Origin: Anaerolineaceae bacterium
Lineage (GTDB): Bacteria > Chloroflexota > Anaerolineae > Anaerolineales > Anaerolineaceae
DNA length: 64,000 nt
Direction of reading: 5' to 3'
Assembly: GCA_016927865.1 (NCBI GenBank)
Contig: JAFGLU010000101.1
Span: 35,775 to 99,774, forward strand
In this document: in pieces, positions 1 to 64,000 of the stretch
Numbering within the stretch: the stretch's first letter is position 1
Layout: each line of letters begins with the position of its first letter
The notes under the pieces: generated by a model
What the model saw: the letters and a program-made list of their open reading frames with translations, nothing else
The model's database searches: none
What the model was told of the DNA's origin: nothing
Translations under genes and position numbers: made by a program

Positions 1-914
1 GGCCGGCCGTGGTTGATGATGCCGAACGCGCCGTCGAAATTCCACAGGGAATATCCCCAACCGTATTCCTTGAACAGCCCCAGCAGGTCGGAGAACCAGC
101 GCAGAGCTACGTCGTTGGGTGTCTTGGAGTAGCAGCCCATCTCACCAATATGCACCGCCACGCCCTGGGCCTGCACTTCCCGCCAGGGGCGGTAATACTC
201 GGCCAGCGTGTCATGGTTCCAGATCTTGCCGTCCCATTCCAAGCCTGGGTAGACCGGTTCGGCCAGCCCTTCGTGCCCGTCCCACCAGTTGGCCTGGTAG
301 TGGCTGATGGCCATGGGCGCGTAGCCGCGCCCGGAGTGGGTCACACCCAAATCGGCCAGCTCGGGCACGGCAATACCGCCCCCGCCGATGCCGTCAATGG
401 TAATCTGACGCTCGGGATGGATGGCGCGGATAGCAGCCACCACACGGCGCATGACCGCGGCATGGTTGTCGCGGGTGAAGCCGTATTGGCCCACGTTGGG
501 AGGCTCGTTAAGCATATCGAAACTGAGCTGCTCACTGGGCACATCCCGGTAGCGCCGGGCAAATGTCTCCCACAAGAAGACGAAGGCGTCCTGCGCTTCT
601 TTGTCCAGCCACAGGTTGTGCTTTTCGAGGTGGTTGCCGTTGATGCAGTAGCCGGGGGCGCGGTGGATATTGAGATTCATGTGCAGACCCCGCTGCTGGC
701 AGGCCGCCAGGTAGCTGTCAATCTTTTCGAACACGCCCTCATCCGGGTGGAAGTAATCGAAGTCCCTTGTCCAAAAACGGTAGTCGGTGGGAATGCGCAC
801 AAAGTCGAAGCCGTAATGCGCCAGGAAGTCCAGCTCATCCAGGGCCGGCGGCTGGGGAGAGCGGTCTCCCCAGCGCGAGAACATCCACAAGAAGTTGAAA
901 CCGTATCGCGGCAT
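1..914 (-). CDS. GH5-type glycoside hydrolase (cellulase/mannanase-like), C-terminus outside window
   Basis: Read on the minus strand from ATG at 914, the frame stays open to the window edge (about 304 residues). It matches the TIM-barrel glycoside hydrolase family 5 pattern. The segment DMLNEPPN carries the acid/base Glu after Asn, and a later IGEMGC carries the probable nucleophile Glu. The tail LWNFDGAFGI is typical of endoglucanase/mannanase C-termini. The enzyme should cleave beta-1,4-linked polysaccharide; the substrate cannot be read from sequence. No signal peptide is present at this start (MPRYGFNFLWMF), so it is probably cytoplasmic. It is coupled to the upstream transglutaminase-like gene by a TGATG one-base overlap, so the two are co-translated from the promoter at 1812-1842. 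Confidence 0.88.
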   Translation of the reverse strand, partial: MPRYGFNFLWMFSRWGDRSPQPPALDELDFLAHYGFDFVRIPTDYRFWTRDFDYFHPDEGVFEKIDSYLAACQQRGLHMNLNIHRAPGYCINGNHLEKHNLWLDKEAQDAFVFLWETFARRYRDVPSEQLSFDMLNEPPNVGQYGFTRDNHAAVMRRVVAAIRAIHPERQITIDGIGGGGIAVPELADLGVTHSGRGYAPMAISHYQANWWDGHEGLAEPVYPGLEWDGKIWNHDTLAEYYRPWREVQAQGVAVHIGEMGCYSKTPNDVALRWFSDLLGLFKEYGWGYSLWNFDGAFGIINHGR

Positions 915-1759
915 CAGTCACTCCATTCGTTAGGGGCCAAGAAATCAGGCGTGGATTGGTACAGCGCGCGGATGGCGTCCAAATCCTCTGTCAGAGTCAG
1001 CGCGGCGGCGTGGTCGAGCAGGTCGAGTTCTGTTAGGGTGCGCATCTCAAAGGAGCGCTCCAAGATTCCCCATCCGTCCCAGGGAAGAACCTCAAACTTG
1101 TTCAGGGCCAGCAAATCGCGCAGCAGATCACCTTCGATGAAGTCCATGCCCTTCATGTCGAAGATGCCGAAGCTGTCGGGGTCGGCTTCACCGCGTCGCG
1201 CCATCAGCCAGGCCTCGCCGCCAGTGACGAACTGCCCTTTGGGCATGTCCAGCGGGTCGAAGGACAGTTTGAGCGCATCTTGCTGCACGGCGTCCAACTG
1301 CGCATCCAGCATCACCCAGCGGGCTTGCTCGCTGTTCCAATATTCCGCCACCCAGTGATCCTCGTAATGATTGGGAATAAAGTATGTGCCGAATCCGCAG
1401 CGCGAACGGGCTGGGATGCCCTTGGCGCGCAGCATGGAAACGATGGTCAGGGTGAAGTCGCGGCAGTTACCCACCAACCGCTGCTCGGGCGTGCGGGCTT
1501 TGCTCATGGGGCGGTTGTCCAGCTCCAGCAAGCGGGCCAGTTTGTGCTTAACCGGGCGGATGCCCACCTCGCCCTTGCGGGTCTCAGACAACTCCAAGCC
1601 GTAGGCCCCGGCCCAAAACACATGGACCAGGCACTGCTGCACGGTCTTCACCAGGCTGGGAACATCGGAAGGCAGATCGACAAACAAGCGCCCCAATTCA
1701 CCAGGGTTGCTCATCGGGGACTGTTCACGGTAGTATTCGAGGGGGGACACGGCGTTCAT
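914..1759 (-). CDS. Transglutaminase-like (papain-fold) protein
   Basis: 281 residues. The transglutaminase-core triad is visible: Cys in GNCRDFT (about residue 120), His in DHWVAEYW and Asp in MLDAQLD. This fold usually acts as a cysteine peptidase, amidase or transglutaminase. No signal peptide or membrane segment is seen, so it is probably cytoplasmic. The gene ends in a TGATG overlap with the GH5 gene and starts 53 bases downstream of a promoter with a 19-bp spacer. The substrate is unknown. Pairing with a glycosidase suggests use on glycopeptide or oligosaccharide material, but that is inference. Confidence 0.8.
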   Translation of the reverse strand: MNAVSPLEYYREQSPMSNPGELGRLFVDLPSDVPSLVKTVQQCLVHVFWAGAYGLELSETRKGEVGIRPVKHKLARLLELDNRPMSKARTPEQRLVGNCRDFTLTIVSMLRAKGIPARSRCGFGTYFIPNHYEDHWVAEYWNSEQARWVMLDAQLDAVQQDALKLSFDPLDMPKGQFVTGGEAWLMARRGEADPDSFGIFDMKGMDFIEGDLLRDLLALNKFEVLPWDGWGILERSFEMRTLTELDLLDHAAALTLTEDLDAIRALYQSTPDFLAPNEWSD

Positions 1760-1811
1760 CTTTTAATTGTACTCCTATCGACACAAGACATCGGTTGGTT
1801 TTGGTGTCTCG

Positions 1812-1842
1812 AGTCTAGCCCATGCCCCAAGGGGAGAGTCAA
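1812..1842 (-). promoter_or_regulatory. MerR-type promoter/operator (19-bp spacer)
   Basis: On the minus strand TTGACT (1842-1837) and TAGACT (1817-1812) are separated by exactly 19 bases containing CTCCCCTTGGGG. Overlong 19-bp spacers holding a dyad are the hallmark of promoters untwisted by MerR-family activators. The -35 box and the dyad's left half recur in front of the merR-like gene at 55568-55598. It should drive the transglutaminase-GH5 pair. It overlaps the last codons of the membrane-protein gene upstream. Confidence 0.65.
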
Positions 1843-3809
1843 GGGCATTTTTGCCCATTCATCCATTCGTCAATTGCAGTTTGTGTAGTGATCTCGTCGC
1901 GCAGGTTGCGCCATACCTGGCACACCAGCGGGCGAATGGCAGTATCGATCTGAATGGCTTGATCGGAGAGGGCCAGGGCGCTGTCAACGTCGCCGGTTTG
2001 CGCATAGCCTTTAATAAATACCGTCAACTCTGCCGGAGACAACGGGCTCAAGCCATCAGCGCGGGTCTGCTTGTAAATCCGGGTGACTTCCGCCCAATCC
2101 CCCTGTTGGGCAGCCAGGCCGGCTTTGCTAACGGCGTAACACCAACCGTGAACCGGCTCGGGACCCAAGAAGGCCGGTGGCTGCGCGGATTCACCTGGTA
2201 AGATTTGTGCCGTGTTGCTCAGCGGCAGTGCCCCTAGCAGCGTCTCTGGCAAATGCGGCAGGAGTGCGTCCTCGGGGGCTAGAACGCGCAAACAGGTTCC
2301 CGGTGTGGCGTAAATCACCACCGTCTGCGAGGTATTACCCGAGAAAGTAAGGTGCGTAACGGGCGTGTTAGGTTCGTAGCTGGGGAGATGGTTGACGCGG
2401 TAAGCCATGTCGAATAGTTTATAACGCGCGTTCGGGGCGTGATTCTCGGGATCGTAGATCCAATTGAGCAGCCCGGTGAGTGAATTATCGGTCAGGTATT
2501 GCGTGGGAGGTTGGTGCGTGATGATGAGGGTATCTTGTTCCAGTTGCGGCGCGCGCCAGACGAGCTGCCAAAAATAATCGCGGGTAATGTCCCATTCCCG
2601 GCGGTAGGTGTTCATCTGCTGGAACTGAAAACCAACAATGAAGGCAATTAGCACCGCCAGAACGGCGGGAATGTGCCGGGGCTTGACGAACACAGCCACC
2701 AGCCCGGCCATTCCCAGGCAAGCCCCGGCCATGAACGGCAACGTGGTGCGGTCCCAGGAATAGCTCAGGGTGACTTGCAGCCCCGCCGCCCACACCGGGA
2801 TGCCCCCCGCCAGCATGGCAAACAACCCCAGGAGCAGCCCTTTCCGGCCCCAGCCCTCATCGGCTGTAATACTTTCGGCTGGATATCGGCGAGAATCGGC
2901 GAAGAAGAACAGCCCCAGGAAAACGATGCAGATGGCCAGCAGGGCTAAATAGATCAACAGGGTAACGCCGCCGCGCGGAATTTGGAAAATAATACCCCAG
3001 GCGTGCAGGCCGGTGGTGAAAATGTCGCGGGTCACCTTCCAAATCAAGACGAGCACTTCCCAAGGGTTGGAGCGGAGATCGTTCAGTAGCGTGGGTTGGT
3101 AGTAAACCGATTGAAATACCAGGCCGCGCCAGATGAGATATCCACCATAGAGGAGCAAGTAGGGCAGCCAGTGCAGGGCCAGCTTTTGCCAGCGCCGGGA
3201 AGAGTTTTGTCGCCAGATCAAGGCGCCCAGAATCACCGGGCGCAGCAGCTCCAAACCGGTGAAATATTCGATGCCGAACATGCTCAAACCCGTGACCAGA
3301 GAGGCGATCGTATACGATATGAAGGCGCGCGGTTGCTGGATGGAACGAATCATGAATATGAGCGACACCATCAGTAGGCAGAAGGTGGCAAAATGCAGGC
3401 AAAATTCCAGGGGCATGGCCTGCTGCATGAAGCCGGGATAGACCGCCAGCAAACATGCCGCCCAGGTGAAAATGCGCTTGCGCTCGGGCCATGTCAGCGC
3501 CAGCACCTGGTAGAACAACACCGGCATTAACCAGCGCAGCACCAGAAGAAAGGCATGATAGGCCCAGATGGTTTCCTGGAACAAAGGCGTGATCAGCCGG
3601 TAGATCCACGGCGCAAAGGGGCGAAAGCCGCCTAGATAATCGTGGAAGCCTTCCGGGCCGTAACGATGATAGGTGTAAAGAAAAGCCGGGTCATCCCCAT
3701 ACAGGCCCAATTGTGGCAGGACAACGCTGTAACTGAGCAGAACCAGCGCCAGCAACACACCGTACAGTTGGATTTCGGGTTTTTGGAAGAAGCGAAGGAC
3801 AGCTTTCAT
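1839..3809 (-). CDS. Polytopic membrane protein with C-terminal TPR-like tail, GT-C-like
   Basis: 656 residues. About ten hydrophobic segments fill residues 15-420. The first loop carries GDDPAFLYTYHRYGPEG, an acidic-pair loop of the kind seen in GT-C lipid-linked sugar transferases, but no family-defining motif is certain. The C-terminal 200 residues are soluble and end in a helical repeat (YAQTGDVDSALALSDQAIQ) resembling a TPR. It could transfer sugars to lipid or protein at the membrane, which is inference from topology. The gene stands alone; its 3' end overlaps the promoter of the next operon. Confidence 0.6.
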   Translation of the reverse strand: MKAVLRFFQKPEIQLYGVLLALVLLSYSVVLPQLGLYGDDPAFLYTYHRYGPEGFHDYLGGFRPFAPWIYRLITPLFQETIWAYHAFLLVLRWLMPVLFYQVLALTWPERKRIFTWAACLLAVYPGFMQQAMPLEFCLHFATFCLLMVSLIFMIRSIQQPRAFISYTIASLVTGLSMFGIEYFTGLELLRPVILGALIWRQNSSRRWQKLALHWLPYLLLYGGYLIWRGLVFQSVYYQPTLLNDLRSNPWEVLVLIWKVTRDIFTTGLHAWGIIFQIPRGGVTLLIYLALLAICIVFLGLFFFADSRRYPAESITADEGWGRKGLLLGLFAMLAGGIPVWAAGLQVTLSYSWDRTTLPFMAGACLGMAGLVAVFVKPRHIPAVLAVLIAFIVGFQFQQMNTYRREWDITRDYFWQLVWRAPQLEQDTLIITHQPPTQYLTDNSLTGLLNWIYDPENHAPNARYKLFDMAYRVNHLPSYEPNTPVTHLTFSGNTSQTVVIYATPGTCLRVLAPEDALLPHLPETLLGALPLSNTAQILPGESAQPPAFLGPEPVHGWCYAVSKAGLAAQQGDWAEVTRIYKQTRADGLSPLSPAELTVFIKGYAQTGDVDSALALSDQAIQIDTAIRPLVCQVWRNLRDEITTQTAIDEWMNGQKCP

Positions 3810-3896
3810 AGGCGAGGTGAATTATACGGTTATTTGTCACCACCACGCAAGGCCAGGTACTGTTCCTCCTGTAGCGGCGAGGCGAGCTTCAACAAG

Positions 3897-3935
3897 GAGG
3901 CTGACCCAGTCCGTGTAGCCTCGTCGTTTTTTTTT
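3897..3935 (+). terminator. Hairpin plus T9 tract, plus-strand orientation
   Basis: GAGGCT (3897-3902) pairs with AGCCTC (3917-3922) across a 14-base loop and is followed closely by nine T (3927-3935), then seven G. It has the shape of an intrinsic terminator for plus-strand transcription, although both neighbouring genes are on the minus strand. It may block antisense transcription into the ankyrin gene, or be chance. Confidence 0.35.
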
Positions 3936-3965
3936 GGGGGGGAGATGGTGTTCAGCAAGAAGTTG

Positions 3966-4628
3966 TCACCCGCCAATACGGGTAAGAATTTCCACCACCT
4001 CGGCGTGGCCCAGCGTTTGGGCCATGCCCAGTGCGGTACGTCCGTCTTTGGTGCGGGCAGATGCATCGGCGCCGTGATCCAGCAGCAGGCGTACCATTTC
4101 AGTCTGGCCGTTGGCAGCCGCGGCTTGCAGCGGGGTGAAATCTTCGGCCTGGCGGGCATTCACGTCGGCGCCGTGAGCGATGAGGATTTGGGCGACCTTG
4201 AAGTGCTGCCCTGCGACCGCGGAATGAAGCGGCATCACGCGCTGTGGGTTGGTTGAAGGCCGGTTGACCTCTGCGCCGCTCTTCAGCAGTAGTTCAACGA
4301 TCTCGGTTCGGCCAAAGAAAGCAGCCAAACCCAACGGCGAAAAGCCGTCTACGGCGGTTCCGTTGACCAGCTCGGGGTTGGTGGCCAGCAAGGCCTTCAC
4401 CCGCCCGGTGATGCCGATGGCCGTGGCGGCAAAGATATCGACCTGGGCGCCGTGCTCCAGCAGGAAGCGGATGATGCGCGGCTCGTTGTAATACATGGCG
4501 AATAAAACAGCCGAGACCCCTGATGGGGTGGTGGCGTTCGCCAGAGACGCATCCTCTGCAACCAATGCGCGGATGGCGTCTAAATCGCCGTGCATGATGG
4601 CCTGGAATAGCTGTTCCGGTTTGTTCAT
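3966..4628 (-). CDS. Ankyrin-repeat protein
   Basis: 220 residues from the ATG at 4628, chosen because AGGAG lies 5-9 bases upstream; the longer frame to 4682 lacks such a site and would extend toward the repeat element. Five to six ankyrin repeats of about 33 residues cover nearly the whole protein, with recurring TPL.AA...G...V..LL..GADVN signatures (for example TPLQAAAANGQTEMVRLLL). There is no signal peptide, so it is a cytoplasmic protein-interaction module. The partner is unknown and no neighbour points to one. Confidence 0.85.
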   Translation of the reverse strand: MNKPEQLFQAIMHGDLDAIRALVAEDASLANATTPSGVSAVLFAMYYNEPRIIRFLLEHGAQVDIFAATAIGITGRVKALLATNPELVNGTAVDGFSPLGLAAFFGRTEIVELLLKSGAEVNRPSTNPQRVMPLHSAVAGQHFKVAQILIAHGADVNARQAEDFTPLQAAAANGQTEMVRLLLDHGADASARTKDGRTALGMAQTLGHAEVVEILTRIGG

Positions 4629-4687
4629 GGTTGCTCCTGCCCCCGTATGAAATTGAGACCAAAGCCCGGAATTATTATACAAGAAAT

Positions 4688-4799
4688 GTTATTGCTCAGT
4701 GAGTGGAGAAAGGTCCCGAATATGATGTGTTTGTGGGGTGCTTCGCACCCCACAAACACATCATATTCGGACCTCTTTCACCTCTAGCTGAGTATTTAA
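4688..4799. mobile_element. Palindromic MITE-like element, copy 1
   Basis: A 112-bp element. The central hairpin has perfect 25-base arms (4717-4741 and 4745-4769) around a TTC triloop. The outer arms read GTTATTGCTCAG on the left and CTGAGTATTTAA on the right. It is bounded by CAAGAAAT (4680-4687) and CAGGAAAT (4800-4807), a 7-of-8 direct repeat, as expected of an older insertion. Confidence 0.75.
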
Positions 4800-4841
4800 C
4801 AGGAAATTATGATTGGCGAACCACTGTCTGTGCGCAGAATC

Positions 4842-4895
4842 GCCTCCATGTTCTGTAAGGGAAATTCATGAATTTCCCTTACAGAACATGGAGGC
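4842..4895. repeat. 54-bp perfect palindrome with AATTCATGAATT core
   Basis: Perfectly self-complementary from 4842 to 4895, centred on the TCATGA at 4868/4869, and followed by CTTTT. The core (TAAGGGAAATTCATGAATTT) resembles the palindrome behind uvrC at 46967-47014, so it belongs to a second dispersed palindrome type. It lacks the triloop and outer arms of the MITE-like family. It could act as a terminator in either direction. Confidence 0.75.
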
Positions 4896-5063
4896 CTTTT
4901 AATGAGTAAGAGCCGGGTACGCCTGCCCGGCCCTTACTATCGGAGGAGAAGAAGAATTGAAAGTCGCCCGTTGAGACTATATTAGCATACCGTTAGCCGC
5001 ATTACTTGACGCCATAAATACGCCTTCCCTACGCTTGGCCTACATTGTCTGCTTAGATTTTTA

Positions 5064-5175
5064 GTAACTGCTCAGAGGGTGGAGAAAGTCCCTGAATTTG
5101 AGGTGTGTGTGGGGTGCTTCGCACCCCACACACACCTCAAATTTAGGTTTCTTCCGCCTCTGGCTGAGTAGTTAC
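5064..5175. mobile_element. Palindromic MITE-like element, copy 2 (exact 8-bp duplication)
   Basis: A 112-bp element beginning GTAACTGCTCAG and ending CTGAGTAGTTAC, nearly perfect terminal inverted repeats. The inner arms (5093-5117 and 5121-5145) pair with one G-T wobble around a TTC triloop. The 8-bp sequence GATTTTTA occurs immediately on both sides (5056-5063 and 5176-5183), a target-site duplication. This is the best-preserved copy. Confidence 0.9.
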
Positions 5176-5223
5176 GATTTTTAGTAATTCTCCCACGGCA
5201 ACTCCATGGCGACGTCACCTTCC

Positions 5224-5254
5224 TTGTCGTCCAACCCGGGGGAGGGTTTATAAT
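5224..5254 (+). promoter_or_regulatory. Candidate promoter, possibly leaderless, for aarF-like gene
   Basis: TATAAT at 5249-5254 ends six bases before the ATG at 5261. A weak -35 (TTGTCG, 5224-5229) lies 19 bases upstream. A -10 box this close to the start codon implies a leaderless transcript; no Shine-Dalgarno sequence precedes the ATG. Confidence 0.4.
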
Positions 5255-5260
5255 CCTTTT

Positions 5261-6910
5261 ATGCTTCGCACCCGATACCGCCGAATTCTTTGGTTTTTTG
5301 CTCGCGTCTTGCTGAGCCTGTTGTGGTGGGACATCCTCCTGCCGCACATCGGTTTACGCTCCCTCTCCAACCGCAATCGCCCGGCCCGCATGAAGCGCAT
5401 CGCCGTGTCCTTTCGCGCCCTGGCAGTGCAGATGGGTGGCGTGATGATCAAGGTTGGGCAGTTCCTTTCGGCTCGCCTGGACGTTCTCCCGCGCGAAATC
5501 ACCGACGAACTGTCAGGCTTGCAGGACGAGGTTAGCGCCGAACGCTTCGAAGATATTCGCCGGGTGGTGGAGAGTGAGTTCAACCGCCCCCTGGACGAGT
5601 TGTTCGCCGAGTTTGACCCCCAACCCCTGGCCTCCGCCTCCATTGGGCAGGTGCACACAGCCCGTCTGCGCCGCGCTGAAAACCCCGCCGGCGTGGATGT
5701 GGTGGTCAAGGTGCAGCGCCCGATGATTGAGGCCATTGTCGACGTGGACCTGGCTGCTTTTCGCGTGGTGGCGCGCTGGGTCGATAAGTACCCGCCCATC
5801 CGCAAGCGTATGGATATGCCCTCGTTGATGGAGGAGTTCAGCCGCTCGCTTTTGGAAGAGATTGACTACCTGCGCGAGGGGAAGAACGCCGAGACTTTTG
5901 CCGAGAACTTTGCCAATCGTACCGATATTCGTGTTCCACTGGTGTATTGGAGTCACACGTCCCGCCGGGTGCTGTGCCTCGAGCGCATCCGAGCCATCAA
6001 GATCACCGATTATGAGGCCATTGATTCTGCCGGCATCAGCCGGGCCGAAGTGGCTGAGCGTTTGTTTGACACCTATTTGCAGCAGATCTTTGAGGATCGC
6101 TTCTTTCATGCCGATCCACACCCCGGCAACCTGTTTGTGCTGCCCCTGGACAACCCGGACGAACCGGGCGCGTGGCAATTGATCTTCGTGGATTTTGGCA
6201 TGACCGGCACACTGAATGAAACGATGCTGAAAGGTCTTACCGAAGTGTTGATTGCCCTCGGCTTGCAAGACGCGGCTCGGTTGGTAAAGGCCTATTCCAC
6301 CATGCACGTTCTTTTACCCGGAGCCGATGTGGAGGCCATTCAAGCAGCCAGCGCGGAGGCTTTTTCACGCTTTTGGGGGCGTACCGCGCCGGAACTGGCC
6401 GGCATGGGCCGCGAGGAGATTATGAAATGGGCGTCCCAATTTGCCGACATCCTCTATGAACTGCCCTTCCAGGTACCGGAGGATTTTATCCTTCTGTTCC
6501 GCTGCGTAGGTATTCTCTCGGGCATTTGCAGCGGGCTGAACACCGATTTCAACATCTGGACCCAGGTCACACCTTACGCCACGAAGCTGGTTGAGTCTCA
6601 ACGCAGTGGCGGGGTGGAGATGATCGTCCGCGAGGCAGGCGATTTGCTGCGCGTGCTGGTCAGCATGCCGCGCCGCGCCGAAAACCTGATCAACCGCCTG
6701 GAGCAGGGTAAGTTGTCGGTGCAGACTCCAGATTTGGGCCGTCAGGTCGGCCGCCTGGATCGTTCCGTCCGGAGGATGGCGGGGGCAGTGGTTTTTGCCG
6801 CTTTCTTCCTGGGAGCGGTTCAATTGTATGGCGGCGGTTATACCACCCCGGCCTATGTCGCCTTGGGGGCAGCCTTGCTCAGTTTGGCATGGACAGCGTT
6901 CAGCCGTTGA
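5261..6910 (+). CDS. ABC1/AarF/UbiB-family atypical kinase
   Basis: 549 residues. ADCK/UbiB signatures appear in order: the KxGQ motif in MIKVGQFLSARLDVLP (about residue 62), the Ala-rich loop ASASIGQVH (about 127), the Lys in VVKVQRP, catalytic HADPHPGN (about 285) and the DFG loop FVDFGMTG (about 312). Two hydrophobic segments near the C-terminus (about 505-545) anchor it in the membrane, as in UbiB. The family acts as an ATPase/kinase supporting isoprenoid-quinone or lipid metabolism. No quinone genes are adjacent, so the pathway here is open. A MITE-like element sits directly behind its stop codon. Confidence 0.92.
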   Translation: MLRTRYRRILWFFARVLLSLLWWDILLPHIGLRSLSNRNRPARMKRIAVSFRALAVQMGGVMIKVGQFLSARLDVLPREITDELSGLQDEVSAERFEDIRRVVESEFNRPLDELFAEFDPQPLASASIGQVHTARLRRAENPAGVDVVVKVQRPMIEAIVDVDLAAFRVVARWVDKYPPIRKRMDMPSLMEEFSRSLLEEIDYLREGKNAETFAENFANRTDIRVPLVYWSHTSRRVLCLERIRAIKITDYEAIDSAGISRAEVAERLFDTYLQQIFEDRFFHADPHPGNLFVLPLDNPDEPGAWQLIFVDFGMTGTLNETMLKGLTEVLIALGLQDAARLVKAYSTMHVLLPGADVEAIQAASAEAFSRFWGRTAPELAGMGREEIMKWASQFADILYELPFQVPEDFILLFRCVGILSGICSGLNTDFNIWTQVTPYATKLVESQRSGGVEMIVREAGDLLRVLVSMPRRAENLINRLEQGKLSVQTPDLGRQVGRLDRSVRRMAGAVVFAAFFLGAVQLYGGGYTTPAYVALGAALLSLAWTAFSR

Positions 6911-6911
6911 T

Positions 6912-7020
6912 GGTTCATTGTGAATTGGCGTGGTGAAATCCGCATTTTGAGGTATGAGGGTGGCTTCGCCGCCCTCATACCTCAAAATGCGGAACCTACC
7001 CCGGCAGCACCTAGAGAACC
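6912..7020. mobile_element. Palindromic MITE-like element, copy 3, behind the AarF stop codon
   Basis: The inner hairpin has 25-base arms (6940-6964 and 6968-6992) with one T-G wobble and a TTC triloop. The outer arms have diverged, but the ends still read GGTTC and GAACC. Flanking CCGTTGAT (6904-6911) and ACGTTGAT (7021-7028) agree at 7 of 8 bases. The left copy includes the TGA stop of the AarF gene, so the element landed exactly on the gene end. Confidence 0.6.
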
Positions 7021-7081
7021 ACGTTGATAGCTGCGGCTTTATTGACAAACTTAATGTAAAATGGATAATAAATTTAGAGGA

Positions 7082-7134
7082 CCGTATTTGAGGTGTTAGC
7101 GGGTGCGAAGCACCCGCTAACACCTCAAATATGG
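7082..7134. repeat. Palindromic element core, copy 4
   Basis: Arms 7082-7106 and 7110-7134 pair over 25 positions (one wobble) around a GAA triloop, giving the GTGCGAAGCAC cap shared with other copies. A possible right outer arm runs to GATATTTAC at 7162. No clear target duplication is seen. It lies in the leader of the SPFH operon and could affect its transcription. Confidence 0.65.
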
Positions 7135-7197
7135 GGATTATCCTCAATCGCTGGATATTTACAAAAATTCTATTCCATTAAAGGCACCCGACGGGAC

Positions 7198-8967
7198 ATG
7201 AATCTCGGCGAGCAGAACATCAAACGCAGGCGTCAGATCATCGCAGCCATTTTTGGCTTCCTTGGTCTGTTGTTCTTCATCATGTTCCGGTGGGAAATTG
7301 GTGACGTTTTGGGCATACTCTGGAACATACTGAAAGCCCTCCTAAAACGTCAGGCGATTCCGGCCTTTACGGATGTGCAAAAAGAATCCTGGAACGTCCT
7401 CATCGGCTTCACACTTCTGTGGAGTTACTTGGGGGTGTTCTTTTTCTGGCTGGCGGCCATCTCCTGGCAAGCGCTCTTGCCGGTGAGCAACCCGAGAGAA
7501 ATCTACCGCACAGCCTTTCACTTTTTACTCCACACGCTTGGATTGCATGGCCCGGCTGTGTTTATTAAGGATGGAAAAATCCTCCAGACCAAGGAAGACA
7601 CCCGCAAAGGGCCGGGCGTGGTGGTGGTAGATTTCAATAGCGCCGTGGTGTTGGAGGACGAGGTGCCGCCGCCAGGAGTCCAGCGCGCGATCGATAATAT
7701 GGGCCACTCAGCACTGCGCTCGTTTGGCCTGGCAGATCCCATCGAAACACCCGAGGCGAAGGGCCCCGGAATCGTTTTCATCCGCCGGCGCGAGCGCATC
7801 CGTGGCGCCGTCGACCTGCGCAAGCAGTTCAGGCTTCAGCCTAAAGTCACCGCCTATACTCGCGACGGCATTGAAGTCTATGCCAATGTTTGGTCGATCT
7901 TCACCATTGGCCAGGACCCCGCTCTTTCGGCAGTTCAGGTCTGTTATGACGGCGACCCGCGCTCAGAGAATCTGAGAGTGGTGCTATTAGAAGAACTGCC
8001 CCCAACCAGCGATCAAACAGAGAAGGTTTTCCGGGTGAAAGCCCTGGTGGATGAACTGGACCGGGAAGACCGCGCAGAGATTCACCGTTTTGCGCGGGTT
8101 GCAGAGCTGTTGGAAAGGCACGAGACCGAAGAAAAGAAGCTCAAAGCATACGAAGCGCTGCCCCGTGATCGGGCGGTAAATCGGGATAAGCAGGAGCTGC
8201 CTCGATTTGATGCCGAACGAGTCTTTGCGGCGGTGTTTTCCCAGGCGCGCGCTGATCGTGACCGGGTTCTGCCCTGGGCCGAATTGCCCACGCGGGTGGC
8301 CTCTGCGTATTTCCGCGAGATCCTTTCTCAGGTCAACTATGACGAGCTGTACCGGATTGGAGAAGAGCAGGCTCCCATTACGCGTTACAAAGCTCGCCTG
8401 CGTCTGGCCATTCGGAACAACGGGCTGCTCTCCTACCGGCTGATATATCCCCGGAAAGGGCTCAGTCTGGAGGTAGGCAAGGCTTATAGCGAAAGCGACT
8501 TGCGCGTTTCGGATGTAAACCCTTTGACCAACTCAAAGATGCTGCGTGACCGGGGCATCCGCGTCATCGCCGCCGGCTTTGGCGATGTGATGCCCGTATC
8601 CGAAGCGGTCTACCGTTACCGCCTGGAAAGCTGGCGAGCCCCCTGGCAGCGCGACACGGAAATGGTTAGCGCGACCAAGGAATTGGAAGCCACTCGCATT
8701 CGTGCCAGGGCGCGGGCTGCGGCTCAACGCGACCTGGCGGCCAGTATGGGGCGCATCTTTGAAACCTATGAAAACTCTCAGGAAATTCTCGTGCTGCGTA
8801 TCTTCCAGGCTTTAGAGGGTGTCGCATCAGACCCGCGCACGCGCCAGCTTCTGCCCAACAATGCCATCGACATGATGCGCTCGCTTCAGATGTGGGTCAT
8901 GCCCAACCGGCAAATGGGTACTGGAATGATGGGCGGGGACCGGCAGGGTCCAGGAGAAATCGAATGA
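7198..8967 (+). CDS. SPFH/Band-7-like membrane protein, first of pair
   Basis: 589 residues from ATG 7198 (MNLGEQNIKRRRQ). This start is preferred over 7093, which lies inside the hairpin repeat. Two membrane segments (about residues 13-38 and 63-92) precede a Band-7-like region starting near GPGVVVVDFNSAVVLEDE and continuing through RLQPKVTAYTRDGIEVYANV, the characteristic inner strand. An Arg/Ala-rich helix (ELEATRIRARARAAAQRDLA) follows, as in SPFH coiled stems. Such proteins assemble into ring or cage scaffolds on membranes. The long insert at about 270-340 is unusual. It ends in an ATGA overlap with the second SPFH gene. Confidence 0.7.
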   Translation: MNLGEQNIKRRRQIIAAIFGFLGLLFFIMFRWEIGDVLGILWNILKALLKRQAIPAFTDVQKESWNVLIGFTLLWSYLGVFFFWLAAISWQALLPVSNPREIYRTAFHFLLHTLGLHGPAVFIKDGKILQTKEDTRKGPGVVVVDFNSAVVLEDEVPPPGVQRAIDNMGHSALRSFGLADPIETPEAKGPGIVFIRRRERIRGAVDLRKQFRLQPKVTAYTRDGIEVYANVWSIFTIGQDPALSAVQVCYDGDPRSENLRVVLLEELPPTSDQTEKVFRVKALVDELDREDRAEIHRFARVAELLERHETEEKKLKAYEALPRDRAVNRDKQELPRFDAERVFAAVFSQARADRDRVLPWAELPTRVASAYFREILSQVNYDELYRIGEEQAPITRYKARLRLAIRNNGLLSYRLIYPRKGLSLEVGKAYSESDLRVSDVNPLTNSKMLRDRGIRVIAAGFGDVMPVSEAVYRYRLESWRAPWQRDTEMVSATKELEATRIRARARAAAQRDLAASMGRIFETYENSQEILVLRIFQALEGVASDPRTRQLLPNNAIDMMRSLQMWVMPNRQMGTGMMGGDRQGPGEIE

Positions 8968-10307
8968 TTCGCCAACGGCCCGCTCGAACCACCGAAACCA
9001 AACAAACCCGCCAGCGGCCTACCCAGAATGCGGATGCCATGCGCCAGCAATTGATGGGGCTCGTGCGGCTCGTTTTGATTGTGGTCATTCCCATCTGGTT
9101 CTCCTGGCGTGCCGCTGTTCGCCTGGAAGGCGTCTTCCCCGAACAGGTGCTGATTCACTTCCTGGACCGAATCCCCGGCTTGGGAATCTTGCCGGACCGC
9201 ATGATCATGTGGATGGCGGTTATCCTTTCTCCGCAAGGCTTCCGTTACCTGATTGCGCCGATCACAGCCACAATGGCAGTGTTCACCTATGCGGCCTTCT
9301 TTGTTAAAGATGTTTATGCCTTAGAGCGGTTCCGCGACGGGTTGCATTATGTTTTCTCATCCATGACCAGCCTGCTCTGGCCCACCCTGGAGATTCGCGG
9401 CGGTGAGAAGGTGCTGCGCAAAGGCGTGCCGAATCTGTTGGATCAAATAGGCGGGCCGGGGTATGTCATCATTCAGCCGGGAAATGCCGCCTTGTTCCGC
9501 ACGTTGCGCCAACCCTCCAATATTTCCATTCGCGAGTCCTATTTCATGGTGCCGTTTGAAACCATTGGACAGATCGCTAACCTTGACGATCAACAGGACG
9601 ATCGGGATGGAATTACGAGTATGACTCGTGACGGCATTCGGGTGACCCTGAAGGATGTCCATTTCCGCTACCGCATATTCCCGGAAATGAAATATGGTCG
9701 ACCGATTCGCCGTTCACTCGAAGACCCTTACCCCTATGATGAGAAAGCCATCTGGAATATGGCCTACAACCTTTCGGTCACCGCCGAAGGGGATATCGAA
9801 CCCTGGCGCACGGCCGTGGGCCGCACAACCGTTGGTGGAATCACGGACTTCATCAGTTTTAATACCGTAGATTACCTTACCGCCCCGCGTGAAAACAGCC
9901 AGGACCCGCGCCGTGTCTTGCGCTTTAACTTACTGCAAGGAGAGACCAAAGGGGCCTTGCGCGGAGTCGGCGCAGAATTATTGTGGGTGGATGTTGGCCA
10001 TGTCTCGATTGATGAAGAGACGGTGGATACACAGCGCGCCGATGCTTGGGGCGCAGAATGGGCGGGGAAGGCCAACATCGAGCGAGCCTATGGCGAAGCA
10101 AAGCGCCAGGCGTATCAAGAGATGGGCCGGGCAGAAGCCCAGGCTGAACTGATTATGAGTATTTCGGAAGTAATGAAGGATGTGTCTGAGGAGGATCGGC
10201 CTGAAATGACCCGCCAATTGTTCCTCACGCGGGTGGCCCAGTTGTTGGATTCGATGGTGGAAGGTGCGAACCGGTCAGAAGGAGGCGCGAATGATATCCA
10301 TAGATGA
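8964..10307 (+). CDS. SPFH/Band-7-like membrane protein, second of pair
   Basis: 447 residues from the ATG at 8964, whose ATGA overlaps the previous stop. It has membrane segments near residues 28-48, 68-90 and 93-112, then a Band-7 pattern: PGYVIIQPGNAALFRTL, SYFMVPFE and SMTRDGIRVTLKDVHFRYRI. A C-terminal helical stem is rich in Ala/Glu (ERAYGEAKRQAYQEMGRAEAQAE). Two different SPFH proteins made in fixed ratio suggest a heteromeric membrane ring, as in HflK/HflC, but neither is recognisably HflK or HflC and no FtsH is adjacent. The gene overlaps the next one by 17 bases. Confidence 0.7.
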   Translation: MIRQRPARTTETKQTRQRPTQNADAMRQQLMGLVRLVLIVVIPIWFSWRAAVRLEGVFPEQVLIHFLDRIPGLGILPDRMIMWMAVILSPQGFRYLIAPITATMAVFTYAAFFVKDVYALERFRDGLHYVFSSMTSLLWPTLEIRGGEKVLRKGVPNLLDQIGGPGYVIIQPGNAALFRTLRQPSNISIRESYFMVPFETIGQIANLDDQQDDRDGITSMTRDGIRVTLKDVHFRYRIFPEMKYGRPIRRSLEDPYPYDEKAIWNMAYNLSVTAEGDIEPWRTAVGRTTVGGITDFISFNTVDYLTAPRENSQDPRRVLRFNLLQGETKGALRGVGAELLWVDVGHVSIDEETVDTQRADAWGAEWAGKANIERAYGEAKRQAYQEMGRAEAQAELIMSISEVMKDVSEEDRPEMTRQLFLTRVAQLLDSMVEGANRSEGGANDIHR

Positions 10308-11307
10308 GGCTTATAGCTGGCTGGAACAGGTGCCTAAACCACCGTTGTCAACCGAGATGAACCTAAACTTGTACGAGTTACACAACAAATATATTCCGCA
10401 AGAACTCCGCGACCGTTTAGCGAGCGACTTGAGAATTATCAGTCAGCAAATCTCGAATAATGTTGAGCGCTTATATGTTCTAACCTCCATTGGAAAATAT
10501 CACCTGTCGAAAGGTGATTTTGAAGCAGCCGAGTCCGTTTTCCAGGATGCCTTGCGCGACTTCAGCGAGGGCTCCCATGAGGTTGCGGTGGCAAAGTGGT
10601 TGCTGGGCATTGCTCAATGGAATGTGGGCCGAAACTCGGCGGCGCATGCCAATTGGACACGGGCTCGAATGGCGTTCATTGATTGCCAAAACATCTGGAA
10701 GAACAGGCAAGACCCGGCGACTAGGAACGCGGATGCTCTCAGGAACCTGTGGTATTCAGATGTCCTCAAGAAAATCCGGGTAGAAATGGCCTGCACGGTT
10801 GAAGAGGCCGATGCCTGGTTGACACGCTTTGAGCCATCCCCATTATCCGCTTCGGCCCGAAAACTGGCCATGCGTATTCGGACGGATATCCACAAGCGAA
10901 AATTTGTCACAGTTTATGAGTTCAGCAATCTACTCATCGGCGTCACGCGGACCAGCACAAATCCCGCTGAGACAGCAGAGGCCTGGGAAATCATAGGTCT
11001 TGCTGCCTGTCAAACCGGAAATTTTGCGGATGCGATCCTCTACCTGAAGCGCGCGTTATCCGCATTTGACCCTTTCAGCCACCAAGGAGCAACCGTGAAG
11101 TGGATGATTGGTATTGCGCAATGGGCACTTCCGGGAGAACATGGCAACGCGATTGCAAGCTGGCAAGACGCGATCGAAAAATTTGATTACAACCGCCTGA
11201 TGGCAGATCGCGCAAACAACAAAGAAAAGCGCGATTGGTACACCGGGTTGATCGAGACGCTGAACGATGCGCTTGTGTTAAAGCAAGCGGAAAAGTTAGG
11301 AATGTAA
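10291..11307 (+). CDS. TPR-like helical repeat protein
   Basis: 338 residues from the ATG at 10291, preceded by AGAAGGAGG. Helical repeats resembling TPRs are visible: YHLSKGDFEAAESVFQDAL (about 70-90) and ACQTGNFADAILYLKRAL (about 240-260), each followed by VKWMIGIAQW-type segments, a duplicated arrangement. No membrane segment. It is the last gene of the SPFH operon and overlaps the convergent AAA+ gene by 12 bases at the 3' end. Likely a soluble adaptor for the SPFH pair or the AAA+ protein. Confidence 0.65.
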   Translation: MISIDEAYSWLEQVPKPPLSTEMNLNLYELHNKYIPQELRDRLASDLRIISQQISNNVERLYVLTSIGKYHLSKGDFEAAESVFQDALRDFSEGSHEVAVAKWLLGIAQWNVGRNSAAHANWTRARMAFIDCQNIWKNRQDPATRNADALRNLWYSDVLKKIRVEMACTVEEADAWLTRFEPSPLSASARKLAMRIRTDIHKRKFVTVYEFSNLLIGVTRTSTNPAETAEAWEIIGLAACQTGNFADAILYLKRALSAFDPFSHQGATVKWMIGIAQWALPGEHGNAIASWQDAIEKFDYNRLMADRANNKEKRDWYTGLIETLNDALVLKQAEKLGM

Positions 11308-13926
11308 CGGATCTTCTGTCCGCATTACCCAGCTTTCAATCCCAGGTTTACCAGAGACGGTGGTTGATGGAGCGTCCGCAGCGACGATGAACGTAATGCC
11401 CTCATCTCGCACATCTTCCGCTGAAAAAACATTCCAACCAGGGATGGCTGTAACACTTACTACCCCGGTTTTTTCTTCAAGTTGTGCAAGAACGCGCTCA
11501 GCGAGTCGTTTCTTCATCTCGTCGAACAACTTCTTCACTGACCGAGCATTGCCAAATTTTTCTGGCTCTTGCCGTTGTTGCAGTACAAGTTTCAACTCGG
11601 CGATTCGTTGAACATCGCCAGGCAAGTTATAGCCTTCGCTGACAGCGTAAGTGCCCAGTAATTCACCCATTTCCTGTTGGGTGAGGTCGGAAAACAATAT
11701 TGGATCAGCAAACCTCGATTGCAGACCAGGATTTCCAGCCAGGAATTCACTCATCTCTTGTGGGTATCCAGCCACGACCACAACCAACCGATTCCGGAAA
11801 TCTTCAATTGCTTTCGTTAATGAATCGATGACTTCAAAGTTTGCCGAACCCGGCCGCCGAGTAAGGGCATACGCCTCATCGATAAACAACACCCCGTCCA
11901 GGGCTTCTTGAATAAGGGAAGAAAGGCGACTGCCCGAATCGCCGGCATATCCTGAGATGAGCAATGGGGCAGACACTTCTACAGTGTGGCCTTTACGAAG
12001 ATAGCCGCAAGCTTTGAGCATTTCTCCAAACAATCGAGCAATGGAAGTCTTACCTGTGCCAGGATTGCCAACGAAAACCTGGTGAAGGGTTGGGAGATTC
12101 CATGAAAAGTCATTCACTATTGTGCGCTTGTGCTGCTCATATTCGATGAGTTTCGCCAGCCGTTTCAGCTTGACTTTTACTTCTCGCAAGCCCAGGAAGC
12201 AATCCAGAGACTGATATGCATGTTTAATCTCCTCGGTATTAAATCCGATCAACCTTTGATATTCATTTGGAAGATCAGAGACATCGAGGACTTGAGGCGA
12301 TTCGCTTCCGTTGTTAGTATCCCGCAGACGCCATTTTCGGCAGGTGGCTTCGAACAAGTTCTTCACTTCTCCAGCATTTCCAGCAGTTTCGTCATTCGCC
12401 AGCGTAATTCGAGCGAATAGACGATTGAGTTGCTCCCACAGTTCTTCAGTGATCTGAAAGCCCTCCTGGTGTGCAATATTAATGAAAATTGACCCTAGTT
12501 CTTCAGATGAATATGGCGCAAATCTTAACCTGAATTCGGTTGGAAAGCGTCGGTCCAGACCGGGGTTTTGGCGAAACAGTCTAACCATTTGCTTTTGGTA
12601 ACCAGCGAGTACGACGATGAACTTACCGTGGTCTATCTCCATTCGATGCATCAATGTTTCAATAGCTTCCTGGACAAAACCACCCCGGTCACGATCTGCC
12701 AAACCATAGGCTTCATCAATGAACAGAACACCTCCCAATGCGGAGTCTACTGCCTGATGGACTAGCCGAGCCGTTCCGCCGATGTGATCAGCCACCAGGC
12801 TGGTCGGGCTTTGGACAACCAACTGCCCTTTCTGTAGCAATCCACAGTCATGGAGGATTTCCCCCAAGAATCGAGCGACTGTGGTCTTGCCTACACCAGG
12901 CGGGCCGGTGAAAACCATATGAAGCAGAGGAGCTTTTTGCTCTGATCTGTCGTGATCTATCCGAGACGCCCACTTAACGAGGTCATTGATCACGGTTTTG
13001 ACATTCGCCATTCCGACAAATCCATTCAGTTGATCTAGCGCGGGTCGGCTGTCCTTCTTGCTAGATTCCAGCCAGTTATTTTCCCGAAGGCTATCCTTGG
13101 TTAACTCAGGGAGCGAATTGATCCTGGGAATCCAGGTGCTAAGGGGTAAGCCCTCTCCAGCGATGAGTTTTGAGATGCGGCGAAGGTTGGCGGGAGATGA
13201 ACTTCGTAATTTCCGCTGGAATCTTGCCTGGATCAACTCAGACAATTCCTCGTCGTTTGGTGAGCCTATCGAACGTAGCTGGCCGAATTCACCGATAGGA
13301 AAACCTGAAGAGGGGAGTAGATTGCTAATTGCATTAATTTGCAGATCATCGATCGATTCTCTAAGGGTAGCTTCATTCCTGGCGTCAAAGCAAAATAAGA
13401 TCTTATTAGGGTTGGTAGAGGTCAGACGATTCCATTTTGCCAAAACACCTGAAAGAGTTCTCTGGTCTTCTAAGTGCCGGAGAGTCGCCTCGGCGTTGAT
13501 TACTACTAGACAGATTGGCCGCGCATGTTTTCCGGAGAGAAGGGAATCAAAAATTCTCAGGACGTGGTTATCACCCATCAATTCGTTTGCGGGCGCAAGC
13601 TGCTCCTGGGTTCCCAGAAGGAAACGGTCACCTAAAGGACCTGGTTGCAGGTTGCGCAGTTGAGCGTCTAAGATCCTTTTCGGCGATTGCGATGTGAGAT
13701 ACGGCTCGAAGAATTGCTTGTTCTCGGCTAAATGGGAATAGTAAGGTTGAATGGGCGAAGTGAAAATCGCCTGGAATCCGAGGTTTAACAATCCGCGTTC
13801 CAGGGCAGCCGGAAACTCAAGCTCACCGGTTTGGGAAGAGAAGTGTGAATCGGAGGTTCCAACCCCCCAAAAAATGTATTGCCGGAATGCCTCCAGATTT
13901 TGGAGCGCTGACTTTATCCTTTGCAT
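11296..13926 (-). CDS. Tandem AAA+ ATPase (CbbX/EccA-like) with unknown N-terminal domain
   Basis: 876 residues. Residues 1-290 match nothing I recognise. Two CbbX-type AAA+ modules follow. AAA1 has Walker A GPPGVGKTT (about 340), Walker B GGVLFIDEAYGL (about 402), sensor VVLAGY and Arg-finger region NPGLDRRFP. AAA2 has Walker A GNPGTGKTS (about 621), Walker B GVLFIDEAYAL and NPGLQSRF. Both look catalytically intact. Relatives remodel Rubisco (CbbX) or serve type VII secretion (EccA); neither partner is present. It follows the coiled-coil gene by nine bases, so that protein is the natural partner. Confidence 0.85.
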   Translation of the reverse strand: MQRIKSALQNLEAFRQYIFWGVGTSDSHFSSQTGELEFPAALERGLLNLGFQAIFTSPIQPYYSHLAENKQFFEPYLTSQSPKRILDAQLRNLQPGPLGDRFLLGTQEQLAPANELMGDNHVLRIFDSLLSGKHARPICLVVINAEATLRHLEDQRTLSGVLAKWNRLTSTNPNKILFCFDARNEATLRESIDDLQINAISNLLPSSGFPIGEFGQLRSIGSPNDEELSELIQARFQRKLRSSSPANLRRISKLIAGEGLPLSTWIPRINSLPELTKDSLRENNWLESSKKDSRPALDQLNGFVGMANVKTVINDLVKWASRIDHDRSEQKAPLLHMVFTGPPGVGKTTVARFLGEILHDCGLLQKGQLVVQSPTSLVADHIGGTARLVHQAVDSALGGVLFIDEAYGLADRDRGGFVQEAIETLMHRMEIDHGKFIVVLAGYQKQMVRLFRQNPGLDRRFPTEFRLRFAPYSSEELGSIFINIAHQEGFQITEELWEQLNRLFARITLANDETAGNAGEVKNLFEATCRKWRLRDTNNGSESPQVLDVSDLPNEYQRLIGFNTEEIKHAYQSLDCFLGLREVKVKLKRLAKLIEYEQHKRTIVNDFSWNLPTLHQVFVGNPGTGKTSIARLFGEMLKACGYLRKGHTVEVSAPLLISGYAGDSGSRLSSLIQEALDGVLFIDEAYALTRRPGSANFEVIDSLTKAIEDFRNRLVVVVAGYPQEMSEFLAGNPGLQSRFADPILFSDLTQQEMGELLGTYAVSEGYNLPGDVQRIAELKLVLQQRQEPEKFGNARSVKKLFDEMKKRLAERVLAQLEEKTGVVSVTAIPGWNVFSAEDVRDEGITFIVAADAPSTTVSGKPGIESWVMRTEDPLHS

Positions 13927-13935
13927 GAATTCTCT

Positions 13936-15417
13936 TTACCGTAGGCTTTCGGCAGATTGCTTCAGCGATGATTTCCGAGCAACCACAGTATGGGCTGGTC
14001 TGGTGACTACTTGCTTATTGGTGATTTCCAGGTTGAACTGTTTGAGACTCTTGTTGATCTCCCTGGCTCTCTGCCGAAGCTCACTCTCAGTTCTAAGGAG
14101 GTGGTCCTTTGAGATAATTTGCAAGTCTTGAGCATTCACCTGTCCGGGAATTGGATCGATCCTGACGACCAACTCTCCCCCGTCGCCAGACATTGCATTC
14201 AATACATACCCCTGGTCAAAGTCTTCATGGTCGAAGGATCCACTTGTGATCCGGTATCCTTGAGTAATGACTGCCGCAACCACCATTTGCGCGATGTTAT
14301 AGCGTATTTGGGCATTCAATGAGAGGTGTTGTACATGGTCAGCCAATTCGAGAATGCGTGTTTGGAGACGAGGAATGTCGTTGCCTAAAACACTGTGGAG
14401 TTGCTCAGGTATCAGATTATCAGCTTGTTGTCGCACCTGCTCTTCAATAGCCTCTATCTCATCCATAATTGCTTGCAGTTCCTGAGGCGCCCATTGGGCA
14501 ACGTCCAGGGCCATGTCCAAAGGTTGACCTTGAATGTCGATCGCCTGGATATTCCGGCACATATCAGCTTTCTGCCGGATCTTATCCAGGCTGTTCAAGG
14601 TTTGCTGGATGAGCTGGTTCACAGCAATTTCTGTGTTTTCTGCCCGAACCCTGAGGATGCTCAATCGGCTTGTAGTAAACCGGCAGGTGGAGAGGCAGGA
14701 TTCAAACATCCCTACCGCGAAATCTTTCTGAGCTTGGTTCAATGATTGTTCCAGTTCGACAAGCTCCTGGCTTTCTATGGATCGCGGAGGAAACGAGTTG
14801 ACCAAAAAGTCATGAAGAGCGATCCCATCATTCAACCATTGACGAGCTGATTCGGCAACTTGATTTAATCGTTGATCATCTCTTGCTAACCGCTGTTCAA
14901 CTGCACTGATCCGCTTGTCAAAGCCCGTTAAGTATTCTGCATTAGATTCGCGGATTTGGCGGAAGTTCTTTTCTATTGCATCTCGGTACTGTTGCTCCAG
15001 CAAAAGGTGATTGTTCTCTATTTTTGCTTCGATAGACCGGTGATTGTTAGTGAATTCTTCCTCGATCTGCTGTGTGCGTTTTTCAAGCCAGCGGTGGGCG
15101 TCAGACTCTGAGCGAGCAGACCGTTGAGCCACTTCCTCGAGCAAACGAGCCTGTTTCTCTTGAAATTTATTTTGAGTTTGGCGTTCGACTTCGCGCAATT
15201 CGGATTGCAGGTTCTGGATGACTTGCTCGTATTCCTGGTTACGTTGTTCTGCCCCGCGGAAAATGCAGGCAAACTCGTTTTCTCTTTGAAAGACTCTTTC
15301 TTCTGAAAGGTGTTGGGGAGCGGTGAAAGTGTCATACATCGCTCGCCGCTCAGCCTCGTACATCCGCCGGTATTCTTCCTGGCTGATCGTTACGGTTTCC
15401 CGCTTATGACCTGACAT
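13936..15417 (-). CDS. Large coiled-coil protein of unknown function
   Basis: 493 residues. Residues 45-190 are almost continuous charged, Gln-rich helix (for example QNLQSELREVERQTQNKFQE), a long predicted coiled coil. A second helical region runs to about 360. A small alpha/beta tail contains GGELVVRIDPIPG, then a basic C-terminus. No signal peptide or membrane span. The start at 15417 gives MSGHKRETVTISQEEYRRMY. It lies between the radical SAM gene (17-base gap) and the AAA+ gene (9-base gap). The family is unknown to me; a scaffold or substrate of the AAA+ protein is plausible. Confidence 0.7.
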   Translation of the reverse strand: MSGHKRETVTISQEEYRRMYEAERRAMYDTFTAPQHLSEERVFQRENEFACIFRGAEQRNQEYEQVIQNLQSELREVERQTQNKFQEKQARLLEEVAQRSARSESDAHRWLEKRTQQIEEEFTNNHRSIEAKIENNHLLLEQQYRDAIEKNFRQIRESNAEYLTGFDKRISAVEQRLARDDQRLNQVAESARQWLNDGIALHDFLVNSFPPRSIESQELVELEQSLNQAQKDFAVGMFESCLSTCRFTTSRLSILRVRAENTEIAVNQLIQQTLNSLDKIRQKADMCRNIQAIDIQGQPLDMALDVAQWAPQELQAIMDEIEAIEEQVRQQADNLIPEQLHSVLGNDIPRLQTRILELADHVQHLSLNAQIRYNIAQMVVAAVITQGYRITSGSFDHEDFDQGYVLNAMSGDGGELVVRIDPIPGQVNAQDLQIISKDHLLRTESELRQRAREINKSLKQFNLEITNKQVVTRPAHTVVARKSSLKQSAESLR

Positions 15418-15434
15418 ATCTGCTCCTTCTTCCT

Positions 15435-16082
15435 TTATTTGCGGTCAACGATCTGATCCAGAGTTTGAAGGAGGTGGTTGTCGGGGACTCCAATGATAAG
15501 AATTTGACCATTCTGTACGCGTAACTCAATTGATCGAGGTTGGTCCTCAAAGTCAAATCCATCTAGTTTATTGGTCAGGCGGAGGATCCGTTGATTACTA
15601 CTTCCTCGCACTCCTTTGTTATCATTCAGTTTCTGGATAAACGGTCCATCAATGAGTACATCAACCATTTCAAGCAATCGATGAACTCCGACCACAGGAG
15701 GGTGCTTGTGAAGGTCTTCATAACGAAATCCTGTGTATACGACAACATTCACTGGCCGAATCCTTTGCGCTGCTTCTAAAAGGCGTGCCAATGGTAAGGC
15801 TTGCATCATCGGTTCCCCGCCTGAAAGTGTGATTCCTGTCACTTCAGGATCACTAAGCAGATAACCCGCAGCTTCCACCGGGTTCACCGCGTTAGCTGGC
15901 CGAAATGGGATCCAATCGGGGGCAATGCATCCAGCACAGTGGAACGGGCAACCTTGAACCCATAGCACCGATCTTTTGCCAGGGCCTAAAACTGTGGTGC
16001 CAACCGTCATCGCAGCCACATTGATTAATCCCTGTGGTGTTGATACATCGACCCCTGGAAGGGGAATTTCTTTAATAATCAT
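15435..16082 (-). CDS. Radical SAM protein, NrdG-like activase type
   Basis: 215 residues. The radical SAM motif is GCPFHCAGC (Cys-x3-Cys-x2-Cys, about residue 49) in the context SVLWVQGCPF, typical of the anaerobic ribonucleotide-reductase activase group. It is followed by TLSGGEPMMQA (SAM-binding GGE) and VVYTGFRYEDL. Such enzymes generate glycyl radicals on a partner, but no glycyl-radical enzyme is encoded nearby. The C-terminal strands (SIELRVQNGQILIIGVPD) are extra. First gene of the radical SAM/coiled-coil/AAA+ operon. The fold is clear; the partner is unknown. Confidence 0.82.
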   Translation of the reverse strand: MIIKEIPLPGVDVSTPQGLINVAAMTVGTTVLGPGKRSVLWVQGCPFHCAGCIAPDWIPFRPANAVNPVEAAGYLLSDPEVTGITLSGGEPMMQALPLARLLEAAQRIRPVNVVVYTGFRYEDLHKHPPVVGVHRLLEMVDVLIDGPFIQKLNDNKGVRGSSNQRILRLTNKLDGFDFEDQPRSIELRVQNGQILIIGVPDNHLLQTLDQIVDRK

Positions 16083-16118
16083 GATGAACGCATCCTGTTG
16101 TTCACCTTGGTTCTACAT

Positions 16119-16218
16119 ACCAAAGTTGAGAAAGTCACCGGTTTTGAGGTGTTTATGGCGGTAGAAACTCCGCAACACCTCAAATTCAGGGTTTTTCACC
16201 CCAACTGTGAGTAGTTAC
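16119..16218. repeat. Degenerate palindromic element, copy 5
   Basis: The right outer arm ends GTGAGTAGTTAC at 16218, and outer inner-arm sequence remains (GTTTTGAGGTGTT at 16141-16153 against AACACCTCAAATTC at 16174-16187). The centre has lost the triloop and perfect pairing. No direct repeat flanks it. It occupies the region upstream of the radical SAM operon. The rest of 16083-16338 holds no gene. Confidence 0.5.
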
Positions 16219-16338
16219 GAGGCATTGCTAGAACTAATGTTCGACAAGACCAATATAGCACATGTGGTCTAATAATTCAAGTATGATTTTTAGCCAATTA
16301 AAGAAACCGTGATAGTTTCCACAGTTGCCCCTAAAAGG

Positions 16339-19300
16339 TTACTCCAGTAATTTTCTGAGCTGTTTCATCCTGAAAGGTTTACTCAAGAACCCATCCATGC
16401 CCACCGCCAGGCATTGGTACACATCCTCCTGGTAAGACAGGTCGGACATGCCAAAAATTCGCAAAGAGGAAACATCGGACCAGCGGTTGCGAATGGTGAT
16501 CGTTGCTGACATCGCATCCAATCCGGAAAGTTGGATATCTAATATAACAATATCATGCGAATGCTTCTCGAGTTCTTGCAACACTGCGTTTCCATTACTT
16601 ACAGCAGTGACGTTGTAACCTAACTTTCCCAGAATGCGCACGCAGATATTTCGACTGGTTTTGTTTTCGTCTGCCAGGAGAATTTTGTGGGGGTGGTGGA
16701 GGGCAAAATCCTCGCCCAATGCTTCAGTCGGTACCCTTCGCAGACGGCGAGGGAGACTCGTGCCAGAAAGAACCGAGGTCAACGAGACCAGCAATGTTTC
16801 GTAAGTCACGGGGCAAGACAAATAGCCTGCAAATCCGGGAGGATCGTTAGTCTCAATGTGTTGCCAGCAAATTAATAATTGGGGAGTTTTCTCCACATAT
16901 TTAATTTCTTTGATCCGTTTACCTACGCTAACAGGATCGTCTTTTCCGGTTTTTTGCCCTATGAGAATCAGATCGAAGCCTTTTGCTTGTTGAATCGCCA
17001 AACGTGCTTGCTCCAAGTCACAAGTTACTTCCATTGTGACACCAATCGGCTCCAACATCGCTGCGTATACCTGTTGTGCACCAGAACAAGCGCCGATCAT
17101 GAGAAGGCGTTTCCCCTTTAGACTTTGAGCTGCTTGGATATACTCTGGTTTCCATTGGACGGCTGAATTAGCTACAAGAATGCGAGCTGAAAAAGTCGAG
17201 CCTTCGCCAGATACACCGGTACTCGTTGCGTGCAATTCGCCCCCCATCATAGTGCATAGTTTACTGGTCAAGGCCAGGCCTAACCCGGCGCTGCGCCTCA
17301 CCCGATGCGAGGATGCCGTTGGATCAACAATCGAACGAAACACTTTCTCGAACAATTCTGGTTGAATGCCGGTTCCGGTATCCTTGAGGGCGAAAGTGAT
17401 CTCATAATTGCCATATTCCACCTTTCGCGCGCTGACCCTTAAAATTATTTCTCCCTCATCGGTATTTTTTATTGCGTTTGAGACCAAATTTTCAATTATC
17501 TGCCGGACCCTATGCGGATCTATGATTGGATAATCTGGTACGCCAGGTTCTATGATATAGCCAAGGTAGACAGGCTTATCGACCAGCATTGGGGCCGTGA
17601 CAGCCAGAGCTTCTTCCACACATTCACGAAGAGAAAATGGTTGCAATTCCAAAGCGATAGTTCCAGCTTCCACCTTGGAATAATCCAGAATATCATTGAA
17701 CAGGTTATGCAACGCTTCCGCATTAATGCGGATAGTGTCCAGGTAATCCAACTGCTCATCCGTTAACTCGGTGTTCTGCATCAAACCGGTCATGCCTTTC
17801 ACCGCGTTGAGCGGGGCGTGGATTTCCTGACTCATTGCTAACAAGAATTCTGAACGGGTCATGGCTTCTTGTTGTGCCCACTGTTTGGCCTCTCGCAGAT
17901 CATCTTCCATCATCTTTCTTTCAGTTAAGTCCTGCGCCGCACCCACCAGTCGCACAACCCGCCCACCCTTTTCATCCAAAATTGGCCGGCAGTAATTGCG
18001 AATCCAACGCAGGTCGCCGTTTTTATCCCGGATGCGGAACTCGCACACGTCAGCCAGTCCATCTAAAAGGCGCTTGACATGGTTTTGCACCAGGGGGTAA
18101 TCCTCAGCCTCGGTCAAAGAAGTGAGGTTGCTGAACGCATCCAATTGTTCGATGGGCTGCTGGGCAATCCGTGAATAAGCGCTGGTAACCCATTCACCCA
18201 CCAGGCTGGTATCTGGCATCACTTTCGTGGCATAGGCAAAATCGGTGATCAATTCGGAAGTGATCCGGTAACGCTCTTCGCTGGCAACCAGCCGCTGTTC
18301 GTTTTCTTTTCGCTCCGTGATATCACGTACGAACAGCAGCATGGCCGGCTGATCATTGAAGGTGATTCGCGAGGCCTTCACGTCGATGTTGCGTGTAGAT
18401 CCGTCCGCGCGCAACATACGCGATTCAAACCGTTCTGGAAATAGCTCTTCATTGTGCCATTCATAGACATGGCTAAGGTAATATTCTTTTTCTTCGTTGG
18501 GCAGAAAATTGATAACCGGCTTTTCGGTCATCGCTTCGGGTTTCAGGCCGACAATCCGGCCAAATTCAGGGTTCACCAGCTTAATAATCATGTCTTGAAG
18601 GATGAGAATACCATCGGATGCCTGCTCCCAGATGGAGCGATATTGGGCTTCGCTCCTTTGAACGGCCGATTCCATCTCGTAATGGGCGGTGATATCACGG
18701 AACTGGATGAACTGACCGACAACAGCATTGCGCTGATCCTGCAGGAGGTGCCGCCTGACTTCGTAAACGCTGTCGGCCACTTGAATATCCTGGGGGTCAA
18801 ACTGGCCCGAGTTCAGATAAGCCAGAATTTGCGGATGATCATGGATAGCATCTTGGGCGTTCTTACCGATCATCTTGGCCAGCGGGCGCAGTTTCAGCAG
18901 GCGTTGGGCCGGTTTGTTGAAATCAACGATCCGGTTCCAATGGTCCAATACCAAAACGCCGTCCGTCATGCGCTCGAAGATCACCCCCCTGGCAACGGGG
19001 ATGATGCTGAGGATGCGGTGGCGAAACACGCCGATGGCCAGGAAAGGCATGGAAAGAGAGAAGGAGATGGGCGTGATATCCAGGCTTTTTACGGGTAACC
19101 ACCCCAGCGAGGCAAACAATCCCACCAACCAGGGAATGAGAATCCCAATAATCAAGTAGTTCATCTGGTAGCGAAAGATGCCACTGGTAGAGAGTGCCTG
19201 GATAAAAATGAGAATGACCGCCAACATCACCATGAGCAGTGAATAGATCAGGGTGATTGTATACCAGGGGGCCGGGTCAAAGGCCAGCACCGTGAAAGGG

Positions 19301-19701
19301 CCCACTGTCTGCAGGCGCAGGTTGTTGATAAAGAAGGTGTGGTTGCTGGAAGTGATGATGAACAGGAAGCTGATCGCGGGGAATATGCCCATGAAATAAT
19401 TGGGCGTTTGGCCCAACTTCTGGAAGATGTTGCGGAAGGTGAGGGCAAAAGCGGGCAGGCTGCCTACCAAAATCATCACGCCGATATATTTCAATCGAAA
19501 AAAGAAGAACTTATCATCGAGCGATATCGCTCTCAGCTCGAGAAGGTAAATGGCGGCCCAAAGGAATGCGCCTACGCACATGAGGATAAAGCCGGTTGCG
19601 CCGGCGATTTGCTTGCGCGTGTAAGCCACTGCGCCCAGGACGGCCATCATCACCATCGTAAAAACGAGCGAGATTTGAACGACCGCAACCCAGGGGTCCA
19701 T
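16339..19701 (-). CDS. Hybrid sensor histidine kinase with altered H-box
   Basis: 1120 residues, starting at 19701 with GGAGGA five bases upstream. Seven membrane segments (about 1-230, His-kinase 7TM sensor type) are followed by three PAS-like domains (about 240-600), a HisKA region, an HATPase and two receiver modules. In the H-box, the usual SHEIRTP reads SQEIHAP (about residue 624): the phosphoacceptor His is Gln. The ATPase boxes DTGTGI and AGLGLAL are intact. The first receiver lacks the Asp (FDLILIGQK); the second keeps it (DIVILDIQL) with Lys in LSKPF. It may sense via the membrane yet work without autophosphorylation at the classic site. It is 13 bases behind the FGGY kinase gene. 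Confidence 0.9.
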   Translation of the reverse strand: MDPWVAVVQISLVFTMVMMAVLGAVAYTRKQIAGATGFILMCVGAFLWAAIYLLELRAISLDDKFFFFRLKYIGVMILVGSLPAFALTFRNIFQKLGQTPNYFMGIFPAISFLFIITSSNHTFFINNLRLQTVGPFTVLAFDPAPWYTITLIYSLLMVMLAVILIFIQALSTSGIFRYQMNYLIIGILIPWLVGLFASLGWLPVKSLDITPISFSLSMPFLAIGVFRHRILSIIPVARGVIFERMTDGVLVLDHWNRIVDFNKPAQRLLKLRPLAKMIGKNAQDAIHDHPQILAYLNSGQFDPQDIQVADSVYEVRRHLLQDQRNAVVGQFIQFRDITAHYEMESAVQRSEAQYRSIWEQASDGILILQDMIIKLVNPEFGRIVGLKPEAMTEKPVINFLPNEEKEYYLSHVYEWHNEELFPERFESRMLRADGSTRNIDVKASRITFNDQPAMLLFVRDITERKENEQRLVASEERYRITSELITDFAYATKVMPDTSLVGEWVTSAYSRIAQQPIEQLDAFSNLTSLTEAEDYPLVQNHVKRLLDGLADVCEFRIRDKNGDLRWIRNYCRPILDEKGGRVVRLVGAAQDLTERKMMEDDLREAKQWAQQEAMTRSEFLLAMSQEIHAPLNAVKGMTGLMQNTELTDEQLDYLDTIRINAEALHNLFNDILDYSKVEAGTIALELQPFSLRECVEEALAVTAPMLVDKPVYLGYIIEPGVPDYPIIDPHRVRQIIENLVSNAIKNTDEGEIILRVSARKVEYGNYEITFALKDTGTGIQPELFEKVFRSIVDPTASSHRVRRSAGLGLALTSKLCTMMGGELHATSTGVSGEGSTFSARILVANSAVQWKPEYIQAAQSLKGKRLLMIGACSGAQQVYAAMLEPIGVTMEVTCDLEQARLAIQQAKGFDLILIGQKTGKDDPVSVGKRIKEIKYVEKTPQLLICWQHIETNDPPGFAGYLSCPVTYETLLVSLTSVLSGTSLPRRLRRVPTEALGEDFALHHPHKILLADENKTSRNICVRILGKLGYNVTAVSNGNAVLQELEKHSHDIVILDIQLSGLDAMSATITIRNRWSDVSSLRIFGMSDLSYQEDVYQCLAVGMDGFLSKPFRMKQLRKLLE

Positions 19702-19714
19702 AAATCCTCCTCAG

Positions 19715-21277
19715 TTAATCTTTTGGCGGATAACCGGTGATCTCTCGGATGGATTCGTAAAGCGGCTTCAAACGGGCGTACATTTTCTTGTAGACGCGGT
19801 GGTAGAGTTCGTCGTAAATGCGGTGGAAGGTGGAGTTGGGCTCAAAAACCGTGCCGGTGCGGGTCATTTCACTGACCGCGCTGGAGAAGTTGGGGTGTAG
19901 GCCCACCCCAACCGCTGCGTCGATGGCCGCGCCCAGGCCAGAGGCCTCGTAGACGTGTGGTGTGCTGGCAGGCAGGCCGAAGATGTCGGCGGTCAATTGC
20001 ACGGCTGCCCGGCTTTGGCTGCCACCGCCGGCAATGCGCACCTCGCGAATGGTGATGCCCGTGCTCTTGGCGGTGCGCTCTGCGCCTTCGCGCAGAGCAT
20101 AAGCCACCCCTTCCAGAATGGAGCGGTAAAAATGCGAGCGCGTGTGAACGTCACCAAAACCGATCACCGCCCCCTTGGCTTCCGGCCCGGGGACTTTTAA
20201 CCCGGGCGACCAGTACGGTTGCAGGGTCAGTCCGAAGGAACCAGGGGCTACCGACTCGACCAGGTTGTCGAACAGCTCTTCGGTTTGAATCCCCATCTCT
20301 TCAGCCAGGCGCTCTTCGTTTTGCCCAAACTCGCGTTTGAACCAGCTCACCATCCAAAAGCCGCGGTATATTTGCATTTCCAGGCTGTAAGCGTCGGGCA
20401 CAGCGGCGGGGTAGGGCGGGATGAGCGGGATGAGCTCGTGATAGCGCTTATGGGTGGTGTTGATGGTGGCGGTGGTGCCGTAGCTCAAACAGGCCAGGTG
20501 CGGCTCCAGGCAGCCCGCGCCAATCACCTCGCAGGCCTTGTCGGCGGCGGCGGCGATGAGCGGCAGCCCGGCGGGGATGCCGGTGGCCTCGGCAGCCGCC
20601 TGGCTGATTTCTCCTAATTGTTTGCCCGGCGGCGCCAGGTCTGGTAAAACCGAGGGGTCCATCGGCACGGCCTGCCATTTCCAATCCGAGGGTTTGGCCC
20701 AACTCAGCAGGCGATAGTCAAAGGGCACATACCCCACCTGGCTGCCCACCGAATCGACGTACAACCCGCACATTCGATAAATCAGATAACCGGATAGGAA
20801 CAAGTACTTGTGCGTGTTGGCCCAAATTTCCGGCTGGTAGGTGCGAATCCAGTTCACCTCGGCTTCAGCTTGCAAGTACGAGACGGTTTCGGTCATGCCC
20901 GTCAGGGCAAAGCCCAGCCCCCACAGCCCACCTACCGGCTTTAGCCCGGGCGTGCGGCGCTGGTCCATCCAGGTGATGGCCGAGCGCAGTGGGTGACCGT
21001 GCTTGTCCAGGTTGATGACCGTGGAGCGCTGGGTGGTGATGGCGACTGCGGCAATGGAGTCTTTCTGTACACCGGGCAGTTTCCATAGTTCCTGGCAGGC
21101 CTGGCACACGGATTGCCAGAATACTTCGGGGTCTTGCTCGGCCAGGCCGGGGGCATTACTAATGTAGTTATCGATAGGGATGCGGGATTTCGCGATTAAG
21201 TTGCCGCGCAAATCAAACAGCAGTGCGCGGACACTCTGGGTGCCATTGTCGATAGCCAGTAGTTGGTCACGGGGCAT
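19715..21277 (-). CDS. FGGY-family carbohydrate kinase
   Basis: 520 residues. The N-terminal phosphate-1 loop [14 protein letters not shown] and the C-terminal adenosine-binding region [19 protein letters not shown] define the FGGY family, which phosphorylates pentoses, glycerol or related polyols. [11 protein letters not shown] in the first half resembles xylulokinase/glycerol kinase substrate loops but does not fix the sugar. It is unlike the XylB at 35.9 kb, so it probably serves another substrate. Upstream of and likely co-transcribed with the histidine kinase, an unusual pairing. Confidence 0.88.
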
Positions 21278-21311
21278 GAAAGGCCTCCATCAAGTTTCAT
21301 TCATTGTAGTA

Positions 21312-21344
21312 CAAAAAAGCGCTGCGGTCTAACGCGCAGCGCTT
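21312..21344 (-). terminator. Intrinsic terminator of the beta-lactamase-like gene
   Basis: On the minus strand a 10-base stem AAGCGCTGCG / CGCAGCGCTT with an 8-base loop runs straight into a T tract. It lies 22 bases behind the stop of the serine hydrolase gene at 21367. Confidence 0.85.
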
Positions 21345-21366
21345 AAAATGCTACCTTTTTCTGTGC

Positions 21367-22860
21367 TCAGGCTTTGGCTCTCTCGCTCACCGATCCCAGC
21401 GCAAGCGCCGCCACCCACAGCATGAATGCCAGCCCCACCCAAACGGTTTGCAGTGGGAACATCATCTTGACGACGATTTGCAGCAAGAAGAACCATAAGG
21501 CCGTTAGCAGCAGCACGCCCAGCAGCCCGAAAATCATCTTTCGCCCCGATTTGCTGCGTAGATTTAGCTTGAAACAGAAGCTGCGTTTGCCTTGTCGAAC
21601 TTTGCGCACGAAGTTGTAGAGCCAAACAGCAAATCCCAGGATGAGCAGCCCGCTGAAAGCGATGATGAGATTGGCTAACATGCGTGCATTGTGAATGCCC
21701 TTGGGTGTGCCAACGCCCAGCCAATCGGCCCAGCGCGCGCGGATTTCGTCATGCACTCCCGAACCGTTATCACTGTTGGTCAGCACCACCAGCGCGGCTC
21801 GCTGCTGCGGCGCGACCACCAGCAGAGACCGCCAGCCCTGGTTGCCGCCGGTATGATTGACTGCGCGGCTGCCATCGGGTAGTGTTTCAATGAACCAACC
21901 CAGCCCATAACCGTCCATGCCGCTAAAGAAGCCTTCGGCGGATTTTGCCGGGATGGCAATAGCCACCTGTTGCATTTTCGCCAGGCTGCTATCCGATAGC
22001 AGCTCCTGACCGGGCAGATGAGCCGCACCAAAACGGACCAGTTCGCCGGCGGTGGTATATAGCCCCGCCGCGGCTTGCTCGGCAAACAAGTAATTGGGCA
22101 GCAACCGCCCGTCCATATCGTAAGCCTTGGCCGTCTGGTCCCGCAGGTCTTCCCGCCAGACAAAGCTGGTATGCGCCAATCCCAGCGGATCGATCACTTC
22201 CTGCCGCATGGTCTCGGCGAAGGGTTGTCCGCTGACCTCCTCGACGATCAATTGCAAGAGCGTGTAGCCGCCGCCCGAATAGCTGTAGGCCTGTCCGGGT
22301 TCTGCCACCAATTCCACCAAGTAATTGGGGCCAAGGGGTCGGCCTGAAAGAGAATCTTCCAGGCTGGGCAAGGTGGCGTTGGGCTCATAGCCGGGGTAAC
22401 CATGTACCGAAAGCCCCGCGCTGTGACTGAGTAGGCGACGGAGGGTGACTCCGCTTTCATCGAAATCGGAGTCGGGGATTTCCCAGCGCGTCAAATATTG
22501 GCTGGCTGACGCATCCAGGTCGAGCTTGCCCTGTTCGACCAGGCGCATGATGCCTGTGGCAGCCACGGTCTTGGAGATGGAAGCGATCTGGTACACCGTG
22601 TCGGGTGTGGCTGGAATGCTGCTTTCCTGGTCGGCCAGTCCATAACCTTTTTCCCACACCAATTCGCCATTTTGGGCGATGGCAACGGTCGCGCCGGGGG
22701 TGTTGTAAGTGGCTAGCAGGTCGGGCATTTCCTGGTCCAGCGCGGCGATGAGTGAGGCCAGGTCGCCCGCGGCGATCGGTGCGCTGCGAATGGCCGGCGC
22801 GCAGGCCGACAGCACAAAAGCAGGTATGAGCAGCAATGCGATGAGTGAAAAACGTTTCAT
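21367..22860 (-). CDS. Serine beta-lactamase-like hydrolase, lipoprotein with C-terminal membrane helices
   Basis: 497 residues from ATG 22860 (MKRFSLIALLLIPAFVLSAC), chosen because it opens a lipoprotein signal with lipobox LSAC; a longer frame to 22932 lacks this. Class-C/DD-peptidase motifs are SISK (catalytic Ser, about residue 95), YSYSGGGY (the Tyr motif region) and HTGGNQG (KTG-like, about 335). Three hydrophobic segments fill the last 110 residues. Relatives are peptidases or esterases acting on cell-wall peptides or small esters, not usually antibiotic resistance. Own terminator; monocistronic. Confidence 0.87.
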   Translation of the reverse strand: MKRFSLIALLLIPAFVLSACAPAIRSAPIAAGDLASLIAALDQEMPDLLATYNTPGATVAIAQNGELVWEKGYGLADQESSIPATPDTVYQIASISKTVAATGIMRLVEQGKLDLDASASQYLTRWEIPDSDFDESGVTLRRLLSHSAGLSVHGYPGYEPNATLPSLEDSLSGRPLGPNYLVELVAEPGQAYSYSGGGYTLLQLIVEEVSGQPFAETMRQEVIDPLGLAHTSFVWREDLRDQTAKAYDMDGRLLPNYLFAEQAAAGLYTTAGELVRFGAAHLPGQELLSDSSLAKMQQVAIAIPAKSAEGFFSGMDGYGLGWFIETLPDGSRAVNHTGGNQGWRSLLVVAPQQRAALVVLTNSDNGSGVHDEIRARWADWLGVGTPKGIHNARMLANLIIAFSGLLILGFAVWLYNFVRKVRQGKRSFCFKLNLRSKSGRKMIFGLLGVLLLTALWFFLLQIVVKMMFPLQTVWVGLAFMLWVAALALGSVSERAKA

Positions 22861-22983
22861 GATATGAGCAGTGTCCTTTTGTAGTGAATTTCTGGCGGCT
22901 GCGCTGTCGATTATAGTATGCTTTCCGAGCAACGTTGGCAGCGGCTGGGGGTTGTTAAATAGAAGATGAACCCTTCAAATACG

Positions 22984-23094
22984 GTTACTGTTTAGCCCTT
23001 TGGGGAAAGAGGCCGAATTTGAGGTGTTTGGCGGGGCGAAGCCCCGCCAAACACCTCAAATTCGGAACTTTTCTACCAGAGCCTGAGTAGTTAC
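22984..23094. mobile_element. Palindromic MITE-like element, copy 6 (exact 8-bp duplication)
   Basis: A 111-bp element with perfect 25-base inner arms (23013-23037 and 23041-23065) around a GAA triloop. It begins GTTACTGTTTAG and ends CTGAGTAGTTAC. CAAATACG is present directly on both sides (22976-22983 and 23095-23102). It lies between divergent genes (beta-lactamase-like and MFS). Confidence 0.88.
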
Positions 23095-23118
23095 CAAATA
23101 CGTACTATCTATATACGA

Positions 23119-23147
23119 TTGACAAAACCATCAGGTTGCGGGAAAAT
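23119..23147 (+). promoter_or_regulatory. Candidate promoter of the MFS-plsC pair
   Basis: TTGACA at 23119-23124 lies 17 bases from GAAAAT (23142-23147), a weak -10. A consensus TATAAT at 23165-23170 has no -35 at proper distance and would start within the ribosome site. A good ribosome site, AAAGGTGGT, precedes the ATG at 23185. Confidence 0.35.
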
Positions 23148-23184
23148 CGGATTGTCCCAAATAATATAATAAAGGTGGTGTTAT

Positions 23185-24531
23185 ATGGAAAATACCTTGC
23201 AGAAGCCCCTGGTTGCGGGCGTGCAAAAGGCTAAACGCGCGCCGGCTACTCGCCGTGAGCGCTGGACCTGGTACCTGTATGATTTTGGGAACTCAGCCTA
23301 TGCGGCTGTTGTTTTACTGGCGGTTTACTCAGCTTACTTTAAACAGCAAGTGGTGGGCGGCCCAGAGGGAGCCCGGTTGTGGGGTTTTTCGGTGGGCATC
23401 GCCATGTTCGTGGTGGCCATCCTCTCCCCGGTGCTGGGCGCGCTAGCCGACTTCGCCGCCAAGAAAAAACGTTTCTTGTTCATGTTCACCAGCCTGGCCG
23501 TGGTCTTCACGGCTTTGTTGTTCTTCGTCCGCGAAGGCGACATCCTCATGGGCATGGTGTTCTTCATCCTGGCAGAAATCGGCTATCGGGGCGGGCAGGT
23601 GTTTTATAACGCGCTTCTGCCCGAGATTGCCGAGCCGGACGATATGGGGCGGGTATCTGGCAATGGCTGGGCGCTGGGCTCTTTGGGCGGCATTGTCTGC
23701 CTGGCCATCGTCCTGGCCTTGATCATGCTGGTCAAGGGCACCTTTGTCATCCGCATTTCATTCTTGATCACGGCGGGCTTTTATATCCTGTCTTCACTGC
23801 CATTGTTCATCTACCTGCGAGAACGGAAGGCCCCTCAGGTGCTGCCTAAGGGCGAAAGCTATCTCACCGTCTCCTTCCGCAAGTTGTATCGCACATGGAA
23901 ACAGGCGGGAAAACTCAAGCAATTCTTGCTGTTTATTGTCGCTTTCGTGGTCTTCAATAACGGCATCATGATGACTCTCGACTTTGCCAGCATCATTGGC
24001 GTGACCTTGTTCCAGATGACCCAGCAGCAGTTGATTATTTTTATGATGATCGTGCAGGTGACCAGCGTCATTGGAGCGTTCCTGTTTGGTAAACTGGTTC
24101 CGCGCATTGGCACCAAGGTGTCGCTGGTGATTTCCTTGCTGCTCATGATTGTGGCGGTAGCGGGCATTTTCGTGGTCGATTCGATGCTGGCCTTCAACTT
24201 CATCGGCGCGCTGGCCGGTTTCGCCCTCACCGGTGTTCAGTCGGTGAGCCGCACGGCGGTGGGGCAGTTGGCTCCTGAGGAGAAGGCGGGCGAGTTCTTT
24301 GGCGTCTTCTCCCTGGCCGGTCAGATTTCTGCCTTCACCGGCCCGGCCTTATACGGCATGTTGGCTGCCTCCATCGCGCTGGGTTACCAACGCCAGGGTT
24401 GGGAACCCCTCCTGGCAGAACAAACCGGCATCCGCATAGCCGTGTGGGCCATGATCGTCACCCTGGCGGTTGGCCTGGTTCTGCTCCTGTTCGTGCGCAA
24501 CTGGAAGCGCGCCGAAATCGCCGCGGATTAG
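23185..24531 (+). CDS. MFS transporter, UMF1/Atg22-like
   Basis: 448 residues with about 12 hydrophobic segments. The N-terminus ERWTWYLYDFGNSAYAAVV is the signature of the UMF1/vacuole-effluxer Atg22-like branch. GALAGFALTGVQSVSRTAVGQL before helix 10 is also typical. Members export small solutes, in yeast amino acids; the substrate here is unknown. Three bases separate it from plsC, so the two are one transcription unit. Confidence 0.88.
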   Translation: MENTLQKPLVAGVQKAKRAPATRRERWTWYLYDFGNSAYAAVVLLAVYSAYFKQQVVGGPEGARLWGFSVGIAMFVVAILSPVLGALADFAAKKKRFLFMFTSLAVVFTALLFFVREGDILMGMVFFILAEIGYRGGQVFYNALLPEIAEPDDMGRVSGNGWALGSLGGIVCLAIVLALIMLVKGTFVIRISFLITAGFYILSSLPLFIYLRERKAPQVLPKGESYLTVSFRKLYRTWKQAGKLKQFLLFIVAFVVFNNGIMMTLDFASIIGVTLFQMTQQQLIIFMMIVQVTSVIGAFLFGKLVPRIGTKVSLVISLLLMIVAVAGIFVVDSMLAFNFIGALAGFALTGVQSVSRTAVGQLAPEEKAGEFFGVFSLAGQISAFTGPALYGMLAASIALGYQRQGWEPLLAEQTGIRIAVWAMIVTLAVGLVLLLFVRNWKRAEIAAD

Positions 24532-24534
24532 TGC

Positions 24535-25281
24535 ATGGTAGCAGCCGCCGAACGCATTCCATACCCGCGCCGCAAGGCCATGCGCAGCCTGCTCCGTTTT
24601 GGCACGCGCATTGTTTTACCAGCCCTGGCTGATATTGAAATTATCGGGCGCGAGAATCTTCCCAAGGTCGGCCCGCTGGTGGTGGTGGGCAATCACTTCA
24701 GCTTCCTCGACCCGGTCGCCCTCATACTCGCTTTGCCCTACCCCATGGAGTTTCTGGGCGGGTTGACTACCCCCAACGCTCCGGCTGTCACCAACATCTT
24801 CCGTCAGGGTTGGGGGGTAATTCATGTGCGTCGGGGAAAGGGAGTATCTTCGCGAGAAGCGTTGACCAATGCGCAAGGCACTCTCGAGCAGGGTGGCGTG
24901 CTGGCCATTTTCCCCGAAGGCGGCAGTTGGGCCGCTGTGCTGCGCCCGCCCCGCCCGGGGGCCGCGCTGCTGGCTGCGCGCAGCAATGCCCAAATCTTGC
25001 CAATCGGGTTGGATGGTTTCGTGGACGTGCTCAAGAACTTCCGCCTGGGCAAGCGCAAGAAGGCAACCATTCGTATCGGCAAGCCGTTTGGCCCGTTCAA
25101 GCTGGGCCAGGGAACCGGCTCATACCGCGAGCAGCTAGATGATTTTGGGCATCAGATGATGAGCCACATCGCCGAGTTGATCCCGTCGCCGCTGCGTGGG
25201 TTCTATTCCGCCGACCCTGCCATTCGCGAAGCGGCCAAGGGCACAGAAATCTACCCCTGGGACGACCAGCCCGAAGTTTAG
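24535..25281 (+). CDS. 1-acyl-glycerol-3-phosphate acyltransferase (PlsC-like)
   Basis: 248 residues. The acyltransferase HX4D motif is NHFSFLDPV (about residue 58), followed by substrate-binding FPEGGSW (about 126). The family adds the second acyl chain to lysophosphatidate at the inner membrane face. The start at 24535 is three bases behind the MFS stop. A MITE-like element has inserted right at the stop codon: the last G of TAG is the first base of the left target duplication. Confidence 0.87.
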   Translation: MVAAAERIPYPRRKAMRSLLRFGTRIVLPALADIEIIGRENLPKVGPLVVVGNHFSFLDPVALILALPYPMEFLGGLTTPNAPAVTNIFRQGWGVIHVRRGKGVSSREALTNAQGTLEQGGVLAIFPEGGSWAAVLRPPRPGAALLAARSNAQILPIGLDGFVDVLKNFRLGKRKKATIRIGKPFGPFKLGQGTGSYREQLDDFGHQMMSHIAELIPSPLRGFYSADPAIREAAKGTEIYPWDDQPEV

Positions 25282-25288
25282 AATCGCC

Positions 25289-25379
25289 GTAGTTTCCGAA
25301 TATAAAGTATTTGCGGGGCGCTTCGCGCCCCGCAAATACTTTATATTCGGGTTTCTTCCACCTTTGGCTGAGTAGCCGC
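25289..25379. mobile_element. Palindromic MITE-like element, copy 7, encodes C-terminus of next gene
   Basis: A 91-bp element with shortened left outer arm; the inner arms of 26 bases (25296-25321 and 25325-25350) are perfect around a TTC triloop. GAATCGCC flanks it exactly on both sides (25281-25288 and 25380-25387). On the minus strand the element supplies the last 12 codons and stop of the gene at 25341-26753. Confidence 0.85.
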
Positions 25380-26753
25380 GAATCGCCTGTACTTTACATC
25401 CGCGGTAACCACCTCGGAACGCCGGTCGCGCACGCTGATATTGAGATGATCAGCATCTTGAATCACCCCGGCGAAATCCAGGGTAATTTCATTAGCCAGT
25501 TGCGTGAAATACGTCGACGTGGTGAACCAGACCTGCTGCTCCAGGGTGTAATACATCCCTTTGCCAACCTCCACAGTCGTATCCCGGTGGAACCATTTGT
25601 GGATGAGGGGTTGGGAGGCTTCCACATCAGCGTCGCACACCCCTGCCTGAAGCACCAGCCCGTCAGGGTAAAAGCGCAGCAATTGGTAGCAGGGCACGCC
25701 CGCCTGATTGAGCATCGTGGGCGCGGCGGTGATGAAGGCCCCTTCCAATCCGCCGGCTGGCCGCCGCGACACAGGGTCGACGTTGGCTGGGAGCTTAGAG
25801 AGTTCTTCCAAATTCTCGTTGGATAGGTATTGCTCTAGCGCAGATTGGATGCTGCGCGCATCCACATAGGCCGAAAACTCGGGCAAATGGGCGGGGTCGA
25901 GAAACAGGCCCTTGGTCAGCGCGCCAATGGCCCCGGCGATGAAAAAGGCGTTGATGTGCCTCAACCCGCCGGCCAGCTCGGTGATGGTCAGGGCGTAAGG
26001 ATCAGACAGTTGGGTGAGTACCAGGCCGGTTTGGGCTTCCAGGTGCCTGCGCATCTGGCTGAAGATATCCGCGCTGGCGCTCAACTTCTGCTCGCGCTTG
26101 ACCGGCGCGGGGATGGTCCCGCCTGGCAGCAGCCAATGGCTGCTTTCCTGGTAACCGATAATCGCGCCCGAGCGCAGGAAGGCTGCAAAACCATACACCT
26201 GCTTGAGAAAATCGTAATCCGAGTCCAGGATCTCCCAGCAGTATTCACCAGGATAGGCCCAGGTGAGCGTGACGGGTTTGGGGCTGTCTTGATCGACGGC
26301 GCTCAAGGTCAGGCTGCGGACAGCTTCTACCTCCTCAATGCGGAAGGTGAGTTTAACGGTCAGGGAGTCTTTGGTTTTTGACAGTGCCGGGTACAGGCAG
26401 TACACCCCCAGCCAATCTTTGAGGGGGGTAAGATCCTCGTTGCCTTGCAGGAGCACAACCTCGATCTCTCGAGGGCGCTCATCGGGCGCGGTCAGCGTAA
26501 GTTCGATTCCATTGGGTGGGAGCGGTTGACCGATCTTTACCAGGCTGGTCAACTCGTGGCGGGTGCCGCGCTGGTATAGATAAAAATCGACCAGGAACTT
26601 CCCTTCGGCATCGATGCAAGCAGGGTTTTTGCGGACGATGATCTTGCCGGTCCCTTTCTGCATGGGCGTCCAGCGTGCTTCCGCTGCCACTGTGGGCCGA
26701 GCGGGCGGCTTTGGATTCAGGTTCTGGCGGATTTTCTTCAGGTAGTTGAACAT
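25341..26753 (-). CDS. Protein of unknown function with element-derived C-terminus
   Basis: 470 residues, no family recognised. The N-terminal half looks beta-rich (GKIIVRKNPACIDAEGKFLVDFYLY), the middle has helices around QMRRHLEAQTGLVLTQL, and the C-terminal half again alternates strands (YYTLEQQVWFTTSTYFTQL). No signal peptide or membrane segment. The last 12 residues (AATQPKVEETRI) and the stop are read from the MITE-like element at 25289-25379, so the original end was replaced by insertion. It lies 24 bases behind the racemase gene on the same strand. Confidence 0.7.
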   Translation of the reverse strand: MFNYLKKIRQNLNPKPPARPTVAAEARWTPMQKGTGKIIVRKNPACIDAEGKFLVDFYLYQRGTRHELTSLVKIGQPLPPNGIELTLTAPDERPREIEVVLLQGNEDLTPLKDWLGVYCLYPALSKTKDSLTVKLTFRIEEVEAVRSLTLSAVDQDSPKPVTLTWAYPGEYCWEILDSDYDFLKQVYGFAAFLRSGAIIGYQESSHWLLPGGTIPAPVKREQKLSASADIFSQMRRHLEAQTGLVLTQLSDPYALTITELAGGLRHINAFFIAGAIGALTKGLFLDPAHLPEFSAYVDARSIQSALEQYLSNENLEELSKLPANVDPVSRRPAGGLEGAFITAAPTMLNQAGVPCYQLLRFYPDGLVLQAGVCDADVEASQPLIHKWFHRDTTVEVGKGMYYTLEQQVWFTTSTYFTQLANEITLDFAGVIQDADHLNISVRDRRSEVVTADVKYRRFAATQPKVEETRI

Positions 26754-26777
26754 GCTCCGCTTTCGACCCGCCAGGGG

Positions 26778-27479
26778 CTAATCCGGCGAGCCTTCCAGGG
26801 CCATCTCCACGGCAGCTTCGGCGTGGATGCGGGTGGTGTCAAACAACGGCAGGGGGCTGTCTTCCGGCTTGACCAGCAGGCCAATCTCGGTGCAGCCGAG
26901 GATGATGCCTTCAGCGCCGGCTTGCGCCAGCCCGGCGATCACCTCACGATAAGCCTGACGTGACTCGGCGCGGGTGACGCCCAGGCAAAGCTCATCATAG
27001 ATCACCCGGTTTACTTCGCGGCGTTGTTCGGCGGGCGGGATGAGAGTCTCCAGCCCAAAGCGGGCCAGCCGCCCGGTGTAGAAGTCTTCTTCCATGGTGA
27101 AGCGCGTGCCCAGCAAGCCCACCCGGCGCAGCCCGGCAGCCTGTACGCGGCGGCCCGCGGCGTCGGCAATGTGCAAGAAGGGAACCCGGATGGCGGCTTC
27201 AATCTGTGGCGCTGATTTGTGCATGGTGTTGGTGCACAACAGGACAAAATCGGCCCCGCCGCGCTCCAGGCGTTGGGCGGCATCCACCATCACAGCCGCC
27301 CCCGCCTCCCACTGCCCGCTCTTCTGCATCACCTCAACGGGCGCAAAATCCACCGAGTACATCAGGCATTGGGCCGAATGCAGCCCGCCTAGCCTTTCTT
27401 TCACGCCCTCGTTAATCAGGCGATAGTATTCCAGGCTCGATTCCCAACTCATGCCACCGATCAAACCAATTGTTTTCAT
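26778..27479 (-). CDS. Aspartate/glutamate racemase family protein
   Basis: 233 residues. Both catalytic Cys regions are present: LCTNTMHK (about residue 82) and LGCTEIGLL (about 196). The N-terminus MKTIGLIGGMSWESSLEYYR is typical of the RacD/YgeA group. Such enzymes interconvert L- and D-Asp or related amino acids without cofactor. Probably cytoplasmic. First gene of a possible two-gene unit with the downstream unknown gene. Confidence 0.92.
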   Translation of the reverse strand: MKTIGLIGGMSWESSLEYYRLINEGVKERLGGLHSAQCLMYSVDFAPVEVMQKSGQWEAGAAVMVDAAQRLERGGADFVLLCTNTMHKSAPQIEAAIRVPFLHIADAAGRRVQAAGLRRVGLLGTRFTMEEDFYTGRLARFGLETLIPPAEQRREVNRVIYDELCLGVTRAESRQAYREVIAGLAQAGAEGIILGCTEIGLLVKPEDSPLPLFDTTRIHAEAAVEMALEGSPD

Positions 27480-27488
27480 AAGAGGCTC

Positions 27489-27766
27489 TCAGCTTTCAGC
27501 TGTCAGCTATTAGCCATAAGCCGTCAGCTTTTTATATTTCTAGTTCGTATCTTAAATTCTTCTCTTTCTGATTATTTGCGGATAGATTCTTTCTTCTTTT
27601 CTTCCATTCGCGCAGATTAGCGTTTATTCGCGGAAAAACTCTTTTTTCCTTCCCATTCGTGTCATTTGTGAAACACTTGCCCTGGATGCAAGTGCCAGGG
27701 CTCGTGGAGAAAATTCTCCCCTCTTTTTTTATTCGCGTTGATTAGCGTCTATTTGCGGAAAACTCT
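27489..27766. repeat. Intergenic repeat-rich stretch
   Basis: This 291-base gap has no gene. It holds TCAGCT-type short repeats at 27489-27532, related in reverse to 41431-41462. Two copies of a 37-base unit follow (27606-27643 and 27731-27766), both beginning ATTCGCG and containing GATTAGCGT then GCGGAAAA. Between them lies a small hairpin, CACTTGC/GCAAGTG (27674-27694). Confidence 0.55.
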
Positions 27767-27770
27767 TCTC

Positions 27771-29522
27771 TTACTGAATGTCCGCGATCAGAATCCACCC
27801 GATGATCGTGCGCGTCTCGCCCACATACTCCACTAACAGGCACTCTCGCGAGAGGGCATCATAACGCCGCTCGGCAGGCAGCAGGCGCACAATGGCCCCT
27901 TCGGGGATGCGCGCCACGGCCTCGTAATCCTCATAGCAGCCATTGCGCGCCCAAATGTTGCGCGAGATGGTGGCGTTCAATGGTGTTGGGGTGATGGTGG
28001 GGGTCAGTGTGGGGCGCGGCGTTGCCGAAGGCTCAGGCGTGGGCGTCGCGGTGCGGGTGGGCGTGGGCGTGAAGGTGGCGGTGGGCGTGGCGGTGGGGGT
28101 CAGCGAGAGGATGTAAGACTGCACCTGGTTGAAGCCCAGCCACAGCAGCAAGATTACCAACGCCGTGCCGACGAGCATGCCGCCGGCTTTCAAGCCGGTC
28201 ATCGTGTTGCGGTAAGTGCTCAAACCGCGATTCAACTCAATGACGCCGGGGTCGTTGGGGTAGCGGCTGCGCAGGTCGGCGGACATGCGCGCAGCTTCGG
28301 CAGGCCAGGAGCGGTTGGCGTCCAGCACTGAAACAGACTGCTGGAGCAGGTCGTCGTAGCGCAAAATATCCTGCAGGGCCTTGTCTGTCTCGCCTTGCAA
28401 CTGGTTGAGGTCGTCATCGCTGTAACCCAGCGCGCGCACCTGGTCAATCAGCCGCCTCGCCTCGCGGGCCTTGGTGCGAGCCGATTCGAGGGTTTGTGAG
28501 CGCAAGGCCTGCTGCTTGAGCGCTTGAATCTGTTCTTTGAGCGGCCCCGCCACCTTGGGCACGGCGGTTTCGAGCTGGTCTTTCATCCGCTGCAGGATCG
28601 GGCTCTCCCCGTATTTGAGGATTAACCCGTCCAGGTTGGTCTTGGCCTGGGCCACGGCCTTGGCGTCGGGCAGGGTGGCGTTGAGAGCCTCGGCAATGCC
28701 ATGCACCTGGTCGCGCTCGCGCTGCATTTGGGCCAGGCGGTCGCCATATTTAGGCAGCCCGGTGGCGGTCGCGGCAGTATCAACCCGGTCAATGCCCTCG
28801 TCCAGGCGGCCCTGGGCGAACAAGAGCACGCCTTCGTTGAACACGTTCTCAGCATCGATGTTTTGCTGCAGCTTCTGCTCGAACTCGGTGCCTTCTTGCC
28901 AGCGCTGGATGCCGAACTGGGTGAGGATGTTTTGGGCGCGGGTGAGCAGCCCCAGGGCATCCGAATAGCGCCCCAGGCGTGCCGCCGATTGGGCTTTACC
29001 AAAGGCAGTGGCGGCTTCGGGGGGCAGCGCCACGGCAGGGATGTACCCCGTGCGCAGGTAACCCTCGGCCTCGGTGCGGTGCTGGCGGGCGCGTTCCCAG
29101 CCCGGCTCAATCGACAGCACCTTATCGTAGATCTTGATCGCCTCGGCGTAGCGTCCGCCGTAGAACAGTGTCTCGGCTTCTTCCAACTGCTCGGCGGCAT
29201 AGGGATTGTGGACGCGTTCTTCGGGTCGGGCCGCTTTGTTGTTGCCGGCGCTTGCGGCGGGGCCTGCTGCTCCGTTTTCCGCCGGGGGCAGGTCCTCACT
29301 CAACGGTACCGCTGGAGCCTCCACGCCGCGCAGCTTGTCGCGCAAATTCTGGTAGAGCTTCTGGATTTCGGTGCGCTCCACCTGATTGAGGGATTGAAAG
29401 TCTGCGGAATGAATCAGATCGTCCAGATCAACCATCAAGCGGCGCAGATCGGGCGCGGAGGGGCTTTCTCTCTCCAGCAGCTCGCCGGCTTTTTGTATCA
29501 AGGTTTCATGATCGCTCATCAT
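27771..29522 (-). CDS. TPR-like protein with membrane span, Thr/Pro linker and SH3-like tail
   Basis: 583 residues. A cytoplasmic helical region includes TPR-like units (AEQLEEAETLFYGGRYAEAIKIYDKVLSI, about residues 110-140 in part). One membrane span, MLVGTALVILLLWLGF (about 440-460), follows. Next is a Thr/Pro repeat linker of about 40 residues, then a small beta domain ending GWILIADIQ that resembles bacterial SH3. The topology places TPRs inside and the SH3-like domain outside, fitting a wall sensor. It follows the double-kinase gene by nine bases. Confidence 0.75.
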   Translation of the reverse strand: MMSDHETLIQKAGELLERESPSAPDLRRLMVDLDDLIHSADFQSLNQVERTEIQKLYQNLRDKLRGVEAPAVPLSEDLPPAENGAAGPAASAGNNKAARPEERVHNPYAAEQLEEAETLFYGGRYAEAIKIYDKVLSIEPGWERARQHRTEAEGYLRTGYIPAVALPPEAATAFGKAQSAARLGRYSDALGLLTRAQNILTQFGIQRWQEGTEFEQKLQQNIDAENVFNEGVLLFAQGRLDEGIDRVDTAATATGLPKYGDRLAQMQRERDQVHGIAEALNATLPDAKAVAQAKTNLDGLILKYGESPILQRMKDQLETAVPKVAGPLKEQIQALKQQALRSQTLESARTKAREARRLIDQVRALGYSDDDLNQLQGETDKALQDILRYDDLLQQSVSVLDANRSWPAEAARMSADLRSRYPNDPGVIELNRGLSTYRNTMTGLKAGGMLVGTALVILLLWLGFNQVQSYILSLTPTATPTATFTPTPTRTATPTPEPSATPRPTLTPTITPTPLNATISRNIWARNGCYEDYEAVARIPEGAIVRLLPAERRYDALSRECLLVEYVGETRTIIGWILIADIQ

Positions 29523-29531
29523 AGGGTAATG

Positions 29532-32501
29532 TTACTCCAATGTCATATAGGCGTCGAGCAAATCCTGGCGCAGATCGGCTGCTGTTTGATAAGCTCCGCC
29601 TAAAGCGCTTTCTAGAATGGCGCGCACCTGGGGGGGCAGCCGGCGGTCGTCGTAGGTCCATTGGGCCTTATACGTTTGCGCGGCGGCTTCAATTTCATCG
29701 GGGCGTGTGGGGCCCAGGGGCAGCGCGCCGGGAGCGGTGCGCCCGGTGAGAATGTGGTGCAAGCCGCGGGCGGCAAACTGCACCAGGTCCATGTGGATCT
29801 CCATGTCCGTCAGCCCTTCGGGATAATAACGGGCCACGTTCCAGTCAATGATAAATATACCGTTCTTTTCAGCTTCCCAATAGTAGTGCAAAATCTTGTG
29901 ATCGCGGTAAACGACCTTGCGCTGGTGCGCGATTTGAAGAATATCACAGATTTGTATCGCCATGTGCAGCAGGTCGCCCAATGGCTTGGAGGACCCCCGG
30001 TTGAGGGCCGCATCGCACAGCAGCAGCAGGTTGTTTTCTTTGCGGCGTTCTTCCAGCAGTAGATAGGGCGTCCAGCCCTGGCGGGTGCGGTCTTCCAACT
30101 CGCGCAGGAACTGCCCGGCAGCATCGCAGCCCAGTCGCAGGGCATCGCCGGCGGTGGCGCGAATGCCCTCGCGATCATGATCGGCGGGCAGCGAGCCGTT
30201 GCCATCCAATCCCAAAAAGCCGCATTCCAACATCCGGTTAACGCCGGGCACATCACGCAAATCGGAGAGGATTTGCACCTCTTCGCGGAACAAAGGCAGC
30301 GAATAATCGGTCTTATCGGTGCGCATGATTTTGAGAGCGGCTTCGGAGAAGCTGCCGGTGGGCAGGCGGTAGGCGGCGTGGTAGACGCGCGCCGATGAGC
30401 CGCGCGCCTCCGGCATCCAGGTGTCCAGCGGATCGAGGAAGGCCAGGTCGGCGTTTGGACCCACGCGGCCTTCATGCACACCGCTGAGCGCGGGGGCTTC
30501 GGCCAGTTTCTTGCCGTTGCCCAGCAAGGGTTGCAGGCGCTCCAGGCGTTCAAAACGCTGCAACCAGGGCATGTCGGCCATCAAGGCGGGTTGGGCCAGG
30601 AGCAAATCGCCGGGCCAGGTGCCGCGCCGCATTAGTTTGAGTCCATCCAAGAGGCCATCCAGCCAGCCGGCCGGACCCACCTGGTTGTGCAGCTCGCGGC
30701 CTTCATATTCCAGGTTGGTGACGAACTCGCGCAGGGCTTCGCCTTGGGCCGGTCCCACACGCAGGCGCATCAGCCAATCGGGTGCAGCGCGGATGGCTTT
30801 CTCGGCACGCAGCAAGCGGCGGCGGTCGGGATCGACCATCAATAAGATGCGCAGCCCGCGCCCGGCGGCCTGGAATTCCCGGTGGCCCCAGGCATCCAGC
30901 ACCGCGCGCACCTGTTCCTGCGGGCGCACCATCTGCGAGCGCAAATCGTAGGGGGTGAAGCGTTTGAACTCATCTAGAATGAGTTGTACTTCGTCATAAG
31001 CCAGGTCAGAATAGGGCGGCAGCGGCTCGATCTGCACCCAGTTGTAGATCACTTTGCGCATCCGCTCGAGATAGGCCTGGTTTTCTTCCAGCGCTGCGGC
31101 GGTTTCGGGGTCGGGGCTGCGGGCCAGGCGGTCTTCCAGGGCCTGGGCAGCCGACTGCACGCTTAGGGCGGCGCGGCGCAAGGTGAGCAGGGGTCGGGGC
31201 GGCTCTTCCTTGCCGTCGGGCTGACTGCGCAGCTCGCGAATCAGTTCGTGCCAGCCTTCCGGCTCGGCTTCGGCGCCCAGCCCATCCAACATGCGCCACA
31301 GCGCTTCGGCCCAATCGGCTTGCAAGGCGGCCTGGATGATGGGCGCGAACATGCTGGGATTGGGCAGCCCGCCAATGTGCCGGGCCAGGTTGCCGGTCAG
31401 CTTCCAGGCCGCCGGGTTTGCGCCGGGCAGTTTCTGGGCCCAACCGCACAGCTCGCGCAAGGCGGGCCAATCCTGGCGCGAGGCCAGGCTTTCGGCGGCG
31501 CTGGTCACCAGGCGCAGGGCAGCTTCCAGGTCGGGCAGGCGGCCCATGTCCAGGATACGCACTTGCAGGGGTTGCAATTCAGCCAGGCGCTGATCGGCAT
31601 CCAGGCCGGGCTGGGTCAGTTGCGCCTGGGTTTCTTGCAACTCTTTGAGCACGCCGGTATTTTTCTGGTGCCCGGCTACAATGCGCTTCTTCAAGCGCTG
31701 GATCGTCGCGGTCAGCGCATCCGGTGAGACAGATGTCTCGGGCCATTCCAGCGTCTTGGCCAGGTCAGGCGCGTTTTGTTGCAAAAAGCGCCCCATCTCT
31801 TCGATAAATTGGCGCCAGTCGTCGGCGCGAGAGTGGCGGCGGTTGCGCGAGGCGCCATCGGCTTCCAAAAGGATCGTATTGCCCCAGTCGATGATCGTCA
31901 CCAGTCCGTTCTCCGGATTCCAGAAGACGTGATCAATCTTGACATCGTTCCACAGCAAGCCGAAGAAAGGCTCTCCGGCCTCGCCTTTGGCCTCGTGGAT
32001 GGTCTCGAAGACGGTCAGGATGGCGTGCAGGCAGGCGTAGATCACCGCGACGGGCATGGCGCCGCTTTCCTGAATACGCTCCAACAGCATTCGCTGAGCT
32101 TCGGGGCGAGCAGCCAGTTCCGCTGGCGAAAGCCCTCGGCCAACAGCGCGGGCCAAATCACTGAGCGACACGCCCTCTGCCTCGGCGATGATGATGAAAT
32201 GCGCCCCCGAGAATTCTCGCCCGCCCTTACTTTGATCCAACAAGGCCGGGGTGCACACCGCGCCGACATTATCCTGCTGCCAAAGATCGCTGAGAAACTG
32301 CAAGATCAGTCCTTCGCGGCGAATCTGGTCCGATTGGCGGCGGATTTCGTAGCTGAGCGCATTGGCGCGCGGGCGCTTGAGGATGGCGGGGTGGTGTTCC
32401 ACAAGGGATTCCACCCGGAAAACTTCACCGGCGTCCCCTTCGCCCACTTTTTCCAGGGCAATCCATGCGCTCGAACTGCCTGGTAGTACGAAATCAGACA
32501 T
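29532..32501 (-). CDS. Protein with two atypical protein-kinase-like domains
   Basis: 989 residues. The N-terminal domain (about 1-250) begins LEKVGEGDAGEVFRVE (Gly-rich loop), has AILKRP (possible VAIK-type Lys), WNDVKIDHVFWN in place of HRDxKxxN, and IIDWGN in place of DFG. A helical middle (about 270-640) follows. The C-terminal domain (about 680-980) starts ARGSSARVYHAAY, has AALKIMR, VYRDHKILHYYW as catalytic loop and IIDWNV as metal loop. Both domains thus use DW(G/N), and the catalytic loops are unusual but keep Asp. Likely Ser/Thr kinase or pseudokinase. It lies between MBL and TPR/SH3 genes with 9-10 base gaps. Confidence 0.78.
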   Translation of the reverse strand: MSDFVLPGSSSAWIALEKVGEGDAGEVFRVESLVEHHPAILKRPRANALSYEIRRQSDQIRREGLILQFLSDLWQQDNVGAVCTPALLDQSKGGREFSGAHFIIIAEAEGVSLSDLARAVGRGLSPAELAARPEAQRMLLERIQESGAMPVAVIYACLHAILTVFETIHEAKGEAGEPFFGLLWNDVKIDHVFWNPENGLVTIIDWGNTILLEADGASRNRRHSRADDWRQFIEEMGRFLQQNAPDLAKTLEWPETSVSPDALTATIQRLKKRIVAGHQKNTGVLKELQETQAQLTQPGLDADQRLAELQPLQVRILDMGRLPDLEAALRLVTSAAESLASRQDWPALRELCGWAQKLPGANPAAWKLTGNLARHIGGLPNPSMFAPIIQAALQADWAEALWRMLDGLGAEAEPEGWHELIRELRSQPDGKEEPPRPLLTLRRAALSVQSAAQALEDRLARSPDPETAAALEENQAYLERMRKVIYNWVQIEPLPPYSDLAYDEVQLILDEFKRFTPYDLRSQMVRPQEQVRAVLDAWGHREFQAAGRGLRILLMVDPDRRRLLRAEKAIRAAPDWLMRLRVGPAQGEALREFVTNLEYEGRELHNQVGPAGWLDGLLDGLKLMRRGTWPGDLLLAQPALMADMPWLQRFERLERLQPLLGNGKKLAEAPALSGVHEGRVGPNADLAFLDPLDTWMPEARGSSARVYHAAYRLPTGSFSEAALKIMRTDKTDYSLPLFREEVQILSDLRDVPGVNRMLECGFLGLDGNGSLPADHDREGIRATAGDALRLGCDAAGQFLRELEDRTRQGWTPYLLLEERRKENNLLLLCDAALNRGSSKPLGDLLHMAIQICDILQIAHQRKVVYRDHKILHYYWEAEKNGIFIIDWNVARYYPEGLTDMEIHMDLVQFAARGLHHILTGRTAPGALPLGPTRPDEIEAAAQTYKAQWTYDDRRLPPQVRAILESALGGAYQTAADLRQDLLDAYMTLE

Positions 32502-32511
32502 AGGTTTTGGG

Positions 32512-33261
32512 TTACTTGTCCAGGGTAAAGCTCATGCCGTCTCGTCCGGCAATGGCGTGGGGAAATTCCAGGCGGGCAAACTGGGCGGCTTCTTCGCGCT
32601 GGGCAAAAGTCTGGTAGCGCCAGCCGTCGAAGTGGATGAGCGCCATCTGTTTCGCGTTGGCCTCGCGGGCAATTTTCCCGGCCTGCCGCGGGGTGAGGTG
32701 CGGCCATTCGGTGCTGCTGTCCCCATTGGGCAGCGAGCATTCCAGCAAGACCAGGTCGGCGTTTCTGGCCAGATTGATGGCATTGGCGCAGTAGCCGGTG
32801 TCGGTAACGTAAGCCAGGGTGGCGCCATCGGCTTGCAGGCGGAAGCCCAGCACTGGCCCGCTGTGAATGAGTGGCAGGGCTTCGATTTTGAAGGGCAGGT
32901 CTGCTTGAATCTCGTCAAATTCGTGAATACTCACCGGGTAACTCAGGGCATCCAGGGTGATGGTGAAGCGCCCGTCGAAATAATCTTTTAAGGCCTGGCG
33001 TACGCCGCTCATACCGATGATTTTTAACCCGGCGGAAAAATTATTTTTTGCCAGGGTGTGGAATCCAATTAGATGGTCGTAGTGGAAATGGCTGAGGAAC
33101 AGATAGGCAGGTTTTTCGCTCACGGCATATTGGTCGATCTTGGCAAAGCCGTAACCCGCATCAAAGATCACCGTCCAATCTTTCGTTTCGACCAGCACAC
33201 AGGGCGTGTTTCCGGTTGCAGTGTCAAACCATCCATTGGTGCCCAACAAAGTGACTTGCAT
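32512..33261 (-). CDS. MBL-fold metallo-hydrolase
   Basis: 249 residues. The metal motif HFHYDH (about residue 60) and later LLECSLPNG and IHFDGW fit the metallo-beta-lactamase fold of the RNase Z/PhnP-like group, which cleaves phosphodiesters. The start ATG at 33261 opens MQVTLLGTNGWFDT, the normal N-terminal strand. It leads the operon with the double-kinase and TPR/SH3 genes, so its substrate may be a signalling nucleotide; that is inference. Confidence 0.85.
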   Translation of the reverse strand: MQVTLLGTNGWFDTATGNTPCVLVETKDWTVIFDAGYGFAKIDQYAVSEKPAYLFLSHFHYDHLIGFHTLAKNNFSAGLKIIGMSGVRQALKDYFDGRFTITLDALSYPVSIHEFDEIQADLPFKIEALPLIHSGPVLGFRLQADGATLAYVTDTGYCANAINLARNADLVLLECSLPNGDSSTEWPHLTPRQAGKIAREANAKQMALIHFDGWRYQTFAQREEAAQFARLEFPHAIAGRDGMSFTLDK

Positions 33262-33631
33262 AAATTCGTGTCCCTTATCAATCTTTCCTGGCGATCATCC
33301 CCTTTTCCAGCCACTGCAAGGTGCTTCCCCTTGCAGTTAGATGGATTATACCCGACTCGCGGGAAATGGAAAGTCACGGGCTGGCACAAGACTCTACAGG
33401 TTGGTAACAAACTTCCGCGCCCGATCACCGTAGTGGAGGGTCTATAATGCGGGCTATTGCCATTTTCTATCCAAATCTCTGCGGGCCAGATTTTTTGGCC
33501 TATCTGCCAGACCCGCCTTCTTCGCACCAGGGAGGATCTCCCGGGTGGATAGCCCGCCCGACCTGGCGGAGGCGTTGACGGATACAAATCCCCACCCTGA
33601 CTTGTCGACCCTCCCCTATATCAGAGAAGAC
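33262..33631. other. Intergenic region without recognised gene
   Basis: 370 bases between the MBL and pyrophosphatase genes, both on minus. A TATAAT occurs at 33442-33447 on plus but lacks a usable -35 and a downstream gene. I see no conserved RNA, repeat element or credible small gene. Confidence 0.5.
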
Positions 33632-33934
33632 TCACCTGCGCAAAATCACCGACTGGAAGAACTGCTCTTGAAAATGCGTCTGCTCTCGAATTTTCGCATC
33701 CGTAATCTGTGTTCCCGGCGGCAGCACCACCAATTTGTCATCATCATCGTCCAACCGGTGAATGACTGCCACGCACACCCCCGTGAAGCGCGGCACAGGC
33801 CCCTCCACCCCCAGCACATAGGCATCCAGATACTCGCCGTCCGGCGCGGGCACATCCGGCAGGTAGCCATAATTGACCGGGTAATCAAATCCGTGCGTCG
33901 GGTGCGCACAGCCCATTGGCCGGTCAATGATCAC
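33632..33934 (-). CDS. Small inorganic pyrophosphatase-like protein
   Basis: 100 residues from GTG at 33934. The core GFDYPVNYGYLPD, then GEYLDAYVLG and AVIHRLDDDDDKLVV, matches the short (about 110 residues) pyrophosphatase-like family of Firmicutes and Chloroflexota. FQEQFFQS near the end is also typical. The in-frame codons upstream (LSFLGQTVEV, to about 33970) also fit the family N-terminus, but no ATG/GTG/TTG opens them; see findings. Just downstream of PPK2, matching a polyphosphate/pyrophosphate role. Confidence 0.75.
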   Translation of the reverse strand: MIIDRPMGCAHPTHGFDYPVNYGYLPDVPAPDGEYLDAYVLGVEGPVPRFTGVCVAVIHRLDDDDDKLVVLPPGTQITDAKIREQTHFQEQFFQSVILRR

Positions 33935-33978
33935 CTCGACGGTTTGGCCGAGAAAAGAGAGGACAGGAATCCGTCGGT

Positions 33979-34788
33979 CTATTCGTTCTCCAACTGCTGC
34001 TGGTACTGCTTCACCTCATCGGCGGGCATGGACGGAGGAACCTCAATGTCCAATTTTTCCAGCGTCTCCAGCAAAATTTTCCCAATCACCAGGTTGCGGA
34101 ACCACTTCTTGTCAGCGGGGATGATGTACCAGGGCGCCCACTCCGTGCTGGTGCGCTCTAGAACGTCTTCATAGGCTTCTTCATACTTATCCCAGATAGC
34201 CCGTTCCTTTAAATCTCCAGGATTAAACTTCCAGTGCTTGCTGGGGTCGGCCAACCGCTCCAGCAGGCGCTCCTTCTGTTCCTTGCGGCTGATGTGCAGG
34301 AAGAATTTGAGGATGGTGGTGCCTTCTTCAGCCAGCAAGCGCTCGAAGTCATTGATCTGATCATAGCGTTTCTTCCACACCTTATCGGGTACCAAATTGT
34401 GGATGCGCACCACCAGCACGTCCTCATAATGGCTGCGGTTGAAGATGACAATCTCGCCCTTGCCGGGAGTCTGCTTGTGCACGCGCCACAGGTAGTCGTG
34501 GGCCAGCTCTTCGGCGGTGGGTACTTTGAAGTTTGCCACCTTCACACCCTGCGGATTTACCCCATCAAACACTCCGCGAATGGCGCCGTCTTTGCCGCTG
34601 GTATCCATGCCCTGCAGCACCACCAGGATCTTGTGTTTGCCCTCGGAATATAGTCGCTCCTGCAGCACCTCCAACTTCTCGTTGATCTCGAGAAATTTGG
34701 CCACGGCTTCCTCTTTTGAGCCGATTCCTTCTGTCTCAATATCTTGCAGCTTGACTTTCTCTTTGGGAGAAACGCGGTATTTGTCCAT
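33979..34788 (-). CDS. Polyphosphate kinase 2 family protein
   Basis: 269 residues. Walker A is GMDTSGKDGAIRG (about residue 60), and the PPK2 lid and acceptor motifs are FNRSHYEDVLVVRIHNLVP (about 118-136) and WYIIPADKKWFRNLVI (about 225-240). It transfers phosphate between polyphosphate and nucleotides, in this branch usually toward ADP or AMP phosphorylation. Cytoplasmic. Its end lies 45 bases before the pyrophosphatase GTG, so the two are likely co-transcribed. Confidence 0.93.
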   Translation of the reverse strand: MDKYRVSPKEKVKLQDIETEGIGSKEEAVAKFLEINEKLEVLQERLYSEGKHKILVVLQGMDTSGKDGAIRGVFDGVNPQGVKVANFKVPTAEELAHDYLWRVHKQTPGKGEIVIFNRSHYEDVLVVRIHNLVPDKVWKKRYDQINDFERLLAEEGTTILKFFLHISRKEQKERLLERLADPSKHWKFNPGDLKERAIWDKYEEAYEDVLERTSTEWAPWYIIPADKKWFRNLVIGKILLETLEKLDIEVPPSMPADEVKQYQQQLENE

Positions 34789-34835
34789 CGAAGCTCTCCT
34801 TTGTTAGCTCAAAATCCAAAATGGGTTAAAATAGG

Positions 34836-34891
34836 GTAACTGCTCAGTGGTTGAAGAAAGTGACCTCTCTCACCTCTGACAGAGTAGTTAC
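34836..34891. mobile_element. Palindromic element, copy 8, inner stem deleted
   Basis: 56 bp with well-preserved ends GTAACTGCTCAG and AGAGTAGTTAC, but the whole central hairpin is missing and the two outer arms are joined. No 8-bp direct repeat is seen. It lies 42 bases upstream of the CE7 esterase start. It shows the inner stem can be lost precisely, as expected from replication slippage across a hairpin. Confidence 0.75.
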
Positions 34892-34933
34892 GCAACCAAT
34901 TGCTTCCCTTCAATTTTACATCAGGAGCGAGAA

Positions 34934-35905
34934 ATGGCTTTCTTCGATTTACCCCTCGATCAACTCGAAACCTATCGACCTGAGCGCGGCGAACCGGCCG
35001 ACTTTGACGCCTTCTGGCAGGCTACCTTGGACGAAGCGCGCCAACATCCGCTCAACGCGCGTTTTGTGCCCGTGGATTTTGGCCTGCGCACCCTGGAAGT
35101 CTACGATGTAACCTACGCCGGGTTCGGCGGGCAGGATATCAAAGGCTGGCTGCTGCTGCCCCGCGGCCAAAGCGGCACCCTGCCTTGCGTGGTCGAGTAC
35201 ATCGGCTACGGTGGTGGTCGCGCCTCGCCCTACAACTGGCTGGCCTGGCCCGCGGCGGGCTTCGCCACCCTGGTCATGGACACGCGCGGTCAGGGCAGTT
35301 CCTGGAGCCACGGCGATACCCCTGACCCCGAGCCGGCAGATAGCAACCCGCATCATCCTGGCTTCATGACCCGCGGCATCCTCAACCCCAAAGCCTATTA
35401 CTACCGCCGTGTGTTCACCGACGCGGTGCGGGCTGTGGAAGCGGCCCAGAGCCATCCCGCTGTGGATGCCTCGCGCATCGCCGTCACCGGCGGCAGCCAG
35501 GGCGGCGGCATTACCCTTGCGGCGGCGGGTCTGTGCCCCGACGTCAAGGTGGCCATGCCCGATGTGCCCTTCCTGTGCCATTTCCGCCGGGCCATGTCCA
35601 TCAGCGACAGCTATCCCTATCACGAGATCGTCAACTACCTTAAGGTTCACCGCGACCAGATCGAACCCGCCTTTAAGACTCTGGCATACTTCGATGGGAT
35701 GAATTTCGCGGCCCGCGCCAAAGCCCAATCACTCTTCTCGGTGGGATTAATGGACGATATCTGCCCGCCCTCCACCGTTTACGCGGCCTACAACCATTAT
35801 GCCGGGCCTAAGCAGATCAAAATCTACGAGTTCAACCAGCACGAAGGCGGCGGTATCTTCCAGGCCGAAGCCAAAGTGAATTTCTTGCAATCTATTTGGA
35901 ATTGA
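34934..35905 (+). CDS. Acetyl xylan esterase / cephalosporin-C deacetylase (CE7)
   Basis: 323 residues, start ATG 34934 with AGGAG seven bases upstream. Alpha/beta-hydrolase of CE7: the RGQG motif occurs in [10 protein letters not shown] (about residue 116), catalytic Ser in GGSQGGG (about 190), Asp in LMDDICPP (about 275) and His in NQHEGGG (about 305). It removes acetyl groups from xylo-oligosaccharides in the cytoplasm (no signal peptide). Followed after ten bases by xylulokinase, so the pair handles imported acetylated xylan fragments. Confidence 0.93.
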
Positions 35906-35915
35906 GGAGCAGATC

Positions 35916-37412
35916 ATGGGTTATTTTCTTGGCATTGATGAATCGACTACCGGCGTAAAAGCCCTCTTGACCGACCGCCAGGGCAATGTGGTTGGCATTG
36001 CCCACACCGAATTGGAGTTCTTCACTCCGCAGCCGCTGTGGAGCGAACAGAACCCCGCTGATTGGTGGGACGGCGTTGTCAAAAGCATCCGCGAGGTGCT
36101 GCGCACCACCGGCGTGCCTGGTGACCAGGTAGAGGCCATCGGCCTCACCGGGCAGATGCACGGCCTGACCTTGCTGGATGAGAACGGCGCCGTTTTGCGC
36201 CCGGCCATTTTGTGGAATGACCAGCGCACAGGCCCGCAGTGCGACGAAATCCGCCGCCGTCTGGGCAAGAGCCGCCTGATCGAGCTGACCGGCAACGATG
36301 CCCTCACCGGCTTCACCGCCCCCAAGATTTTGTGGGTGCAAGAAAACGAGCCCGAGGTCTATGCCCGCGTCAAGCACATTCTCCTACCAAAGGATTATGT
36401 GCGCTATTGCCTGACTGGTGAGTTCGCCATTGATCGGGCCGACGCTGCCGGCACCATCTTGCTGGATATCAAGACCCGCGATTGGTCGCCGGAAATGCTT
36501 TCGGCCTTGAACATCCCCCTGGAATGGCTGCCGAAGACCTTTGAAGGTCCCGAAATCACCGGGCGAGTGACCGATGAAGCGGCCCGCGTGACCGGGTTGA
36601 AGGCGGGTACCCCCGTGGTGGCGGGCGGCGGCGATCAGGCCGCGCAAGCGGTAGGCGTAGGCGCGGTGCGCCCCGGCATCGTGGCCCTCACCCTGGGCAC
36701 TTCCGGCGTGGTGTTTGCCACTACCGGCCAGGCTTTCATCGAGCCTGAAGGCCGCCTGCACGCCTTCTGTCACTCCGTGCCCGGGCGCTGGCACCTGATG
36801 GGTGTCATGCTCTCGGCAGCGGGCAGCCTGCGCTGGTACCGTGAAACCTTCGCTTCCGGCGTGAGTTATGACGATTTGCTGGCCCCGGCGGCCAAGGTGC
36901 CTATGGGCTGCGAAGGGCTCCTGTTCCTGCCTTACCTGACCGGCGAGCGCACCCCGCATCCCGATCCACTGGCTCGTGGAGCCTTTGTGGGGCTCACCGT
37001 GCGCCATAACCAGGCTCACCTCAGCCGGGCTGTGCTGGAGGGCGTGGCCTTTGGGTTGCGCGACGGCTTCGAACTGATGAAATCGGCCGGTCTGGCCAGC
37101 ATCGAGCAGGTACGCGTTTCGGGCGGCGGCGCCAAGAGCCCCCTCTGGCGGCAAATTCTGGCCGACGTGTTCAACGCCGAGTTGGTCACGGTTAACACCA
37201 CCGAGGGCGCGGCTTATGGCGCGGCCCTGCTGGCGGGTGTGGGTGTGGGCGCCTGGGCCGATGTGGACGCGGCCTGCCAGGCCACCGTGCGCGAAACCGG
37301 TTCCACCAAGCCTACCGCCGCGGGCGTGGCCTTCTATGACAAAGCCTATGCGGTCTACCGCCAGTTGTACCCGGCCTTGAAAGACATCTCGCACAAACTC
37401 AGCGAGTTGTAA
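35916..37412 (+). CDS. xylB: Xylulokinase
   Basis: 498 residues. FGGY kinase with the xylulokinase pattern: GIDESTTGVKALLTD, substrate loops GLTGQMHGLTLLD (about 83) and ILWNDQRTGPQC (about 103), then GGGDQAAQAVGVGAV and VSGGGAKSPLWRQI (C-terminal ATP site). It phosphorylates D-xylulose to xylulose-5-phosphate for the pentose phosphate pathway. Downstream partner of the CE7 esterase, start 11 bases behind its stop with a GAGGAG site. A hairpin repeat follows the stop. Confidence 0.93.
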   Translation: MGYFLGIDESTTGVKALLTDRQGNVVGIAHTELEFFTPQPLWSEQNPADWWDGVVKSIREVLRTTGVPGDQVEAIGLTGQMHGLTLLDENGAVLRPAILWNDQRTGPQCDEIRRRLGKSRLIELTGNDALTGFTAPKILWVQENEPEVYARVKHILLPKDYVRYCLTGEFAIDRADAAGTILLDIKTRDWSPEMLSALNIPLEWLPKTFEGPEITGRVTDEAARVTGLKAGTPVVAGGGDQAAQAVGVGAVRPGIVALTLGTSGVVFATTGQAFIEPEGRLHAFCHSVPGRWHLMGVMLSAAGSLRWYRETFASGVSYDDLLAPAAKVPMGCEGLLFLPYLTGERTPHPDPLARGAFVGLTVRHNQAHLSRAVLEGVAFGLRDGFELMKSAGLASIEQVRVSGGGAKSPLWRQILADVFNAELVTVNTTEGAAYGAALLAGVGVGAWADVDAACQATVRETGSTKPTAAGVAFYDKAYAVYRQLYPALKDISHKLSEL

Positions 37413-37463
37413 AAGGCATATGCATTTCAGACTCTCCGAACCTTCGCGAGAATTCGGAAGAGA

Positions 37464-37516
37464 GGTGATTTGGAGTTTTTGCGGGTGCGAAGCACCCGCA
37501 AAAACTCCAAATCGCG
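37464..37516. repeat. Palindromic element core, copy 9
   Basis: Arms 37465-37488 and 37492-37515 pair with a GAA triloop in a GTGCGAAGCAC cap. Outer arms are not recognisable and no direct repeat is clear. It lies 52 bases behind xylB and may terminate its transcript. The following AT-rich stretch up to 37700 holds no gene. Confidence 0.6.
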
Positions 37517-37700
37517 GCTTCGCCAATAATATTTCGTTAGTGTTTTCTGTTAATCAGATTTTTGGTAAAACGCGCAAGGCGGTTACATCATTAAATCGGC
37601 GAAGTGAAGGCCAAAATATTCAGTAGCGAATCAGATATAACGCGATTTCTTTTCTTCAATCGCCTCCGTGTAGGATCGACAGGAATCTAAGCAATAAATT

Positions 37701-39125
37701 ATGCGATTTAAAAACCGATTTTCACAGCAATTCTTTTTAATAGGCTATGTACTTTTCGTATCATTGACCATTTATTCTCTGTTCTCTCATTGGGTGTATG
37801 ATGATCCTTTCATTACATATCGTTACGCTGAAAACATCAAGAATGGTGAAGGGTTTGTCTATAATTCTGGACAAAGAAATCTAAGTACAACCTCTCCGTT
37901 GTTTGCGATTATACTGTCTGTAATTGGTCGATTATGGGACAATCTTCCTCATCTGGCCGTGTTGATTGGCTCTGTTAGTCTTGCGTTGTGTGGATTACTT
38001 TTATATAAGTTGGCTGTTCTCTACAACACGCCTGTACTTGGGTGGGTGGGGCCTTTGCTTTTACCGACATTTCCGTTGTTGCTCACAACGCTTTCTTCCG
38101 AGACGCCGCTTTATCTGGCGTTGATTTTAGGGTCAATTTATACATACGAGCGAAAACGGTATATTTGGACCGGCTTATTGTCCGCACTGGTTATCCTTAC
38201 GCGTCCCGACGGTGCTTTGCTCCCCGTAATCCTGGCTGCTCATTACCTCTTGTTTATCAGAAAACCTATCCCTTGGAAAGCTGTGTTGGTGTTTTTGTTG
38301 ATCAGCGCAATCTGGTTTGGTTTTGCGTGGACATATTTTGGTACGCCTCTGCCCGTAACGCTTGTGGCAAAGCAGAATCAAGGGGATATGGTCATCAGCC
38401 AGCGCTTTTTACCGGGTATTGTGACCACGTTCCAGTATTATGCGAGCGAATGGGGATATCGCATAGCGGCTACATTGGCAATTCTGGGGGCGGCTTTTGT
38501 CTTCAAACAACGGCAGTGGTTTCTGTTGTTGATGTGGACAGTTTGTTACTTTGTCGCATACTCTCTTTTAGGTGTTTCTCGTTATTTTTGGTACTATGCT
38601 CCTCTGGTACCAGGGTTTATTGTGTTGGTAGGCGCGGGCTTAAGTGTTCTATGGAACTTGAAAAGTCGTTTTGCCGATAATAAGCGTTTGTTGTTAGTCG
38701 GTATTGTTATTGCTGGATTTGCTTTTGTCGCTACAGTTCAAATACGAGACACATGGCGCGCGCATTTGAATTTTGATAAGCGGATGCCGGTTTACGCGCA
38801 ATTAGGAAATTGGCTGCGCGAAAACACTCCCGAAAATGCCTCCGTTGGGGCACTGGAGGTGGGGGCAATAGGGTATTATTCACGTCGCGTAATGATTGAT
38901 TTTGCTGGCCTTATTCAACCAGACGTTGCGTATCAATTAACCAGCGATACTACTTATGAGGATGCTGCAATATATGCCACGGAGCAATATCATCCGGATT
39001 ATGTTGCTCTGAGCGCTTCGTTCCCTCGACTTCGTGAAACACTTTTGATGGACGCCTGTCAGTTAGTGCAGGTGTTTGAGGATGTCCATATCACGGTAGA
39101 TTTATATGCTTGCCAATGGAACTAG
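37701..39125 (+). CDS. AT-rich polytopic membrane protein, GT-C glycosyltransferase-like
   Basis: 474 residues with about ten membrane segments. The first loop holds the acidic pair in YDDPFITYRYAENIKNGEGF (about residue 35), then NLSTTSPLFA, close to bacterial GT-C mannosyl/arabinosyl transferases using polyprenyl-phosphate donors. A soluble C-terminal tail follows residue 380. Base composition is clearly more AT-rich than both neighbours, with many TTT/ATT/TTG codons, suggesting recent acquisition. It stands alone in a 1.9-kb AT-rich island. Function inferred from topology and loop only. Confidence 0.7.
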   Translation: MRFKNRFSQQFFLIGYVLFVSLTIYSLFSHWVYDDPFITYRYAENIKNGEGFVYNSGQRNLSTTSPLFAIILSVIGRLWDNLPHLAVLIGSVSLALCGLLLYKLAVLYNTPVLGWVGPLLLPTFPLLLTTLSSETPLYLALILGSIYTYERKRYIWTGLLSALVILTRPDGALLPVILAAHYLLFIRKPIPWKAVLVFLLISAIWFGFAWTYFGTPLPVTLVAKQNQGDMVISQRFLPGIVTTFQYYASEWGYRIAATLAILGAAFVFKQRQWFLLLMWTVCYFVAYSLLGVSRYFWYYAPLVPGFIVLVGAGLSVLWNLKSRFADNKRLLLVGIVIAGFAFVATVQIRDTWRAHLNFDKRMPVYAQLGNWLRENTPENASVGALEVGAIGYYSRRVMIDFAGLIQPDVAYQLTSDTTYEDAAIYATEQYHPDYVALSASFPRLRETLLMDACQLVQVFEDVHITVDLYACQWN

Positions 39126-39305
39126 GTCACTACCTAATTCCATTTAACTGATGGATATGTGTAACTGATTCTCTGCCAGTCAAATTACGATTCTTTGGAA
39201 GTTACTCCATGGTAGGTTTCACATTGTAAGTTCCTATAAGGCGAGTTCCGAAGGGCTTTTTGTTCATCTATGGTCATCCAGCCCGTTTTGGATTAAACTC
39301 AGCGC

Positions 39306-39815
39306 ATGGATGATAACCTTGCTATAAACGTGGGGGCCGCGCTCAATCAGCGCGGCCTCAAATTGATCACAGCCGAATCCTGCACTGGCGGGTTGATCGG
39401 CGACATGCTCACCGATGTGCCCGGTTCATCGGAATATTTTATTTGCGGCATCGTGGCTTACGCCTACGAGGCCAAGATGCGCTTGCTGGGCGTGCCTCCG
39501 GGCTTGCTGGCCCAATTTGGCGCGGTCAGCCGCGAGACTGTACTCGAGATGGCCCGCGGCGCGCGCATCGCGTTGGCCGATGAATACCCGCTGGATACGC
39601 TGGTGTCCATCTCGGTTTCCGGCATCGCCGGGCCGGGTGGAGGTATGCCCGAAAAACCCGTTGGACTGGTGTGGATTGGCATGAGCACACCCGATGGAGA
39701 CCGGGCCTGGCGCTATGTGTGGGATGGCAACCGGCGAGCCAACAAGCTGTACTCAGCTGAGCAAGCTCTGCGCTTGCTCCTGGACTACTTGCAAAACGGC
39801 TTGTCCGAGGAGTAA
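39306..39815 (+). CDS. pncC: CinA C-terminal domain, nicotinamide-nucleotide amidase
   Basis: 169 residues, a stand-alone CinA-C domain. The motifs TAESCTGGLIGDMLTDVPGS (about 18-37), GIVAYAYEAKMRLLGVP and SGIAGPGGGMPEKPVGLVWIG are conserved. It converts nicotinamide mononucleotide to nicotinate mononucleotide in pyridine-nucleotide salvage. Cytoplasmic. A TAAACT box about 12 bases before the ATG may give a leaderless message. Confidence 0.9.
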   Translation: MDDNLAINVGAALNQRGLKLITAESCTGGLIGDMLTDVPGSSEYFICGIVAYAYEAKMRLLGVPPGLLAQFGAVSRETVLEMARGARIALADEYPLDTLVSISVSGIAGPGGGMPEKPVGLVWIGMSTPDGDRAWRYVWDGNRRANKLYSAEQALRLLLDYLQNGLSEE

Positions 39816-39878
39816 GATAAGATATGGAAATCAACTCACCGAAGTTTGGGCCTTTTCACTTTTGGCGGTAGTGTAAAA

Positions 39879-40112
39879 ATGGAACATATCCCCGACGAGG
39901 TGATTGCCCGCTGGACTTCGGACGGGAAGATGCTGCCGCAGCGCTTCACCTGGCAAGGCCAGACCTACTCGGTCGAGTCGGTGGGGCGTGCCTGGCAAGA
40001 CGAGAACGGCGCTCACACGCTGGTCATGGTTCCCGGCGGGCAAGTGTTCCGGCTCAGTTTTCATCCGGGGCGCGGCTGGCGGCTGCGCCCTCCCAGGAGG
40101 GTTTCTGCATGA
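39879..40112 (+). CDS. Small conserved-type protein (DUF6504-like)
   Basis: 77 residues from ATG 39879; an ATG at 39846 is also possible, and neither has a strong ribosome site. It is beta-rich, with RFTWQGQTYSVESVGRAWQ and QVFRLSFHPGRGWRLR, resembling the small DUF6504 family of Actinobacteria. No known function. Its TGA overlaps the glycosyltransferase ATG (ATGA), so the two are co-translated. Confidence 0.6.
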   Translation: MEHIPDEVIARWTSDGKMLPQRFTWQGQTYSVESVGRAWQDENGAHTLVMVPGGQVFRLSFHPGRGWRLRPPRRVSA

Positions 40113-41365
40113 GCGAATCCAAGAAGCGCATTTTGGTGCTGACCGCCGACGCGGGGTTTGGTCATCGAAGTGCTGCCCGAGCAGTGGTAGCGGCTTTGGA
40201 AGAAATCTACGGCGACCGCTGTCAGGTCGATGTGGTCAACCCGCTGGATGACAAACGCGCCCCCATCGTATTGCGCGAAGGCCAGTATGATTACGACCGT
40301 CTGGTGCGCAGCGTGCCCGAGCTGTACCGTATTGGTTACGACGCCAGTGACACCACCGTAACCAGTGCCATCATCGAATCGGCCCTGACTGTGCTGCTCT
40401 TTGAGGTCATGCTCGACCTGGTGCGCTCCTACCGCCCCGACGCCATTGTCACCACCTACCCGCTCTATCAGGCTTCGCTGGAAGCCATTTTCACCTTGCG
40501 TGGGCAGGAAATCCCCTTATTGACCGTGGTCACCGACCTGGCAGCCGTGCACCGCTTGTGGTTCATGCGCACGGTGGAAGTGTGCTGCGTGCCCACTCCC
40601 GTTGTCGCGACCCAGGCCTTTAACTATGGTCTGACCGCCGAACAGGTGGTAGTAACTGGCATCCCGGTCAACCCGGCTGCTTTTCGTGATCCACGTTCGC
40701 CGTGCGAACTGCGCCAGGAGTTGGGCTGGCGGGACGATATGGTGACCGTGCTGGCTGTGGGCAGCCGCCGCGTCGATCGCTTGCTCGATACGCTCAATGT
40801 GCTCAACCATTTCGGCATGCCCTTGCAGTTGGTGGTGGTGGCCGGGAAAGATCGGGACCTTTACGATCAGCTTCAGCAGAATGTTTGGCATGTGCCTGTG
40901 CACCTGTATGAGTTTATGCCGAATGTACCGCAGTTGATGCGCGCCGCCGACTGCGTGGTGTGCAAGGCGGGCGGGTTGGTGGTGACCGAGTCGCTGGCGG
41001 CGGGCTGCCCGATGATGCTCATCGATGTTATCGCCGGGCAAGAGACGGGCAATGCCGATTACGTGGTTGGCGGCGGGGCGGGCGATCTGGCCCGCAGTGA
41101 TATTGAGGTACTGGAAACCATCAGCCATTGGATGATGGATGATCGGGCGTTGCTGCGCGAGCGGGCGCGCAACGCGGCCGCGCTAGGCAAGCCCATGGCT
41201 GCCTATACCATCGCCGATATGGCCTATCAAGCCGCTTGCCGTGGACCCCAAATCCACCGCCAACTGTTCAGCCGCGGCTCCTTGATCGACTTGCTCAACC
41301 GAAACCAGATCAAATGGGGCGACACCAAAGATCTGCGCGAATACCGCAACGACCCACCCGGATGA
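40109..41365 (+). CDS. MGDG-synthase-like glycosyltransferase (GT28)
   Basis: 418 residues. The N-terminus ILVLTADAGFGHRSAARAV is the acceptor-side Gly-rich motif of MGDG synthase/UgtP. The C-terminal half has TGIPVNPAAF, AVGSRRVD and VCKAGGLVVTESLAAGCPMM, the nucleotide-sugar site. It likely glycosylates diacylglycerol at the membrane, consistent with glycolipids of Chloroflexota. Coupled to the preceding small gene by ATGA. A strong hairpin follows the stop. Confidence 0.87.
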   Translation: MSESKKRILVLTADAGFGHRSAARAVVAALEEIYGDRCQVDVVNPLDDKRAPIVLREGQYDYDRLVRSVPELYRIGYDASDTTVTSAIIESALTVLLFEVMLDLVRSYRPDAIVTTYPLYQASLEAIFTLRGQEIPLLTVVTDLAAVHRLWFMRTVEVCCVPTPVVATQAFNYGLTAEQVVVTGIPVNPAAFRDPRSPCELRQELGWRDDMVTVLAVGSRRVDRLLDTLNVLNHFGMPLQLVVVAGKDRDLYDQLQQNVWHVPVHLYEFMPNVPQLMRAADCVVCKAGGLVVTESLAAGCPMMLIDVIAGQETGNADYVVGGGAGDLARSDIEVLETISHWMMDDRALLRERARNAAALGKPMAAYTIADMAYQAACRGPQIHRQLFSRGSLIDLLNRNQIKWGDTKDLREYRNDPPG

Positions 41366-41391
41366 ACTGCAATAAGCAGGCTGTAACTATT

Positions 41392-41434
41392 CAGCCAGAA
41401 AACGAATCGCTATGTGCGATTCGTTTTCTGGCTG
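41392..41434. terminator. Bidirectional hairpin between convergent genes
   Basis: CAGCCAGAAAACGAATCGC (41392-41410) pairs perfectly with 41416-41434 across a five-base loop. It lies between the converging glycosyltransferase and metG genes. A repeat motif (GGCTTATGGCTGACAGC) related to 27489-27532 follows. Confidence 0.7.
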
Positions 41435-41463
41435 ATAGCTGACGGCTTATGGCTGACAGCTTC

Positions 41464-43254
41464 TTACCCCTTGCCCAACCTGCCCCGCTCTTCCTCAATG
41501 ATCGATGGATCCAGCTTTTTGAACAGCGGCAGGGGCTGCTGCAGAGCCTGCCCGGGCTGCAACTGGCTGGGAATCCAACGGATGCCTTCGGGCGCGGGGT
41601 TGTAGCGCAGGGCGGTGTGCTCTCCCAACGAATCTGTCACGGTCTCGGTATACTGCGTGCCGAAGAGCGGCTGCGTATAACCGAAGTAGCCGTGCAATTT
41701 TTCGCTGGTGTGCGGCAGGAACGGCGCCAGCAGGATGGCGAGCGAGTCGATGCAGCGCAGGGCCGTATAGACGCTGCGCGCCGCCGCAGCTCGGTCAACC
41801 TTGACCTCTTTCCACGGGGCGGTCTGGTCCAGGTAGCGGTTGACCTCGGAGGCCAGGCGCATAGCTTCGCCCAGGGCGCTGCGCAGGCGCACGGCTTCAA
41901 ACTCGGCGGCGACGGTTTCAAACCCGGTCTCCACCATCTTGATCATCTCCTCGTCCAGGCTGGTCAGCGGGCCGGGATCGGGTACCTTGCCTTCAAACTG
42001 CTTTACCGTGAAGGAAAGCACGCGGTTGGCCAGGTTGCCCCAGGTGGCCACCAGCTCGTCGTTGTTGCGCTTGTAGAAATCTTCCCAATCCCAATCGGCG
42101 TCGCGCGTTTCAGGCATGTTCGTCGTCAGGTAATAGCGCAGCGGGTCTGGATCATAGCGGGTGAGGAAATCGCGGCCCCACACAGCCCAGTTGCGGCTGC
42201 CGGAGATTTTTTCACCTTCCAGGTTCATGAACTCGTTGGCCGGCACGTCATAGGGCAGGGTCAACTTCTTGCCACTTTCGGCTGTGCCGAAGTGCTTGTT
42301 GAACTGCGTGCCCGTGCCGATGAGCTGGGCGGGCCAGATGACGGCATGGAAGGGGATGTTGTCTTTACCGATGAAATAGACGGTCTGCGCTTCCGGGTTC
42401 TCCCACCAATCGCGCCAGGCATCCGGCTGACCGGTGAGATTGGCCCATTCGATGGACGCCGAAAGGTAGCCGATGACGGCCTCGAACCACACATACAAGC
42501 GCTTGCTGTCGCGCCCTTCCAGCGGCAGGGGAATGCCCCAGTCCAGGTCGCGGGTGATGGGCCGCCCGCGCAGCCCGTTGGCCAAGATTTGCCCCAGCGA
42601 CTGGCGCAGCACGTTAGGCCGCCAGTACGACTCGCGTGTCTTGAGGAAGTCCACCACATCTTCCTGAAGCTTGCCCAAATCCAGGTAGTGATGCTCGGTC
42701 TCGCGCAGTTCGGGGGTCGAACCGTCGATTTTGGAGCGCGGCTCGAGCAGCAAGGCCGGGTCCAACAGGTTGCCGCACTTGTCGCACTGGTCAGAGCGCG
42801 CGCCGGCGAACCCGCAGATGTAGCAGGTGCCCTCCACGTAGCGGTCGGGCAGGAAGCGGTTTTGCGAAGGCGCGTACCACTGCTTTTCGGTTGCCGTGTA
42901 GAGAAAACCGTTTTCCAGGAGGGATAGGAAGATGGCCTGCGACACGCGGAAGTGATTGTCGGTGTGCGTGGAGGAGAACAGATCGTAGGTGATGCCGAGC
43001 TGCTGGTACAGATCCAGGAAGCCCTCATGGAAGCGCTTATAGATGGTTTCGGCGGAGACATTTTCGGCATCGGCCCGCACGGTGATGGGAGTGCCGTGCG
43101 CGTCGGAGCCAGAGACCATCAACACCCGGTTGCCCTTCAGGCGGTGGTAGCGCGCCGCGATATCAGCCGGCAGGTAAGAGCCGGTCAGGTTACCGACATG
43201 AATTTCGGCATTGGCGTAAGGCCAGGCTACTGCAATCAGGACGGGTTTGGTCAT
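41464..43254 (-). CDS. metG: Methionyl-tRNA synthetase
   Basis: 596 residues. Class I signatures: the HIGH-type motif AEIHVGNL (about residue 17) and the KMSKS-type EKISGSRN (about 337). The zinc knuckle has CYICG and CDKCGNLLD (about 142-165). The C-terminal anticodon-binding helices are complete; there is no extra tRNA-binding tail. It charges tRNA-Met. Start ATG 43254 has GAGGTGA nearby. Upstream on the same strand lie an intrinsic terminator (43286-43316) and a Met-rich leader peptide (43337-43411), which indicates regulation by ribosome-mediated attenuation. Confidence 0.95.
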   Translation of the reverse strand: MTKPVLIAVAWPYANAEIHVGNLTGSYLPADIAARYHRLKGNRVLMVSGSDAHGTPITVRADAENVSAETIYKRFHEGFLDLYQQLGITYDLFSSTHTDNHFRVSQAIFLSLLENGFLYTATEKQWYAPSQNRFLPDRYVEGTCYICGFAGARSDQCDKCGNLLDPALLLEPRSKIDGSTPELRETEHHYLDLGKLQEDVVDFLKTRESYWRPNVLRQSLGQILANGLRGRPITRDLDWGIPLPLEGRDSKRLYVWFEAVIGYLSASIEWANLTGQPDAWRDWWENPEAQTVYFIGKDNIPFHAVIWPAQLIGTGTQFNKHFGTAESGKKLTLPYDVPANEFMNLEGEKISGSRNWAVWGRDFLTRYDPDPLRYYLTTNMPETRDADWDWEDFYKRNNDELVATWGNLANRVLSFTVKQFEGKVPDPGPLTSLDEEMIKMVETGFETVAAEFEAVRLRSALGEAMRLASEVNRYLDQTAPWKEVKVDRAAAARSVYTALRCIDSLAILLAPFLPHTSEKLHGYFGYTQPLFGTQYTETVTDSLGEHTALRYNPAPEGIRWIPSQLQPGQALQQPLPLFKKLDPSIIEEERGRLGKG

Positions 43255-43285
43255 AGGTCACCTCGCGAGCATTCAATTTTCCAAC

Positions 43286-43316
43286 AAAAAACCCGGCAGG
43301 CGGGCCGCTTGCCGGG
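43286..43316 (-). terminator. Attenuator of metG
   Basis: Minus-strand CCCGGCA (43316-43310) pairs with TGCCGGG (43298-43292), followed by six T (43291-43286). It lies 31 bases before the metG ATG and 20 bases behind the leader stop. CAGCC at 43319-43315 could instead pair with GGCTG at 43346-43342 in the leader, opening the terminator. Confidence 0.85.
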
Positions 43317-43336
43317 CTGAAGGGTTTTGAGTTGGT

Positions 43337-43411
43337 TCAGGCAGCCAGACAGAACGGAAAAAGGATTTCTCCGCGCATCATCATGCTGCCCATCATCACG
43401 GTTGTTTTCAT
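43337..43411 (-). CDS. Met-rich leader peptide of metG
   Basis: 24 codons, ATG at 43411, TGA ending at 43337. The peptide starts MKTTVMMGSMMMRG: six Met in 12 residues, including three consecutive ATG codons. A short ORF this rich in the cognate amino acid, ahead of a terminator and an aminoacyl-tRNA synthetase gene, fits a trp-type attenuator. GGCAGC inside the Met run (43390-43385) is perfectly complementary to GCTGCC (43345-43340), giving the expected 1:2 pairing. The ribosome site is weak (AGG four bases upstream of the ATG). TATGCT/TATCAT upstream could be the -10. Confidence 0.8.
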   Translation of the reverse strand: MKTTVMMGSMMMRGEILFPFCLAA

Positions 43412-43537
43412 GCGCCTATGATAGCATAAAACCCATGCCGTGGGAAGATGCGAACAACCGCGTGTCTTCGTAGGGGCGCAGGGGAATACGCTAAACAAAC
43501 ATATCTACCACATCCCCCTGCGCCCTCTCTTCTCAAT

Positions 43538-45013
43538 TTAATGCAACGGCATCGCCGGAATCACCAATTCCTGCCCCAGCGTCAACTGCGCGGCCTTCTC
43601 CAGTCCATTGGCCCGCAAAATTTCCTCCGGCGGGGTGCGCCAGCGTGCCGCCACCAGCAGCAGCGTATCGCCCGGCTGCACCGTGTAGTTTGCGACTTCA
43701 CCGCTGATGTCCTTGGCGCGCCAGTTCCAGCGCAGCACCTCAAAGCCCCCATGACCGGTGCGCCCGTTGACGAAATCCGTGGACCACTCATTGAAGAAGT
43801 ATCCCGCCAATGGGTCGCCGGGATCGTACAACATGATGTGCTCGATGGAGTACCACTTGATGGGCCGGTAACGGATGATGTTACTGACGGCATACACACG
43901 CCCATCCTCATCTACATCCGTCACCACGATCACATGGTCAAACCCGTCGCCGCCGCTGTAGGTGTAGACAATATCGCCGGGATGCAGCGGGAAGGTGCTG
44001 AAATCAAACTTCCTCAGCGGCGCTTCGTTTTTCATCACCGTGTAGGTGTCCGGCGGGAACAGCGACCAGGGCCGCCCGTTTAGGGAAGGGCTGGGCAGCC
44101 AGAAGGACTTTGGCCCTTCCAACCACTCCCCATAGCCCAAGGGGAAGGCGCGCGCATCCGTGTTAATGGACCAGGTCAGCGGCCCGCACATCGTCACTGG
44201 TGATTCGGTCTTGCCGCCTTCCAGCCAGTCGATTTCGTAAGCGACTTCAAAGGCGTCCTCGGTCATCTCCGCCAGGTAAGTCTGCCCCGCGGAGGCCAGA
44301 TCGGGCTGCGACCAGTCCGCCGCTTCCAGCGTTCCTGCTTGCAGGTCCGGCGCGCGCCCGGTTTCCACCATCCAATCGCAGGGCGTCAGGCGCAGCCCCG
44401 GCAGCAGCGTTGAATCTCCCGCAGGCGCTTCGCCGGTCCAATAGGAGGATGCGTATTCTTCCCAGGCGGCGGGCGGGGGCTGGTTGAGTGATACCGCCAG
44501 GATATGCCTTTCGTTGCGATCGTCTTCGCGCAGGTAAGCCGCGAATCCGGCCACGTGCAAGGCGTTCAGGGCGTATTGCAAGCGGTACCCCTCGCGGATA
44601 TGGTTCACATCGATTGCCAGCACGCCCTCTTCCAGTGTCAGGTTGGTGCCCGCAGCGGCGTTCCAGGCGCGGGGCAGTTTGAGTGTAGAAAGCGGGATGG
44701 AAAAGCCCAGCAGCGAATCGGCATAAGCCAGCATTTGCTCTGTGGAAAGCCCGGCCTGCTCCTCGGCAGACAGGCACCCCGCGGGCTGGGCGAAAGTCGG
44801 TTCGGGAGTGGGTTCGATTTCAATGGTAGGCATTGGGGTGGGGACGGCAGTTTCGGTTGCGGTTGGCAGCGCGGTCTCGGTGGGTAGAACCGGCGTGGCG
44901 CTGGGCATGGGCGAAGATGGAAGCGCGGGCGTTGCCGTAGGCCCGGCACAGGCAGAAAGCAGCAAGACGGCTGCGCAGAGAGAGGAGATAAGTGGGCGGA
45001 GGTTTGCTTTCAT
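43538..45013 (-). CDS. Lipoprotein with C-terminal LysM domain
   Basis: 491 residues from ATG 45013 (MKANLRPLISSLCAAVLLLSAC), chosen because it opens a lipoprotein signal with lipobox LSAC. A Thr/Pro-rich linker follows (about 25-70). The middle has a region with HPGDIVYTYSGG and DHVIVVTDVDEDGRV, resembling CHAP/NlpC folds but lacking an obvious catalytic Cys. A LysM domain ends the protein (YTVQPGDTLLLVAARW to LTLGQELVIP). Likely cell-wall binding and surface anchored. Divergent from uvrC. Confidence 0.8.
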   Translation of the reverse strand: MKANLRPLISSLCAAVLLLSACAGPTATPALPSSPMPSATPVLPTETALPTATETAVPTPMPTIEIEPTPEPTFAQPAGCLSAEEQAGLSTEQMLAYADSLLGFSIPLSTLKLPRAWNAAAGTNLTLEEGVLAIDVNHIREGYRLQYALNALHVAGFAAYLREDDRNERHILAVSLNQPPPAAWEEYASSYWTGEAPAGDSTLLPGLRLTPCDWMVETGRAPDLQAGTLEAADWSQPDLASAGQTYLAEMTEDAFEVAYEIDWLEGGKTESPVTMCGPLTWSINTDARAFPLGYGEWLEGPKSFWLPSPSLNGRPWSLFPPDTYTVMKNEAPLRKFDFSTFPLHPGDIVYTYSGGDGFDHVIVVTDVDEDGRVYAVSNIIRYRPIKWYSIEHIMLYDPGDPLAGYFFNEWSTDFVNGRTGHGGFEVLRWNWRAKDISGEVANYTVQPGDTLLLVAARWRTPPEEILRANGLEKAAQLTLGQELVIPAMPLH

Positions 45014-45098
45014 AAATGTGCCCCCAATTGTAAGTCGCCTTGCCCCAGATGGCAACTTGACTTTAATTTCCCCCGTCATTACAATCGCGTTACAAGGC

Positions 45099-46958
45099 AT
45101 GAAAACGACTCCCGAGCACATTCAGCAAATTCTTGATACGCTGCCCTCACGGCCTGGCTGTTACATATATAAGAACAACCTGGGCGAGATCATCTATGTG
45201 GGTAAGGCAATCAGTTTGCGCAACCGGGTGCGCTCTTACTTTCACGGCGAACACGACTTCAAGACCCGCCAACTGGTCAAGAATATTACTCACATCGAAT
45301 GGATCGTGGTCGATTCAGAACTCGAGGCCCTCATCCTCGAGATGAACTTGATTAAAAAACACCGCCCACGCTACAACATCAAGCTCAAAGACGATAAGCG
45401 CTACCCATATATCAAGGTGCATTGGGCCGATCCCTTTCCCAAGGTGACCATCACTCGCAACATGGTGCAGGATGGCTCGCGCTACTTCGGCCCCTTCACC
45501 AGCGCCTGGGCGGTGCATCAGACGTTGGATGTAATGCGGCGCATTTTCCCTTACCTGACCTGCGACCGCGATATTACCGGGCAAGACGCGCGCGCCTGCC
45601 TGTTTTACGATATCAAGCTGTGCACCGCGCCGTGCATCGGGGCCATCAACCGGGAGGAATACCGCCGGGTGATCGACGACCTGTGCAGCTTCTTGCAAGG
45701 GCGCACCGAGCCGGTCATCAACCGCTTGCGCCAGGACATGGAGGCTGCCGCCGAGAACCTGAACTTTGAGCGCGCCGCCCAAATCCGTGACCAGTTGGGG
45801 GCCATCGACCGGGTGGTGGAAAAACAACGTGTGATTTCTAGCGAGAAAATGGACTCAGATGTGATTGCCCTGGCCCGTACCAACGGCGAAGCCTGCGTGC
45901 AAATCTTTTTCATCCGCAGCGGCAAGATGATTGGGCGCGAGTATTTCATCCTGGAGGGCACCTCCGACGAGGCCGACGCGGAGATTGTGGCCCAATTCAT
46001 CAAGCAGTTTTACTCCGATGCAGCCAATGTCCCCGAGCAGGTGCTGCTGCCCAACGACGTGGAAGAAGCCAAAATCATCGAACAGTGGCTGCGCACCCGC
46101 CGCAGCGGCGAGAAGGTGTCGCTGGTGGTGCCCAACCACGGTGAAGACCGCGAACTGGTGGAGATGGCTACCGAAAACGCTATCGAGACGCTCACCTCGC
46201 TGCGTGTGCAGTGGGAGGCCGACTCGAACAAACAGCAGCAGGCCCTGGGCGAAATCCAACAGGCGTTGGGCTTGAAGGAAGCTCCCAACAAAATCGAGTG
46301 CTACGATATTTCTAACACCCAGGGCACGGCCACCGTGGCCAGCATGGTAGTATTTGAGCAGGGCACGCCCAGCAAGAAGCTGTACCGGCGTTTCAACATC
46401 CAGCGCGCCGATGGCCCCGATGATTTTGCCAGCATGGAAGAGGCTCTCACGCGGCGCTTCAAGCGCTGGCAGGCAGCCCAGGAGGCCAAACTGGAGCCGG
46501 GCCAAAAGCTGGACCCGTCCTTTGCGCTGCTGCCCGATTTATTGATCGTGGACGGCGGCAAGGGGCAACTGGGCCGGGCGGTGAAGGTATTGGAACAGTT
46601 TGACCTGTTTGGCAAGGTGCCGGTGGTGGGCCTGGCCAAGCAGCAGGAAGAATTATTCCTACCCGGTCATCAAGAGTCAATCATGCTGCCGCGCCACTCG
46701 CAGGGCCTGTTCCTGGTGCAGCGCATTCGCGACGAAGCCCACCGCTTTGCTATCACGGCTCACCGCAACCAGCGCAACAAGATTGGCATGGCCTCGGTGT
46801 TAGACAAAATTCCCGGCATCGGCCCGGCCCGCCGGCGCTGGCTGCTCACCCATTTTGGCTCGCTGGAAGCCATCCGCCAGGCCAGCATTGAAGAATTAAC
46901 CGCCGCTCCAGGCATCACTGCCGAGCTGGCGCAGAAGCTCAAAACGCATTTGGAGTGA
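45099..46958 (+). CDS. uvrC: Excinuclease ABC subunit C
   Basis: 619 residues from ATG 45099, which begins just before the GIY-YIG domain (SRPGCYIYKNNLGEIIYVGKA). UvrB-binding helices lie near residue 210 (ENLNFERAAQIRDQL). The endonuclease V-like half has IECYDISNTQGT and LLIVDGGKGQLGRA, and tandem helix-hairpin-helix motifs close the protein (IPGIGPARRRWLL). It makes both incisions in nucleotide excision repair. The palindrome at 46967 starts eight bases after the stop. Confidence 0.95.
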   Translation: MKTTPEHIQQILDTLPSRPGCYIYKNNLGEIIYVGKAISLRNRVRSYFHGEHDFKTRQLVKNITHIEWIVVDSELEALILEMNLIKKHRPRYNIKLKDDKRYPYIKVHWADPFPKVTITRNMVQDGSRYFGPFTSAWAVHQTLDVMRRIFPYLTCDRDITGQDARACLFYDIKLCTAPCIGAINREEYRRVIDDLCSFLQGRTEPVINRLRQDMEAAAENLNFERAAQIRDQLGAIDRVVEKQRVISSEKMDSDVIALARTNGEACVQIFFIRSGKMIGREYFILEGTSDEADAEIVAQFIKQFYSDAANVPEQVLLPNDVEEAKIIEQWLRTRRSGEKVSLVVPNHGEDRELVEMATENAIETLTSLRVQWEADSNKQQQALGEIQQALGLKEAPNKIECYDISNTQGTATVASMVVFEQGTPSKKLYRRFNIQRADGPDDFASMEEALTRRFKRWQAAQEAKLEPGQKLDPSFALLPDLLIVDGGKGQLGRAVKVLEQFDLFGKVPVVGLAKQQEELFLPGHQESIMLPRHSQGLFLVQRIRDEAHRFAITAHRNQRNKIGMASVLDKIPGIGPARRRWLLTHFGSLEAIRQASIEELTAAPGITAELAQKLKTHLE

Positions 46959-46966
46959 CCCGGTAG

Positions 46967-47014
46967 GGTTGTCGTTGTAGGGGCAATTCATGAATTGCCC
47001 CTACAACGACAACC
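46967..47014. repeat. 48-bp perfect palindrome with AATTCATGAATT core
   Basis: Self-complementary from 46967 to 47014, centred on TCATGA. The core (GGGGCAATTCATGAATTGCC) resembles the palindrome at 4842-4895. It lies directly behind uvrC and ahead of the ACIII operon, so it may insulate the two. A TATAAT at 47072-47077 lies between it and the first cytochrome gene. Confidence 0.75.
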
Positions 47015-47130
47015 GCCACAATCACCCATTAATCACCCTTTAATCTAACCCCCGCAAATTTGCCAGTCGTGTATAATTTCACTAACAGGACTAATTTACT
47101 GGGCTTTTGTCCCGCGCGAGGAGAGTGCTG

Positions 47131-48105
47131 ATGAAAGCGAAACTTCTGGTCGGCTTGGGACTCCCCCTGGTCTTGGGGGCAATGATGTTGTTCGCGGGTG
47201 GAGCGGGCCAATCCGTCCACGCCGCCCAAGCGCCGCAGGATGATACGCCCGGCGTACGCGGCGCCATGCTCTACGATAACTGGTTCGCCGCCTTGAACGT
47301 GGCAGCTCCCGCAGGAAACATGCCCCTGTGGGATACGCAAACCACCAACACCCGCTCCGGCGAGGATACCTGGCGCTGCGTGACCTGCCACGGCTGGGAC
47401 TACCTCGGCAAGGATGGTGCCTATGGCAGCGGCTCCAATTACACCGGCTTTCCCGGCGTGACCGGGGCCAGGGAAAAGAGCGCCGCCGAAATTGTGGCCG
47501 TATTGAAGGGTGAAAGCAACACCCTGCACGATTTCTCCACCTTCTTTAGCGAAGACGATCTGAACGATCTGGCGGAATTCGTGCAAATTGCTGAAAGCGG
47601 CTACGTGAACCTGACCACCCTCAAAGTAGAAGGCGGCGATATTGCGGCGGGTGAGCAGCTCTATGATGCCCAGTGTGCCTCCTGCCACGGCGCCGATGGC
47701 GCGCTGCTCAAATTCCGCTTTGAGGGTCGCGACGCCACGCTGGGCACGTTGGCGCTGCTGGACCCCTGGCGCTTTTTGCATAAAACCCAATACGGCACGC
47801 CCGGCACCGACATGGTCATTGGCGCCCATATAGGATCGACCCTGGAAAATGGGCGCGACATCCTGCTCTACGCGCAGTCACTGCCCAGCGGCCTGGAAAT
47901 ACAAGAAGCCCAGCCGCCTTTGGCCGGTGATGAAACCGAAGCGACCGAGGCGGTGGGCGGCCCGGCCGGCGGCCTGTTCTCTGGCATTGCTACCGCTTTT
48001 GGTGCCATGCTCACCAGCCTGGGCTTTGCCGTGCTGCTGGGAGCATTCCTGGTTGGCGTCATCTTCCTGGTCGTGTGGCTCGTTCGCGACCGCAAATCCA
48101 AGTAA
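47131..48105 (+). CDS. Diheme c-type cytochrome at head of ACIII operon
   Basis: 324 residues from ATG 47131 with GAGGAG upstream. An N-terminal signal/anchor precedes two CxxCH sites, CVTCHG (about residue 87) and CASCHG (about 186), each in a class I cytochrome c-like domain. A membrane span near the C-terminus (AFLVGVIFLVVWLV) anchors it. Not a standard ACIII subunit; it could deliver electrons from the complex to an oxidase. Co-directional with actA, 36 bases apart. Confidence 0.85.
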   Translation: MKAKLLVGLGLPLVLGAMMLFAGGAGQSVHAAQAPQDDTPGVRGAMLYDNWFAALNVAAPAGNMPLWDTQTTNTRSGEDTWRCVTCHGWDYLGKDGAYGSGSNYTGFPGVTGAREKSAAEIVAVLKGESNTLHDFSTFFSEDDLNDLAEFVQIAESGYVNLTTLKVEGGDIAAGEQLYDAQCASCHGADGALLKFRFEGRDATLGTLALLDPWRFLHKTQYGTPGTDMVIGAHIGSTLENGRDILLYAQSLPSGLEIQEAQPPLAGDETEATEAVGGPAGGLFSGIATAFGAMLTSLGFAVLLGAFLVGVIFLVVWLVRDRKSK

Positions 48106-48141
48106 TCTCGGGCGAAAATCTGCCCTAAAAAAGGAGCGCGC

Positions 48142-48678
48142 ATGAACAAACCTCTTCCGCTGTGGATGCGCCCGTGGGTGCGTATAACCTTTGCGGTGGT
48201 CGTGTTGATCTTCCTCGGCGCGGCGGCTGGCGGTCTCTATTTGACCCAGACCGTTCCCGAGCAGCCCATCCAGTTCCCGCACAATTTTCACGTTGGGTCG
48301 GGCATCCCCTGCATGTACTGCCATCCCGGCGCGCAGTGGGGGCCGACCGCGGGCCTGCCCACGACTCAGAAGTGCCTGGGCTGCCACCAACAGGTGGAAA
48401 AGCGCACCCCCGAGATCGAAAAGCTGCTCAACTATGCAGCCAACGGCCAATCGATCCCCTGGGTGCCGGTAGCCATCCAGCCTGATTTCGTGCAGTTCAA
48501 CCACCGCCCACACGTTGCCGCGGGCGTGGAATGCGCGACCTGCCATGGCGACCTGACCAAGATGACCGTGGCCGAACCGCAACGCGGGCAGAACATGGGC
48601 TGGTGCCTGGAATGTCATCAAAAGCAGGGCCCCGAGAAATGGGAGCGCCTGTCAGATTGCGCTCTTTGCCATTATTAA
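48142..48678 (+). CDS. actA: ACIII subunit A, pentaheme cytochrome c
   Basis: 178 residues. A single N-terminal membrane span (ITFAVVVLIFLGAAAGGLYL) precedes five CxxCH motifs: CMYCH, CLGCH, CATCH, CLECH and CALCH. Five hemes on a membrane-anchored domain of this size define ActA of alternative complex III, the electron exit from quinol toward periplasmic carriers. Second in the operon, 27 bases before actB. Confidence 0.88.
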   Translation: MNKPLPLWMRPWVRITFAVVVLIFLGAAAGGLYLTQTVPEQPIQFPHNFHVGSGIPCMYCHPGAQWGPTAGLPTTQKCLGCHQQVEKRTPEIEKLLNYAANGQSIPWVPVAIQPDFVQFNHRPHVAAGVECATCHGDLTKMTVAEPQRGQNMGWCLECHQKQGPEKWERLSDCALCHY

Positions 48679-48705
48679 ACCGACGCTGGGAGGAACGAAA
48701 CCGCT

Positions 48706-50826
48706 ATGAGTGAAATTATTTCTCGGCGCAATTTCTTAAAGCTGGCCGGCCTGGGCGCCACCGCTGCCGTACTCACCGGCTGCGGCCCGGCCGCGCGTTA
48801 CGTGACGCGCAACCCCTACTACGATATGCCCGAATACACCCAGACCGGGCTGAGCACATACTTCGCCACCACCTGCCGCGAGTGCCCGGCGGGCTGCGGC
48901 CTGATCATGCGTACCTTTGAAGGACGGGCCATTAAGGCCGAGGGCAACCCCGCTCACCCGGTCAACGGTGGCAAACTCTGCTCGCGCGGTCTGACGGGTG
49001 TGCAGGGGCTGTATAACCCCGACCGCTTCAAGAGCGCCGTCCAGCGCCCCCAGCGCGGCGACCCTGCGGTGGAGCCGGTGGAATGGGACGCCGCCCTGCA
49101 GGTCGTCAAAGACGCCCTTAACGGCCCGGCGGGTGAGGTGGCCTTCCTCCTCGGTCTCAACCAGGATCACCTGGCCGACCTGGTCACCCAATTGGCCGAG
49201 ACCATCGGCGCGCCCGCCCCCCTGCGCTACGGCGCGCTGGGCATGTTCGAAGGCCGCGCCACGCTGGTCAAAGCCGCCGAACAGGTCTTTGGGCAGGCCG
49301 TCTTCCCCTACTTCGATATCGCCGGGGCCGACCTGGTGGTTTCCTTTGGGGCCAACTTCCTCGAAGCCTGGCTCTCTCCCGTGGCTTACAGCCGCGCTTA
49401 TGGGCGCTTCCGCCGGGCCGAACCCCTCAAGAAACGCGGCTACCTGGTTTCCTTCGAGGCCCGCCGCTCGCTCACTTCCGGCAGCGCCGATGAGTGGTAC
49501 CCGGTTGTGCCGGGCAGCGAGGGTTTGCTGGCGGCTGCATTGGGCAAGCTGCTCTCCGAGAGCTCCGGCTTCTCCGCGGTCATGGATTATGCCGCCGTAG
49601 ACGTGCAGGCGGCCTGCGCCGCCGCCGGGATCGAGCCCGAGAAGCTGGAAGCGCTGGCCCAACTCATCGCCCGCGCCGAGCGACCCTTGTTCCTGCCCGG
49701 CGGAAATGCCCTCGGTCACGCCGATGGGCTGGCTGCCGCAGTCAACATCCTGGCTTTGAACGCCGGGCGCGGCAACTTCGGCGTCCCAGGTGGGGTCTAT
49801 CTGACCACCAGCCCAGCCGGGACCGCCACGCTCACCGACCTGCGCGGTCTGGTCGACCGCATGCGCACCGGGCAGGTGAGCACGCTCTTCATCCACGGCT
49901 GTAACCCGGTCTTCGAGCTGCCACCCACCCTGGGCTTCACCCAGGCTTTGGCCAACGTCAAGACGGTGGTCAGCTTCGCCTCCTTCCCCGATGAAACCGC
50001 CCTGCAAGCCGATTACGTCTTGCCCGACCACACCCCGCTGGAAGGCTGGGGCTACCAGTACACCCTGGCAGGCGTAGACCGGCCCGTGCTCTCCGGAGCC
50101 CAGCCGGTGGTGGTGCCGCTGTATGAAACCCGCGCCACAGCCGACATGCTTCTTTCGGCGGGCAAACTGCCCTACAAGGATGAAGTCGAGTTCATTCAAT
50201 CCGTTCTCGAAGATAAAGTCGGCCAACCCGATGCCAACATCTCTGGAACCGACCTGCCCTCGCTGTGGGCCAAATACCTCCAGGCTGGCGGCTGGTGGCT
50301 GGCAGCGCCCAGCCTCTCGGCCCCCGAGAAGAACTTTGCTGATGGGGCTTCCACCGCCCAACCGCAAGCGGCGGGCTCGGGCCAGTTCCATCTGATGACC
50401 TACCCCACCCTGTTCGGCGATGGCAGCGGGGCCAACCGCCCCTGGCTGCAAGAGACGCCCGACCCCGCCACCACGGTCATGTGGAATTCGTGGGTCGAGA
50501 TCAACCCCAAGACCGCCGAGGAATTGGGCCTGCACGACGATGATATTGTCAAGGTGAGGTCTGAGGCGGGCGAGGTGGAAGCGGTGGTGTACCTGTACCC
50601 CGCCATCCGCCCCGACACCGTTGCCATCCCCTTTGGGCAGGGCCACACCGCCCTGGGGCGCTGGGCCGAGCGGCGCGGCTGCAACCCGGCGGAGCTGCTC
50701 AAGGTGACCATGAACGAGGCTGGCGATCTGGCCTTTGGCGACACCCTGGTAACCATTACCCCCACTGGCAAACGCCGCCCCATTGCGCGCGCCGAAAGCC
50801 GCGTGGGCGTCTACGGCGATCATTAA
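48706..50826 (+). CDS. actB: ACIII subunit B, molybdopterin-oxidoreductase-like part
   Basis: 706 residues. A Tat-type N-terminus (SRRNFLK) and LTGC lipobox suggest export and membrane tethering. CRECPAGCG and KLCSRG (about 63-93) give the Cys pattern of the N-terminal [4Fe-4S] site of molybdopterin oxidoreductases. DIAGADLVVSFGANFLEAWLSP and SVAYSRAYGRF-like context match ActB. In most ACIII complexes this part is fused to the ferredoxin part; here the ferredoxin domain is the next gene. Family members lack a molybdenum cofactor; I cannot judge that here. Confidence 0.85.
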   Translation: MSEIISRRNFLKLAGLGATAAVLTGCGPAARYVTRNPYYDMPEYTQTGLSTYFATTCRECPAGCGLIMRTFEGRAIKAEGNPAHPVNGGKLCSRGLTGVQGLYNPDRFKSAVQRPQRGDPAVEPVEWDAALQVVKDALNGPAGEVAFLLGLNQDHLADLVTQLAETIGAPAPLRYGALGMFEGRATLVKAAEQVFGQAVFPYFDIAGADLVVSFGANFLEAWLSPVAYSRAYGRFRRAEPLKKRGYLVSFEARRSLTSGSADEWYPVVPGSEGLLAAALGKLLSESSGFSAVMDYAAVDVQAACAAAGIEPEKLEALAQLIARAERPLFLPGGNALGHADGLAAAVNILALNAGRGNFGVPGGVYLTTSPAGTATLTDLRGLVDRMRTGQVSTLFIHGCNPVFELPPTLGFTQALANVKTVVSFASFPDETALQADYVLPDHTPLEGWGYQYTLAGVDRPVLSGAQPVVVPLYETRATADMLLSAGKLPYKDEVEFIQSVLEDKVGQPDANISGTDLPSLWAKYLQAGGWWLAAPSLSAPEKNFADGASTAQPQAAGSGQFHLMTYPTLFGDGSGANRPWLQETPDPATTVMWNSWVEINPKTAEELGLHDDDIVKVRSEAGEVEAVVYLYPAIRPDTVAIPFGQGHTALGRWAERRGCNPAELLKVTMNEAGDLAFGDTLVTITPTGKRRPIARAESRVGVYGDH

Positions 50827-50852
50827 CGGTTACGGCGTAAGGAGGAATGACA

Positions 50853-51569
50853 ATGGCTGAAGAACAATACCCCGAGAAGTGGGGCATGGTCATCGACCAG
50901 GATATTTGCACCGGCTGCCAGGCTTGCGTGACAGCCTGCTCGATGGAGAATAACATCCCCTTCACCGGTGAAGAAGAAGTGGCTTACGGGCGCGGCATGC
51001 ACTGGCTGCGCATCCAGCGTTACTGGGAGGGCGAATACCCAGAGGTGTCGCCCACGCATACGCCCATGATGTGCCAGCAGTGCGGGCACGCGCCCTGCGA
51101 GCCGGTTTGCCCGGTGTTCGCCACCGTGCACAGCGAATCCGAATCCATCAACCTGCAAGTCTACAACCGCTGCATCGGCACGCGCTACTGCGCCAACAAC
51201 TGCCCTTACATTGCTCGCAGCTTCAATTGGTTCGACTACGAAGTGCCCGCGCCAATGAATTACTACCTCAACCCCAGCGTCACCGTCCGGCGGCGCGGCG
51301 TGATGGAAAAATGCACCTTCTGCGTCCAGCGCATTTATGCCGGGCAGGAAACCGCCAAGAAGGAAGGCCGGGCCTTGCGCGACGGTGACGTAGTGCCCGC
51401 TTGTGCCCAGGCCTGCCCCGTCGATGCCATCATCTTCGGTGATCTGACGGACCCCAACAGCCGTGTCAGCCAGGCGGCCCGCAGCGAGCGCGGCTATACT
51501 CAGCTTGAAGAGCTCGGCACAGCCCCTCGCGTCACTTACCTGAAGGGAGGAGGAACTTATGGCGGCTGA
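50853..51569 (+). CDS. ACIII subunit B, iron-sulfur part
   Basis: 238 residues from ATG 50853, preferred over 50847 because the AAGGAGG site is better spaced. Four Cys groups: CTGCQACVTAC, CQQCGHAPCEPVC, CIGTRYCANNC (three Cys only) and CTFCVQ with CAQAC. The three-Cys group matches the [3Fe-4S] site of ActB/PsrB-type proteins, the others [4Fe-4S]. It forms the electron wire beside ActB and ActC. It overlaps actC by 11 bases. Confidence 0.9.
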   Translation: MAEEQYPEKWGMVIDQDICTGCQACVTACSMENNIPFTGEEEVAYGRGMHWLRIQRYWEGEYPEVSPTHTPMMCQQCGHAPCEPVCPVFATVHSESESINLQVYNRCIGTRYCANNCPYIARSFNWFDYEVPAPMNYYLNPSVTVRRRGVMEKCTFCVQRIYAGQETAKKEGRALRDGDVVPACAQACPVDAIIFGDLTDPNSRVSQAARSERGYTQLEELGTAPRVTYLKGGGTYGG

Positions 51570-53001
51570 AACACAGTCCATTCCCACCGTGCACCCCGCC
51601 GCGCATGACGAAGAGGAAGATCATCGCGACCAGTTGATGTTCGACCCGCGCCCGCGCGAAGAGATGAACCACATGGTCATGGACGCCATGACCCACACTA
51701 CCCCGCGCTACTGGCTTGCCGTAGGCATCCTGGGGGCCATTGTGGCGGTGTGCCTGTTTGGCATGTGGGGCTACATGATTGCCACCGGCATGGGCTTGGC
51801 CGGCATTCGTAAACCGGTCTACTGGGGCGTGTTCATTGTGCTGCTGGTCTTCTGGATCGGCATCAGCCACGCCGGAACGTTTGTTTCGGCCATCCTGCGC
51901 GTATTCAAAGCCGAGTTCCGCCGCCCCTTCACCCGAGCCGCCGAGTTGATGACCACCTTTGGCCTGGCGGCAGGCGCCCTCTACCCGCTCGTCCATCTGG
52001 GCCGGGTGTGGGTCTTCTACTGGATGATCCCCTATCCCAATGCGCGCTGGCTGTGGCCCAACTTCCGCTCGCCGCTGGTATGGGACTTTTTGGCCATCAC
52101 CACCTACCTGTTGAGCAGCACCATCTACCTGTTCCTGCCGCTCATCCCCGACCTGGCCATGGCCCGCGACCGGACCACTGGTTGGCGGCACTTCATCTAT
52201 AAAACCCTGTCGCTGGGCTGGCGCGGCACCGAAGCCGAGTGGTTCCGCCTGCGCAAGGCCATCAGCATTTTCGCCGTCGCCATCATCCCGGTCATGTTCT
52301 CGGTGCACACCATCGTGTCCTGGGACTTTGCCGTGGCGCAGACCGCCGCCTGGAACTCCACCATCTTCGGCCCCTACTTCATCATCGGCGCCATCCTTTC
52401 GGGCGTTTCGGCGGTGGTCACCATTCTGATCATCCTGCGCAGCACCATGAAGCACATGGATTACTTCATCCGCCCCGAGCATATCGACGCGCTGGGCAAG
52501 CTGCTGCTGGTCTTTTCGATGGCCTGGGGCTATTTCTTCTTCAACGATTACATGGTCTCCTGGTATGGCGGGTATGAGGCGGTGCGCCAAATTTTGACCC
52601 TGCACGCCAGCGGCCCCTCTGCCTGGATCTGGTACTGCATGCTCATCTTCAATATTGGCATTCCGTGGCTGACCTTGTGGAATAAGAAGATCCGCCGCAC
52701 GCCGTGGGCGATGTTCATCATCACCCTGTTGATCAACGTGGGCATGTTCTTCGAGCGCTACACCATCATCCCCATGACCCTGGGTCACCAGCGCATGCCC
52801 TTTGACTGGGGCGAATACAGCCCGCGCCTGCCCGAGATCAGCATTGGGATCGGTTCGCTGGCGCTGTTCATGCTGCTCTACCTGCTGGCCTCGCGGGTGA
52901 TCCCGCTCGTCCCGGTGTGGGAGGTGCAGGAAGGTCAGGAAGCGCACAGCCTGCGCAAGGTGGGCAAGACGACCGTGCCCTCGGTTGCGGAGCTGGAGTA
53001 A
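51559..53001 (+). CDS. actC: ACIII subunit C, NrfD-like quinol-oxidising membrane protein
   Basis: 480 residues with about ten membrane segments, NrfD/PsrC family. Typical features include GVFIVLLVFWIGISHAGTF (helix 2), RAAELMTTFGLAAGALYPLVHLGR and SAWIWYCMLIFNIGIPW. This subunit carries the quinol site of ACIII. The start has GGGAGGAGG nearby. It overlaps the iron-sulfur gene by 11 bases; actD follows after ten. Confidence 0.92.
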   Translation: MAAETQSIPTVHPAAHDEEEDHRDQLMFDPRPREEMNHMVMDAMTHTTPRYWLAVGILGAIVAVCLFGMWGYMIATGMGLAGIRKPVYWGVFIVLLVFWIGISHAGTFVSAILRVFKAEFRRPFTRAAELMTTFGLAAGALYPLVHLGRVWVFYWMIPYPNARWLWPNFRSPLVWDFLAITTYLLSSTIYLFLPLIPDLAMARDRTTGWRHFIYKTLSLGWRGTEAEWFRLRKAISIFAVAIIPVMFSVHTIVSWDFAVAQTAAWNSTIFGPYFIIGAILSGVSAVVTILIILRSTMKHMDYFIRPEHIDALGKLLLVFSMAWGYFFFNDYMVSWYGGYEAVRQILTLHASGPSAWIWYCMLIFNIGIPWLTLWNKKIRRTPWAMFIITLLINVGMFFERYTIIPMTLGHQRMPFDWGEYSPRLPEISIGIGSLALFMLLYLLASRVIPLVPVWEVQEGQEAHSLRKVGKTTVPSVAELE

Positions 53002-53011
53002 GGAGGCACAC

Positions 53012-53551
53012 ATGGCTAGACCGATTGTTCATCTGGCATTGTTCAAAGAAGACCAACTCGAGCAGGCCACCGAGGCCATTCATGCCTTGCGCCACCTGGG
53101 TGTGAGCGACAAAGACATGTCCGTCATCTCCGGCGTGCCCTACTCGGAAAAGATCCTCGGGCGGCCCATGTCCTGGACGCGCATTCCGCTCATCGGCGGG
53201 TTGGGAGCCCTGGCGGGCTTCCTGGTGGCCACGTTCCTCAACTTTGGCACGCCACTGTTATACCCCATCCGCGTTGGCGGAATGGCCTACCAGACCATCC
53301 CCACGGCCATTGTGGTCACCTTTGAGTTGACCATGCTGGGTCTGTTGATCAGCACCTTCATCGGCGTGTTCGTCGAGACCATCTCCCCGTCTTTTGGACC
53401 GCAGGGCTACGATCCGCGTGTCACCGACGGGCACATTGGGGTGCTGTTCTCCAGCCAACCCGAGCTGGACCCCTCGCTGCACGAAACCTTGGAAAAGCTG
53501 GGCGCGGAAATCGTTCATGGGGCGGAGGCAAAGAAACTATGGCTGTTCTAA
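53012..53551 (+). CDS. actD: ACIII subunit D
   Basis: 179 residues from ATG 53012, chosen because AAGGAGG lies 6 bases upstream. A soluble N-terminal part (IVHLALFKEDQLEQATEAI) is followed by two membrane segments (about 65-85 and 100-125), then a C-terminal part with DGHIGVLFSSQPE. This is the DUF3341/ActD pattern. Structural role in ACIII. It overlaps actE by 13 bases. Confidence 0.88.
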   Translation: MARPIVHLALFKEDQLEQATEAIHALRHLGVSDKDMSVISGVPYSEKILGRPMSWTRIPLIGGLGALAGFLVATFLNFGTPLLYPIRVGGMAYQTIPTAIVVTFELTMLGLLISTFIGVFVETISPSFGPQGYDPRVTDGHIGVLFSSQPELDPSLHETLEKLGAEIVHGAEAKKLWLF

Positions 53552-54051
53552 AACGTTTATTCATCGTTCTGGGCCTGGTAACCGTGCCGCTGCTGCTGGG
53601 GCTGCTCTTCACCTACGATGTGCTGAAGATTGAATGGATCAGCTTCATGGAGATCCAGCCGTCGTTTAACGCGCAAGAAGACCCCCTGCCTTTGCCGCCC
53701 CGCTCGATCCCGGTGCAGGGCGCGGCGTACGTGCCCGAACTGGGCGCGCCGGTCAACCCGCTGGTAGCCGATGAAGCCTCTCTGGCGCGCGGCAAAGAAC
53801 AGTACGAGATCAACTGCCAGATTTGCCACGGAGCCAATGCCGATGGCAAGGGGCCTTTCGCCGTATACTTGCGCACGCGCCCGCCCGTCAGCTTGCTGGA
53901 GGGCAACGCCCTCACCGGCAGCGACGGCGCCATGTTCCTGACCATCACCAACGGCATCGAGGGGGCCATGCCCTCGCTCAAGGAAAACCTCCCCGAGCCC
54001 AACATGCGTTGGGATATTGTCAACTACATCCGTTCGCTACAAGGTAAATAG
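53539..54051 (+). CDS. actE: ACIII subunit E, monoheme cytochrome c
   Basis: 170 residues. An N-terminal anchor (LFIVLGLVTVPLLLGLLFTY) precedes a single class I heme site, CQICHGANADGKGP (about residue 94), with distal Met probably in GAMPSLKENL. Periplasmic electron carrier of ACIII. Last gene of the operon; an actF (second NrfD-like) gene is absent. A perfect 56-bp palindrome follows four bases after the stop. Confidence 0.88.
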   Translation: MAVLKRLFIVLGLVTVPLLLGLLFTYDVLKIEWISFMEIQPSFNAQEDPLPLPPRSIPVQGAAYVPELGAPVNPLVADEASLARGKEQYEINCQICHGANADGKGPFAVYLRTRPPVSLLEGNALTGSDGAMFLTITNGIEGAMPSLKENLPEPNMRWDIVNYIRSLQGK

Positions 54052-54054
54052 TTC

Positions 54055-54110
54055 TTAACCCAAAATCGGAGCACAGGGCGCTTGCGCCCTGTGCTCCGAT
54101 TTTGGGTTAA
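54055..54110. terminator. Perfect 56-bp palindrome ending the ACIII operon
   Basis: Arms 54055-54081 and 54084-54110 pair at all 27 positions around TT. It separates the ACIII operon (plus) from the convergent merR-like gene (minus), so it can terminate both. No T tract follows. It lacks the triloop and outer arms of the MITE-like family. Confidence 0.75.
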
Positions 54111-54155
54111 TTCCCCCGCCCTGGGGCGGGGGTTAGGGGGTGGGGAAATGTTCGT

Positions 54156-55496
54156 TTACGGCACCGGCACGTAGATGTAGAAAACTGACTTCTCCGAGAA
54201 ATCGTCAAACTCCTCGTTGTACACTTCCATGTCCAGCCCGTCCTCCACCGGTTTCAGCCCGGCTTCGGGCAGCCACACCTTATAGATGTTCTGGTAGGTT
54301 TGCCCCAGGGTTTCCATGCTGCCGCGGTGGGCAAACACCGCGTAACGATACTCGGGGATGTGTCGGGCGACCAGGCCCTCGGGGACGGCTTGCCCCTCGG
54401 ACAGTGCATATCCGGCCACGTACTCGAAGTGCCCTTCCGGCAGGCCGGGGGCCATCTTGCACACGCCGTAAGCAGCGTCAAAGGTTGCCCCAAGCTCTCC
54501 AACTTTTTGGTTGAACTGTCCCCACATCTGGGAGATCTCATTGTTTTCATTCTTGCCGTGATAGGCCAACCCAACCACGGTGAATGCAGGTTTCGTCACA
54601 AAGCGGATATCCATCGCCAACTCCATTTCTTTCTTCGACTGAGTTTTGAAGGCGGAAGGCCGTTCGACCGGCACCTGGACTTCGATGACCTGGCTGACCT
54701 GGCCGCTGGGTTGCGTGTCGCGCAGGTATAACTCGCGGGCTGGCCCGGCGGGCGTGTAATGGGCCGCCTCCATCCAGGCATACAACTCGGTGTAGGCCTG
54801 GGGCAGCGTCTCGACCGCTCCGCTGTGCACCAACGAGGCCATCTCGGCCACCGCCGGCAGCCGGCGCAGGCTGATCTTGCCGCCTACCGCCAGGCCTGGG
54901 CGCGTGAGAACGCCGGAATCGATCACCACCCCCAGTTCAACAGGGATGTCACGCTCGCGGTATTCCGTGTTTTGGTACAGAGCCACCCACGGCCCAGCCG
55001 CCACCACGTTCTGACGGGTCAGCCACTCGTTCAGCTCGCTCACCATGCGGTTGAGGTGCTGAGGCAGCCGCTCCACCGTGGGAACCACCTCGCGGGTCAC
55101 CGCCAGGGGCGTGGCTTCCACGCGCTTGACCAGCACCGCGCCCGTGCCCGGCTGCCCGGCATTTTCAATTTGCTCCAGGCGAGCCGCCACCATCACCAGC
55201 CGGTTCTGCTCGGCCAGGATGCGCTCTTCCAATTCGGCTTGCTTGAGGCGCAGCATCCCGCGGATCTGCTCAACGGGCAGGTTGTCCTTGGCCAGCCCGG
55301 CGATCTGATCCAGCGAGAAGCCCAGTTCCTTGAGGGCCAGGATGCGGTTCAGGCGCGGCAGTTGCTCCAGGGTGTAGTAGCGATAGCCGCTGAAGCGGTC
55401 GGTCCAGGCAGGTTGCAGCAGTCCCAAGCGAGCATAATACCGCAGGGTCTTGACGGTCACGTGGGCCAGCTTTGAAAAGTCACCGATCTTGAGCAT
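54156..55496 (-). CDS. MerR-family regulator with two GyrI-like effector domains
   Basis: 446 residues. N-terminal MerR winged helix: MLKIGDFSKLAHVTVKTLRY, then a dimer helix ending near residue 115. Two GyrI-like domains follow (about 125-275 and 290-446); the usual architecture has one. Such domains bind small amphipathic molecules. Its own promoter at 55568-55598 has the 19-bp spacer and dyad that MerR proteins recognise, so autoregulation is expected, and the same dyad at 1812-1842 suggests a second target. Confidence 0.88.
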   Translation of the reverse strand: MLKIGDFSKLAHVTVKTLRYYARLGLLQPAWTDRFSGYRYYTLEQLPRLNRILALKELGFSLDQIAGLAKDNLPVEQIRGMLRLKQAELEERILAEQNRLVMVAARLEQIENAGQPGTGAVLVKRVEATPLAVTREVVPTVERLPQHLNRMVSELNEWLTRQNVVAAGPWVALYQNTEYRERDIPVELGVVIDSGVLTRPGLAVGGKISLRRLPAVAEMASLVHSGAVETLPQAYTELYAWMEAAHYTPAGPARELYLRDTQPSGQVSQVIEVQVPVERPSAFKTQSKKEMELAMDIRFVTKPAFTVVGLAYHGKNENNEISQMWGQFNQKVGELGATFDAAYGVCKMAPGLPEGHFEYVAGYALSEGQAVPEGLVARHIPEYRYAVFAHRGSMETLGQTYQNIYKVWLPEAGLKPVEDGLDMEVYNEEFDDFSEKSVFYIYVPVP

Positions 55497-55567
55497 CTTC
55501 CTTCCTTGTCCGGTAGCGGGGGACTCGCGCAGCCCCCCAACGTCTGTTGAAGGCCATCAACGAACTC

Positions 55568-55598
55568 AGTATACGGTCTCCCCTTAGGGGAGAGTCAA
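55568..55598 (-). promoter_or_regulatory. MerR-type promoter/operator of the regulator gene
   Basis: Minus-strand TTGACT (55598-55593) and TATACT (55573-55568) are 19 bases apart, with dyad CTCCCCTAAGGGGAG between. It lies 72 bases before the merR-like ATG. The -35 box and first half-dyad are the same as at 1812-1842. Confidence 0.8.
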
Positions 55599-55623
55599 GA
55601 GGTTGATAGAACTGATTTTCGGT

Positions 55624-56736
55624 TTATCGCAGCACTTCTGCCAGCAAGTCTTCCAACCACACGCCCTCTGCGAACAGGCGGCTCTTCCAATCGGGCATCA
55701 GCCGGTCCAGCAACTCGCCTTGGGCCATGCCCGTATAGTAGAAGCGCGTATCGCCTTCCAGCCCAGCCTGTCGTCTCATTTGATTCAGTTCGCTCTTCCA
55801 CAGGGCGTCGATCTGAGAATAATCGTGAAAGTTCTTGTCCTTTGCCAGGGCTGCGTCGGGTGCATAGTTGGGCGTGTGCGCGGCAGCCAGCAAGGTGTTT
55901 AGCTCCACGTACTTTGCCATGCCTTCCAGCCACTCGTAGCGTTTTTCATACAGCGCCAGGCTCTCATCTTTCAAGGTCTGGCTCCGTCGCTCAGCGCGGA
56001 TGATCAAAAACTCGGCGGCATATCTACGCATTTCGGCTTCATCTTGGGCGTTGAGCGCGTCATAGAGGGCTTGCGTCTCCCGCTTCCATTGCTCGCGCGC
56101 GCTTGAGTCGTTCGCCCAGTAGGCATCCCCGTCAGGATAGGCACGCTCGGCGTCGTCAAAGCGCGCCCGGGCCATCTCGGCCTGGAAGGCGTGGAAGGAT
56201 TCGTGCACCAGCGCGCCGAGATAGCGCTCCGTGCCCAGGGTGTGGGTGATCAACCCGTAGGGGAACACGGCTGCCAGCGGCCCGGGCAGTTGCTCCGAGA
56301 TTTCGTCGCGCATGCGAATGCCCATGTACTCCTGCGTGGTCATACTGCCAAACCAACGCCCGCCGATCTCGTGGGTGAAGGCCTGCGGGTTGGAGTAGGT
56401 ACCGCGGAAGCAAGGCTGCCCTTCGGCGCGTTCCCACCCGGCGGGGGCTTGCTCGATCCCACACAAGAAGGCATAGCGCTCGTTGTAGATCATCAGCGGA
56501 ATGCCCGCATTGCCAAACCCAGGCCAAACTTCGTCGCCCAGCCCGGATTTCAACTGCTGCGCCTCGCGGACGTGGGCCACGGCAGCCGGAGAAAGCACCT
56601 CCACCTGCGCCGATTGCGTGGGGAGACCGCGGTTGATCAGGTACGAAACCAAACCACCAGCCAGGCACAGCAGCAGCGGGGTCAGGAGAATCCACAAAAG
56701 GATGCGTTTTAAACGAGGTTTAGGGTTGGGAGTCAT
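55624..56736 (-). CDS. Membrane-anchored protein with HESFH (HEXXH) motif
   Basis: 370 residues. One N-terminal membrane span (ILLWILLTPLLLCLAGGLVSYLI in part, about 12-34) and an extracytoplasmic remainder. LVHESFHAFQ (about residue 180) is an HEXXH zinc-peptidase motif; the Glu in MAKYVELNTLL (about 288) could be the third ligand. No family recognised. The charged helical segment QMRRQAGLEG near the end has no known role. Probably a surface peptidase, moderately uncertain. Separate from the merR-like gene upstream on the plus-strand map. Confidence 0.65.
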   Translation of the reverse strand: MTPNPKPRLKRILLWILLTPLLLCLAGGLVSYLINRGLPTQSAQVEVLSPAAVAHVREAQQLKSGLGDEVWPGFGNAGIPLMIYNERYAFLCGIEQAPAGWERAEGQPCFRGTYSNPQAFTHEIGGRWFGSMTTQEYMGIRMRDEISEQLPGPLAAVFPYGLITHTLGTERYLGALVHESFHAFQAEMARARFDDAERAYPDGDAYWANDSSAREQWKRETQALYDALNAQDEAEMRRYAAEFLIIRAERRSQTLKDESLALYEKRYEWLEGMAKYVELNTLLAAAHTPNYAPDAALAKDKNFHDYSQIDALWKSELNQMRRQAGLEGDTRFYYTGMAQGELLDRLMPDWKSRLFAEGVWLEDLLAEVLR

Positions 56737-56748
56737 GGTTGGTCTAAT

Positions 56749-56779
56749 TCAGGCCTCTTCGACCTCTGGCTGGGCAATT
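56749..56779. repeat. Fossil right arm of the palindromic element
   Basis: CCTCTTCGACCTCTGGCTGGG resembles the right outer arm of the intact copies (TTCTTCCACCTCTGGCTGAG), preceded by ATTCAGG as in the inner arm end. The left half is gone. The rest of 56737-56989 shows no gene. Confidence 0.45.
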
Positions 56780-56989
56780 TTGGTTGATTTATCTCAAGTA
56801 TATCTTGAAAAAGCGGGCAAATGTGGGCTTGGAACGAGGCTCTCTAGTAGCTGGCGTGGTGATTCCCTATAAACTTGGAACGAAACTGAAACGTAATTGA
56901 ACTTGCAAAATAGCGTTTAGGCTGTTAAGCTTAGCGGCGTTTGAGACCCCCTTTTTGGGCCCCTAAAAAATTCATCATCGAGGTACTTT

Positions 56990-58888
56990 ATGGAAGCAAA
57001 GATCGGTTGGAAAGATCGCTTGCGGTATTGGGTTGACAATACCTTCTCCCAGGGCACCATTGCTCTCATCGCCTGGTTAGCAGTTATTTCTCTGCTCATT
57101 ATTTTCGTGGCTGGGGCGTTTTTGTCCCTTACTGGCTTGACCCAGGACGACGGCACGCAGATTGGCTTTTTGGAAGGCGCGTGGTTGGCTTTGATGCGCA
57201 CCCTCGACGCCGGTACAATGGGCGGCGACACCGGTTGGGGCTTCCGCATTCTCATGCTGCTGGTCACCATCGGCGGCATCTTTGTCATCAGCACCCTGAT
57301 CGGCATCCTTTCCAGCGCCATCGAGGGCAAGCTGGACGAACTGCGCAAGGGCCGCTCGCGGGTGCTTGAGAACAACCACACCGTGATCTTGGGCTGGTCG
57401 GAGCAGGTTTTCACCATCGTCTCCGAAATTATGACCGCCAATGAGAATCTTCCCTCCGCCTGTATCGTCATCCTCGGCGAGCATGACAAAGTGGAAATGG
57501 AAGACGCTATCCGCGAGCGAATTGACTTTACGGGCAAAACGCGCGTGGTCTGCCGCACGGGCAACCCCATTGAGATGGCTGATCTGAAAATTGCTAGCCT
57601 CAATCAAGCCCGTTCGATCATCGTGCTTTCGCCCGAAGGCGAAGACCCCGACGCCGAGGTGATTAAAACCGTTCTCGCCATCACGCACGCGCCTGACCGG
57701 CGCGGCGAGCCTTACCACATTGTCGCTGAACTGCGCAATATGAAGAACAGCGGGGTGGCGAAAGTCGTCGGCAAGGATGAGGTGGAATGGGTGCTGGTGG
57801 GCGACTTGATAGCCCGTGTCATTGCCCAAACCTGCCGCCAGTCGGGCCTCTCGGTAGTGTATAACGAAATGCTGGATTTTGGGGGTGATGAAATCTACTT
57901 CACCCGCCATGCCGATTTAGTTGGAAAGCCATATGGCGAGGCGCTCAATGCTTACACGACCAATGCGGTAATGGGAATCGCGCGTGCCGACGGCAGCGTG
58001 GAGTTGAACCCGCCCATGAATTACGCCCTCGCGGAGAATGACCAATTGGTGTTGCTGGCGGCGGATGACGACCAGATTTTCTTCTCTTCTGAAAAGGTCC
58101 AGATTCATGAAAGTCTCATCGTTGCCGAGTCACATATCCAGCCGGTGCCCGAGCGCACATTGATCCTCGGCTGGAACTGGCGCGGCGCCGCCATCTTGCG
58201 GGAGCTAGATAACTATGTTGCGCCCGACTCTGAGGTGCTGGTGGCTGCCGGGTTGGAAGCCATTGAGGAGGAGGTTCAGTCCTTCCGTCAAAGTTTAACC
58301 AACCAGCGCGTGCGCGTGCTGAAAGGCGATACCTCCGATCGAGCATTCTTGGAACAACTTGGCCTTAAGGATTTTAACCACATCATTGTTTTGAGCTACC
58401 TGGACACCATGACCGAGCAGCGCGCCGACTCCAGTACCCTCATCACTCTGCTCCATTTGCGAGACATGGCCGATCAGCAGGATTTGCACTTTTCACTCGT
58501 CTCAGAGATGGTGGATGTGCGCAACCGCAACCTGGCCGAAGTGGCCCGCGCCGATGACTTCATTGTTAGCGGCAAGCTGATCAGCCTGATGCTGGCCCAA
58601 ATCTCGGAGAACAAACGTCTGAACGCTGTCTTTGGCGATTTGTTTGACCCCGAAGGCGCGGAGGTTTACCTGAAGCCGGTCGAGTTGTTTGTGACTCCAG
58701 GGCAGCCGATGAATTTCTACACCGTGGTCGAAGCAGCCCGCCGTCAGAGGGCTACTGCCATCGGTTATCGGGTGACTGCGGAGATGAGCGATGCCGGGCG
58801 CTCTTACGGCGTGCACCTCAACCCGCCCAAGTCAGCGACCGTTACCTTCCAGCCTGGCGACAAAATCGTGGTCCTCTCGGAAGACTAA
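56990..58888 (+). CDS. CASTOR/POLLUX-like ion channel with RCK-type domains
   Basis: 632 residues. Two membrane segments flank a pore loop near MRTLDAGTMGGDTGWGF (about residues 64-80). TrkA-N-like Rossmann domains follow: NNHTVILGWSEQVF (about 127) and ERTLILGWNWRGAAIL (about 388). This is the CASTOR/POLLUX family, cation channels gated by ligands bound to RCK domains. Bacterial members have no established role. It stands alone; the operon ends at the palindrome 58935-58984. Confidence 0.88.
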   Translation: MEAKIGWKDRLRYWVDNTFSQGTIALIAWLAVISLLIIFVAGAFLSLTGLTQDDGTQIGFLEGAWLALMRTLDAGTMGGDTGWGFRILMLLVTIGGIFVISTLIGILSSAIEGKLDELRKGRSRVLENNHTVILGWSEQVFTIVSEIMTANENLPSACIVILGEHDKVEMEDAIRERIDFTGKTRVVCRTGNPIEMADLKIASLNQARSIIVLSPEGEDPDAEVIKTVLAITHAPDRRGEPYHIVAELRNMKNSGVAKVVGKDEVEWVLVGDLIARVIAQTCRQSGLSVVYNEMLDFGGDEIYFTRHADLVGKPYGEALNAYTTNAVMGIARADGSVELNPPMNYALAENDQLVLLAADDDQIFFSSEKVQIHESLIVAESHIQPVPERTLILGWNWRGAAILRELDNYVAPDSEVLVAAGLEAIEEEVQSFRQSLTNQRVRVLKGDTSDRAFLEQLGLKDFNHIIVLSYLDTMTEQRADSSTLITLLHLRDMADQQDLHFSLVSEMVDVRNRNLAEVARADDFIVSGKLISLMLAQISENKRLNAVFGDLFDPEGAEVYLKPVELFVTPGQPMNFYTVVEAARRQRATAIGYRVTAEMSDAGRSYGVHLNPPKSATVTFQPGDKIVVLSED

Positions 58889-58934
58889 AATTTTCGGTAT
58901 TTGCCACAGCGCGAAAGCGGCTGTCTGGCGTTAA

Positions 58935-58984
58935 CCAAAAACAGGAGGTTGTGGCGCGTACGCGCCACAACCTCCTGTTTTTGG
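58935..58984. terminator. Perfect 50-bp palindrome between convergent genes
   Basis: Every base from 58935 to 58984 is self-complementary (centre GCGCGTACGCGC). A run of five T closes the right arm, giving terminator shape toward plus, and the mirror image toward minus. It separates the channel gene from the radical SAM gene. Confidence 0.75.
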
Positions 58985-58985
58985 A

Positions 58986-59846
58986 TTAAAACAACTTCAA
59001 TTGCTCGGGCGGGGCGGGGCGTGGAATATGCGGGGTAATTCCGTACTCGGCGCAGCGCTGGGTAAAGGCACGCGAAAGCACGGTGGCATCGTTGGCCTTA
59101 CAGCCATAACTTGTTCCGAAGCGCTTCTCGTAGCGCTCGCGTAAGCCAGGGAACAACCGCTCCAGGCACGCATAGTAATGCACGCGCTGCCGGTCGCGCA
59201 GGCTCATGCCGAACCAGGGGATGATGAAACTGCCCCCGTGGGCGGCGGTCTGCTCCACGATCGCCAGGATCGTTTCGGGTTGGTCGGTGATGAACGGCAG
59301 CACCGGCATCAACGACACGCCCACGGTCACCCCCGCCTCTGCCAGCGTTTGCATAGCGCGCAGCCGGGCCGAAGGCAGCGGGGCGCCCGGCTCGATCTTG
59401 CGCGCCAGGTCGTCGTCGGAGGTAGTCAGGGTGAATGCCACCGTCGGGTTGGGCACCTGGGTCAAGAGCGGCAGGTCGCGCAAAATCAGGTCGCTCTTGG
59501 TGTTCATGTGCGCCGGAAAACCCCTCCGCGCCAGCACCTGCAGAGCTTGCGCAGTGAGGTTGTAGCGCAGCTCCACCGGCGTGTAAGGGTCGCTCATCGA
59601 GCCGAAACCGACCGGTCCCTTGACCCGCTTGGAAGCCAGTTCTTTTTCCAGCAGCTCAATGGCGTTCACCTTGACCAGCACATCCCGGTCAAAGTTCTCA
59701 ATGCCATAGCACTCGCTGCGCGAATCGCAATAGATGCAGCGGTGCTCGCAGCCTCGATACAGGTTCAGGTTGTACTTCATGCCAAACACCCGGTCGTCGC
59801 CGGGCACCCGGCTAACCAGCGTTTTGGCCTGAATCTCCTGAATCAC
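58986..59846 (-). CDS. SPL-like radical SAM protein
   Basis: 286 residues. The radical SAM site is GCEHRCIYCDSRS (Cys-x3-Cys-x2-Cys, about residue 33) with preceding NLYRG. The later SMSDPYTPVE and HMNTKSDLILRD match the spore-photoproduct-lyase-like / Rv2578c group. It uses SAM and a [4Fe-4S] cluster; the substrate is unknown, with DNA repair proposed for relatives. It lies 12 bases downstream of the CoA-binding-protein gene. Confidence 0.88.
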   Translation of the reverse strand: MIQEIQAKTLVSRVPGDDRVFGMKYNLNLYRGCEHRCIYCDSRSECYGIENFDRDVLVKVNAIELLEKELASKRVKGPVGFGSMSDPYTPVELRYNLTAQALQVLARRGFPAHMNTKSDLILRDLPLLTQVPNPTVAFTLTTSDDDLARKIEPGAPLPSARLRAMQTLAEAGVTVGVSLMPVLPFITDQPETILAIVEQTAAHGGSFIIPWFGMSLRDRQRVHYYACLERLFPGLRERYEKRFGTSYGCKANDATVLSRAFTQRCAEYGITPHIPRPAPPEQLKLF

Positions 59847-59858
59847 CCGCCTACTCTC

Positions 59859-60308
59859 TTACTTGGGCAGCTTTCCGATCACGCCCCAGATCCACTTGTG
59901 GAACTTGTGGAAGCCGGCCTTCCCGGCGAACATCATAATGCACTCGCCGCTGATGGCATCCAAATTGTGCTGCTTGCACAGCGCCAGCGCCTCCGGCGAT
60001 TCGGCTCCCTGCTGAATCCACACGCGCTTGATGCCCGCGTCAACGGCCTGCTGCACCACCGCGGCGGTCTGCGCCGGGGGCGTCATGATCAACACCGCTT
60101 CCACCTTTTCGGGCAGGGCGGTCAGGCTGGGATAGCAGCGCTCGCCCTGGATGCTTTCAGCCTGCGGGTTCACCGGCAAAATCCGGAACCCGTTTTGTTT
60201 CAATTCGGTGAAAACGCCGTTGCTAAACTTGTTCCCGCTGCGCGAAAGACCCGCCAGCGCCAGCACCGGTTGAGATACGAAGCCGTCAACTAAAGCCTTG
60301 CTTGTCAT
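59859..60308 (-). CDS. CoA-binding-domain protein (YccU-like)
   Basis: 149 residues from ATG 60308 with GGGAGG upstream; a longer frame to 60413 would start inside the palindromic element and is rejected. The Rossmann-like CoA-binding motif AGLSRSGNKFSNGV (about residue 17), PVNPQAESIQGERCYPSL and IQQGAESPEAL are typical. Small stand-alone CoA-binding proteins have no fixed role. Co-transcribed with the radical SAM gene. Confidence 0.88.
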   Translation of the reverse strand: MTSKALVDGFVSQPVLALAGLSRSGNKFSNGVFTELKQNGFRILPVNPQAESIQGERCYPSLTALPEKVEAVLIMTPPAQTAAVVQQAVDAGIKRVWIQQGAESPEALALCKQHNLDAISGECIMMFAGKAGFHKFHKWIWGVIGKLPK

Positions 60309-60338
60309 CGAAAAAAGCCCTCCCAAAGTGAAAATACC

Positions 60339-60448
60339 GAAACTGCTCAGTGGGTGGGGAAAGCTCCCGATTTTGATGTGTGTGGGGTGCTTCGCACTCC
60401 ACACACACATCAAAATCGGGTTTCTTCCACCTCTGGCTGAGTAGTTAC
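60339..60448. mobile_element. Palindromic MITE-like element, copy 10 (exact 8-bp duplication)
   Basis: A 110-bp element starting GAAACTGCTCAG and ending CTGAGTAGTTAC. The inner arms (60366-60390 and 60394-60420) pair around a TTC triloop with one wobble and one extra CA dinucleotide in the right arm. AAAATACC flanks it exactly on both sides (60331-60338 and 60449-60456). It lies upstream of the CoA-binding gene and of the divergent yitT-like gene. Confidence 0.9.
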
Positions 60449-60759
60449 AAAATACCTATTCAGTATACGATAATTCGTTACCAAAGTTTCATACTGTTGC
60501 TGCGGAAAATTGGGCGATTGCATCATGAATATTGGCTCAATTCCTTCCTCGTAGCGGCACGGGGATTGCGCAACTCACACATTTCGACCAATCGACCCCG
60601 TGCCCTCCGCAGAGCACCTATTTCGGGAGCAAAAAGACCCGCGCGGCAGTTTTGGCGCTCAGAGGATATTTGATTGCCCTTTTCAGGAATAACTGCGCTT
60701 CCCTTGCAACCTGGATCGCGTTAGAATACTGCGTTTGTTTGGCATACCAGGAGGTACCA

Positions 60760-61680
60760 ATGGATCTGCCGAAAATCACCCCGCGCACGTTGCACGATAA
60801 ACTCACCCAGACCCTTCGCAGCGCCGATTTCACGCGCGCTTCGCTGGTCGATTACGCCTACGTCTTGCTGGGCGCGCTCCTCCAGGCCCTGGCCATGCGC
60901 ATGTTCCTCATCCCGGCCATGCTGGTCAGCGGCGGCATCAGTGGCGCGGCCCAACTTATCCACCATTACACCGCCTGGCCCATCGGTCTGATGGTCTTCA
61001 TTGGCAATGTACCCCTGTTCATCATCGGCTGGCAATACCTGGGCGGTCCGCGCTTTGCCCTGCGCACCGCGCTGTCCATCACCGCCTTCTCGTTGTTCAC
61101 CGACCTACTGGTCTTCTTCATCCCCGCCGAGGGCGTAGTGCATGACCTGGTGCTCAACAGCCTGTACGGTGCGGTCCTGCTGGGCGTGGGACTGGGGCTG
61201 GTCTACCGCGGGCGGGGCACCAGCGGCGGCAGCGACATCCTCGGGCGCATCCTCAACGACCGCCTGGGCATTTCCATCTCGCAGGCTTACCTGGTCACCG
61301 ATACCATCGTTATCCTGGCGGCGGGCTTTGTCTTCACCTGGGAGAACGCACTCTACGCCCTGGTGGTCACCTATGTGAGCGGCCTGGCAGCCGAGATGAT
61401 TCTGGAAGGCTCCAGTGTCTTCCGCACTGCCTTGATCATCACCTGCTGCCCCGAAGAAGTCTCCCGGCGCGTCTTATATGAAATGGAGCGCGGCGTGACC
61501 GTCTTGAACGCCACCGGAGCTTTCACCGGCAGCGACCGGCCGGTGTTGTACTGCGTGGTCACCCGTGCCGAGATCAGCCGCATCAAGGCCATCGTCAGCG
61601 AGGTGGACCCCAAGGCTTTCATGGTCATCGGCCAGGCCCACGAAGCCCTGGGCGAAGGTTTCCGCGCGTTGCACCGGTAG
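60760..61680 (+). CDS. YitT family membrane protein
   Basis: 306 residues from ATG 60760 with AGGAGG seven bases before it; the frame open to 60532 has no such site. Five to six membrane segments are followed by a DUF2179 domain (VFRTALIITCCPEEVSRRVL onward, to EVDPKAFMVIGQAHE). The family includes YitT/YpjC, with a putative transport function not established. Single gene; the GGGGCGAGGC repeat follows. Confidence 0.88.
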   Translation: MDLPKITPRTLHDKLTQTLRSADFTRASLVDYAYVLLGALLQALAMRMFLIPAMLVSGGISGAAQLIHHYTAWPIGLMVFIGNVPLFIIGWQYLGGPRFALRTALSITAFSLFTDLLVFFIPAEGVVHDLVLNSLYGAVLLGVGLGLVYRGRGTSGGSDILGRILNDRLGISISQAYLVTDTIVILAAGFVFTWENALYALVVTYVSGLAAEMILEGSSVFRTALIITCCPEEVSRRVLYEMERGVTVLNATGAFTGSDRPVLYCVVTRAEISRIKAIVSEVDPKAFMVIGQAHEALGEGFRALHR

Positions 61681-61711
61681 GTGGAGTTAACGGCGCGGGC
61701 GGAATCTTTTC

Positions 61712-61845
61712 CCGGTAGGGGCGAGGCTGGAACGCGGTTGGGATTTGAAAAAGAACCTATTAGCCTCGCCCTGGGCAGCTTGTGAGGGGCGAGGCTAATC
61801 CAACCGGGTCAATTCAATTATCGAATCTCGCCTCGCCCCTACCGG
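61712..61845. repeat. Nested inverted repeats with GGGGCGAGGC words
   Basis: CCGGTAGGGGCGAGGC (61712-61727) is mirrored exactly at 61830-61845. Inside it TTAGCCTCGCCC (61760-61771) pairs with GGGCGAGGCTAA (61787-61798). The same word GGGGCGAGGC occurs on alternating strands. Another small palindrome with GTAGGGG...TCCTAC follows at 61890-61919. It occupies the space between the convergent yitT-like and yhhN-like genes. Confidence 0.6.
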
Positions 61846-61915
61846 CCTCTCTGTACAGGCCAAAAGACGCGGGTCGGAACCCGCGGGTTGTAGGGGTCGG
61901 GTTTCGCGACCCGTC

Positions 61916-62584
61916 CTACGCCCCTTGCTTCATCAAGACCGCAGTCAGAATCGCCACCTGGGCCAGGTGATACAACACAATGATGATCAAATCGCCGTAG
62001 CGGATGGCCCGGCGGAAGCGGCGAATGGCCAGGAGCGTGTCTGAACCCAGGAATGCTCCCGCGCCGATGGACGCCAGCACCGCCGCCTGGAAAGGCCAAT
62101 CGGGGCGCAGCAGGGTGAGCAGCGCCGACAGGAACATCAGGCTGAGCACCAGGCTGTAAACCAGCGTGGGAACCAGCAGCTTGACTCGCGCCCGGCCTCG
62201 CCGGCCTGCGCTCACCGCCGGCTCAAACACCATCCAGAACAGGCGCGCCGTGACCGCCAGGAAGATGACTCCCACCCAGCCAAAAGGCGGCAAATCGGGG
62301 TTGAAGCCCAGGATATAGAAGATGTGGGTCAGCAGGAAAGCTCCCAGCCCATACAGGAAGAAGCGGCTGCTCAGCAGGAAAACATCCCCTGCCAAAGCCG
62401 CCACCAGCCCGGCCACAAACCACAAGTTCCAGCCCTGCGCCCCGCCCTGCAGCACGAACCAGATGCCCAACAGCACGATCACCCCAGGCTTGGTCACCAC
62501 ACGGATGTTTTGCCGTCCGCGCCAAACTGCCCACCAATCTGCCACGGCCATCCCCATTGCCAGGTAGAAGAGCAGGTTGAACAT
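61916..62584 (-). CDS. YhhN-like membrane protein (lysoplasmalogenase family)
   Basis: 222 residues with about eight membrane segments. VVTKPGVIVLLGIW, AGDVFLLSS and GLGAFLLTHIFYI are the conserved YhhN/TMEM86 motifs. Eukaryotic relatives hydrolyse lysoplasmalogens; the bacterial role is assumed similar. Its ATG overlaps the era stop by one base (TGATG), so it is translationally coupled to Era. Confidence 0.85.
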   Translation of the reverse strand: MFNLLFYLAMGMAVADWWAVWRGRQNIRVVTKPGVIVLLGIWFVLQGGAQGWNLWFVAGLVAALAGDVFLLSSRFFLYGLGAFLLTHIFYILGFNPDLPPFGWVGVIFLAVTARLFWMVFEPAVSAGRRGRARVKLLVPTLVYSLVLSLMFLSALLTLLRPDWPFQAAVLASIGAGAFLGSDTLLAIRRFRRAIRYGDLIIIVLYHLAQVAILTAVLMKQGA

Positions 62585-63507
62585 CAGCGCGACCCTTTCT
62601 CGGTGGCGTAGCCCAGGTTCTTCAACAGGCTGGGGTTGTCCCGCCAGTTGGCCAGCACCTTGACGTGCAAATCCAGGAAGATCTTGCGCCCGCTCATGCT
62701 TTCAATTTCTTTGCGCGCCATGGTTCCAATTTTCTTCAGCATAGCGCCTTTTTCACCGATGAGAATGCCCTTATGCGCTTCGCGCTCGGCCAGCAGCGTG
62801 GCAGCGATGTAGGCGGCGGTTTCGCTGCGCTCAGTATATTCGTCGATGCGCACCGCCACGGCGTGGGGTATTTCATCCTTGAGGTTTCGCAGGCAGGCCT
62901 CGCGGATCAGGTCGGCGGCGATGTCGCGTTCATACAGGTCGGTGATCTGGTCTTCATCGTAGAAGGCCGGGCCTTCGGGCAGGTGGCTGAAGATGGCGTC
63001 CAGCAGATCACCCGTGCCGCGGCTCTCGGCAGCCGAAATGGCGCGGAGCTCCGCCGTTGGGCACAAGGCCTGATAGGCTTCCAGCCGCTGGAACAGGGTA
63101 GCCGAGTCCACCAGGTCCACCTTGTTGACTACCAGCAGCACGGGCAGCGGCCCACGCGCCAGCACTCCCGCCAGCCGCGCCGCCACAATCTGATCTTCGG
63201 GGGTGGGGCGGTTGTTGGCCTCCACCAGCCACAGCACCAGGTCGGCGTCCTGCAGCACGTCGAAGGCCACTTCGTTCATATACTCGCCCAGCTTGTGGAC
63301 GGGGTTGTGTATGCCGGGGGTGTCGACGAAAATGATCTGGCCTTGCGGCACGGTCAGAATGCCCAATTGGCGACGGCGGGTGGTTTGGGGGCGCGGCGAC
63401 ACCGCGGCCACCTTTTGGTTCAGTAAGGCGTTCATCAGCGTGGACTTGCCCACGTTGGGGCGGCCAACCACGGCGACGAATCCGGATCTAAAGGGCGTTT
63501 CGCTCAT
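62584..63507 (-). CDS. era: GTPase Era
   Basis: 307 residues. The G motifs are in order: G1 GRPNVGKSTLMN (about residue 15), G3 DTPGIHNP (about 60) and G4 NKVDLVDS (about 126). The C-terminal KH domain has GILIGEKGAMLKKIGTMARKEIE (in part, about 245-265). Era binds the 3' end of 16S rRNA and assists 30S assembly. Start ATG 63507. Coupled to the downstream yhhN-like gene. Confidence 0.95.
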   Translation of the reverse strand: MSETPFRSGFVAVVGRPNVGKSTLMNALLNQKVAAVSPRPQTTRRRQLGILTVPQGQIIFVDTPGIHNPVHKLGEYMNEVAFDVLQDADLVLWLVEANNRPTPEDQIVAARLAGVLARGPLPVLLVVNKVDLVDSATLFQRLEAYQALCPTAELRAISAAESRGTGDLLDAIFSHLPEGPAFYDEDQITDLYERDIAADLIREACLRNLKDEIPHAVAVRIDEYTERSETAAYIAATLLAEREAHKGILIGEKGAMLKKIGTMARKEIESMSGRKIFLDLHVKVLANWRDNPSLLKNLGYATEKGSR

Positions 63508-63611
63508 ACCTTCATTAAACCACAGCTTGCCCCTCAGCGCATATCCCTTTGAGCGCTGAACTTAAAACTCAGGACGCATATCGTTCTCAGACGCGGGGAG
63601 CAAGATTTTGC

Positions 63612-63709
63612 AAGAGTGAGGGGCGTTTCGCCCCTCACTCTTTTAAATTTCTTTCCCTCCCCCAGCCAGAACCGCAGAACCCACCCAGCCTTGAATGGCT
63701 GGGGGAGGG
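63612..63709. repeat. Two hairpins in the gap before era
   Basis: 63612-63625 pairs with 63629-63642 around TTT, followed by TT. Then CCCTCCCCCAGCC (63655-63667) pairs with GGCTGGGGGAGGG (63697-63709). They lie between the ACT-domain gene and era, both on minus. The first could terminate transcription in either direction. No gene in 63508-63765. Confidence 0.5.
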
Positions 63710-63765
63710 ACAAAGGGAGGGGGGCGGATAGCGGGATTTGACGTTGAGACCGCCACGGCGGCGCA

Positions 63766-64000
63766 CTAATCGGCGTGGATGGTGTGCCCTTGCTCACGCA
63801 GCGCCTCAATGGCCGTGCCCAGGCTGCTTTCTTTGACCATGATGTAGTCTGTGTCAAACGTCGAAAGAGCGAAGATGCTCACGCCCGCCGCTGCTAGCGT
63901 GCTGGCCAGCCCGGCCAGAATGCCCGTCAGCGAGAAATCCAGCGGCCCCAGCACCTTCAACGCGCGCCAGCCGCCCTCGGCGCGAACCCCGCCGGGCACG
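63766..64000 (-). CDS. ACT-domain protein, N-terminus outside window
   Basis: At least 77 residues in the window. GWRALKVLGPLDFSLTGILA, GVSIFALSTFDTDYIMVK and EALREQGHTI are the core of the small ACT-domain amino-acid-sensing family related to CASTOR-type ACT proteins. The possible GTG at 63999 would truncate the first strand, so the start probably lies beyond 64000. Function not known; probably binds an amino acid. Confidence 0.75.
   Translation of the reverse strand, partial: VPGGVRAEGGWRALKVLGPLDFSLTGILAGLASTLAAAGVSIFALSTFDTDYIMVKESSLGTAIEALREQGHTIHAD

Follow-up and report, generated by a model that had tools for sequence, protein, structure and literature searches.

The window analysed here, a 64,000-nucleotide stretch that is part of a 147-contig Anaerolineaceae genome (G000), carries metG on its minus strand, preceded by a short ORF rich in Met codons and by a putative transcription terminator. 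This arrangement raises the question of what a Met-rich ORF does in front of a gene for a methionine--tRNA ligase. The preliminary description of the locus had proposed a trp-type attenuator, and we weigh this reading here against other explanations of the same sequence.

A Met-rich leader ORF and a predicted terminator precede metG

The metG product scores 496 bits against TIGR00398 (cut-off 336); the gene downstream of the leader thus charges the amino acid that is coded in the leader. The features of the locus are collected in Table 1. The ORF that had been described as having 24 codons, with six Met among the first 12, is borne out by the sequence: it opens with the ATG at 43411, its stop codon ends at 43337, and, besides the start, five internal Met lie within codons 1–12. 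A GTG at 43399–43397 is a possible alternative start. The hairpin and T6 run were likewise found where they had been placed, with 31 bases between TTTTTT and the metG ATG at 43254, and the hairpin GCCCGGCAAGCGGCCCGCCTGCCGGG begins 19 bases after the end of the leader ORF.

The ORF that precedes the leader is also on the minus strand and has its end at 43538. Between its end and the predicted leader promoter we noted an 11-base inverted repeat on the minus strand (GGGCGCAGGGG at 43525–43515 and CCCCTGCGCCC at 43484–43474, together spanning 43474–43525). It is possibly an end signal of the upstream gene, though it has no T-run.

Table 1. Features of the metG leader region (positions are those of the window).
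Feature	Position	Strand	Basis
Leader ORF, MKTTVMMGSMMMRGEILFPFCLAA followed by stop	43411-43337	-	sequence; in-frame Met enrichment; predicted translation
Predicted leader promoter: -35-like TTCCCA (43446-43441), 17 nt, extended -10 TGC-TATCAT (TATCAT 43423-43418)	43418..43446	-	consensus scoring
Candidate regulatory Met codons: ATGATG (43396-43391) and ATGATGATG (43384-43376)	43376..43396	-	sequence; stalling inferred
Segment 1: GGGCAGC, partner GCTGCCT (43345-43339)	43385..43391	-	folds
Segment 2: CCGTTCTGTCTGGCTG (43357-43342) for 2:3; GCTGCCT (43345-43339) for 1:2	43339..43357	-	duplex and folds
Segment 3: CAGCCCGGCAAGCGG, pairs with segment 2 and partly with segment 4	43305..43319	-	duplex and folds
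Predicted intrinsic terminator (3:4): hairpin GCCCGGCAAGCGGCCCGCCTGCCGGG (43317-43292) and T6 (43291-43286)	43286..43317	-	sequence; -19.1 kcal/mol; predicted
metG, methionine--tRNA ligase, 596 aa	41464..43254	-	TIGR00398 above cut-off

Met-rich leaders recur before metG in related families

The metG gene is present in all 41 genomes of a first set of relatives and in 276 of the 301 genomes of a set covering the order. A first collection of metG upstreams, together with 100 further ones, gave 185 distinct sequences, in which a short ORF was called Met-rich if it had at least four internal Met in 12 residues. Such an ORF precedes metG in 56 of them. The arrangement spans the window's own family, f1 (4/49), and six more families of the order, namely f6 (2/2), f8 (8/10), f9 (4/18), f12 (16/24), f13 (4/10) and f14 (15/28); three of 36 records without a family label have it too. 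No Met-rich leader was seen in f2, f4, f5, f7, f11 and f15, each represented by one or two upstreams. All four members of the window's genus with a metG upstream have the leader, the contig of the fifth genome starting inside metG. Elsewhere in f1 the picture is different: 45 of the 49 upstreams fall below the Met threshold, L013 and L019 reach three Met with no terminator thereafter, and an Rfam search of 13 f1 metG loci without the leader yielded no match.

One sequence by itself could be deceptive, and the gene upstream of the leader has the same orientation; the Met-rich ORF might therefore be a chance ORF ahead of the ordinary terminator of that gene. At the level of the group this is contradicted by three controls. 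In a recount, 53 of 211 distinct metG upstreams had a Met-rich ORF, compared to one of 211 when the reverse strand was read. Dinucleotide shuffles of the metG upstreams reached at least four internal Met in 12 residues in only 4 of 4220 cases. Finally, no Met-rich ORF was found upstream of other genes of the relatives (metK 0/29, pheS 0/26, ileS 0/30, thrS 0/29; 0/114 together). Moreover, in the part from the Met cluster to the stop codon, 58 leaders contain 291 ATG triplets in frame and five and four in the other two frames. The enrichment of Met codons is confined to one frame and, among the genes tested, particular to metG. The predicted promoter of the leader, which sits between the upstream gene and the leader, and the conservation of the terminator (see below) also speak against a chance ORF, which we regard as extremely improbable.

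Cognate leaders of the same kind were sought at pheS, ileS and thrS, where only a few single ORFs (six) with four to five Phe, Ile or Thr in 12 residues came up and no consistent pattern emerged. A search for a second copy of the leader with the pattern ATGATGN{0,12}ATGATGATG, which other Met spacings escape, gave the metG leader as the single match in G000. In G003 the pattern matches twice, neither time before metG, and we read these matches as pieces of longer coding sequence.

Outside the order, 6 of 65 class-level upstreams (L234–L258 and L379–L418) combine at least three Met in 12 residues with a separate terminator (L236, L238, L240, L380, L387 and L406). Four of the five upstreams of f24, a family of the same class (L243, L244, L245 and L247), have a shorter ORF with two internal Met, an RSGA end and the same terminator core; this is perhaps a reduced form of the device. 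The metG gene of L442 (G543), from another class of the same phylum, is preceded by the short ORF MRCTHRFDNMMHMTDPAWRAT together with a strong hairpin. It is the sole suggestive case among the 12 phylum-level upstreams examined, and as such a faint, isolated sign that the device may reach outside the class. Conversely, L133 (G050, f14) keeps the leader promoter and a terminator-like hairpin but shows no Met-rich ORF at the place where its sister species have theirs, perhaps as the result of decay of the leader or of a sequence error.

The predicted terminator and its alternative pairing partner are conserved

Of 59 leaders with four or more Met, 58 have a predicted terminator after the Met codons, as do 76 of the 81 with three or more. 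Under a stricter cut, a terminator no more than 200 nt from metG was found in 57 of the 58 upstreams with four or more Met, in 13 of 17 with three and in 38 of 111 with two or fewer. Both features whose loss among orthologous leaders would have spoken against the preliminary description, the Met codons and the terminator, are thus kept in relatives.

For the window, the pairings proposed earlier were recovered in folds and duplex predictions: GGGCAGC with GCTGCCT (1:2), GGCTG with CAGCC (2:3) and GCCCGGC with GCCGGG (3:4). The 2:3 duplex reaches -19.3 kcal/mol (z -2.49, p 0.04). Across 74 of 76 leaders, two being left out because the stretch was too short, the stretch from the Met codons to the terminator pairs more strongly with the terminator 5' arm than shuffled versions of itself do (mean z -2.0, n=74), with p<=0.05 in 36 leaders and a duplex that is by itself non-significant in 38. 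The leaders are related, so that the tests are not independent; this applies to the p-values of the swap, ribosome-placement and start-site tests below as well. The core of the 5' arm differs among lineages, e.g. GGCTGTCC, GGCTGCC, GCCCGGC and GATGCTGGC. When arms and partners were swapped between leaders, the own pairing was stronger than the mean foreign one in 44 of 58 cases (mean -19.3 compared to -16.7 kcal/mol), which argues for co-variation of the arm and its partner. In many leaders the final codons of the ORF contain the partner of the 5' arm, and a ribosome that has reached the stop codon would then cover this partner.

These data also bear on whether the Met-rich ORF works through translation, by re-initiation at or coupling to metG, and not through attenuation. 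Leader ORFs may boost the translation of the next gene by re-initiation over a short distance, as described in a portion of PMC4833913. In the window, however, the leader stop lies 82 bases before metG with the terminator in between, and across leaders the terminator is conserved along with its alternative partner. We therefore consider a purely translational role very unlikely.

The leader is predicted to switch with the position of the ribosome

At equilibrium, the predicted fraction of terminator across leaders is 0.64–0.72 with a stalled ribosome, 0.80 without a ribosome and 0.92 with the ribosome at the stop codon; for the window leader with the ribosome at the last Met codon it is 0.75. 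The terminator thus usually wins at equilibrium even when the ribosome is stalled, and a switch would have to be kinetic, with 2:3 forming first. Since equilibrium folding gave no clear switch, we turned to RNA that ends before the 3' arm of the terminator. For a ribosome placed at the last Met codon of this RNA, the predicted probability that the 5' arm pairs upstream averages 0.76, compared to 0.56 when the spacers are shuffled, the own value being higher in 51 of 58 leaders. With the ribosome at the stop codon the value drops to 0.22. Values for the ribosome-free leader were recomputed from the predicted transcription start, for which 54 leaders were usable and four were not; earlier free values had begun at the longest ORF and in some rows thereby included untranscribed DNA.

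In the window's genus the predicted behaviour is that of a four-segment switch. The free values from the predicted start are 0.12, 0.12, 0.28 and 0.22 for G000, G002, G004 and G001, respectively. They rise to 0.62, 0.76, 0.97 and 0.88 as the mean over stall positions, with 0.89–0.99 at the best stalled position, and are 0.01, 0.11, 0.07 and 0.22 with the ribosome at the stop codon. According to these predictions an untranslated leader hides segment 2, a stalled ribosome lets 2:3 form, and a ribosome at the stop codon frees segment 3 for 3:4. The trp-type logic of 1:2, 2:3 and 3:4 that had been proposed for the window is therefore predicted in all four genus leaders. The 1:2 helix, however, does not extend to the whole group, and most leaders outside the genus have no clear counterpart. 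The free value has a mean of 0.60 across the 54 leaders whose promoter could be used, and 39 of them reach 0.5 or more, so that 1:2 helices are not a general feature. In the f13 leaders, in L236 and in L106, the stalled and the stop states hardly differ.

Sequence and comparison establish that a Met-rich ORF and a predicted terminator lie before metG, that both recur at this place in related families, and that the end of the ORF is predicted to pair with the terminator 5' arm better than shuffles do. In our judgement the metG leader is very probably a transcription attenuator that acts through the ribosome and would increase metG expression during a shortage of charged tRNA-Met. Recurrent Met-rich leaders, the near-constant terminator (58/59) and the antiterminator pairing support the trp-type reading of the preliminary description, in refined form. 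With ample Met-tRNA, the ribosome would reach the stop codon and cover segment 2, the 3:4 terminator would form, and metG expression would stay low. With scarce Met-tRNA, the ribosome would stall on the Met codons and cover segment 1; 2:3 would then form ahead of the synthesis of segment 4, and RNA polymerase would enter metG. Without translation, leaders of the window's genus would fold into 1:2 and 3:4 and remain off. A metG gene controlled by stalling in this manner would let the supply of MetRS follow the demand for its product.

The start of the leader and the initiator tRNA

In an alignment of the four genus members TATGCTAT is invariant. The -35 element of the window (TTCCCA) is poor, and its -10 element ends 6 nt before the ATG (TATCAT-AGGCGC-ATG). 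Overall, 36 of 58 leaders have an exact TTGACA-N17-TANNNT directly upstream of the Met cluster, and in 31 of the 54 leaders with a scored promoter and start the predicted -10 ends 6–9 nt before the first in-frame start. Such a distance predicts leaderless or nearly leaderless transcripts, and the window transcript may be leaderless. The short spacing is not a constant trait, since in the three genus relatives of the window 20–22 nt separate the -10 from the start. A leaderless start of a mycobacterial cysteine leader ORF is reportedly the subject, to go by the title, of Canestrari et al. 2020; for the metG leader it is a matter of prediction.

A leader ORF whose start codon is at the 5' end of the RNA, or close to it, needs charged initiator tRNA, and it might gate on initiation as much as on elongation. 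The terminator would then form only if a ribosome both starts and finishes the ORF, and failure to start as well as stalling would signal methionine shortage. Besides the short distance between -10 and start in 31 of 54 leaders and in the window itself, the predicted upstream pairing of the ribosome-free 5' arm in 39 of 54 leaders fits this idea. The genus of the window does not: there segment 2 is predicted to be hidden as long as the leader is untranslated, and three of its four members have the longer spacing. Moreover, the mean without a ribosome, 0.60, differs little from the shuffled-spacer value of 0.56, the shuffles having been measured with the upstream part masked. We see gating on initiation as a possibility of rather low probability.

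A wider version holds that a Met attenuator with an RNA starting at its own AUG, and gating on both initiator and elongator tRNA-Met, is ancestral to the order and probably to the class. Uncharged initiator tRNA would block the start and uncharged elongator tRNA would stall the ribosome. In most lineages, those without 1:2, either failure would keep the antiterminator and leave metG on, which would be turned off only after a ribosome has both started and finished the leader. We put this forward as a speculative proposal that is probably not correct in full. For the attenuator reading itself, a low-Met state may also reduce initiation on the leader, which in the window's genus would oppose induction.

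Other RNA regulators in the same lineage

A T-box or a SAM riboswitch could also control metG, the Met-rich ORF being incidental. A T-box precedes ileS in the genome of the window and a SAM riboswitch precedes metK, and the part of PMC3771891 at hand gives a predicted T-box on metS of B. cereus. However, an Rfam search of the whole window at gathering score matched no family, and the in-frame Met codons far exceed chance. The T-box model (RF00230), which matches ileS of this genome, had no covariance-model match in the window and was rejected for metG; so was the SAM riboswitch model (RF00162), again with no match in the window, which finds its target before metK in seven of seven loci searched, including L266 of G000 and six relatives. 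We thus give riboswitch control of metG hardly any weight.

In the loci searched from the window's genome and its relatives, RF00230 matches three of six ileS (L323 in G000, L328 in G002 and L321 in G007), two of four pheS (L299 in G035 and L294 in G036) and none of four thrS loci. From the ileS T-box and the metK SAM riboswitch it follows that the lineage uses different RNA devices for Ile-tRNA, for SAM and, if the metG leader is an attenuator, for Met-tRNA.

Discussion

Like the classical attenuators (trp, his, leu, thr, ilv, pheA and pheST), the metG leader combines a short ORF rich in cognate codons, a predicted intrinsic terminator and a cognate gene downstream with a predicted alternative antiterminator that uses the end of the ORF. 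It differs from them in its methionine codons, its Chloroflexota host and the lack of a clear 1:2 helix in most relatives. The attenuator specificities given in the available text of PMC3766115 are His, Leu, Thr, Trp, Ile/Val and Phe. Other aminoacyl-tRNA synthetase genes are likewise under a leader peptide of their own amino acid, one of them in a group that otherwise uses T-boxes; these cases concern other amino acids and other phyla. For Actinobacteria, attenuators are described at trpS and leuS and no conserved structures before methionine operons, as far as the sections of PMC1262725 at hand go, and His leaders are known from Firmicutes (partial text of PMC2965389). Candidate Cys uORFs of mycobacteria (extract of PMC4633059) resemble the metG leader in being rich in the sensed residue, which is cysteine in their case.

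Methionine-tRNA charging is sensed in S. aureus by a T-box specific for the initiator tRNA, which controls metICFE and, like the attenuator proposed here, ends transcription early (portion of PMC3771891). In contrast to the metG leader, that T-box binds initiator tRNA directly, serves a biosynthesis operon and has no leader peptide. Our literature searches, to which most subscription journals were not open, retrieved neither a Met-codon leader peptide or a metG leader-peptide attenuator nor any leader-peptide attenuation in Chloroflexota. The comparison supports the view that the metG leader would be a Met-specific leader-peptide attenuator with structural variants, in a phylum for which these searches gave no case.

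If this is true, methionine joins the amino acids that are sensed through leader-peptide attenuation, in genomes where T-boxes and SAM riboswitches serve adjacent tasks. Since the same synthetase charges the initiator and the elongator tRNA, a sensor based on stalling at Met codons faces a problem at its own start that sensors for Trp or His do not have. The natural variants with and without the predicted 1:2 helix would make this start problem directly testable.
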